Below are positions 1-31,497 of a stretch of 31,497 nucleotides of DNA, piece after piece. Made by a program: the position numbers and the translations under genes. The first letter of the stretch is position 1; each line of letters begins with the position of its first letter. Under the pieces are notes generated by a model. It was not told the origin of the DNA. It was given only the letters and a program-made list of their open reading frames with translations, and did not search any database. Source of the stretch: a virus; the IMG/VR virus record IMGVR_UViG_3300041585_000057, positions 1 to 31,497 of that record; one strand, 5' to 3'.

Positions 1-111
1 TTTCAAGACCCAAACGAGTTAGAAGTTGCAATAAATGACAATGTAGATGAAACAATAAATTTAGTAGTTAAAGAAATAGTAGACCAAATAACAGCAAATT
101 ATGATAGTTAA
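1..111 (+). CDS. HK97 gp10-like protein, C-terminal fragment (cut by window start)
   Basis: The reading frame is open from the first base and ends at TAA 109-111, giving the last 36 residues. They match the C-terminus of the complete gp10-like gene at 30671-30976 except near the end, where ITANYDS replaces ITQDYDS. In HK97-type phages gp10-like proteins act in head-tail joining or tail completion. The start codon of the next gene (ATG 101) lies inside this gene. The fragment is either the same gene seen again across a circular join or the tail of a second copy. Confidence 0.8.
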   Translation, partial: FQDPNELEVAINDNVDETINLVVKEIVDQITANYDS

Positions 112-1606
112 AAAAATTGATATAAACCATTATTCGACCATTTTTGCAATGTGGAAATTTATTATTTATTTTACCGATACAATAACAGGCATTCCTAATC
201 AAATAACTGTTATTAACCAAACAGGTGGATCACTTTCAGCTAGCGCGTGGGTTAATTATTTTGTTGCAAATGCCTTATTTGATGGTAATTTATTTACGGC
301 TCAAGTTACTGGATCGTTTTCTTTTAGTTTTCAGGGTAAAGTAGCAAATATAAATATTACAAGTTATCGAGGTTTTTATGCATCAAATGATGAGATATTC
401 TCTGATTCAACTTTTAATTTTTCAATTTCAAATGTAACCGTCCCAGACATTGCACCGATACCGCCAATTTTACCGTTAGAAGAGCGAACGCCAATTAATA
501 GCGCAAGAAAAATATTATTTGTTAACGATTCTATATTCGTACGTGAACCCGCAACCATTATAACGAAGTCAATTTTAATTCATTTATACATATGGGACGG
601 TGCGCAAAATAAAGTCATCAACCAACAAACTGGAACGCCATTATTTAAGAATAAAGTTAGTCAATCAGATGACTATATTCTTGTTGAATTATCTCAAAAC
701 ATTAAACCGTTTATAAAACCAAAATTCGCCTACAATAGAGCAGCTCCCGCTGCAATTACAAATCAAGGTGTATTTTTACAAGCTAGAATAACGTTAACAA
801 ATTTTGACGGAAGCCAAACAAGCCGTTATACAAATACTTACTTTTGTACATTAGGTTACCGCTGGGACTATGAGCAGAATTTAACGGGAAATAACGGTGT
901 TGAAAATTACGGGGCGAGCGGTTTTATAGTTGATGTAGATAAATGGTATAATCCGAAAATTCATAACTATTTTGACCAAACTTTTAATTTTTCCCAAACA
1001 GTTGAAGAGGCAACAACAGCAAATGTTATTAATTACATATCATTAACGCCAACAAAATTAAGATGTTCGCTAGATCCGTGTTTAATTGTTTTTATAAATA
1101 AGTTAGGATTGTGGGAAACTTTTACACCCCACGGAAAAAAGACCGTAACGGTAAAAGTTAACAGAACAATTAGCAATGTATCGCATAGAGACCCTTCGCG
1201 GGTTGACAATACATTTATACATTCAAAGCAAGTTACTTCAATTGAGGCGGAGCAGTCTTATGTCATCAACACGGGTTCGTTGGATGAAAATATGACCTCT
1301 ATAATTGAAGAGTTAATATATTCTCCTATCGTTTATTTGATTAATTTTAAAGGAGATTTAGAATTAGTAACAACTGTAGGAATCACAATTGATAACGCAA
1401 TTGTAAGCATTGACAATAATGTTATTTCAATAGACAGTCAAAGCATTACCGAAGAATCAATTGGATTTTTCAAAACCCATCAACAGATTCCTGTAGTTAT
1501 AACCGATGAAGATTTTACACGCAAAACAAGACTAAACGATAAAATTTCAATTGAATATAATTTGAAATTTGACCAGACTACTAATAAGATAAATAATATT
1601 AGATAA
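101..1606 (+). CDS. Large phage structural protein (tail/baseplate-type) with variable N-terminus
   Basis: A 501-aa protein. I recognise the C-terminal half as a family common in Bacteroidota phages: an 'FINKLGLWETFT' segment near residue 330 and a terminus of the type 'LNDKISIEYNLKFDQTTNKINNIR-like'. These are usually annotated only as virion structural or tail protein. An alternative start is ATG 149 (residue 17), and a Met at this position is kept in the diverged copy at 30966. It overlaps the gp10-like gene by 11 nt and couples through TAATG to the small gene at 1606, so it lies in the late tail operon. Residues about 5-19, 45-56, 61-75 and 93-113 differ strongly from the second copy, while residues 20-44 and about 114-176 are nearly unchanged. 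The exact virion position is not certain. Confidence 0.75.
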   Translation: MIVKKIDINHYSTIFAMWKFIIYFTDTITGIPNQITVINQTGGSLSASAWVNYFVANALFDGNLFTAQVTGSFSFSFQGKVANINITSYRGFYASNDEIFSDSTFNFSISNVTVPDIAPIPPILPLEERTPINSARKILFVNDSIFVREPATIITKSILIHLYIWDGAQNKVINQQTGTPLFKNKVSQSDDYILVELSQNIKPFIKPKFAYNRAAPAAITNQGVFLQARITLTNFDGSQTSRYTNTYFCTLGYRWDYEQNLTGNNGVENYGASGFIVDVDKWYNPKIHNYFDQTFNFSQTVEEATTANVINYISLTPTKLRCSLDPCLIVFINKLGLWETFTPHGKKTVTVKVNRTISNVSHRDPSRVDNTFIHSKQVTSIEAEQSYVINTGSLDENMTSIIEELIYSPIVYLINFKGDLELVTTVGITIDNAIVSIDNNVISIDSQSITEESIGFFKTHQQIPVVITDEDFTRKTRLNDKISIEYNLKFDQTTNKINNIR

Positions 1607-1701
1607 TGAAAAACAAAAAAAAATATAAAATTAAATTGCAAGATTTTTTTGGAATATTTTTTATTATTCTTTGGGGTATATATTTTTATAAATTAAATTA
1701 A
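1606..1701 (+). CDS. Small membrane peptide, 31 aa
   Basis: The ORF starts at ATG 1606, overlapping the stop of the upstream structural gene (TAATG), and ends at TAA 1699-1701. It has a lysine-rich N-terminus (MKNKKKYKIKLQ) and one hydrophobic segment (roughly residues 14-28, FFGIFFIILWGIYFY). The positive-inside layout suggests a single-pass inner-membrane peptide with a cytoplasmic N-terminus. The stop-start overlap supports translation, but it is short and I recognise no family. Confidence 0.5.
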   Translation: MKNKKKYKIKLQDFFGIFFIILWGIYFYKLN

Positions 1702-1713
1702 CAACATCCGATC

Positions 1714-2016
1714 ATGAAATACAGAAAAATACCAGTAATAATTGAAGCAGTACAATTTACTGCCGAAAACGTAAAGGAAATGTATGAGTTTATAAATGGG
1801 GAAAAAAGTGTTGACAATACATCTTGTAATATGGCTTTTGATTATTGGTGCGACTATGCACATGGGTTAATAAAAAATGGGTATGATTTTAAAACCTTAG
1901 AAAGTAATGGTGAAACCCAAAAAGCTGTATTAGGAGACTACATTATTAAAGGTATTAAAGGCGAATTTTACCCATGTAAGCCAGATATTTTTGAATTAAC
2001 ATATGAATTAGTATGA
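1714..2016 (+). CDS. PGDYG-type phage protein
   Basis: A 100-aa protein of a family widespread in phages: the N-terminus reads 'YRKIPVIIEAVQF' and the C-terminus has the hallmark 'GDYIIKGIKGEFYPCKPDIFELTYE'-type segment (residues about 75-97). Its biochemical role is not established, and it is normally annotated as hypothetical or PGDYG-domain. It sits between two tail genes, with its stop overlapping the start of the next gene (ATGATAA at 2013), so it is co-transcribed with virion genes. Such genes may be passenger genes rather than virion parts. Confidence 0.7.
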   Translation: MKYRKIPVIIEAVQFTAENVKEMYEFINGEKSVDNTSCNMAFDYWCDYAHGLIKNGYDFKTLESNGETQKAVLGDYIIKGIKGEFYPCKPDIFELTYELV

Positions 2017-4115
2017 TAACAGAGGTATTTGTTTCACTAGATGGCTTAAATTTTAGCAAATTAGACCTAATTAAGGACGAAAGTATTCCAATGCGATATA
2101 CTTTTGTTGACACAAAAGACATTAGCAAGGTATTTTCGCCGTATTCTTTGAACTTTACCTTCGATGCAACGGCCAACAACCTTAATTCGTTAGGTTATTT
2201 CGGCAATACCGATGTAATTAAGTCATCTGATTTACGAAAAGTAAAAGCTAAAGTCTATGTAAATAGCATTTTAAACCAAACTGGACTGTTAAAATTAGAG
2301 AAAATAGTCTATAAAATGGGAAAACCATCGGTTATAACTGCTAGTTTTGCTAGTAATTTAACCAATTTAAAGGATAAAATTAAAGATGACACGATTAGTA
2401 TGCTAGGAAGCTTGCCTATTAATTGGAATCCTGCATATGTCAAGTCATTATTAACAGGTGTACAATCAAATAACATTGACGGAATACCTATAAAATACTT
2501 CGTCCCGTTAGCATCAACAAATAGAGTGTTGCAATACAATGCAGAAGGTGCTGGTTTAGACAATATCTTTTTTAATTCTGCAAATAGTCCAACTTCCAAC
2601 AATGTTTTAAAAGCAAGCGAGTTAAGACCTGCAATTTCATTTTCTACAATTGTTGAATTAATTAAAGAAAAATATAACCTACTAATTATTTCGCCTCTTG
2701 AAAACCGTACTGAATATAAAGATGCTTTTATCTGGTGTACAGGCGAAACCTTCGGGAGCAAAATTGAAAGTATTTTTAAAATTATAGCAAATGAAATAGC
2801 GGTGGCAACTTTGGTTAATAATTTCATTAGATTTTTGCCCGTAACAAATTCGGTTAAAATAACCTACTATGCCAATAGACCTTTTAGAGATACGGTTCAA
2901 ACGGTAAGACTTGAAGGCATTAATTATTTGTCAGGAAATTCAAGCGATGTAACATTAAGGATTTTTAAAATAGGTCAAGCCTTTGCAATTGTTACAGAAA
3001 CTTTCTCATTGACTGAATTAGACCACAATTTAACAGTATCAATACCATCAGTGTTTTTTGATGGCAATAACAATTCAGAAATTGAGTACACAATTGATTT
3101 AAAATTTTCCCAGCCTATCAGTTGGCAACTTGCTATTTTAAATACAAGAATCAGATTTACCTTAATTGATAGTTTAGGTCCATTTATATTTCCGCTGACT
3201 TTACAACGTTCCTATAATAATTTTCAAGAAATGGGCGGGTCAAAAATAGACCTTATAAAGTCTTTGCCTTCAACAAAAGTTATTGACTTTTTAACTTCGT
3301 TTTTAAAATCGTTCAATATTGCTATTTTAGATGTTAACCCTGACGATGATAGTTTATATTTTTACACTCCTCAGGATATTTTGGCAAACAAAAAAGAAGT
3401 TACTTATATAGCTGATATTTCAAACGTTGAAAAAACAACGCAAGATGATTTTAATTATTATATTTTCAAACACGCTGAAAGTAAATATAAATCAAATGTT
3501 GATTATAAAATCGGAGCGGGTCAAGATTACGGATTAGCATCATTCCCAGTAATCAAACCGCCAAACGCAAAAGAGTTTCAAATAGAAACGAATTTCACAA
3601 TTATTCCGCCCGTAACTATTGCGGGAACAAATGTTACAACTGTTTATGGCTTTGAAAGTGGGCAGCCCGAAATATTAGACACGGGCGAAGCAAGATATAA
3701 GCAAAATTTTAATGAGTTGGTTTTGTTTTACTCGCACGGAAATAAACCGCTGAATGTTTTGTTTGGCGTGCAAAGTTCGCTAACAAGTGGAATATTACAG
3801 ACACAATCAATTGGATCTTATATTCAAGTATTGCCTTATACGACAGATAATAAAAGTTTTGCGTTTTCGGTTTTGGTAAATAATAATGTAGCATATAGAG
3901 ACACTTTATTTAGTAGATATTACGCTGATATTATAGCGAGATACATTGACCAAAATGTAATGAAACAAGATTTTACTTTAGAACTAACTGCTAACGAGGT
4001 GCGCGATTTTAGACTTGAAAACGATGTTATAATAGGAGAAAATAAATTTACAATTATAGATTCTACGATTGATATAACCACTGGAAAAACCAAATTAACA
4101 CTACTAAACTATTAA
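2013..4115 (+). CDS. Large tail protein (probable baseplate/tail hub)
   Basis: A 700-aa protein just upstream of the tape measure gene, overlapping the gene before it by 4 nt and separated from the next by 1 nt. The N-terminus ('FSKLDLIKDESIPMRYTFVD...SPYSLNFTFDATANN') resembles Bacteroidota phage tail proteins in which a ligand-like beta domain is followed by 'S..F..PGT.NN' sequence. Size, beta-rich composition and neighbours suggest a hub or baseplate component that ends the tail tube. No enzymatic motif is visible. The family resemblance is from memory; hub versus other tail-tip role is inference. Confidence 0.65.
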   Translation: MITEVFVSLDGLNFSKLDLIKDESIPMRYTFVDTKDISKVFSPYSLNFTFDATANNLNSLGYFGNTDVIKSSDLRKVKAKVYVNSILNQTGLLKLEKIVYKMGKPSVITASFASNLTNLKDKIKDDTISMLGSLPINWNPAYVKSLLTGVQSNNIDGIPIKYFVPLASTNRVLQYNAEGAGLDNIFFNSANSPTSNNVLKASELRPAISFSTIVELIKEKYNLLIISPLENRTEYKDAFIWCTGETFGSKIESIFKIIANEIAVATLVNNFIRFLPVTNSVKITYYANRPFRDTVQTVRLEGINYLSGNSSDVTLRIFKIGQAFAIVTETFSLTELDHNLTVSIPSVFFDGNNNSEIEYTIDLKFSQPISWQLAILNTRIRFTLIDSLGPFIFPLTLQRSYNNFQEMGGSKIDLIKSLPSTKVIDFLTSFLKSFNIAILDVNPDDDSLYFYTPQDILANKKEVTYIADISNVEKTTQDDFNYYIFKHAESKYKSNVDYKIGAGQDYGLASFPVIKPPNAKEFQIETNFTIIPPVTIAGTNVTTVYGFESGQPEILDTGEARYKQNFNELVLFYSHGNKPLNVLFGVQSSLTSGILQTQSIGSYIQVLPYTTDNKSFAFSVLVNNNVAYRDTLFSRYYADIIARYIDQNVMKQDFTLELTANEVRDFRLENDVIIGENKFTIIDSTIDITTGKTKLTLLNY

Positions 4116-4116
4116 G

Positions 4117-6069
4117 ATGGAAGACAGAGAGCAAAGAATAAGGATTAATTTTGACACAAACGCCGATGCAGCTGCACAACAAGTTGATGGACTAACTGGT
4201 AGTTTAGATTCAACAGTAAACGCAACGCGGAACGTAACAGAATCTCAAACGGCAGCTAGAAGAAGTACAAAGGGATTAGGTTCTGGATTAGAAGATTTAG
4301 GCGGTCCTGTTGGTGGAGCCATCTCGGGTTTTAAGGGCATGATTAAACAAATGTGGCTATTGGTTGCAAATCCTATCGTTGCGGCTATCGTTGCAATAGT
4401 TGGGGTTTTAGCTTTAGTTTTCAAAGCATTCACATCTACAAATGATGGCGCTGATAAGTTGGAGCAAATAATGGCTGGATTAAGTGCTACTGTTGATGTT
4501 TTAAGAGATAGATTTTTAAAGCTTGTTTCCTTGGATTTCAAAGGTGCATTTGGTGGGGTTGGTGATGAAATTTCAAAAGAGTTTAAAGACGCTGCTAAAT
4601 TAGCGGAATCCTTACAAGAGGTTGAAGATGCGACGCGTTCGTTAGGAGTGTCGCGTGCTAAATTGAACAGAGATTTGTCAGCAGCAAAAGAATTAATTAC
4701 AGATGAAACAGCTAGTTATGGCGATAAGAAAAAAGCAATTGAAGATGTAAGAAAAGCAGAGGGCGAGCAAACAAATCAAGAGCTTGCAAATGCTCAAAAG
4801 AAATTTGAGTCAATAAAAGCGCAAAATAAATTGTCTAAAGAAGGAGCTTCAGATGAGGATTTACAAAAACAAGCAGATGCACAAACAGCGGTTTTCAATT
4901 TGCAAAAAGAGCAGTCGGACAATAAAAGAGCGTTTAATAAATTAGACAAAAAAGCAGATAACGAAGAAAAGGGCAGATTAAAAGAAATTACAGACGCAAA
5001 AAATACAGCATTTAAAGAGCAATTAGCAATAGACAAAGCAGCCAAGGCAACAAAAGCAGCAGCAGATAAAATAGCAAAAGACGAAAGACTTGCTTTAATC
5101 AAAGAAGGTATTGATAAAGAAAACGCTTTGCGAATTGCAAACGAGGATTTGTTAGACAAAACTGACAAACAAAAACTCCAAAGACAAAAGGAACGAGCCG
5201 CACAAGAAATAAAAGATTTAGAAAAAAAAGGAATTGCCACGGCTGCAATGATTATTTTAAACGACGCAAAGTTTAAAACGCTCACAGAAGAGTTGGAAGC
5301 AAAAAAAGTTGAGGAGAAAAAAGTTATAGACGAAGAAAAGTTTGCAAAAGACATTGAAAATAAAGCAACCGAAGCGGCAAATGAAAAACTAGATTTTGAA
5401 AGTAGATTGCGCATTTTGGCTGAAAGAGACGCTTTAATTTTAGCAAATACAAAGTTAACAGAGGAAGAAAAGAACAAACTTCTTCAAGATAATGCAAAAA
5501 AAAGAGCTGATATTGAAAAAGCTGAAAAGGATTTTAAAGAGCAACAACTTCAAAAAAACCTAGATAATTTACAAAACATACTTTCGATTGGTGGAAAGAA
5601 AATGCAAAAAGTTTCTAAGGCGTTAGCTATTGCGGATGTGGTTAGGACAGCAAGTAAATCAGTAGGAGAAACTGTTGCAAGTATTGGCACTGCAAATGCT
5701 AAATCTATTGCAGCATCACCTCTTACAGGTGGTATGCCATTTGTAGCTCTTAACACACTTCAGGGAGGTTTGCAAATTGGCTCAACTATTGCAAGTGCAG
5801 CAAAAGCAATACAAAACATTACATCTGAAGGGAAGTCTGCACCAAGTGGCGGAGGCGGTTTGGCAGGTGGTGGCGGTGGTGGTGGTGCGCCAAGTGCTAC
5901 CAGTGCAACTCCGCAAGTGTCATTCCAGGCAAGTAGCGAAAATCAAATCGGAAATACATTAGCAAATAACTTAAATGCACAACCGCCAATTGAAGCTTAT
6001 GTAGTTGGTAAGAGCGTAACGGATCAACAGCAACTTGACAATAATAAAATAAACGCAAACTCAATATAA
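4117..6069 (+). CDS. Tail tape measure protein
   Basis: A 650-aa protein with one strongly hydrophobic segment (residues about 79-103), then a long alanine/lysine/glutamate-rich coiled coil (about 120-500) and a glycine-rich stretch near residues 585-597 (GGGGLAGGGGGGGAP). This is the usual build of a siphovirus tape measure: the coiled coil sets tail length during assembly and the hydrophobic part helps DNA entry. At roughly 1.5 A per residue, 650 aa would suggest a tail near 100 nm (inference). Start ATG 4117 follows the upstream stop by 1 nt. It lies downstream of the putative hub gene, the reverse of the common order. Confidence 0.85.
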   Translation: MEDREQRIRINFDTNADAAAQQVDGLTGSLDSTVNATRNVTESQTAARRSTKGLGSGLEDLGGPVGGAISGFKGMIKQMWLLVANPIVAAIVAIVGVLALVFKAFTSTNDGADKLEQIMAGLSATVDVLRDRFLKLVSLDFKGAFGGVGDEISKEFKDAAKLAESLQEVEDATRSLGVSRAKLNRDLSAAKELITDETASYGDKKKAIEDVRKAEGEQTNQELANAQKKFESIKAQNKLSKEGASDEDLQKQADAQTAVFNLQKEQSDNKRAFNKLDKKADNEEKGRLKEITDAKNTAFKEQLAIDKAAKATKAAADKIAKDERLALIKEGIDKENALRIANEDLLDKTDKQKLQRQKERAAQEIKDLEKKGIATAAMIILNDAKFKTLTEELEAKKVEEKKVIDEEKFAKDIENKATEAANEKLDFESRLRILAERDALILANTKLTEEEKNKLLQDNAKKRADIEKAEKDFKEQQLQKNLDNLQNILSIGGKKMQKVSKALAIADVVRTASKSVGETVASIGTANAKSIAASPLTGGMPFVALNTLQGGLQIGSTIASAAKAIQNITSEGKSAPSGGGGLAGGGGGGGAPSATSATPQVSFQASSENQIGNTLANNLNAQPPIEAYVVGKSVTDQQQLDNNKINANSI

Positions 6070-6207
6070 ATGCCAAAAGAAAACAGAATTGTTGCTTACC
6101 CTAGAATGTGGTATGTTTTAAAATTGAGATTAGAAGCCAAAAGAAAGGGTTGTTCTGTTAGCGAAATAATTTGCGAAGCATTATTTCAGTATTTTAATAA
6201 AAAGTAG
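6070..6207 (+). CDS. Small basic protein, possible ribbon-helix-helix
   Basis: A 45-aa ORF starting at ATG 6070 directly after the tape measure stop (TAAATG) and ending at TAG 6205-6207, immediately before a promoter. The sequence has a short strand-like start (RIVAYPRMWYVLKL), a charged helix and a 'SVSEIICEALFQYF' helix, a pattern seen in Arc/MetJ-type ribbon-helix-helix DNA-binding proteins. It could be an autoregulator of the promoter that follows it. Family assignment is tentative. Confidence 0.55.
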   Translation: MPKENRIVAYPRMWYVLKLRLEAKRKGCSVSEIICEALFQYFNKK

Positions 6208-6215
6208 TATATTTG
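6208..6215 (+). promoter_or_regulatory. Bacteroidota-type promoter, -7 box TATATTTG
   Basis: TATATTTG matches the Bacteroidota -7 consensus TAnnTTTG exactly and lies 24 bases before ATG 6240. No clear -33 TTG is visible. It separates the tail operon from a small accessory cluster ending at the terminator 7301-7328. Confidence 0.65.
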
Positions 6216-6239
6216 TATTTTAATATAAAAAACAGAAAT

Positions 6240-6608
6240 ATGATAAATTTACATTATGCAAGTATTGACCAATGGATGAGCGAAACAGACATTGAAAAGT
6301 TAAAATTTAAAACAAGTAAAGCTTTGCAAAGATGGCTCACGTCAAATATAGCTTGCGAAAGACCTTACGGAATTGTTTATTTATTAACAACAAATAGTGA
6401 TGAAAACGAAAGTAATACCGATATCTTTATTTTTGAAAAATCTTATAAAGTTGTTTCTTTATTTAAAAACATAGAAGCCCACTTAAATTCGCTTCATAAA
6501 AAAGATGTTTTTTTGCAAGAATATAAAACTTATGAAGATGCTTATGCAGTAGCTTTAGACATGAGAGAAGGTAATACACTATGTTATAATGATGAAAATA
6601 AAAATTAA
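6240..6608 (+). CDS. Hypothetical accessory protein
   Basis: A 122-aa protein of no family I recognise. I chose ATG 6240 because the frame extends to a TTG at 6213 that lies inside the promoter box. The protein is mixed alpha/beta (YGIVYLLTTNSDENE... EYKTYEDAYAVALDMREG), with no signal peptide or membrane segment. It is first in a three-gene cluster with its own promoter and terminator, inserted between tape measure and capsid genes, which points to an accessory rather than virion role. Confidence 0.65.
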   Translation: MINLHYASIDQWMSETDIEKLKFKTSKALQRWLTSNIACERPYGIVYLLTTNSDENESNTDIFIFEKSYKVVSLFKNIEAHLNSLHKKDVFLQEYKTYEDAYAVALDMREGNTLCYNDENKN

Positions 6609-6610
6609 TT

Positions 6611-7075
6611 ATGGAAAATTTAAAACTAAGGGGTTTGTCTTTGAGTTCAATTAGCGAAGAAAGGGAAAAAGAAAAAAAGCAACAAGAATGTAAACACGAT
6701 TACGTTAAAGGCGAATGGATGGGTTATGATAGCTCAAGCACGGACGACGACCTATATTTATTTACTTGTAAAAAATGCAAACACGAAAATGTTTTTTATG
6801 AAGATAGTTATTTTGCCGACGTTATTGCTGAAATCAATAAAAAAGATTTTTTTAGATTAGAGTATAATGAATCAAGACAAATTTTTCATTTGGATAATTA
6901 TACACATCAAGAAAATACACACGGATGGTTTACTATTTGCGATGTTACCGACAAAGATTTTAAAATAATAAAATCATATTTAGAAATATTTAAAGGTAAA
7001 AAAACAAACAAGCAAATGCACTTATTTATAAATAAATTAATGGTTTTAATAAACCAAAATAATTATGGAAAATGA
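6611..7075 (+). CDS. Hypothetical protein with zinc-ribbon-like cysteines
   Basis: A 154-aa protein. A Cys-Lys-His near residue 27 and a CKKC pair near residue 53 form a possible zinc ribbon with about 25 residues between the pairs. The C-terminal half has a 'HGWFTICDVTDKDFKIIKSYLEIF' region of mixed secondary structure. The start is 2 nt after the stop of the upstream gene. The end overlaps the next gene by 11 nt. Function unknown; metal binding is inferred from the cysteine pattern alone. Confidence 0.65.
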   Translation: MENLKLRGLSLSSISEEREKEKKQQECKHDYVKGEWMGYDSSSTDDDLYLFTCKKCKHENVFYEDSYFADVIAEINKKDFFRLEYNESRQIFHLDNYTHQENTHGWFTICDVTDKDFKIIKSYLEIFKGKKTNKQMHLFINKLMVLINQNNYGK

Positions 7076-7274
7076 AATTAAATATTTTTTTACTGGAGAA
7101 AGTTTTTGCAGTTTAGAATCTGACAATCGTGTTTTAAAATTTGAGGATCATTCCGGAATTTATGTTCATACTGTAAATATCAAAAAGAAAATTGATAAGG
7201 GAACTAAACAAAAAATAGAAACTGAATTTTTTACATTAGATGAATTAATAGAATTGCTAAAACCGTTTTTGTAA
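7065..7274 (+). CDS. Hypothetical small protein
   Basis: A 69-aa protein, last gene of the accessory cluster, overlapping its upstream neighbour by 11 nt. It begins MENEIKYFFTGE and ends in an acidic helix (TLDELIELLKPFL). No membrane segment or known motif is visible. A terminator follows 26 bases downstream, which supports the cluster's end here. Confidence 0.6.
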   Translation: MENEIKYFFTGESFCSLESDNRVLKFEDHSGIYVHTVNIKKKIDKGTKQKIETEFFTLDELIELLKPFL

Positions 7275-7300
7275 TTAACCATTAAAAAGAAAGGAGATTA

Positions 7301-7329
7301 AAACCGCTACAATTAAGTAGCGGTTTTTG
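7301..7329 (+). terminator. Intrinsic terminator, T-tract overlapping next promoter
   Basis: A perfect 10-bp stem (AAACCGCTAC 7301-7310 with GTAGCGGTTT 7317-7326) has a 6-nt loop and runs into a T-tract. The T-tract ends TTTTTG, which also supplies a -33 TTG (7327-7329) exactly 19 bases before the -7 box at 7349. Confidence 0.85.
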
Positions 7330-7348
7330 TGTATTAAAAATATATGTT

Positions 7349-7356
7349 TATATTTG
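7349..7356 (+). promoter_or_regulatory. Promoter for the tRNA gene, TATATTTG
   Basis: TATATTTG at 7349-7356 with TTG at 7327-7329 and a 19-base spacer. Initiation would fall within a few bases of the tRNA 5' end at 7360, so the transcript would have almost no 5' leader. Confidence 0.7.
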
Positions 7357-7359
7357 CAA

Positions 7360-7430
7360 TGCGTGAAGGTGTAACGGTTGCATTACTGGCTCATAACCAG
7401 CAAGGGTGGGTTCGAATCCCAAACACGCAA
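7360..7430 (+). tRNA. tRNA-Met-like (anticodon CAT)
   Basis: A cloverleaf can be drawn. The acceptor is TGCGTGA with ACACGCA, where the innermost pair is an A-A mismatch. The D-arm is GTGT/GCAT with GG in the loop. The anticodon loop CTCATAA gives CAT, on a stem with one A-C terminal mismatch. The T-arm has the loop TTCGAAT on a GTGGG/CCCAA stem with a G-A outer mismatch. CCA is not encoded. CAT could mean elongator Met, initiator Met, or Ile2 if the C is lysidinylated. The three stem-end mismatches suggest either a partly decayed gene or a phage tRNA tolerated by the host. Confidence 0.8.
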
Positions 7431-7460
7431 CAAAAACTAATCCGTAAGGCATGATATGTT

Positions 7461-7493
7461 AAAAACCCACTCAAATCGAGTGGGTTTTTTTTT
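7461..7493 (+). terminator. Intrinsic terminator after tRNA
   Basis: ACCCACTC and GAGTGGGT pair around a short AT loop and run into nine T residues (7485-7493). It isolates the tRNA unit from the capsid operon. Confidence 0.85.
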
Positions 7494-7529
7494 GTGGCAC
7501 ACATTTCTATTTTACATAATAATATTAAC

Positions 7530-7537
7530 AATATTTG
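7530..7537 (+). promoter_or_regulatory. Possible promoter for capsid operon, AATATTTG
   Basis: AATATTTGTACC has one mismatch to TAnnTTTG and sits 4 bases before ATG 7542. Its 'TTTGTACC' continuation is shared with the promoters at 15018 and 16044. No -33 element at the usual spacing is visible. Since two terminators lie upstream, a promoter is expected here. Confidence 0.45.
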
Positions 7538-7541
7538 TACC

Positions 7542-8519
7542 ATGAAAGTTTATCAAGCAAAATTAAAAGCGGGTACAGATGTCAATTGTTTTTCAATTGT
7601 ACTAGGTGCAGCCGTTGAAACTAAACTATCAAAGTTTGTAGATGAAGTTGTCAAACCCGTGTTTTTTGCAAATCAAGAAAGGCGCATAATCTATTCGGTT
7701 GCGATGCGCCCGAACAAACAAATATTTCGAAAGGATATAAACGGCGAGCCAGCCTATATTACTTTTGATGCTCAAGAAGTAGAAAAGATGCAAGAATCTT
7801 ATTTTAAAATGAACAACCAAGGATTGGCTAAAATGAGTTTAAACCACTCAGAAGAATCAATTTCAGAAGTCTATCCAATGGAAAACTGGATTGTTTTTAA
7901 TCCAGAATTAGACAAAAGCAAAACGCTTTTAATGGAAGACGTACAGGCGGGCGATTTGATTTTAGGCTTTAAAATAAATAACAACGACGTTTGGGAAAAA
8001 TTTATAAAAACGGGCGAAGTTGATGGTATAAGCTTAGAAGCATTTTTAGATTACGAAATTATTAATCCAACAAATATAAATATGAATGTAGAAGAAAAAA
8101 AGACCTTTATTACTGAATTAAAAGAAACTTTTAAATCGGTATTTATGGCTATGCCAGCAGAAAAAACAGCCGAAGAGTTGGCTGCCGAAAAATTAGCATT
8201 AGATCCAACCGCTGGGGCGGGTGATCCATCATTAGATCCAACCGCTGGGGCGGGTGATCCATTAGCAGAATTGCAAACTATGTACGATGCAGTAGTGGCA
8301 GAAAATGCAGACTTGAAAGAGAAACTTGCGACAATGCAAGCAAAACACGTCGAAGAAGCTACAGCATTGCAAACTTTAAAATCACAAAAGGCAAAAGCTG
8401 AAAATGATTTGGCAGTTTTCAAAGCTGAAAAATTAGCAATTCAAAATTTACCTAACGAGAAATCATTTGCAGAAATGACTTCTTTAGAAAAGTACAGACA
8501 ATCAAAAAAAAACCAATAA
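7542..8519 (+). CDS. XkdF-like prohead serine protease with scaffold-like C-terminus
   Basis: I chose ATG 7542 (MKVYQAKLKAG), giving 325 aa; the longer frame from 7494 begins at a TTG inside the terminator. Residues about 48-170 match the XkdF/Peptidase_S78_2 pattern: 'YSVAMRPNKQIFRKD', a catalytic-type His in 'LNHSEE' (His102), 'NWIVFNPELDKSKT' and a catalytic-type Ser in 'DGISLEAF' (Ser164). The C-terminal third is an alanine/glutamate/lysine coiled coil likely to act as a fused scaffold (delta domain) that is cleaved during prohead maturation. A tandem 33-bp repeat encodes the linker between the two parts. The major capsid gene follows 15 nt later. Confidence 0.85.
   Translation: MKVYQAKLKAGTDVNCFSIVLGAAVETKLSKFVDEVVKPVFFANQERRIIYSVAMRPNKQIFRKDINGEPAYITFDAQEVEKMQESYFKMNNQGLAKMSLNHSEESISEVYPMENWIVFNPELDKSKTLLMEDVQAGDLILGFKINNNDVWEKFIKTGEVDGISLEAFLDYEIINPTNINMNVEEKKTFITELKETFKSVFMAMPAEKTAEELAAEKLALDPTAGAGDPSLDPTAGAGDPLAELQTMYDAVVAENADLKEKLATMQAKHVEEATALQTLKSQKAKAENDLAVFKAEKLAIQNLPNEKSFAEMTSLEKYRQSKKNQ
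8198..8265 (+). repeat. Tandem 33-bp repeat in protease-scaffold linker
   Basis: Two copies of a 33-base unit (8198-8230 and 8231-8263) encode LDPTAGAGDPS then LDPTAGAGDP. They are identical over at least 30 bases and noticeably more GC-rich than the surroundings. In-frame length change here would alter only the linker. Confidence 0.9.
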
Positions 8520-8534
8520 AAAAAATAGATAATT

Positions 8535-9551
8535 ATGCCAATTACTTATAGTCCAATTGCAATTCGAGGCGAAGCAGTTTCGCCAATTATTCAGGAAATC
8601 TTTTTTCTTAACAAAACCGTTGAAAAAGGTCTTGTTAATTTTGCAGACGATGTAAAAGCATCAACAATTATAACAGAAACATCTGTTGGCGTTGTTGGTC
8701 AAGCTTACACAGGCGAAAGATTAAGCTCTTTAGGTGGGCCCGTTTTAAAAGACCGTGTAGCAAATCCTAAAAAAATTGAGTACAAGTACACTTTTAAAAT
8801 GGAAGCATTGAGACAATCTCGATTTAATCGAGATATGGCGCAAGGTGCATTGAATATTGATAGTTCAGAGTTTAACACTCAAGTATTACAATTGACCGCC
8901 CCCAAGACCTCACAAGATGCACAATTAAAGTTCTGGGCGGCATTTTCTGCAACCACTCAAACAGCAGTAGCGGCGTTAACTGCTGCAGCGGGACAAGGTA
9001 GTATTTCTGCATCTGCTAAATCAGCAGTAGCAGGATATACAGCAGATGCGGCTTTAGTAGACGGTGTTCTATCTAGAGTTTTATACGATGAAACAGCTTT
9101 GGGAGCTTACATTAAAGTCGCAGGAACTACAGTAACAGCGGCAAACATTGCGGCTGAATACGGTAAAATTTTTGCAGCGGTAAGACCAGAAAGTTTTGAA
9201 GCTTCAGAATTACCAGTTATGTATGCACCTTATGCACACAGACAATTGATTTTAACTGCAAACAATGCAGTAGGTGCAGCTCAACAAGTAAACTTCTTGG
9301 TAACAGGAACAGGAAAAGCGGAAGTGATTTCATTTAATGGAGTTGTTATCGAATTTGTGCCAATTCCTAACGGTTTTGTGTACGTTCAAAGACCGTCAGT
9401 AATTTTCTTTTCAACGGATTCAACAGCAGATATTGCTTCCTTTGAAACTGGAAAAGTTGACAATGATAGCGATGTAATGTTTGTTAGAACTATTTACACG
9501 TTAGATGCGACAGTAATGTCACAGGGCGACGGTGTACTTTATGGAGGATAA
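8535..9551 (+). CDS. Major capsid protein
   Basis: A 338-aa protein directly after the protease-scaffold gene. The N-terminal region (about 1-110) has 'VSPIIQEIFFLNKTVEKGLVNFADDVKAST' and 'NPKKIEYKYTFKMEALRQSRFNRDM'. A central Ala/Thr-rich stretch and a 'ELPVMYAPYAHRQLILTANN' segment lead to a 'SDVMFVRTIYTLDATV' C-terminus, consistent with an HK97-fold shell protein of a Bacteroidota phage. Position after the protease and the alanine-rich, gene-wide GC-higher coding support high expression. HK97 fold itself is inferred from context, not from a motif. Confidence 0.85.
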   Translation: MPITYSPIAIRGEAVSPIIQEIFFLNKTVEKGLVNFADDVKASTIITETSVGVVGQAYTGERLSSLGGPVLKDRVANPKKIEYKYTFKMEALRQSRFNRDMAQGALNIDSSEFNTQVLQLTAPKTSQDAQLKFWAAFSATTQTAVAALTAAAGQGSISASAKSAVAGYTADAALVDGVLSRVLYDETALGAYIKVAGTTVTAANIAAEYGKIFAAVRPESFEASELPVMYAPYAHRQLILTANNAVGAAQQVNFLVTGTGKAEVISFNGVVIEFVPIPNGFVYVQRPSVIFFSTDSTADIASFETGKVDNDSDVMFVRTIYTLDATVMSQGDGVLYGG

Positions 9552-9597
9552 TAAATAACAAGGGAGTGAAAAAATCTCTTTTTTAAACAAAAAATAT

Positions 9598-10146
9598 ATG
9601 TGTGTTACATTAGGAGGGTCAAGAAAATTAGCGTGTATTTCAGGACAAGCGGGTATTGATGCCGTATCAATTGGGGTATTTAATTCTCTTACAAAAGTGG
9701 TTACAACCTCAACAGGAGTAATTACAATCTCAACAGCTTTTCCCGCGTTGAGTTTGGCGAGATTTGAAGTAAAAGCAACCACTGCAAACTATGTTGAAAA
9801 TGGAGTTTCTGGGGGTGATAATAGAAGTAAAGGGGTGACTGGTAATTTACCAATCATTTTAAATGTGCCAAAATCGGATGCTGTTAAAACCGTTACTGAT
9901 GTTAAAAACTTATTAGGTGGTGAAGTGGTTTTGTTCATTGAAAGAAAAGACGGAACTATCACGGTTGCGGGTTCGCAAAACGGAGCAATGGCAATAACAG
10001 CGGATGACCAGACAGGTGGAACGATTGGAGATTTGAACGGATTTACCGTAACTTTTCAAACAATGGAGCCAGATTTTTCAAGAGAATATTTGCTAACTGC
10101 ACCAGCGTTGACGCAATATGCAGCAGCCTTGAAAGCGGTGGTTTAA
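9598..10146 (+). CDS. Virion protein, probable tail tube or decoration protein
   Basis: A 182-aa beta-rich protein with few charged residues, starting MCVTLGGSRKLACISGQAGID and containing 'GGDNRSKGVTGNLPIIL' and 'MEPDFSREYLL'. The composition (Gly, Thr, Val, Ala) and position after the capsid gene suit a major structural protein. Similar proteins in Flavobacteriia phages are annotated as structural. Tail tube versus head decoration cannot be decided from sequence. The downstream terminator-like hairpin would make this the most abundant transcript end. Confidence 0.65.
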   Translation: MCVTLGGSRKLACISGQAGIDAVSIGVFNSLTKVVTTSTGVITISTAFPALSLARFEVKATTANYVENGVSGGDNRSKGVTGNLPIILNVPKSDAVKTVTDVKNLLGGEVVLFIERKDGTITVAGSQNGAMAITADDQTGGTIGDLNGFTVTFQTMEPDFSREYLLTAPALTQYAAALKAVV

Positions 10147-10162
10147 TTTTAAAATACTAAAC

Positions 10163-10192
10163 AAAAAGCCGTGCATTGTTACGGCTTTTTTT
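10163..10192 (+). terminator. Intrinsic terminator after capsid/tube genes
   Basis: AAAAGCCGT (10164-10172) pairs with ACGGCTTTT (10181-10189) around an 8-base loop, followed by more T residues. As no promoter is visible before 10208, partial read-through probably sets a lower level for portal and connector than for capsid. Confidence 0.8.
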
Positions 10193-10207
10193 ATACCAAA
10201 AAACAAA

Positions 10208-10534
10208 ATGAAAGTACTTTTTTTAAATACACCTTTAGTTTTTTCATTGATTCCTAGAATTTACCCAAGTGCGCCAGATAATTTAATTTTGACTTTAAGA
10301 AAAGAAACAGGAAGTGCAACTTTTACACCCGCGTTTACTTTTACGGTGGGTCAAAAATTAGAAATTACAATTACAACGCAACCAGATCAATTCAAAATTT
10401 TAGATAAATTTGAATTTGAATTAAAAAGAGAAAACGAGGTTCTTTATTTGGGGAAAATACAAATTTTAAAAGAAGGTACAAATATACAAAACTTTAATTA
10501 TGCCGAACAAAACGAACGATTTACCTACAAATAA
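10208..10534 (+). CDS. Hypothetical virion-region protein
   Basis: A 108-aa beta-rich protein: hydrophobic N-terminus without a clear cleavage site (MKVLFLNTPLVFSLIPRIYP), then alternating hydrophobic strands (LILTLRKETG, LEITITTQ, FEFELKRENEVLYLGKIQIL). It overlaps the portal gene by 35 nt, indicating translational coupling. The fold could be Ig-like. It lies between capsid and portal genes, so a virion or assembly role is likely but unproven. Confidence 0.6.
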   Translation: MKVLFLNTPLVFSLIPRIYPSAPDNLILTLRKETGSATFTPAFTFTVGQKLEITITTQPDQFKILDKFEFELKRENEVLYLGKIQILKEGTNIQNFNYAEQNERFTYK

Positions 10535-11906
10535 AGGACTGCAAACTTTTACTTTTGAAAGTAATGTTGAAAAATTTAGCGCTTATCAACCGATTGACAT
10601 TAAACCAAGGGTCGGTATTAACTACATTTTAAACAGTAAAAACAACGCAACAAATGCCAACTACATAACATATAAGGACGCGTACGAAGACAGCCCAACT
10701 AACAGTTCAATATTAAACGATATAAGGACTTATATGTATGGTGAGGGACTAATTGACGAAGGATTAAGCAAAGTTAACCTTAGACAATATATGTCTCAAG
10801 AGGATGTTCTATTAACTTGCAAAGACGACGTCATTTACGGTGGTTTTGCAGTTCAGGTGATTTGGAATGAACAAACAAAAACGCCAATAAAAATAAAATA
10901 CATCCCGATTTTTAAATTAGGAATAAAATATAACCAAAACACATTAGAAGTTGAGGGCTATTGGTTTTGTTACGATTGGGTAAATAGACAAAGATACCGA
11001 CCACAATTATATCCAAGGTTTACGGGTCAATATACCGAAGGGCAAAATTTAGAAATCCTTTTGGTTAGACAGCCTACCTCCGAGCCGTTTTTTGCAGTAC
11101 CAGATTATTTAAGTTGTATTCCATTTGCGAAGTTTGAGGGTGGTGTAGGTAACTATGCTGCAAATTACATTGAAAATAGCGCGCATGATGTTGTAATTGT
11201 TAACTACAACCAAGGTAGACAATCAACGCCAGAATTAGCTAGGAGCGAAGCTGAAAAGGTACGAGATAAAATAAGCGGAACAAAAAACACGGCAAAGGTA
11301 ATTGTATCTTTTAATGATAGCATTGAAGAAGCGGTAACTTATGACAAAATACCGCCGAGTAATTTAAGCGAAAACATTACTTTTTTTACCGAGGAAGCCG
11401 AGCGAAAAATTAAAGTTGCACACGGTATACCTAACATTCTTTTTAGCGGAAACAACCAAGGCGGTGGCTTTTCAAATAATGCTGATGAATATTCAATGGC
11501 ATTAAAAATATTTTATCGTAAAAAAATAAATCCAAGGCGGCAAAATTGGGTTGATGGAATTAAGCAAATAACGGATTTAATAGATGGGTCAATTATGCCT
11601 TGGTTTAAAGATTTTGAAGAAGAAACGCAACTAGATAAAACAGATTCAGTTCCAATCGTAGCGGGCGGTGATAGCGTAATAGTGAAAGGCGATACTATTT
11701 CACTAGATGAAAAGACTTTGGACGCACAAGCGAGTTTGAAAGGGTCAGTTGGTGGAGTGCAAGCGTTACTCGAAATACAAAGTTCGTATAGTGCAGGCAC
11801 AACTACGTATGAAAGTGCTATTGCTATGCTTGATTTAATTTTTGGATATGATAAACCAACGGCGGTTCGACTTTTAGGACAGCCAAAAATAGATACAACG
11901 ATATGA
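10500..11906 (+). CDS. Portal protein
   Basis: A 468-aa protein. Features typical of Bacteroidota phage portals are 'PTNSSILNDIRTYMYGEGL', 'DDVIYGGFAVQVIWNEQTK', 'YIPIFKLG', a hub segment 'YIENSAHDVVIVNYNQGRQSTPE' (about residues 225-245), and 'EEAERKIKVAHGIPNILFSGNNQGGGFSNNADEY' (about 298-330). The last matches the conserved helix before the portal tunnel loop. Portals form the dodecameric ring through which TerL packages DNA. It is encoded downstream of the capsid gene, far from terL, instead of next to it as is usual. Confidence 0.85.
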   Translation: MPNKTNDLPTNKGLQTFTFESNVEKFSAYQPIDIKPRVGINYILNSKNNATNANYITYKDAYEDSPTNSSILNDIRTYMYGEGLIDEGLSKVNLRQYMSQEDVLLTCKDDVIYGGFAVQVIWNEQTKTPIKIKYIPIFKLGIKYNQNTLEVEGYWFCYDWVNRQRYRPQLYPRFTGQYTEGQNLEILLVRQPTSEPFFAVPDYLSCIPFAKFEGGVGNYAANYIENSAHDVVIVNYNQGRQSTPELARSEAEKVRDKISGTKNTAKVIVSFNDSIEEAVTYDKIPPSNLSENITFFTEEAERKIKVAHGIPNILFSGNNQGGGFSNNADEYSMALKIFYRKKINPRRQNWVDGIKQITDLIDGSIMPWFKDFEEETQLDKTDSVPIVAGGDSVIVKGDTISLDEKTLDAQASLKGSVGGVQALLEIQSSYSAGTTTYESAIAMLDLIFGYDKPTAVRLLGQPKIDTTI

Positions 11907-12361
11907 AAATATGGCTAACAGAAAACGACATTCCAGCTTTAACTAGTTTTGCGGGTAACATTGATACAGATGCGCTAAAACCCTTTATTGTTATCGCTCA
12001 AACAAACGATATTTTGCCAATTTTAGGGGTTGATTTGTACAATAAAATCAATACAGATATTGAAAACGAAACTTTAACGGGTATTTATTTAGATTTTTAT
12101 GATAAATACATAATATTTATGCTTGCTTATTTCAGTTGTTCTCACTATATTGCGATTAATACGAGCCAAATAAGCCAAAATGGGATATTAAAAGCAGAGC
12201 AAAGGATTGATTTAAAAGAAATTGACCGATTATCTTCGCTTTATAATCAACTAGGTAACAATGTTTTTTTACAATTTAAGGAATTTGTAAAATTGAATCC
12301 AGTTCCAGAGTATAAATTAGAGCAAATAACAAGAAAAAGTAACGTAATTCAATGGTATTAA
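11903..12361 (+). CDS. Head-tail connector / adaptor-like protein
   Basis: A 152-aa, mostly helical protein that overlaps the portal stop by 4 nt. 'LKPFIVIAQTNDILPILGVDLYNKI' (residues about 26-50) resembles the N-terminus of gp6/gp15-type adaptor proteins and the DUF6712-like proteins of Bacteroidota phages, which sit under the portal. It ends 'RKSNVIQWY'. Direct pairing with portal supports an adaptor role. Confidence 0.65.
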   Translation: MKIWLTENDIPALTSFAGNIDTDALKPFIVIAQTNDILPILGVDLYNKINTDIENETLTGIYLDFYDKYIIFMLAYFSCSHYIAINTSQISQNGILKAEQRIDLKEIDRLSSLYNQLGNNVFLQFKEFVKLNPVPEYKLEQITRKSNVIQWY

Positions 12362-12364
12362 ATT

Positions 12365-13915
12365 ATGGCACAAGAAAATTTTAACGTATCAGAGCCTAAC
12401 GATGATTTAGGCGACAAATTAAGAGCGGCATTTATAATAGGACAAAACAATTTTACTGATTTGTACACAAATAAAGTAGACAAAGAAGATGGCAAAGGAC
12501 TGAGTACAGAAAATTATACCTCTATTGAAAAAGATAAGCTTGCCAATATTCAAGATTTTGCCGAAGTCAATGTGCAGGTTGATTGGTTGCAGAATGATGA
12601 CACGCAAGACGATTATTTGAAAAATAAAGGGGCTTTTATAGAATCGGTAAATACGGTGGTTGAGACATTAACACCCGAAGGATTTAGCAATATTTTTGTA
12701 AATAGTTTAGCCGAAGTCACAACGGTTAATGGTTCTGATTATTTTAATTTTTCAAACGATGCTGCTTCAATTCAGCAAAAAATAAATTTTTTTTACCTAA
12801 AAAACGAAATTAATAAAGATGCTTTAGTAGGGGAAAATCATATACTTTTAATTTTAAAAGGAAATACAACGCAAAACGCTGATAGAATACAAGCTGTTTT
12901 TGATGCGCTGCCTAATAATGATGTTCCATATTCAATTATGACATTAGGGGGAACAATACAATATTTACCTAATTTAGGTTTGCGCCCATTTACCTCGATT
13001 GGTAGTTTAGATAAAAATAACCGTTTGGTGGTTGTTAATGATTTTGCAATAACTTTTTTGAATAATATTAATTTTTTAAATGTTACGATTAATAATATTC
13101 AAGCAGAAAACGAGATATTAAATTGCAATTTTGATAACGTTACAGTTAATAATATTCAAGCAATCAACGACATTATTATTTGCAAATTTGATAATGTTAC
13201 ATTTAATAATAATATTCAAACAAACAACATAACCGAATGCAAATTTGATAATGTTACAGTTAATAATATTCTAGTAGAAAACGAAATAATTAATTGCAAA
13301 TTTGATAACGTTACAGTTAATAATATTCAAGCAGAAAACGACATTATTATTTGCAAATTTTATAATGTTACAGTTAATAATATTCAAGCAGAAAACAACA
13401 TGACCGAATGCAAATTTGATAATGTTACAGTTGATATTAATATTGAAGCAAATAACAACATGACAAATTGCAATTTTAATAACGTTACAGTTGGCATTGA
13501 TATTCAATCTGAAAACAGAATAACCGAATGCAATTTTAATAATGTTTCTGCTGACAATATTAAAGGATATAATGACATAGCATATTGCAATTTTACTAAT
13601 GTTACAGTTAATACTATTGAAGGAGATAACGTTAATTATAACACTTTTAAAGACACAAATGCAAATTTTCTATTATTTCCTTTAAATTTTAATAACAATA
13701 AAGCCGACAATCTTAATGGTCAATTAGCAACGACAGGAAATTTTACTAATAACTTTTTTAAAAATGGAAAAATGGGGTTTAACTATGGAATTTCTAATGA
13801 CGCAACCACTATATTAATTAACGTCGAGATTTTAAATTCAACACATTTGCCAGATGCAAAATTACGTAATTGTTATGATATTAACACAGAATACACAATT
13901 GTAAACCAAAACTAA
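12365..13915 (+). CDS. Tail fibre with right-handed beta-helix repeats
   Basis: A 516-aa protein. The N-terminal part has the phage-fibre signature 'NKVDKEDGKGLSTENYTSIEKDKL' and 'FAEVNVQVDW' (about residues 35-80), which anchors fibres and forms short trimeric repeats. Residues about 235-425 are ten coils of 19-20 residues of the form 'FDNVTVNNIQAENDIIICK', with Cys, Phe and Asn at fixed positions, as expected for stacked rungs of a beta-helix or pentapeptide-like solenoid. The C-terminal about 90 residues lack the repeat and may hold the receptor-binding tip. It probably contacts the host surface. Holin follows with stop-start overlap. Confidence 0.75.
   Translation: MAQENFNVSEPNDDLGDKLRAAFIIGQNNFTDLYTNKVDKEDGKGLSTENYTSIEKDKLANIQDFAEVNVQVDWLQNDDTQDDYLKNKGAFIESVNTVVETLTPEGFSNIFVNSLAEVTTVNGSDYFNFSNDAASIQQKINFFYLKNEINKDALVGENHILLILKGNTTQNADRIQAVFDALPNNDVPYSIMTLGGTIQYLPNLGLRPFTSIGSLDKNNRLVVVNDFAITFLNNINFLNVTINNIQAENEILNCNFDNVTVNNIQAINDIIICKFDNVTFNNNIQTNNITECKFDNVTVNNILVENEIINCKFDNVTVNNIQAENDIIICKFYNVTVNNIQAENNMTECKFDNVTVDINIEANNNMTNCNFNNVTVGIDIQSENRITECNFNNVSADNIKGYNDIAYCNFTNVTVNTIEGDNVNYNTFKDTNANFLLFPLNFNNNKADNLNGQLATTGNFTNNFFKNGKMGFNYGISNDATTILINVEILNSTHLPDAKLRNCYDINTEYTIVNQN
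13071..13648 (+). repeat. Ten tandem 57-60-bp repeats inside the fibre gene
   Basis: Units of about 57 bases, such as those beginning at 'TTTGATAACGTTACAGTTAA', recur about ten times, several nearly identical at the DNA level. They encode the beta-helix coils. Copy number could change by slippage or recombination, altering fibre length. Confidence 0.85.
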
Positions 13916-14127
13916 TGGAGAAAATAACCAACCTTATAAAACCAATTCTAGCAATTACAATAGTATTGCTAAGTTTTACTTATTTCTTTTTGATACCCAA
14001 AGAAAACCCGCAAATATTAATTGCAATTGTTGGAATGAACAGCGCAATTATTGGGTATTATTTTGGATCAACTTCTGGAAGCGCAAAAAAAGACGAAACC
14101 ATTAAACAAATACTCGAAAATAAATGA
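13915..14127 (+). CDS. Holin-like membrane protein
   Basis: A 70-aa protein with two hydrophobic segments (about residues 9-29 and 34-51: ILAITIVLLSFTYFFLI and ILIAIVGMNSAIIGYYFG), a charged C-terminus (SGSAKKDETIKQILENK) and a position just before the endolysin. The 'GYYFGSTSGSAKKDETI' ending is common in holin-like proteins of Bacteroidota phages. It likely forms the inner-membrane lesion that lets the endolysin act or times lysis. Start ATG overlaps the stop of the fibre gene. Confidence 0.7.
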   Translation: MEKITNLIKPILAITIVLLSFTYFFLIPKENPQILIAIVGMNSAIIGYYFGSTSGSAKKDETIKQILENK

Positions 14128-14288
14128 ATAATTACCTATTAGATGTCAAGGTTTTAGCGCTTACCTCAATGGCTATAACTTTTCAATTTACGCAAGTTGA
14201 AAATACATTAAAAATAATAGCGCTTGTACTCACAATTGTTTACACAATTAGAAGATGGTATTTATTAGAAAAAAATAAAAAAGAATAA
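14124..14288 (+). CDS. Second small membrane protein of lysis cassette
   Basis: A 54-aa ORF with ATG 14124 overlapping the holin-like stop (ATGA) and TAA 14286-14288 adjacent to the endolysin start. It has two hydrophobic stretches (about 8-21 and 28-43) and a basic tail (RRWYLLEKNKKE). Such a protein could be a co-holin or antiholin. The tight coupling on both sides supports translation. Confidence 0.65.
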   Translation: MNNYLLDVKVLALTSMAITFQFTQVENTLKIIALVLTIVYTIRRWYLLEKNKKE

Positions 14289-14768
14289 ATGGACAAAATT
14301 ACACTTGACAGAATCAAAACTGCACATCCAAAAATTAGAGAAGAATTATTATTTCTTTTCCAAAAAGCAAATAACCAACTTGGCAAAAATGTAAGGCTTC
14401 GTTTTGCTTACGTGTATCGAAGTCCTGCAGAACAAGATGCGCTTTTTAAATTAAGACCAAAAGTAACCAACGCTAAGGGGTGGCAGTCTATTCACAATTA
14501 CGGTTTAGCTTTTGACATTGTTTTGTTAATCGACAAAGACAATAACGGAACGTTTGAAACGGCTAGTTATGAACAAAACACCGACTGGATGACAGTTGTA
14601 AAAGTTTTTAAAGATGCTGGCTGGGAGTGGGGCGGTGACTGGAAAAACTTTAAAGATGCACCACATTTTCAAAAAACATACGGGTTTCATTGGCAGGTTT
14701 TAAAACAAAGATTTGATAGAGAAATCACTATCAAAGATGACAACGGTATTACTTATCCAAAAATATGA
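14289..14768 (+). CDS. M15 family peptidase endolysin (VanY/L-Ala-D-Glu type)
   Basis: A 159-aa zinc peptidase. It has 'YVYRSPAEQ' (Arg44 region), the zinc-binding 'SIHNYGLAFDIV' (His69, Asp76; SxHxxGxAxD) and 'GWEWGGDWKNFKDAPHFQ' with the third ligand His126, the standard M15B/C layout. It cleaves peptide stems in peptidoglycan. It has no signal peptide, so export must depend on the holin-like proteins upstream. Length is typical of single-domain phage M15 endolysins. Confidence 0.9.
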   Translation: MDKITLDRIKTAHPKIREELLFLFQKANNQLGKNVRLRFAYVYRSPAEQDALFKLRPKVTNAKGWQSIHNYGLAFDIVLLIDKDNNGTFETASYEQNTDWMTVVKVFKDAGWEWGGDWKNFKDAPHFQKTYGFHWQVLKQRFDREITIKDDNGITYPKI

Positions 14769-14920
14769 AGACAAATCCTAAAAACATTTTAGTTAATGGA
14801 GCAATAGAAGTTGCTGCTAACAAACTTGAAAAGGTTATATTTCCTAAGCCACCATTAACAGTTGGTGGTAAAATTTTAAGAATTTTATTTAAAATAGGTA
14901 AAATTTTCATTCCTAAATAA
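14765..14920 (+). CDS. Small cationic amphipathic protein of lysis cassette
   Basis: A 51-aa ORF whose ATG 14765 overlaps the endolysin stop (ATGA) and which ends at TAA 14918-14920 just before a terminator. It carries 10 Lys/Arg against 2 Glu, concentrated in the C-terminal 'GGKILRILFKIGKIFIPK', which could form a cationic amphipathic helix. No spanin pair was recognised in this phage, so an outer-membrane disrupting role (disruptin-like) is possible. This is inference only. Confidence 0.55.
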   Translation: MKTNPKNILVNGAIEVAANKLEKVIFPKPPLTVGGKILRILFKIGKIFIPK

Positions 14921-14941
14921 TTTTTTTCATTTTTTTTGTTT

Positions 14942-14969
14942 ACCTCGTTAGAAATAGCGGGGTTTTTTT
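14942..14969 (+). terminator. Terminator of late operon
   Basis: ACCTCGTT (14942-14949) pairs with AGCGGGGT (14956-14963) over 8 bp including two G-U pairs, followed by seven T residues. It separates late genes from the next promoter. Confidence 0.8.
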
Positions 14970-14980
14970 ATTTTAAAAAA

Positions 14981-15044
14981 TAATTAAAAAAAAGATTGTT
15001 TATAGAATAAAAGTTCGTACATTTGTACCAGCAATGAAGCTAAA
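14981..15044 (+). promoter_or_regulatory. Early promoter copy 1 (TTG-19-TACATTTG) within 64-bp repeat
   Basis: -33 TTG at 14996-14998 and -7 TACATTTG at 15018-15025 are separated by 19 bases. The surrounding 64 bases are repeated at 16006-16070 with a few changes. The -7 box lies inside a perfect palindrome, GTAC-ATTT-GTAC (15017-15028), which could be an operator. The shared leader contains an ATGAAG start-like triplet that is probably not used, because the true genes start further on. Confidence 0.75.
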
Positions 15045-15060
15045 AATAAAATTTAATATT

Positions 15061-15327
15061 ATGAAAGCAATTAATTTAAACGGAATGGATTTAAACATTC
15101 AGTACACAAACGCACTAACGGCTGGCTATGGACACAAAAAAATTATAGTTGAGCTATATTATCTAGGACATAGTAAAAAATTCATAGGCATGACAAATAA
15201 TATGAGTGATTATGATGATGCAACCGAGCTAGAAGGTCAAGACAAAGACGAGGCGTTATTTAACTTGGTGGTTAGCAAAATCGAAGATGATGTAGCGGAA
15301 TGGATTTTAGAAATTGAAAATAATTAA
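15061..15327 (+). CDS. Hypothetical early protein
   Basis: An 88-aa protein. ATG 15061 is preferred over ATG 15034, which lies in the leader shared with the second promoter copy. The sequence has beta-like segments (KKIIVELYYLGHSKKFIGMT) and an acidic C-terminal helix (DEALFNLVVSKIEDDVAEWILEIENN). First gene after the early promoter. No family recognised. Confidence 0.65.
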   Translation: MKAINLNGMDLNIQYTNALTAGYGHKKIIVELYYLGHSKKFIGMTNNMSDYDDATELEGQDKDEALFNLVVSKIEDDVAEWILEIENN

Positions 15328-15334
15328 TAAAAAT

Positions 15335-15538
15335 ATGAAACTAAAAAAAGAAATGATTGAAAAAATCAAAAAAAACTCAAATTTAAGATTGCAGATTGCG
15401 CTTGCATTAGGTACAGGCGAGCGGAATGTGTTAGAATTGGCGAAAAGAAACAGCGATAACCTAACAAAACACGCTGCAATAATCGTGTTTGAGAAAAACG
15501 GTTATACCATTAACGACATTATAGATCAGAAATCATGA
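15335..15538 (+). CDS. Small helix-turn-helix regulator
   Basis: A 67-aa protein from ATG 15335; an in-frame ATG at 15314 would lie inside the upstream gene. 'LRLQIALALGTGERNVLELAKRNSDNLTKHAAIIVFEKNGYTINDII' looks like a small phage HTH domain of the type 'RL..ALALG.SERTV...I..NS.NLT...AL.VI'. It may control the repeated early promoter next to it. Its stop overlaps the next start (ATGA). Confidence 0.65.
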   Translation: MKLKKEMIEKIKKNSNLRLQIALALGTGERNVLELAKRNSDNLTKHAAIIVFEKNGYTINDIIDQKS

Positions 15539-15756
15539 AAAAATTTGAAATTGTAGTTTGGTGGCGTTTTGTTTATTGCGGAGAAGTTGAAAAAGACTTT
15601 CAATGTTTTGTAATTGATGCTTTAAACCTTCAGGAAGCAGTAAATAAATGTTCAGAAAAATTCACCTCACACAGTAGAATTCCTTTTGGTTATTACGAAT
15701 TTGAAAAAGAAAATGTAAAATTAACACCTCAAAAAATAAATGATAGCAATAATTAA
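15535..15756 (+). CDS. Hypothetical small protein
   Basis: A 73-aa protein overlapping its upstream neighbour by 4 nt. It begins MKKFEIVVWWRFVYCGEVEKD and has a strand-helix-strand look with 'IDALNLQEAVNKCSEKF' as the helix, similar to small alpha/beta phage proteins. No motif or membrane segment is seen. Confidence 0.6.
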   Translation: MKKFEIVVWWRFVYCGEVEKDFQCFVIDALNLQEAVNKCSEKFTSHSRIPFGYYEFEKENVKLTPQKINDSNN

Positions 15757-15844
15757 AATATTATTCACAGGAACAGTTTTAGGAATAATAATAACACTTG
15801 CCCTCATTTGGTGGGCAGTAAAACAAAACGACAAAAAATCATGA
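15740..15844 (+). CDS. Single-pass membrane peptide, 34 aa
   Basis: The ORF starts at ATG 15740 inside the end of the upstream gene and ends at TGA 15842-15844, overlapping the next ATG. Residues 2-26 are hydrophobic (IAIIKILFTGTVLGIIITLALIWW in two pieces), followed by a basic tail. The chain of overlapping starts and stops supports expression in early transcription. Confidence 0.5.
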   Translation: MIAIIKILFTGTVLGIIITLALIWWAVKQNDKKS

Positions 15845-16008
15845 AAGAAACAAACAATTTTCTACAATTGCGTATTTACGCACTAGAAACAGAATTAAAA
15901 AGGGTGAACAAATTACTCAATGAAATTTCGCAAGCATCAACGGAAATGGCGCGAGATATTACGGTGCTTATTAATGATGAGGTTTTTAACCAACCAATTA
16001 AAAAATAA
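15841..16008 (+). CDS. Small coiled-coil protein
   Basis: A 55-aa protein from ATG 15841, overlapping the stop of the membrane peptide (ATGA). The heptad-like 'LQLRIYALETELKRVNKLLNEISQAS' predicts a coiled coil. No family recognised. The end abuts the second copy of the promoter repeat. Confidence 0.6.
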   Translation: MKETNNFLQLRIYALETELKRVNKLLNEISQASTEMARDITVLINDEVFNQPIKK

Positions 16009-16070
16009 TTAAAAAAAAGTATTGTTTATCGAATAAACGTTCGTATATTTGTACCAGCAATGAAGCTAAA
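16006..16070 (+). promoter_or_regulatory. Early promoter copy 2 (TTG-19-TATATTTG) within 65-bp repeat
   Basis: -33 TTG 16022-16024, spacer of 19, -7 TATATTTG 16044-16051. It is nearly identical to 14981-15044 with one single-base indel. The palindrome is imperfect here (GTAT-ATTT-GTAC), so any operator binding should differ between copies. It drives the recombination genes starting at 16087. Confidence 0.75.
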
Positions 16071-16086
16071 TTAAAATTATAAAATC

Positions 16087-17202
16087 ATGGGATTAAGTAG
16101 AGAAATCAGAGAATTGCAAACCGAATGGGATTTGCACGAAAAAACGGATTTATTGCCGTTAGAATTTACCGCAGAAGTACAGCCTAGTTTATTTGGAATT
16201 GAAGACGAAACAGCGCAGAATATTGTAGCGGGATTAAGTACCGCAATTTCTGAAAGACAAATCTTAAAAAATGCTTACTTTGAGGTAATTGAACTAGAAA
16301 TTAACGCTGAAAATTTACCGACTTTTAAAGAATTACGTTTGAAGTTTGTAAAAATTAGAACTTCAATTGAAAAGTGGCACAAAGTGAATAAGGCGTTATA
16401 TTTGGCTGGTGGTCGTTTTGTGGATGCAATTAAAAACAAAGAAATTGCGGAAACAGAAGAAATTGAATCTAAACTTTTAGAAGCAGAAAAATTCTTTGAG
16501 CGTCAAGAAAAAGCAAAAGCAAAGGAATTAAATAATTTGCGTATTTCTAAAATTTCGCCGTGGGTTGAAAATGCCGAGCAAATGGATTTTAAAGAATTTT
16601 CAGACGAGGATTTTGATGATTTTGTTTTTGGCAAAAAAGTAAAGCACGAGCAAAGATTAGAAGCGGAAAAATTAGAAGTTGAACGCATCGAAAATGAACA
16701 AATTGAAAAAGAAAAAGAAATTGAAGCTCAACGCATCGAAAATTTAAGATTAAAAGCCGAAGCGGAAGCAACCGCAAAGAAAATCGAAGCCGAAAGAGTA
16801 GAGCGTGAAAGACTTGCTAAAATCGAAAGCGATAAATTAGCAGCAGAAAGAGCTGAACAAGCCAAAGCACAAGCGGTAAAAGATGCGGAAACAAACCGAA
16901 TTTTAAAAGAATCATTAGAAGTTAGAGCAAAATTGGAAGCGGAAAGATTAGAGCAATGGAAAAAACAAGCGATAAAAGATGCGGAAACAAATCGACAATT
17001 AAAAGCCGTAAAAGATGCTGAAATTGTAGCAAAATTGGAAGCAGAAAGATTAGCCAAAGCGCCAGTTAAAATACAACTTACAAAATGGGTTGATAGTTTT
17101 GAAATTCCTTATTGTACGATAGAAAATGCAACAAGGATTGAAATAGCACAAAAATTTGAATCCTTCAAAAAGTGGGCGAAATTAGAAATTGAAAAACTTT
17201 AA
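16087..17202 (+). CDS. Coiled-coil protein of recombination module (DUF1351-like)
   Basis: A 371-aa protein. The N-terminal 150 residues ('FEVIELEINAENLPTFKELRLKF...IEKWHKVNKALYLAGGRFVDAI') resemble proteins that accompany phage single-strand annealing proteins. Residues about 195-330 are a long, highly charged coiled coil with repeats such as 'KDAETNR' (three times) and 'KLEAERLE'. The C-terminal 45 residues form a separate small domain. It immediately precedes the ERF gene, so a recombination partner role is likely. Reverse-strand open frames here are shadows of the repeat composition. Confidence 0.65.
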   Translation: MGLSREIRELQTEWDLHEKTDLLPLEFTAEVQPSLFGIEDETAQNIVAGLSTAISERQILKNAYFEVIELEINAENLPTFKELRLKFVKIRTSIEKWHKVNKALYLAGGRFVDAIKNKEIAETEEIESKLLEAEKFFERQEKAKAKELNNLRISKISPWVENAEQMDFKEFSDEDFDDFVFGKKVKHEQRLEAEKLEVERIENEQIEKEKEIEAQRIENLRLKAEAEATAKKIEAERVERERLAKIESDKLAAERAEQAKAQAVKDAETNRILKESLEVRAKLEAERLEQWKKQAIKDAETNRQLKAVKDAEIVAKLEAERLAKAPVKIQLTKWVDSFEIPYCTIENATRIEIAQKFESFKKWAKLEIEKL

Positions 17203-17206
17203 TATC

Positions 17207-17740
17207 ATGAAAAATTTAGCAACAGCATTAGTAAAAGCTCAAATGGAAATGGTAACGCCAAAAAAAACAGCGTTAAATCCATTCTTTAAAAACAAATATG
17301 CAGACTTAAACAGTATTTTAGAGGTCGTACTTCTTGCATTTAATAACAACGGTATAGTTGTTTTGCAGCCTACGACAACCTTTGAAGGTAAAAACTACGT
17401 GAGAACAATTTTAATGCACGAATCAGGCGAGCAAATAGAATCTTTAACCGAGATTATATTTTCTAAAATAAACGATGCACAGAGCCAGGGAAGTGGCATC
17501 ACATACGCAAGGCGTTACGGACTTCAAAGTTTTGTAAGCGTTGGAAGTGCAGATGATGACGGTCAAAAGGCAGTCGAACAACCAAAACCACTAACAACCG
17601 AGCAAAAGCAAAATGAAACTGATTTAAAAAGTTGTAAAGATTTGGAATCATTAGGCACAACTTGGAAGGCTTTAAATTCTTACGAGCAAAAAAGAACTGA
17701 ACCATTAAAAAACGAATTAAAACTAAAATTAACTAAATAA
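17207..17740 (+). CDS. ERF family single-strand annealing protein
   Basis: A 177-aa protein. ATG 17207 was chosen over the upstream in-frame TTG at 17189. It has 'ATALVKAQMEMVTPKKTALNPFFKNKYADLNSILEVV' at the N-terminus and the ERF hallmark 'QGSGITYARRYGLQSFVSVGSADDDG' (about residues 94-119). ERF proteins bind single-stranded DNA and anneal complementary strands, giving phages host-independent recombination and genome circularisation. The C-terminal 60 residues are a charged helical tail. Upstream coiled-coil protein is its likely partner. Confidence 0.9.
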   Translation: MKNLATALVKAQMEMVTPKKTALNPFFKNKYADLNSILEVVLLAFNNNGIVVLQPTTTFEGKNYVRTILMHESGEQIESLTEIIFSKINDAQSQGSGITYARRYGLQSFVSVGSADDDGQKAVEQPKPLTTEQKQNETDLKSCKDLESLGTTWKALNSYEQKRTEPLKNELKLKLTK

Positions 17741-17825
17741 AACTGAAAAGTTGACAACGGCTGCGGCTTGTGGTTTTTTAAAACTATACTTCTGGGCGGA
17801 GTTATAAAACCCAAAACTAAAAATT

Positions 17826-18575
17826 ATGAATACAACTGTAAACGTACCAATGAATGATATTCAAGTACACACAACAAAAGATTATTCTTTATTCAAAACA
17901 CTAAACGGAAATCGCGATGTCAATCAATTGCATTTAATCCGATTAAAAGAAAGTATTAAGAAAAACCATTTAACAACAATTATAATGGTTAATGAAAAAT
18001 TTGAAATAATTGACGGACAGCATCGATTTTTAATTAGTCAAGAATTAAAGTTGCCGATTAATTACATAATTTCAAAAAATTACGGTTTAAATGAAGTCCA
18101 AATTTTAAACGCAAATATGAAGAATTGGCAGACGGTAGATTACGTAAATGGTTATTGTGACTTAGGGTATAAAGATTATTTGATTTATCGCGAATTTGTT
18201 AAAGATTATGGGTTTCAAAATCAAATTTCAATTTTATTATTATCAGATGAACACTCATCAGGAACAGGACAATCTTCTCCAGCAACAAAATTTAAAGAAG
18301 GACTTTTTAAAGTTAAAGATTTAGAGCAAGCAAAAAGGACTGCTGAAAAAATAATGATGGTTGAGCCTTATTATAAAGGATATTTAAGACGTAGTTTTAT
18401 TTTAGCATTACACGGTATGTTTAAAAATGAAAACTTTGAATTTACAGAGTTTTTGTCAAAACTAAAACAACAGCCAACTACTTTGCAAGACTGCACAAGT
18501 ACATCTCAATATAAATCTTTAATTGAAGAAATATACAACTACAGAAGGAGGGAAAAAATAAACTTAAGATTTTAG
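17826..18575 (+). CDS. ParB/Srx-domain protein
   Basis: A 249-aa protein with a ParB N-terminal-type domain: 'DVNQLHLIRLKESIKKNHLTTIIMVNEKFEIIDGQHRF' where 'DGQHR' (63-67) matches the ParB/Srx nucleotide-binding motif. The rest, including 'TNARTAEK'-like helical regions, is not recognised. Phage versions of this fold are often orphan and may act in replication, transcription or as nucleases rather than partition. It is preceded by an 85-nt leader with a short GC-rich segment and T-tract. Confidence 0.8.
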   Translation: MNTTVNVPMNDIQVHTTKDYSLFKTLNGNRDVNQLHLIRLKESIKKNHLTTIIMVNEKFEIIDGQHRFLISQELKLPINYIISKNYGLNEVQILNANMKNWQTVDYVNGYCDLGYKDYLIYREFVKDYGFQNQISILLLSDEHSSGTGQSSPATKFKEGLFKVKDLEQAKRTAEKIMMVEPYYKGYLRRSFILALHGMFKNENFEFTEFLSKLKQQPTTLQDCTSTSQYKSLIEEIYNYRRREKINLRF

Positions 18576-18667
18576 TAGAAATATTGGTTTTGGCGGTAGT
18601 TCTTCGGTTCTACTGCTATATTCGCTAACAAAAAAAAAAAAATAGACTAAATTAAATATTTTATATT
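18576..18667 (+). other. Leader with hairpin before SSB-like gene
   Basis: GCGGTAG pairs with CTACTGC (one G-U) around a 10-base loop containing TTCTTCGGTT, then a run of 12 A residues and AT-rich sequence up to ATG 18668. There is no T-tract after the stem, so it is unlikely to terminate. It may act as an RNA stability or processing element. One of several such gaps before isolated genes in this region. Confidence 0.45.
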
Positions 18668-19030
18668 ATGGCAAAGATTCAATCTTATGCGTTAAGTATT
18701 TCACTTACAAAATTACAACACGGATTTATCACAACGAAGAAAGGAGCTAAATGTTTGGTTATTCCGATTGAGGAAAACTATTTGACCGAAAAAGACAGCG
18801 CAGTTTATATGCAAACCGATTTAGTAGTTATGGAGAAAGACGACAACGAAAATCACGGTTTTCAAGTTCAAAAACTACCTTCTGAAATTTACAAAAATTT
18901 AGGTGCAGAAAAAGCAAAAGAAATTAAATTGCCATATTTAGGCAACTTAAAAATATTTGCACCTAAGACAAATGATGCAGTAGAAGCTACTGTAATTGAA
19001 TCTGAAGAAGAAGATAATTTAGCATTTTAA
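18668..19030 (+). CDS. Probable single-stranded DNA-binding protein
   Basis: A 120-aa protein encoded among recombination and replication genes. It has beta-rich sequence (YALSISLTKLQHGFITTKKG, KCLVIPIEENYL) and a negatively charged C-terminal tail ending 'SEEEDNLAF', like the SSB C-terminal tip (acidic run plus Pro/Leu-Phe) that recruits replication and repair partners. It lacks a match I can recall to canonical OB-fold SSBs. Function is inferred from tail, size and neighbours. Confidence 0.6.
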   Translation: MAKIQSYALSISLTKLQHGFITTKKGAKCLVIPIEENYLTEKDSAVYMQTDLVVMEKDDNENHGFQVQKLPSEIYKNLGAEKAKEIKLPYLGNLKIFAPKTNDAVEATVIESEEEDNLAF

Positions 19031-19040
19031 AAACTCAAAC

Positions 19041-19069
19041 ACCCGCTATTAATTTAGCGGGTTAATTTT
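19041..19069 (+). terminator. Terminator-like hairpin
   Basis: A perfect 8-bp stem, ACCCGCTA (19041-19048) with TAGCGGGT (19055-19062), is followed by a weak T-run (TAATTTTA). It sits only 7 bases before ATG 19077, so it may reduce rather than block transcription or hide the start. Confidence 0.55.
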
Positions 19070-19076
19070 AAAAATT

Positions 19077-19445
19077 ATGAACACAGAAACTAATTTAATT
19101 ACACTTTTGGAAACTGTAATTTTGAGCCAGATGCTAATGGAGAATTTAGAGCAACTGCAAAAAACTCAATACAATAAAAGTAATTTAAAAGTAAAAATAA
19201 AAACATTATTAAAAGAAATTACACCACTAGCGGAAAAAGATTTTAATACTGTTTTCGGTAACGGTGAAAGCGAAACACAAAATATTGTATTAGAATACGA
19301 AAAGTTGGTTTCCTTTATCGCAAATCAAAATCTCCCCCAAAAAGTAGTATTATCGCAAATGATTGAAGCTTTTAATTTAGATCGAAAAACAATTGAGGCA
19401 ACAGTGCATCGAATCATAAAAAAACACTATATTTGTGTTTCATAA
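19077..19445 (+). CDS. Hypothetical helical protein of replication region
   Basis: A 122-aa, almost fully helical protein. The last 40 residues ('VVLSQMIEAFNLDRKTIEATVHRIIKKHYICV') look like a helix-turn-helix-like hairpin. I recall similar proteins next to replication initiators in Bacteroidota phages without a known function. It is followed by a strong terminator. Confidence 0.6.
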   Translation: MNTETNLITLLETVILSQMLMENLEQLQKTQYNKSNLKVKIKTLLKEITPLAEKDFNTVFGNGESETQNIVLEYEKLVSFIANQNLPQKVVLSQMIEAFNLDRKTIEATVHRIIKKHYICVS

Positions 19446-19467
19446 TTTTGTTTTAGTTAATTAATTG

Positions 19468-19497
19468 AAAACCGCTGATTATTTTTAGCGGTTTTTG
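19468..19497 (+). terminator. Terminator fused to a promoter
   Basis: AAAACCGCT (19468-19476) pairs with AGCGGTTTT (19487-19495). The tract ends TTTTTG, giving a -33 TTG (19495-19497) 22 bases before the -7 box at 19520. The 'AGCGGTTTTTGT' arm is identical to that of the terminator at 7301-7329. Confidence 0.85.
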
Positions 19498-19519
19498 TAT
19501 TTTTATTAAATAAAATGAT

Positions 19520-19527
19520 TATATTTG
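19520..19527 (+). promoter_or_regulatory. Promoter of structured leader and replication genes, TATATTTG
   Basis: TATATTTG at 19520-19527 with TTG at 19495-19497. The predicted start near 19531-19533 puts about 100 nt of structured RNA before the initiator gene. Confidence 0.75.
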
Positions 19528-19530
19528 TAC

Positions 19531-19623
19531 TTGAATATTTGGTAGAGCGCTTATTCAATAGAAAAAATTATTAAAAAGCCTTACAATGCGGAGCTCTACC
19601 TCCAATTTGTAGGGCATTTTTTA
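19531..19623 (+). ncRNA. Structured leader RNA with terminator and overlapping pairing
   Basis: Two long-range pairings interleave. A: GGTAGAGC (19541-19548) pairs with A' GCTCTACC (19593-19600). B: GCCTTACAA (19578-19586) pairs with B' TTGTAGGGC (19607-19615), 9 bp with one G-U, directly followed by ATTTTTT (19616-19622), an intrinsic terminator. The order A-B-A'-B' means the two helices either form a pseudoknot or exclude one another. This suits an attenuator controlling the initiator gene at 19635, or a free small RNA of about 90 nt. The A arm is also the same as a common tRNA D-arm sequence. Confidence 0.65.
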
Positions 19624-19634
19624 TATAAAAAATT

Positions 19635-20381
19635 ATGAAGCAAAACGTTAATTTTATAGAACATTATAAGTCAATTAACTTTAAAATGGTAGAAGATAAT
19701 CGATTGTCTCCTTTGCATATTTCTTTATACAATGGATTGTTTTTAATTTGGAATGAGTGCGGTTTTGAAACTGAACTTTCAATTAATAGAAATGATGTGA
19801 TGAAAGTGTCAAAAATAGGTAGTGCAAACACCTACATTAAGTTAATGAAAGAGTTGCATCTATTTGAATATATATGTTATAAACCTTCTTTTAATCCATT
19901 AAAAGGGTCTAAAGTTGAGATGTACATATTTGATAAAGGTACTGATAAAGGTACTGTTAAAGGTAGTAGTAAAGGTACTGATAAAGGTGGTGATAAAGGT
20001 GGTGATACCTTATATAAACTATTAAACTCTAAAACTATTAAACTATTAAACAATAACTTTGAGATTGTTAATTTGAATTTAGAAAAATGGATTTTAAACG
20101 AAAATAAAAAAGAGATTTTAATAATTCCAGAAAATTTAAAATCAATTTGGGATTTATGGATTGAATACCGAAAAGCAAAAAAAATAAAAAATTACGCTGG
20201 AGAAAAATTTGAACAAATGGCAATTGACAAATTAATTAAATTTTCCAACAGCAACCCGATCACAGCAAAACAAATAATAGACGAATCCATTACAAACTCT
20301 TGGACTGGATTTTTTGAACTAAAAAACTTAAACAATAATCAAAATGGAAAACATGAATTTACACGAACTAGGAATCGTTAA
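19635..20381 (+). CDS. Replication initiator with internal repeat array
   Basis: A 248-aa protein. Residues 1-98 look like a winged-helix DNA-binding domain (LSPLHISLYNGLFLIWNECG, ELSINRNDVMKVSKIGSANTYIKLMKEL). Residues about 99-123 are the four-residue repeat DKGT/DKGG, encoded by six 12-bp DNA repeats. Residues about 165-235 form a helical C-terminal domain (DLWIEYRKAKKIKNYAGEKFEQMAIDKLI) like those of DnaD/Lin-type primosome proteins. This resembles the layout of lambda O, where the origin lies within the initiator gene. Its end overlaps the loader gene by 38 nt. Confidence 0.75.
   Translation: MKQNVNFIEHYKSINFKMVEDNRLSPLHISLYNGLFLIWNECGFETELSINRNDVMKVSKIGSANTYIKLMKELHLFEYICYKPSFNPLKGSKVEMYIFDKGTDKGTVKGSSKGTDKGGDKGGDTLYKLLNSKTIKLLNNNFEIVNLNLEKWILNENKKEILIIPENLKSIWDLWIEYRKAKKIKNYAGEKFEQMAIDKLIKFSNSNPITAKQIIDESITNSWTGFFELKNLNNNQNGKHEFTRTRNR
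19932..20003 (+). repeat. Six 12-bp iteron-like repeats (candidate origin)
   Basis: Six direct repeats of 12 bases with consensus G-W-TAAAGGT-R-S-T start at 19932, 19944, 19956, 19968, 19980 and 19992. They encode the DKGT-type linker of the initiator. Next to them, 20011-20052 is an AT-rich block with four AACTATTAAA-like repeats, a plausible unwinding element. Confidence 0.7.
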
Positions 20382-21207
20382 GCCAGATTCAATTGGATTT
20401 AATCGATATTCTTTTTTAATGACTTTACAAGCGGAAGATTTAACAGATTTAGAACAGCAACAAATTTTAACGTACAATCAATTACACAATCCAACGCGTG
20501 AGCAACAGGAAAAACTAAAATTATATTTAGAGAAAGTACGAAATCCTGAAATTGAAAAAGAATTTGAATTTACAAAAAAAACATTGTGGATTGAATTTTT
20601 AAAAACTTTTAAGGAATTAAACAAAGTTGATTTTATGCAAACATCCGAAAGTTTGGAAAACATTAAACCGCTTTTCTATTATTTTTTAAAAGATGAGCAA
20701 TTTTTATTTTGTAAAAATGTTCATTCAATGTCAAAGCCTTCGTTTGAAAAAGGACTTTTAATAATCGGGAATTTTGGCAATGGCAAAACATCCGTAATGT
20801 TAACCTTTGAAAAAATATTTCAAGGTTTAAAAAATTATAGTTTTAAAAGTTTTACGGCAAATGAAGTCGTAAATTTATTTGAATCAATTGGAAATGATTT
20901 AAATTCTAATTTAACTAAAATGGAGTTTGAAAGAAAAATGAATCATGGATGCAGGTATTTTGATGATATTAAAACCGAAAGACACGCATCTAATTTTGGT
21001 AAAGTAAATTTGTTTAAAGAAATTTTGGAAACAAGAGAAAAAAACGAAGTTAAAACTTATTTGACTGCAAATTTTAAAGCAGGATTTCCTGATGATGTTT
21101 TTGCTGCAGTTGAAGAATTTGGAGATAAATACGGTTGCCGAGTTTACGACAGAATTTTTAAAATGTTTAATATCGTTGTTTTCAACGGCAAATCTTTTAG
21201 ATCATGA
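20344..21207 (+). CDS. DnaC-like helicase loader (AAA+ ATPase)
   Basis: A 287-aa protein. Walker A 'GNFGNGKTS' (142-150), Walker B 'YFDDI' (205-209) and a sensor 1-like 'TYLTANF' (about 235-241) mark an AAA+ ATPase of the DnaC/IstB group. About 130 N-terminal residues are helical and likely bind helicase or initiator. It overlaps the initiator gene, the same pairing as lambda O-P or host DnaB-DnaC systems. It presumably loads the host replicative helicase, as none is encoded here. Confidence 0.85.
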   Translation: MENMNLHELGIVKPDSIGFNRYSFLMTLQAEDLTDLEQQQILTYNQLHNPTREQQEKLKLYLEKVRNPEIEKEFEFTKKTLWIEFLKTFKELNKVDFMQTSESLENIKPLFYYFLKDEQFLFCKNVHSMSKPSFEKGLLIIGNFGNGKTSVMLTFEKIFQGLKNYSFKSFTANEVVNLFESIGNDLNSNLTKMEFERKMNHGCRYFDDIKTERHASNFGKVNLFKEILETREKNEVKTYLTANFKAGFPDDVFAAVEEFGDKYGCRVYDRIFKMFNIVVFNGKSFRS

Positions 21208-21572
21208 ATTTTAAAACTACACCAGAAAAAGCATTAATAATAGTTTGCAACTACTTTAAAATATCCAAAAGCGAAATCATCGCAAAAGACCGAACCAAAA
21301 ATATAACATACGCTCGTCAAATTGCTTGTTATATTATTCGTGAATTTACAGATTTACCACTTAAAAAAATAGGATTAATAATTAATCGGGATCATACAAC
21401 AGTAATGCACTCAATAAATAGAATTATGATTGAAAAGGAAATTTATAAAAATGTACGGAATGATTTAGAGTCAATTTATGAACTGATTTCGATAAATGAT
21501 TGCGTTGTACGAAATGTTGATTTATTGTCAATAACAAAACTAAACACCTTATCACAAGCATTTTTAAACTAA
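21204..21572 (+). CDS. Free-standing DnaA domain IV protein
   Basis: A 122-aa protein whose residues about 5-78 match the DnaA C-terminal domain: 'YARQIACYIIREFTDLPLKKIGLIINRDHTTVMHSINRI', with the DnaA signature 'RDHTTVMHSI' (62-71) that reads DnaA boxes. No AAA+ module is present, so it should bind DnaA boxes without ATP-driven assembly. Start overlaps the loader's stop (ATGA), making a three-gene initiation operon. It may recruit the phage initiator, block host initiation, or regulate transcription. Confidence 0.85.
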   Translation: MNFKTTPEKALIIVCNYFKISKSEIIAKDRTKNITYARQIACYIIREFTDLPLKKIGLIINRDHTTVMHSINRIMIEKEIYKNVRNDLESIYELISINDCVVRNVDLLSITKLNTLSQAFLN

Positions 21573-21639
21573 AAACCTATGCACGATTTGCGGTTCGGAC
21601 TTCTCCGCTTTTAGAAGTTAAAAATTAAATTATAAAATT
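21573..21639 (+). other. Leader with GCGG/CCGC hairpin
   Basis: A GC-rich hairpin (GCGG, loop TTCGGACTTCT, CCGC) followed by TTTT lies in an otherwise AT-rich gap between the DnaA-like gene and the next gene. It may be a weak terminator. It is one of several short GC-hairpin leaders in 17741-27103. Confidence 0.4.
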
Positions 21640-21993
21640 ATGAAGTATTTTTTTTTAGATGATAATTTCTGTTCAGATTTAGGCAATTTAGTCAATATTT
21701 ATGACATTAAAGAAGATAATGTTAACGATTTAAAAGAAAATTGGATTGCTAAAGTTGAGCTATCTGATTTAGAGCCAATATTTATCATTGATGCTGAAAA
21801 ACTTTGTCAAATATTAGCAGATTCAAACGAAGATAGATTGAGCGAGGATTTCGATGAAGAAAACAAAGTTTTAAAAGCATTGAAAGAATGTATTGATTTT
21901 GAAAAACTAAAAAAATCTTTACCAAAACTTTATTATCCAAATGGAAAATTCGAAATAATTACTAAATCCGATTTAGTTAAGTGGTTCTCGTAG
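21640..21993 (+). CDS. Hypothetical acidic protein
   Basis: A 117-aa protein rich in Asp and Glu, with 'YFFLDDNFCSDLGNLVNIYDIKEDNVNDLKENWIAKVELSDLEPIFIIDAEKLCQIL' and a helical C-terminal half ending 'VKWFS'. DNA mimicry is conceivable for an acidic early phage protein but there is no motif to support it. It has its own hairpin leader and an unusual 92-nt gap behind it. Confidence 0.6.
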   Translation: MKYFFLDDNFCSDLGNLVNIYDIKEDNVNDLKENWIAKVELSDLEPIFIIDAEKLCQILADSNEDRLSEDFDEENKVLKALKECIDFEKLKKSLPKLYYPNGKFEIITKSDLVKWFS

Positions 21994-22029
21994 CCTGACC
22001 ACTAAAGATTCTCGGCTTAAAGAGGTTGG

Positions 22030-22175
22030 GGACTTAAAAGCACAATTGCTCAATTTTTTACTAATGTTAATTAAAATTACAAATTATGAATAAAGAACAA
22101 AACACCAATCTTGTTAAACCCATGTTATGTGCAGCTTTTCTTTTGTCGGATTTTCAAAACCGATAAGATGGTTTG
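22030..22175 (+). repeat. Duplicated leader plus gene start, copy 1
   Basis: Near-identical to 22535-22684. It covers the leader (with AGCA-CAAT-TGCT hairpin and T6), the start codon and the first codons of the gene at 22591. A 4-base deletion inside the coding part makes the copy non-functional (see 22086-22166). Confidence 0.85.
22086..22166 (+). pseudogene. Truncated duplicate of the 22591 gene start
   Basis: From ATG 22086 the sequence encodes MNKEQNTNLVKPMLCAAFLL, as in the intact gene at 22591. It then lacks four bases (CGGG-type) present at 22664-22668, shifts frame and stops at TAA 22164-22166 after 26 codons. Only the start was duplicated. It may be expressed as a short peptide since its leader is intact. 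Confidence 0.7.
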
Positions 22176-22211
22176 CAAAACGGAATTAAAGTAAATTAAA
22201 ATACAATTATT

Positions 22212-22499
22212 ATGAGAAAAAATTTAATGCTAACATCACTTGCTATTATGGTTGCAATGTCAGAACAAGGTTATAATTATACGCCTGAAAAAAGATTAAG
22301 AAAGGCAAATATTTTAACAGACCCAAAAAACCCAAAAGAGATAAAACCAAAAGGATTAAAAGAATATTGGTTTTTGCCAAGCGGTAAATTCTACAATTAC
22401 TTTCCAGGCGATTCAATATTTTACAAATGCTTTGCTTTAAATGATAGAAATGCGAAACGAAAATTTGATGCTTACCAAAAACGTCATCGTAGTATTTAA
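22212..22499 (+). CDS. Hypothetical basic protein
   Basis: A 95-aa, lysine- and tyrosine-rich protein starting MRKNLMLTSLAIMVAMSEQ, with the rest basic: 'NYTPEKRLRKANILTDPKNPKEIKPKGLKEYWFLPSGKFYNYF'. The N-terminal stretch (residues 4-17) is hydrophobic but lacks a clear cleavage site. It lies between the two copies of the duplicated leader. Function unknown. Confidence 0.6.
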   Translation: MRKNLMLTSLAIMVAMSEQGYNYTPEKRLRKANILTDPKNPKEIKPKGLKEYWFLPSGKFYNYFPGDSIFYKCFALNDRNAKRKFDAYQKRHRSI

Positions 22500-22534
22500 G
22501 CTATTAGTTAACGGTTTAGGCTTTGCAATGGTAA

Positions 22535-22684
22535 GGACTTAAAAGCACAATCGCTCAATTTTTTACTAATGTTAATTAAAATTACAAATTATGAATAAAG
22601 AACAAAACATTAATCTTGTTAAGCCGATGTTATGTGCAGCTTTTCTTTTGTCGGCGGGATTTTCAAAACCGATAAGATGGTTTG
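22535..22684 (+). repeat. Duplicated leader plus gene start, copy 2
   Basis: Intact copy of the repeat seen at 22030-22175 (offset 505, then 509 after a 4-base indel). It holds the leader and first 31 codons of the functional gene. Confidence 0.85.
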
Positions 22685-22953
22685 ATTTACGCTGGGAACA
22701 GTTCAGAGTTTTCTATAAAATTAAAGGTTATGACTGCGATATATTGATTAGTCCTTCTCCTCAAACTGTTGGTGAAATGTCGATTGAACAGCAGGTGGAT
22801 GATTTTAGCGAAATAAAAGTAATTGAATTGCATCATGTTGGCGATTGGCAAGTTTTTGTAAACTGTCCAGAAAATCATGTTGCTACGTTTAATTATAAAC
22901 AACAACTTAATGATTTTATGGCAATATGTGGGTGTCCACTAAGTTGCACATAA
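22591..22953 (+). CDS. Hypothetical protein downstream of duplicated leader
   Basis: A 120-aa protein beginning MNKEQNINLVKPMLCAAFLLSAGFSKPIRW. The middle has 'FRVFYKIKGYDCDILISPSPQTVGEMSIEQQVDDF' and the end 'FMAICGCPLSCT'. Residues 13-24 are hydrophobic but short. No known family. Its leader and first 31 codons are duplicated upstream in broken form. Confidence 0.6.
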   Translation: MNKEQNINLVKPMLCAAFLLSAGFSKPIRWFDLRWEQFRVFYKIKGYDCDILISPSPQTVGEMSIEQQVDDFSEIKVIELHHVGDWQVFVNCPENHVATFNYKQQLNDFMAICGCPLSCT

Positions 22954-22984
22954 CTAGAAGATATACGCAAGTTTATGCGTTTTT
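22954..22984 (+). terminator. Short-stem terminator, type shared with 27058
   Basis: ACGCA (22965-22969) and TGCGT (22976-22980) pair around AGTTTA, followed by TTTT. The sequence around it, TAACTAGAAGATATACGCAAGTTT, is very similar to that at 27054-27089. Confidence 0.55.
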
Positions 22985-23008
22985 AACAATTAAAAAATAA
23001 CTTTACTT

Positions 23009-23299
23009 ATGAAAACACAAGATTTATTTGAAGGTTTTGCATATCCTAAAACCAATTTACAAGAAGTTTTATTAACTTTGATATTGCAAGGGAATGTTTC
23101 TTTATTTGCGTTTCCTGTGATGGCAGGCTTTAGAACAAGGGTCTCAAATTTGGTTTTAAATTACGGATTAAATTTAGAAACCACAAAGGAAAAACGATGC
23201 AATAAGTTCGGCAATAGTTACACTTATCACATTCACAAACTGCCAACTGACCAAAAAGACAAAGCAATTGAAATTTACAATAAAATGGTAACCAGATGA
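23009..23299 (+). CDS. Conserved phage protein, possible winged helix
   Basis: A 96-aa protein of a kind I recall from Bacteroidota phages and plasmids: 'YPKTNLQEVLLTLILQGNVSLFAFPVMAGFRTRVSNLVLNYGLNL' followed by 'CNKFGNSYTYHIHKLP'. The helical N-terminus and beta-hairpin suggest a small winged-helix DNA-binding fold. Its stop overlaps the cytosine methyltransferase start (ATGA), so it is expressed with it. Confidence 0.65.
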   Translation: MKTQDLFEGFAYPKTNLQEVLLTLILQGNVSLFAFPVMAGFRTRVSNLVLNYGLNLETTKEKRCNKFGNSYTYHIHKLPTDQKDKAIEIYNKMVTR

Positions 23300-23928
23300 A
23301 AGTATTAAATTTATACGCTTGTTTAGGCGGTAATCGTTTATTATGGACAAATTGTGAAGTTACAGCGGTTGAACTTGACCCAGAACTTGTAAGGCTTTAT
23401 AAAGAGCGTTTTCCAAACGATATTGTAATTGTTGCAGATGCTCATAAATATCTCCTAGAACATTATAAAGAATATGATTTTATATGGAGTTCACCACCTT
23501 GTCCTAGTCATTCACGGCCTAGATTTTGGGCTTATGGACAAACTAAAACAATATATCCAGATTTAAAGCTTTATGAAGAAATAATTTTATTGCAACATCA
23601 TTTTAAAGGAAAATACTGTGTTGAAAATGTGATTCCGTATTACGAGCCTTTAATACTTGCCCAAAAAAGAAGCAGGCATTTATATTGGTGTAATTTTACT
23701 TTACCAAATATTTTAACAAGTAGAGATAATTCTGGAGCGTTAAACCAAAAAAGCGTAATGAAAGATTTAATTGAATTTCACGATTACGATTTTTATAAAT
23801 ACAAAGGCGAGCAAAGAATTTTAAAAATAGCCAGGAACTTAGTCGACTATGAAGCGGGAAAAACTATTTTTAATACAGCGTGCGGAATAATGCAAGAAAA
23901 CAAAACTAATCAAATACAAATGTTTTGA
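23296..23928 (+). CDS. C5-cytosine DNA methyltransferase (short form)
   Basis: A 210-aa protein with the C5-MTase core: motif I-like 'YACLGGNRLLW' (8-17), motif II 'AVELDP' (24-29), catalytic 'SSPPCPSHS' (Cys69), motif VI 'ENV' (110-112) and motif VIII 'QKRSRHLYW' (123-131). It lacks the long target-recognition region, being 210 rather than 300 or more residues, so specificity or activity may be altered. The last residues 'NQIQMF' resemble a beta-clamp-binding peptide (QxxxF-type). Likely protects phage DNA from restriction. Confidence 0.85.
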   Translation: MKVLNLYACLGGNRLLWTNCEVTAVELDPELVRLYKERFPNDIVIVADAHKYLLEHYKEYDFIWSSPPCPSHSRPRFWAYGQTKTIYPDLKLYEEIILLQHHFKGKYCVENVIPYYEPLILAQKRSRHLYWCNFTLPNILTSRDNSGALNQKSVMKDLIEFHDYDFYKYKGEQRILKIARNLVDYEAGKTIFNTACGIMQENKTNQIQMF

Positions 23929-23929
23929 T

Positions 23930-24361
23930 ATGAAAGCAATTGAAATAATAACTGAAGTAAATAACGGTAATTTTAAACGTAACCGTAACGAGATTTTAAA
24001 AGCGATAAAGCAATTTGAAGGCAAAACTATTATGCTTAAATTATCTATACTATCAAAAAAAAGAAGTTTGGAGCAAAACAGTTATTATTGGGGCGTTATC
24101 ATTCCGATTACAAAAAACGCAATAAGCGAAAGTTGGGGCGAGGTTTGGAACACTGAAAAAACACACGAATTTTTAAAAAGTAAATTTTTGTTTTACGAAA
24201 AAATAAATACCGAAACGAGCGAAATTATAAGAGTTCCAAAAAGCACGACGGAAAACACAACAACCGAACAGGAAAATTATTATTCTCAAATTAGAGAATT
24301 TTTAAAAGAATGGTTTAATGTGGATTGTCCTTTGCCAAATGAAAATTTAACTTTGATTTAA
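23930..24361 (+). CDS. NinB-like recombination protein
   Basis: A 143-aa protein. 'LKLSILSKKRSLEQNSYYWGVIIPITKNAISESWGEVWNTEKTHEFLKSKFLF' (about residues 36-90) matches the NinB/Orf family pattern 'R...QN.YYWG...' seen in lambda NinB-type proteins, which bind single-stranded DNA and promote annealing or replace RecFOR. It begins 1 nt after the cytosine methyltransferase and 6 nt before the adenine methyltransferase, in one operon. Confidence 0.75.
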   Translation: MKAIEIITEVNNGNFKRNRNEILKAIKQFEGKTIMLKLSILSKKRSLEQNSYYWGVIIPITKNAISESWGEVWNTEKTHEFLKSKFLFYEKINTETSEIIRVPKSTTENTTTEQENYYSQIREFLKEWFNVDCPLPNENLTLI

Positions 24362-24367
24362 TTACTT

Positions 24368-24982
24368 ATGAAAATTACAAACGAATGCAATATGAAGCTT
24401 ATGGCTCGTTACCCTGATAATTATTTTGATTTAGCAATAGTTGACCCGCCTTATGGATTAGGTAAGAAATTAGCGCACTCAGGTAATGGTAAAAACTCTC
24501 AATCTAAATTTTCTGATGAATTTTTAAAAAAAAATTGGGACTCTAAAGTCCCTCATAAAGAATATTTTAAAGAATTATTTAGAGTTTCAAAAAATCAAAT
24601 TATTTGGGGTGGAAATTACTTTGATTTACCACCAAATAGAGGCTTTATAATATGGGATAAAATGGTTTACATACCTACAATGAGTCAAATCAAACAAGCG
24701 TGGGTTAGTGAAGATAGATTACCTAAATTAGTAAAAATTAACAACACAGATAAAGATAGAATACACCTAACTCAAAAACCCGTCAAACTATACGAATGGC
24801 TTTTAATTAACTACGCAAAAGAAGGTGACAAGATTTTAGACACGCATTTAGGTTCTGGAAGCATCGCAATAGCTTGTCATAATTTAGGATTTGACTTAAC
24901 GGCTTGTGAATTGGACAAAGATTATTTTGATGCAAGTTTAAAAAGGTTAGAGCAGCATCAATCACAACTAACAATGTTTTAA
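24368..24982 (+). CDS. Amino (N6-adenine or N4-cytosine) DNA methyltransferase, beta-class
   Basis: A 204-aa protein. Catalytic 'DPPY' (26-29) precedes the AdoMet-binding 'THLGSGS' (159-165), preceded by 'QKPV' (136-139), the order of beta-class enzymes. The DPPY sequence favours adenine-N6 as target, but N4-cytosine cannot be excluded. It is shorter than most complete enzymes, with a small recognition region. The end 'QSQLTMF' closely resembles the beta-clamp motif QL(S/D)LF. Likely modifies phage DNA after replication. Confidence 0.85.
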   Translation: MKITNECNMKLMARYPDNYFDLAIVDPPYGLGKKLAHSGNGKNSQSKFSDEFLKKNWDSKVPHKEYFKELFRVSKNQIIWGGNYFDLPPNRGFIIWDKMVYIPTMSQIKQAWVSEDRLPKLVKINNTDKDRIHLTQKPVKLYEWLLINYAKEGDKILDTHLGSGSIAIACHNLGFDLTACELDKDYFDASLKRLEQHQSQLTMF

Positions 24983-24984
24983 AT

Positions 24985-25380
24985 ATGCCAAGAAGTAAAA
25001 ATCAACCAGAATTTCAATTACAGAAAGCAGTTTGCAGATACATTTCTATTCAATACCCGAAAGTATTGTTTTTAAGCGATACGATTGCATCAGTTAAACT
25101 AACTATTCCACAGCAAGCAAGAAATACACAAATCCAGAAAAAAGGCTTTAAAACACCAGATTTATTAATTTTTGAACCTAACAAAGATTTTAAAGGGTTG
25201 TTTATCGAGTTAAAGGTAAAATGTCCACTAAAAAAAGACGGAACGATTTATAAAGAAGAACATTTAGAGGGGCAGCAAAAAACTATTAACGAACTAAAAT
25301 CAAAATGTTATTATGCCTGTTTTAGTTGGTCATTTGAGATGACTGTTAATATTATTGATAACTACATGAGTAATCGCTAA
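24985..25380 (+). CDS. VRR-NUC domain nuclease
   Basis: A 131-aa protein with the PD-(D/E)xK core 'KGFKTPDLLIF' (Asp59) and 'GLFIELKV' (Glu75, Lys77), followed by 'HLEGQQKTINELKSKCYYACFSW', the typical VRR-NUC/phage resolvase order. Such proteins cut branched DNA. Start is 2 nt after the adenine methyltransferase stop. It probably resolves recombination intermediates before packaging. Confidence 0.8.
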   Translation: MPRSKNQPEFQLQKAVCRYISIQYPKVLFLSDTIASVKLTIPQQARNTQIQKKGFKTPDLLIFEPNKDFKGLFIELKVKCPLKKDGTIYKEEHLEGQQKTINELKSKCYYACFSWSFEMTVNIIDNYMSNR

Positions 25381-25431
25381 AAAATTGCAATACGATTTGA
25401 AATACAAAAAAGAATTTAAAGAAATAATTTA

Positions 25432-25578
25432 ATGGAAGATTTAGAGATTTTTAGATTTCATTTGATTGAGCCAACAAAAAAAATGTTGATGACAAGAAAT
25501 GAATGGAAATTGTTCAAAAAGCAAGAAGGTTATACTTATGTTGCGTATCAAGTAGGATTTAATAAAACAATTGTATGA
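25432..25578 (+). CDS. Small hypothetical protein, 48 aa
   Basis: An ORF from ATG 25432 to TGA 25576-25578: MEDLEIFRFHLIEPTKKMLM then a basic second half (EWKLFKKQEGYTYVAYQVGF). Its stop overlaps the start of the next small gene. No family recognised. Short length limits certainty. Confidence 0.5.
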   Translation: MEDLEIFRFHLIEPTKKMLMTRNEWKLFKKQEGYTYVAYQVGFNKTIV

Positions 25579-25727
25579 GTAAAATATCAATTGAATTAAG
25601 AAAAGATGTTATTGATTATTTTTTAACTAACAGAGGAAATACAGCGGAAGAGATAGCAACTTTCTTTAAAATTAAACCTCGAACAATTCACACGATTTTA
25701 GATAAATATTTTAAAAGTAAATTGTAA
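25575..25727 (+). CDS. Small helix-turn-helix protein, 50 aa
   Basis: An ORF from ATG 25575 (overlapping the previous stop) to TAA 25725-25727. 'NTAEEIATFFKIKPRTIHTIL' fits a helix-turn-helix of the homeodomain/resolvase type and fills most of the protein. It could regulate the promoter at 25784, only 60 bases downstream. Confidence 0.6.
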   Translation: MSKISIELRKDVIDYFLTNRGNTAEEIATFFKIKPRTIHTILDKYFKSKL

Positions 25728-25783
25728 AAAGTTAAATAAATGTTAAAATTATAAAATGTACTACAATATATTAATATTAGTTG

Positions 25784-25791
25784 TATCTTTG
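25784..25791 (+). promoter_or_regulatory. Promoter TATCTTTG
   Basis: TATCTTTG fits the -7 consensus and is followed by GAAT, as is the promoter at 27203. No -33 TTG at the usual distance. About 45 nt of leader precede ATG 25837. Confidence 0.6.
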
Positions 25792-25836
25792 AATATTGAA
25801 AAGCAATAAAGCTTATTAGATTAAAAAATAGAAATT

Positions 25837-26193
25837 ATGAATCAATTACAATTTATTCAAATCTTAGAAAACGCACAAATTAAATATAATTGTACTGGTG
25901 CAACAAAAAACGGAAGTGTTTATTTAATTGTTAATAGTATATCTTGCAGAGTTGCAGATCATGTAAAGCCAAATGGAGAAGTAAAACAAATAGAAGTTAA
26001 TACCTTTGAAAATTTACACAATGAATTAATCAGCAGAGGACTTGATTTAACTTGCAAAAAAGATTTACAAGCTCAATTTTACATTGTTAATAGAAAAAAT
26101 GTAATCAAAGAAGGTATTTATTTTAGAGTTTCTGGAGGCTTATTTGCAACAGAAGATTGTGCATTGTGGAATTTATGGCTAAATAAACAATAA
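25837..26193 (+). CDS. Hypothetical protein
   Basis: A 118-aa protein after its own promoter. Contains 'NCTGATKNGSVYLIVNSISCRVADHVKPNGEVKQIEVNTFENLHNEL' and a beta-rich C-terminus (KEGIYFRVSGGLFATEDCALWNLWLNK). Five cysteines but no zinc spacing. Its stop (TAATGG) overlaps the next start. Function unknown. Confidence 0.6.
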   Translation: MNQLQFIQILENAQIKYNCTGATKNGSVYLIVNSISCRVADHVKPNGEVKQIEVNTFENLHNELISRGLDLTCKKDLQAQFYIVNRKNVIKEGIYFRVSGGLFATEDCALWNLWLNKQ

Positions 26194-26339
26194 TGGCACA
26201 GATACTAAAACCAAACCGCCTTGACAATCGAGGCGGTCATAAACCGAAAACATCAACTAAGAAAATGTTTACGTATAGAGTAGAAGAAAAACAACACGAA
26301 TTGTTAAAAGAAATAGCAATTAAATTAAATGAATTATGA
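26193..26339 (+). CDS. Small basic protein, possible RHH-type DNA binder
   Basis: A 48-aa ORF from ATG 26193, overlapping the upstream stop, to TGA 26337-26339, overlapping the next start. 'NRGGHKPKTSTKKMFTYRVEEKQHELLKEIAIKLNEL' has a basic arm, one strand and one long helix, like the first half of a ribbon-helix-helix. No full motif. Confidence 0.5.
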   Translation: MAQILKPNRLDNRGGHKPKTSTKKMFTYRVEEKQHELLKEIAIKLNEL

Positions 26340-26533
26340 AAAATTTATTAGAATCATTGAAACCAGAAACCTTAGAAAAATACAACAATATGCCAGAAGG
26401 CGAAAGAAAAACAGTTGTTACGAGCATTTTAACAAATTACGATTTTAGTAATTTACGCTATATGGATTCTACCTATCTTAGAGATGCTTTAGATTTGAAT
26501 TTAAATAGGTTAGTGGTGTATTTTATAGTTTAA
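26336..26533 (+). CDS. Hypothetical small protein
   Basis: A 65-aa mostly helical protein overlapping its neighbour by 4 nt (ATGA). Sequence 'LESLKPETLEKYNNMPEGERKTVVTSILTNYDFSNLRYMDSTYLRDAL'. No known family. Confidence 0.55.
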   Translation: MKNLLESLKPETLEKYNNMPEGERKTVVTSILTNYDFSNLRYMDSTYLRDALDLNLNRLVVYFIV

Positions 26534-26539
26534 TTTATT

Positions 26540-26689
26540 ATGATTATAAGCATAGCTTGTTCAAATCATAAACCTAAAAATATTGGATATTTACAATGGC
26601 ATGATTGGGCAGAAAAGAAAACAAAACTAGGTGCAAAGCAAAAACAATGTAAAAAGTGTGGCAGATGGTACTTTCGGGATGAATTTTAG
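26540..26689 (+). CDS. Small zinc-ribbon protein, 49 aa
   Basis: An ORF from ATG 26540 to TAG 26687-26689. The C-terminal 'KQKQCKKCGRWYFRDEF' is a CxxC zinc knuckle, and 'WHDWAEKKTKLGAKQ' precedes it. I recall near-identical small proteins in Bacteroidota phages and mobile elements. Cys7 and His10 could be the other zinc ligands. Confidence 0.65.
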   Translation: MIISIACSNHKPKNIGYLQWHDWAEKKTKLGAKQKQCKKCGRWYFRDEF

Positions 26690-26763
26690 CATTACCTATA
26701 ACGTTTTGCAGCTATATTTAGTTGCGGAATTAGAATTTCAAAACTTTAAATAAACGATAAATT
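26690..26763 (+). other. Leader with GCAGCTA/TAGTTGC hairpin
   Basis: GCAGCTA and TAGTTGC pair (7 bp with one G-U) around TATT in the gap before the Lar-like gene. No T-tract follows, so termination is unlikely. This type of GC hairpin followed by AT-rich sequence up to the start codon recurs in this region. Confidence 0.4.
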
Positions 26764-27057
26764 ATGTTAGAAAACGAAAATTTGAATGAACCACAGAAAC
26801 CGCAATTGAATATAGCTGCTGTTATAAGCAGTGCCTTTCCTTGCCCTTTCTGTGGGGAATCCCCCGATGTTGACAAAAGCTATATACCATCAACTGTTGA
26901 AATCACTTGCAATAACGATAAATGTAATGCGCGACCAAGTGTATATGAAATTGTAACATGTGTAGAAAACAAAGGAGATACTATTACTTATTCACCTATG
27001 TTTGAGTGGCATTGGCAAAGCGTTCTTGATAAGTGGAATACTCGGCATTGCTTATAA
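26764..27057 (+). CDS. Lar-like zinc-ribbon (restriction alleviation) protein
   Basis: A 97-aa protein with 'FPCPFCGESPDVDKS' (Cys27, Cys30) and 'ITCNNDKCNARPSV' (Cys49, Cys54), then 'WQSVLDKWNTR', the Lar family pattern 'CPFCG...C..C.A......A...WN.R'. Lar of the Rac prophage lowers host type I restriction. Here the N-terminal 22 residues are an extra tail. Fits with the nearby methyltransferases as an anti-restriction function, though many Lar-like proteins are untested. Confidence 0.75.
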   Translation: MLENENLNEPQKPQLNIAAVISSAFPCPFCGESPDVDKSYIPSTVEITCNNDKCNARPSVYEIVTCVENKGDTITYSPMFEWHWQSVLDKWNTRHCL

Positions 27058-27088
27058 CTAAGATATTAACGCAAGTTTCCGCGTTTTT
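27058..27088 (+). terminator. Short-stem terminator, type shared with 22954
   Basis: AACGC (27068-27072) pairs with GCGTT (27081-27085) followed by TTT. Surroundings match 22951-22989 closely. Confidence 0.5.
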
Positions 27089-27103
27089 AACAAATAAAAA
27101 AAT

Positions 27104-27181
27104 ATGGAAAAAATAATATTAATTTTCGCAATTACTTTTACAGCAATATGCATTTGTAATTTATTTTTTTTGTCCTTTTGA
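27104..27181 (+). pseudogene. Truncated copy of lipoprotein signal sequence
   Basis: A 25-codon ORF, ATG 27104 to TGA 27179-27181. The first 12 codons (MEKIILIFAIT) are nearly the same as those of the lipoprotein gene at 27215 (MKKIILIFAIA) at both DNA and protein level. It lacks a lipobox and ends in a hydrophobic tail. Likely a broken tandem duplicate, or a small membrane peptide. Confidence 0.55.
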
Positions 27182-27202
27182 AAATACTTCAATTATAATA
27201 CA

Positions 27203-27210
27203 TATCTTTG
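27203..27210 (+). promoter_or_regulatory. Promoter TATCTTTG giving a near-leaderless mRNA
   Basis: TATCTTTG at 27203-27210, -33 TTTG at 27177-27180 with a 22-base spacer. ATG 27215 is only 4 bases after the box, so the transcript should begin at or next to the start codon. Confidence 0.7.
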
Positions 27211-27214
27211 AATC

Positions 27215-27433
27215 ATGAAAAAAATAATCTTAATTTTCGCAATAGCTTTATTAAGCTGTACACGGGAAGAAGTAAAGACAGAATGCGATTGTAATACCAT
27301 TACACTTATTAACGACGTACCAAATGGGGAAACGTACCCGTACAATATCGATAAATGTAGCGAAGATGGTAAACTATTGTTTCTTTATTACGAACCTGAA
27401 TTTATAACCAAAAGAATTGTAAAATGCAAATAG
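27215..27433 (+). CDS. Small lipoprotein
   Basis: A 72-aa protein with an N-terminal signal (MKKIILIFAIALLSC) and lipobox LLSC; Cys15 would be lipidated, leaving about 58 residues (TREEVKTECDCNT...YEPEFITKRIVKCK) with four further cysteines. Phage lipoproteins of this size often block superinfection at the outer membrane or act as outer spanin, but no partner spanin is adjacent. Dedicated promoter with almost no leader suggests independent, perhaps early, expression. Confidence 0.75.
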   Translation: MKKIILIFAIALLSCTREEVKTECDCNTITLINDVPNGETYPYNIDKCSEDGKLLFLYYEPEFITKRIVKCK

Positions 27434-27436
27434 GTT

Positions 27437-27565
27437 ATGCACCAATTAAAACGAAAATGTTACGGTATGGAGTTGGATTCAAAGTACGTTAATGTTTGTG
27501 TAAATAGAATGAGAAAACTAGATTCTACATTGACAATTAAACGTAACGGAGTAACAGTTGAATAA
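27437..27565 (+). pseudogene. Remnant of a DNA methyltransferase C-terminus
   Basis: A 42-aa ORF (ATG 27437, TAA 27563-27565). 'LKRKCYGMELDSKYVNVCVNRMRKL' is the motif I-like end of amino-methyltransferases ('CYGMELDP.YVDV...R'), and 'LDSTLTIKRNG' follows in such enzymes of Flavobacteriia phages. The DPPY half is absent upstream, where other genes lie. Full enzymes often sit before terS in related phages, so this is probably a decayed leftover. It could still be translated. Confidence 0.55.
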
Positions 27566-27575
27566 CAGTTAAATA

Positions 27576-27884
27576 ATGGCAAATAGCGAAAACTTAAAAA
27601 AAAGAGTGCCTTTTACAAAGGATGACCCAAGAATTAACAGACTTGGCGCACCCAAAACAAAACTCTTAAAAGATGTTTTAACGGCAGAATTGCAGACCGA
27701 AAGCAATGGCATTGATAAGTTAACAGCTATCATCAACAAACTTACTACAATGGCTGTCAAAGGAGATATGAATGCTATTAAAGAAGTGTTGGATAGGTAT
27801 GCTGGTAAATCGGTACAGCACAATATAATTGAGGAAGTTAAAATTGATCCAATAGAATTTACAATTATTAAAAATATAGAGTAA
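27576..27884 (+). CDS. terS: Terminase small subunit
   Basis: A 102-aa protein. The N-terminal 'VPFTKDDPRINRLGAPK' is a basic arm common in Bacteroidota phage TerS-like proteins, and the helical rest (TKLLKDVLTAELQTESNGIDKLTAIINKLTTMAVKGDMNAIKEVLDRYAGK) suits an oligomerising domain. TerS recognises the packaging site. Its stop (TAATG) overlaps the terL start. The pac or cos site is normally in or near this gene. Confidence 0.8.
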   Translation: MANSENLKKRVPFTKDDPRINRLGAPKTKLLKDVLTAELQTESNGIDKLTAIINKLTTMAVKGDMNAIKEVLDRYAGKSVQHNIIEEVKIDPIEFTIIKNIE

Positions 27885-29083
27885 TGCAGTTACTGGAACA
27901 TCAAGCTGAGTTTATAAACAGTCCCTTTGTTCACACGGGTATTGTTGGCGGGTATCGCTCAGGTAAATCTCAGGCTGGAGTTATTAAAACGGTATTAAAA
28001 AAACTAAAATACCCAAATATTGATGTGGCGTATTATTTACCGACTTATGGACTGATAAAAGATATTGCTTATCCTAAATTTTCGGAGTTTTTAACTGCAA
28101 AAAAAATACCCTACACTTTAAATAAAACCGACCACGAATTTATTACACCATTTGGCAAAATAATTATGCGGTCAATGGATAATCCCGATTCCATTATCGG
28201 TTATGAAGTTGGTTATAGTTTGATTGACGAAGCAGATGTTTTGGCAAACAAGCATATGGAAGACGTTTTTATAAAAGTAGTCGCAAGATTAAGCGTTCCT
28301 TTGCCAGACCAAATGCCAAACTCTTTAGATTTTGTTTCTACTCCAGAGGGTTTTAAATTTCTTTACCAATTTTTTATTAAAAATCCACACGAAAAAAAGA
28401 AACTTATTCGAGCCAAAACAAGAAACAATCCGTTTATTTCTAAAAGCTACATTGAAACTTTAGAAATGAGTTACAGCCCTCAACAACTCGAAGCCTACTT
28501 AAATGGTGAATTTGTAAACCTTACAAGCGGAAATGTTTATCACCACTTCGATAGAGTAGAGAATCATAGCGACAGGGAAATATTAGCTAATGATGTTCTG
28601 CATATTGGAATCGATTTTAATATTACCAAAATGAATGCGGTTATTCATATTATTGATGGAAACATCAAAACCGCAGTATCTGAAATTGTAAATGCTTATG
28701 ATACGTTTGAAATGGTATCTTTAATCAAATCTAAATACCCAAATCATTCAATTGTTATCTATCCTGATGCAAGTGGTGACAATCGTAAGTCAAGCGGTAA
28801 AAGTGATATTGTTGTATTGCGTGAGGCTGGTTTTACAATTAGAAAACAAAATAAAAACCCATTTGTAAAAGATAGGGTAAACGCGGTTAATTCCGCATTT
28901 AAGAACGCAAAAGCCGAAAGGGTATATTTTATTAATACAAATAATTGTCCAGTTTACACCGAAGCAACCGAGCGACAAACTTATAAAAATGGAGAGCCTG
29001 ATAAAACAACAGGTTTTGACCACATAACCGAAGCCGCTGGATATTTCATTTATACCCAACGCAAAACACCGATGTTATTATGA
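27884..29083 (+). CDS. terL: Terminase large subunit
   Basis: A 399-aa motor-nuclease. ATPase: Walker A 'GGYRSGKS' (22-29), Walker B 'SLIDEAD' (Asp115, Glu116), coupling 'STPEG' (152-156). Nuclease: RNase H-like acidic residues in 'GIDFN' (Asp244), 'YPDASG' (Asp295) and 'GFDH' (Asp379). It drives DNA into the prohead through the portal and cuts concatemers. At 399 aa it is at the short end for TerL but has every core motif. The next genes are completion proteins, not portal. Confidence 0.95.
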   Translation: MQLLEHQAEFINSPFVHTGIVGGYRSGKSQAGVIKTVLKKLKYPNIDVAYYLPTYGLIKDIAYPKFSEFLTAKKIPYTLNKTDHEFITPFGKIIMRSMDNPDSIIGYEVGYSLIDEADVLANKHMEDVFIKVVARLSVPLPDQMPNSLDFVSTPEGFKFLYQFFIKNPHEKKKLIRAKTRNNPFISKSYIETLEMSYSPQQLEAYLNGEFVNLTSGNVYHHFDRVENHSDREILANDVLHIGIDFNITKMNAVIHIIDGNIKTAVSEIVNAYDTFEMVSLIKSKYPNHSIVIYPDASGDNRKSSGKSDIVVLREAGFTIRKQNKNPFVKDRVNAVNSAFKNAKAERVYFINTNNCPVYTEATERQTYKNGEPDKTTGFDHITEAAGYFIYTQRKTPMLL

Positions 29084-29277
29084 CACAAAAAGAAAACCCA
29101 AGCGAAAAAATTAAAATTTGTTTACAATTAAACGAAACAGCAATTGAAATATACTGGAAAACAAGAGGGTTTCTCGCGGAAAAATACATTGAAGAAATTC
29201 AGTGTGACCTTGATATTCACGAACAACAATTAAAATCTTATTGGGAATGGAAGGATTTTAAAAACAAAAAATTATGA
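29080..29277 (+). CDS. Hypothetical protein after terL (MTQKE type 1)
   Basis: A 65-aa protein overlapping the terL stop by 4 nt. 'NETAIEIYWKTRGFLAEKYIEEIQCDLDIHEQQLKSYWEWKDFK' is helical. It starts MTQKE like the next gene. No family recognised. Confidence 0.6.
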   Translation: MTQKENPSEKIKICLQLNETAIEIYWKTRGFLAEKYIEEIQCDLDIHEQQLKSYWEWKDFKNKKL

Positions 29278-29462
29278 CACAAAAAGAAACAACCAAAATG
29301 CATTTACGAAGATTTTTTCCGTATTTACAAACAGATTACCGAAAGTTAGACAAAAAAGAATTGAGAAAAAAAGAAACTTTGAAAGAATTATTTGGAGATG
29401 CAGAAACAAACTTGGAGAAGCTTAAAGTTATTTTTGATTATCAAAATCTTTTACAAGATTGA
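29274..29462 (+). CDS. Hypothetical protein after terL (MTQKE type 2)
   Basis: A 62-aa basic, helical protein overlapping the previous gene by 4 nt. The first 16 bases of its coding sequence (ATGACACAAAAAGAAA) equal those of the previous gene, suggesting duplicated start regions; the rest differs. The C-terminus is overlapped by the next reading frame. Confidence 0.55.
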   Translation: MTQKETTKMHLRRFFPYLQTDYRKLDKKELRKKETLKELFGDAETNLEKLKVIFDYQNLLQD

Positions 29463-29874
29463 TGTATCTTTTAAAAATGCTGGTAGATTCATAGACCTTG
29501 AAACATTTATTAAAGATGAGGATGACAAGGCATTTATACAAGCAACCGTAACGCCTCGCCTTTGGTTTATGACTATTCCAGAGTTCGTGAAGCGCTATGC
29601 AGTTGCTTTGTATATTCAGGAAGCGGACGAAGTCAAAGTTAATTTCCCTTGGATATACAACCCGCCGCAGTTCCCAAGTAACGGGGAAATAACGCAAGGA
29701 TCAATGGAACGTGAAAATTTTTCATTGACATACGGAGGATATACCGAAATGGTATATCTTTGTTGTACATTTGAAAGTGTAAGCCCGAAGGTTGTATTTG
29801 ATTACGATACAAAATATTTTTTATTTTGGAGCGAGTATTTAGTAAGAAAAAAAACAGTTGAAAATTTAAAATAA
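29398..29874 (+). CDS. Probable head-tail completion protein
   Basis: A 158-aa reading. The conserved-looking core starts around 29460 ('VSFKNAGRFIDLETFIKDEDDKAF' to 'KYFLFWSEYLVRKKT'). ATG 29398 is the only ATG early in frame but lies inside the upstream gene by 65 nt, and the first 20 residues look like out-of-frame sequence (QKQTWRSLKLFLIIKIFYK). A non-ATG start near 29458 is possible. The position after terL and before the tail-completion gene suggests a head or connector role. Confidence 0.6.
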   Translation: MQKQTWRSLKLFLIIKIFYKIDVSFKNAGRFIDLETFIKDEDDKAFIQATVTPRLWFMTIPEFVKRYAVALYIQEADEVKVNFPWIYNPPQFPSNGEITQGSMERENFSLTYGGYTEMVYLCCTFESVSPKVVFDYDTKYFLFWSEYLVRKKTVENLK

Positions 29875-29875
29875 T

Positions 29876-30322
29876 ATGAACGAACTATATTTATTAACAA
29901 GTTTTTTAATTCAAAAGTTTGGAGAAAACGACTTAGTGAACACTATTACTATGGTCGAAACAAAAGACCTTGACAACAACAAAGAAAACATTTATCCTTT
30001 AGTTAATATTGACTATTTGCAAAACGAAACAAGATCAGACGTAATCATTGCAAGCTTTTTAATCACGGTTGTTTTGCAGCGGGACATCCGCCCACAAAAG
30101 ACCGATAGTAAATTACAACTTGACACAAACTTAATTGACAATTTAGGCGAAACCTCAGCGATAATCACTAGGTTTTTAAATCAAATGAGAAGTAATAATT
30201 TTCCAGAGTATAACATTCAACTGGTTCAAAATTCAACATCTCAAGAGTATAATAAGAATAGCTTGGACGGTCATCAAATAACAATTGATTTAGCAATGGC
30301 AAATTTAGGGAGTGGATGTTAG
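29876..30322 (+). CDS. Probable tail completion/terminator protein
   Basis: A 148-aa protein just before two gp10-like genes. 'LYLLTSFLIQKFGENDLVNTITM' begins the protein and 'LDGHQITIDLAMANLGSGC' ends it, a pattern I recall for virion-joining proteins of Bacteroidota phages. It overlaps the next gene by 7 nt. The gp10 neighbour favours a tail-terminator (gp17/gpU-type) role, by position only. Confidence 0.6.
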   Translation: MNELYLLTSFLIQKFGENDLVNTITMVETKDLDNNKENIYPLVNIDYLQNETRSDVIIASFLITVVLQRDIRPQKTDSKLQLDTNLIDNLGETSAIITRFLNQMRSNNFPEYNIQLVQNSTSQEYNKNSLDGHQITIDLAMANLGSGC

Positions 30323-30690
30323 ATGCAACCGCTATACGTGCAGTTGCGCAAAGCATAGTTGACCAATCAAAGTCTACTGCAAGAGTCGATACTGGAGCTT
30401 TAAAACGTTCTATTTCGTTTACGTACGTTCGTGAGGAAGTTATTTTTAGAATGCTTTATTATGGTAAATTTGGTAAAAATGCAAAGTTAGAAGCAAACGC
30501 AAGGCGGTTAATGCCGTCGGGTGTCAAGTGGAAAATTATTTATACTGAGTTTGGCGGTGCAACTTATGAAGTTGGAGTAACTCAAACAGGAAGGAACTCA
30601 ACTAGAAAAATATTTGATTCAATAACTAGAAGTGGCACAAGTGCGGTAACTTCATTATTAAACAGAATACGTGGCAAAAAGAAGGAATAA
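30316..30690 (+). CDS. HK97 gp10-like protein, copy A
   Basis: A 124-aa protein with the gp10 hallmark 'STARVDTGALKRSI' (about 20-33) and a 'FGGATYEVGVTQTGRNS' C-terminal half. These proteins join head and tail in HK97-like phages. It overlaps its neighbours on both sides (7 and 20 nt). Confidence 0.75.
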   Translation: MLDATAIRAVAQSIVDQSKSTARVDTGALKRSISFTYVREEVIFRMLYYGKFGKNAKLEANARRLMPSGVKWKIIYTEFGGATYEVGVTQTGRNSTRKIFDSITRSGTSAVTSLLNRIRGKKKE

Positions 30691-30976
30691 GCAGCAGATT
30701 GATGCAGATAGAATCATAAAGGCAAAATTAAACGAATTGGGCGAAAAGATTTATCAACAGGCGAAAAATAATTCTAGGGTAGACACAGGGCGGTTAAGGG
30801 ATAGCGTTAACTATATGGTTAAGCCAGATACAACCTTAACAGTTGCACAAGTGTATTACGGTAAATTTCAAGACCCAAACGAGTTAGAAGTTGCAATAAA
30901 TGACAATGTAGATGAAACAATAAATTTAGTAGTTAAAGAAATAGTAGACCAAATAACACAAGATTATGATAGTTAA
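30671..30976 (+). CDS. HK97 gp10-like protein, copy B
   Basis: A 101-aa protein with the same hallmark 'NNSRVDTGRLRDSV' (about 34-47) and 'VYYGKFQDPNELEV' like copy A's 'MLYYGKFGKNAKLEA'. The start is GTG 30671, the only fitting start with a short overlap. It is shorter than copy A. The two appear to be diverged tandem paralogues. The C-terminus matches the fragment at 1-111. Confidence 0.7.
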   Translation: MAKRRNKQQIDADRIIKAKLNELGEKIYQQAKNNSRVDTGRLRDSVNYMVKPDTTLTVAQVYYGKFQDPNELEVAINDNVDETINLVVKEIVDQITQDYDS

Positions 30977-31497
30977 GAGAATTTATATAGAGCATTTGGC
31001 AAACATTGGTGCAATGTCGAAATTCATTATTTATTTTACGGATACAATAACGGGCATTCCTAATCAAATAACTGTTATTAACCAAACAGGCGGTTCAATT
31101 TCAGCAACGGCATTTAATACTTATTTTTTAGCAAATGCTTTATTTGACGCTAATTTATTTTCAGCTCAAGTTATTGGATTGTCTTCTTTTAGTTTTCAAG
31201 GAAAAGTAGCAAATATAAATATTACAAGTTACCGAGGTTTTGATTACGCAAACAACGAGATATTTTTTTTAGGTAATTTTTACTCTTTAATTTCAAATCT
31301 AACTATTCCAGACATTGCACCGATACCGCCATTGTTACCATTAGATGAGCGAACGCCAATTGATAGCGCAAGAAAAATATTATTTGTTAACGATGCTATA
31401 TTTGTACGTGAACCCGCAACCATTATAACGAAGTCAATTTTAATTCATTTATACATATGGGACGGTGCGCAAAATAAAGTCATCAACCAGCCAACTG
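30866..31497 (+). repeat. Diverged terminal direct repeat (matches 1-632)
   Basis: Base n here equals base n minus 30,865 at both ends without net gap. About 93 bases are identical at the start, about 100-430 are patchily diverged, and about 430-632 are nearly identical. An exact assembler overlap would show no mismatches. Confidence 0.9.
30966..31497 (+). CDS. Large structural protein, variant copy (cut by window end)
   Basis: The frame is open from ATG 30966 to the end of the window (177 codons) and aligns without gaps to the first 177 residues of the protein at 101-1606. Start context, overlap with the gp10-like gene and the Met at residue 17 are kept. Differences cluster in patches (see findings). 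It is either the same locus from a variant phage across a circular join or the first part of a tandem paralogue. Confidence 0.8.
   Translation, partial: MIVKRIYIEHLANIGAMSKFIIYFTDTITGIPNQITVINQTGGSISATAFNTYFLANALFDANLFSAQVIGLSSFSFQGKVANINITSYRGFDYANNEIFFLGNFYSLISNLTIPDIAPIPPLLPLDERTPIDSARKILFVNDAIFVREPATIITKSILIHLYIWDGAQNKVINQPT

Follow-up and report, generated by a model that had tools for sequence, protein, structure and literature searches.

A covarying RNA leader with a predicted self-kissing terminator, probably a cis attenuator, before the replication genes of Bacteroidota phages

The replication initiator gene of the virus record IMGVR_UViG_3300041585_000057 (31,497 nucleotides, analysed as a whole and called the window below) is preceded by a short leader with interleaved complementary segments and a T-run. 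This raises the question of whether the leader is a genuine RNA element and, if so, how it acts on the gene behind it. A sequence-only reading had placed two helices here in A-B-A'-B' order, GGTAGAGC with GCTCTACC and GCCTTACAA with TTGTAGGGC, followed by TTTTTT ahead of the initiator, and all of these letters, as well as the initiator ATG, were found in place. It regarded the A-A' helix as either weakening the terminator or forming a pseudoknot.

Parts of the leader and their covariation

The interleaved pairing is real; homologues keep the layout with different letters. The terminator-like hairpin before the replication initiator, proposed by the same reading, also stands as a sequence match, with a G+C-containing hairpin (9-bp P2) and then six U. 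Folding revealed two helices that the reading had missed, P1 and P3. The elements (Table 1) follow in the order TAnnTTTG box, P1 with A in its loop, linker, P2, P3 with A' as its loop, U-tract and start codon, and A and A' together form the kissing helix K, the end bases of A' overlapping the P3 strands. TAnnTTTG is the consensus of the -7 promoter box in Bacteroidota. In the window P2 ends 19 nt 5' of the ATG at 19635, and the median distance to the start codon across members of the element is 18 nt. When 19500-19640 was shuffled 3000 times with dinucleotides preserved, one shuffle reached the score of the native sequence, and at that threshold the leader element was the sole match on the + strand of the whole window.

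Table 1. Features of the leader and its downstream genes in the window, and extra copies of the element in other phage genomes.
Feature	Position	Strand	Basis or remark
Box TATATTTG	19520..19527	+	fits TAnnTTTG, the Bacteroidota -7 promoter box; predicted start a few nt 3'
P1 5' strand TTGAATA	19531..19537	+	folding; member-wide support, permutations
A, GGTAGAGC, hairpin 1 loop, 5' strand of K	19541..19548	+	sequence; covariation
P1 3' strand TATTCAA	19552..19558	+	folding; permutations
A/U-rich linker, presumably single-stranded	19559..19577	+	sequence
P2 5' strand GCCTTACAA, predicted terminator stem	19578..19586	+	sequence, folding, covariation
P3 5' strand GGAG	19590..19593	+	folding; permutations; covariation in alignment A5
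A', GCTCTACC, terminator apical loop, 3' strand of K	19593..19600	+	sequence; covariation
P3 3' strand CTCC	19600..19603	+	folding; permutations; covariation
P2 3' strand TTGTAGGGC	19607..19615	+	sequence, folding, covariation
U-tract TTTTTT, predicted RNA 3' end	19617..19622	+	sequence
O-like replication initiator gene	19635..20381	+	phrog_678, E 2.4e-11
DnaC-like helicase loader gene, same operon, 3' of initiator	20344..21207	+	phrog_3277, E 2.5e-11
Extra copy, Freya_1	L165 12734		before MBL-fold gene
Extra copy, phi13:2	L180 3662		before gene for 149-aa protein
Extra copies, G403	L190 13666; L191 11808	minus (L190)	before genes for 87-aa protein and DNA methyltransferase (named by its DPPY motif)

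Compensatory changes, the test by which the sequence-only reading could have fallen, are present in both helices it described, and all four helices (P1, P2, P3 and K) covary. Against swapped partners, none of 20000 permutations was as good for P1 and P3 (z 6.9 and 7.6), which were outside the search criteria; the permutation set comprised 32 representatives, some of them related, and the z-values somewhat overstate independence. K and P2 gave z 16.7 and 19.1, gains that are partly circular because both were search criteria. An alignment of 23 related leaders had 10 of 24 pairs changed on both sides, with 38 both-side-changed cells observed against 9.4 for shuffles, and structures slid along it fell to 39-50% paired. 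All three P3 pairs covary in alignment A5, and the modelled strand contains G-U pairs. Near-identical leaders differ mostly by compensatory pair changes: in L103 and L113, whose initiators are 96.8% identical, the leaders differ mainly at compensated pairs (GGTAGGA/TCCTACC vs GGTCGGA/TCCGACC; GTG/CAC vs GAG/CTC). The overlapping ends of contig G402 (L285 586-706 and L286 13989-14107), with blocks 88% and 99% identical, appear to represent two haplotypes of a single locus. Their leaders are alike in box, P1 and linker and differ in K, P2 and P3, each of which is still paired, and the initiators have been exchanged in their N-terminal part too. The comparisons thus show two hairpins with complementary, covariation-supported loops: P1, P2, P3, K and the fixed placement from box to start codon are established at the level of sequence. 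The pseudoknot option of the sequence-only reading was thereby borne out and sharpened to a kissing-loop contact between two hairpins.

The internal loop between P2 and P3 has a recurrent form in part of the family. AGUA stands opposite GAA in 9 of 34 members (L001, L069, L070, L090, L091, L099 and relatives; about five lineages) against 0.3 expected from shuffles, an arrangement that resembles the loop-E (bulged-G) pattern. Potential tandem G-A pairs, a weaker signal, occur in 18 members vs 12 expected; both patterns were tested after being noticed, and the test was not blind. The window's own internal loop has neither the loop-E nor the tandem G-A pattern. The leader L008 (1010-1165) is divergent, with an A-A' helix of about 16 bp, an extra 8-bp helix inside it and a predicted fold that omits the terminator stem; it could represent a long-range helix that competes with the terminator.

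Members of the element and the genes behind them

About 60 distinct leaders from Bacteroidota phages carry the element, a count of distinct sequences of which many come from one related group, so that independent lineages are fewer. The initiator's nearest relative (IMG/VR 3300048849_000181, 62% identity) shares the leader layout with different letters, and the leader of Polaribacter phage Freya_1 likewise has this layout in other letters. Scanning loci fetched via the initiator and the helicase loader with a descriptor of A-B-A'-B' plus T-run placed the element 5' of the replication genes of Cellulophaga phages phi13:2, phi19:3 and phi46:3, Tenacibaculum phage Gundel_1, Flavobacterium phage 11b, Olleya phage Harreka_1, the elemo phages, Polaribacter phage P12002L and several IMG/VR records. 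The same scan found no comparable element in Riemerella phages RAP44 and CRP6 and one Acinetobacter phage.

When the promoter box was added to the descriptor, the surroundings of 80 DUF6291-type initiators gave 48 matches on the coding strand vs 3 on the opposite strand (427 kb each), and nearly all of the 48 end right before the initiator. Most loci without a match apparently have coding sequence immediately upstream; in several others the element is present but its box is imperfect. A stricter descriptor matched 14 times in phage DNA (554 kb) and once, weakly and in AT-rich sequence, in 800 kb from two Bacteroidota host genomes; in another 1.08 Mb from phages it matched 9 times. Nearly all members have the box at the matching place, at a sharply defined distance from A, and it was a search criterion in some scans and not in others; the T-run, as a search criterion, is present in members partly by selection. 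The linker is found in all members. Locus L082, where A' abuts B' about 500 nt upstream of the initiator, was left out of the set.

Searches by letters found little. A DNA pattern search of viral contigs with the window's letters gave no match, as expected if the letters of the element vary, and a nucleotide search of phages returned weak, partial matches only. No convincing leader of this type stands before the chromosomal initiator relatives that A2 retrieved, most of which follow a small HTH gene. The likeness of TTGGTAGAGCGC to a tRNA D-arm was dismissed as coincidence, relatives having other letters there. The window does contain a tRNA-Met(CAT) gene, at 7360-7431.

Initiators of several types stand 3' of the element (DUF6291, O-like, HTH_36 and DnaD-like), and scans of whole genomes yielded extra copies away from the replication leader, with K letters particular to each copy (Table 1). 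Since loci were sampled around replication genes, the share of other downstream genes is underestimated. Such variety of downstream genes and initiator types makes a single initiator protein unlikely as the common ligand, which would be a host or shared factor if there is any, and the several unrelated gene types fit a cis control module. By its sequence contexts, the element is a portable leader module.

Some neighbouring features of these loci deserve mention. In Cellulophaga phage phi46:3 (L066 5150-5954) the RNA is kept and is followed by an HNH endonuclease gene that replaces the initiator start, with pieces of the C-terminus of an O-like initiator behind it. The helicase loader gene of the window is adjoined by a gene for a small protein with the DnaA C-terminal DNA-binding domain (PF08299; 21204-21572), and similar genes adjoin the replication genes of Freya_1, phi13:2, Gundel_1 and P12002L. 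Upstream of the leader, simple terminator-like hairpins at 19040-19066 and 19470-19497 flank a 122-aa gene; a separate transcription unit may therefore start at the initiator leader.

Proposed mode of action and alternatives

We consider the element a real RNA element that probably limits the output of the next gene. The leader at 19531-19622 is one member of this conserved element, here called a 'self-kissing terminator', and it is rather likely that it works as a cis attenuator which yields an RNA of about 85 nt and allows some read-through. Transcription would start just 3' of the TATATTTG box, and P1, the 5' hairpin, would display A in its loop. The second hairpin would be an intrinsic terminator, formed by P2 and the U-tract and capped by P3; the apical loop of P3 is A', the pairing partner of A. 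The majority of transcripts would end at the U-tract and free the compact RNA, and a minority would read through and express the downstream gene. K would dock the loop of the terminator onto the 5' hairpin of the same transcript, and may thereby tune termination, in either direction, and stabilise the freed RNA.

With a median of 18 nt from P2 to the start codon there is no room for a further promoter, so the gene needs read-through of the terminator, either from this promoter or from one upstream, and this need makes cis attenuation the simplest reading. Promoter box and terminator are predicted from consensus and sequence matches; if the promoter call is right, the initiator would be expressed only by read-through. 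Some points speak against this explanation: transcripts from upstream would cross the terminator too, the 16-bp A-A' helix of L008 fits the proposed fold poorly, and the internal loop of the window does not have the pattern common in many relatives.

The part of the sequence-only reading in which A-A' replaces or prevents the terminator was not supported. Because P3 makes A' the apical loop of the terminator itself, the kissing contact and the terminator most likely coexist, and a mutually exclusive switch is less likely. Such a switch, in which A-A' forms first and blocks the terminator until capture of A restores termination, seems improbable for the element as a whole, and would be possible above all in L008 with its long A-A' helix. 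It would profit from A' leaving the polymerase ahead of B' and from the strength of K, about -9 to -18 kcal/mol in duplex folding, but the exclusive scheme has no need of P3, whose covarying pairs make A' the loop of a complete terminator, and A pairs with the terminator loop and with neither strand of its stem. We regard it as unlikely, though less so than this switch, that the main product is the freed RNA of about 85 nt, serving as a decoy or trans-acting small RNA, and that the gene is expressed by leak-through in the style of type III toxin-antitoxin loci. The compact fold, the loop-E-like module of many members, the RNA's own promoter box and terminator and the precedent of the abiF locus for the order of RNA, terminator and read-through gene would suit this role, but the loops have no conserved letters for a shared target or protein site, and within one phage every copy has its own K letters. 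An attenuator would free an RNA of that size as well, and so it fits the small-RNA option of about 90 nt in the sequence-only reading too.

We give little credence to the possibility that the freed RNA reports the copy number of the phage genome. The A and A' loops of one leader RNA would then also kiss their counterparts on further copies, and with more copies this kissing in trans would alter termination and lower the initiator. This would amount to copy control in the antisense style that needs no antisense gene, the loop letters providing specificity from phage to phage. More generally, the leader may affect phage DNA copy number, as proposed in the sequence-only reading. Control by an antisense RNA, as in pT181-type plasmids, would agree with a terminator directly before a replication initiator and with hairpin loops able to kiss, and yet is very improbable: one RNA carries both kissing partners, the pairing scheme differs from that of pT181, and at the member loci the -7 box is not enriched on the opposite strand near the leader, within about 250 nt downstream of A. 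Hardly any weight is left for inverted repeats that act as DNA, as protein sites or part of an origin. Replication genes adjoin the element in most members, in keeping with such repeats, but G-U pairs in the modelled strand fit only RNA, the letters of the element vary freely, and further copies stand before MBL-fold, methyltransferase and hypothetical genes.

Relation to known RNA systems and significance

Among known leaders, those of the ColIb-P9 type have an upstream hairpin whose loop pairs with a segment further 3', close to where the initiator starts; translation of the initiator depends on this pseudoknot and is controlled with an antisense RNA. The present element also pairs an upstream hairpin loop with a segment further downstream near the initiator start, but here the pairing sits in the terminator and an antisense promoter is not apparent. 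Rep pseudoknot leaders of the ColIb-P9 type figure among the titles cited in PMC10724649.

The rep attenuators of the pT181/pIP501 type share with the element a leader with a 5' hairpin, kissing loops and an intrinsic terminator before the replication initiator, in pT181-type leaders immediately before its start codon, as here (PMC4878617). In those systems an antisense RNA is the kissing partner and the antiterminator engages the 5' half of the terminator stem, whereas the present leader contains both kissing partners itself and A pairs with the loop of the terminator instead of that stem half. The abiF RNA and RCd22 of type III toxin-antitoxin loci (PMC12373285) offer the same succession of promoter, small RNA, terminator and a gene reached by read-through. 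Unlike at abiF (RF03085), the next gene is a replication initiator, the conserved abiF motif is absent and the model gave no match. Hairpins P1 and P2 of the guanidine-II riboswitch are likewise linked by a kissing-loop contact (PMC9300104). In contrast to that riboswitch, the second hairpin here is a predicted terminator and the loop letters vary freely among members, which argues against a small-molecule site. The Rfam 15 covariance models matched only the tRNA at gathering scores in the window, and in eight loci with the element or near it gave only chance-level matches elsewhere (E up to 5). We found no description of this element, or of such leaders in Bacteroidota phages, in the open-access literature. 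Leader attenuators are a known kind, and the layout of this one appears to be undescribed.

The finding would add a strongly covarying RNA element without an Rfam entry to the poorly studied phages of Bacteroidota, at the point where their replication operons begin. A terminator loop docked on the 5' end of its own transcript is a layout apparently undescribed in the literature that we found. Natural alleles whose differences are mostly compensated pairs, together with several isolated phages whose hosts are known, make its function directly testable, and the element is a possible source of attenuators for Bacteroidota genetics.
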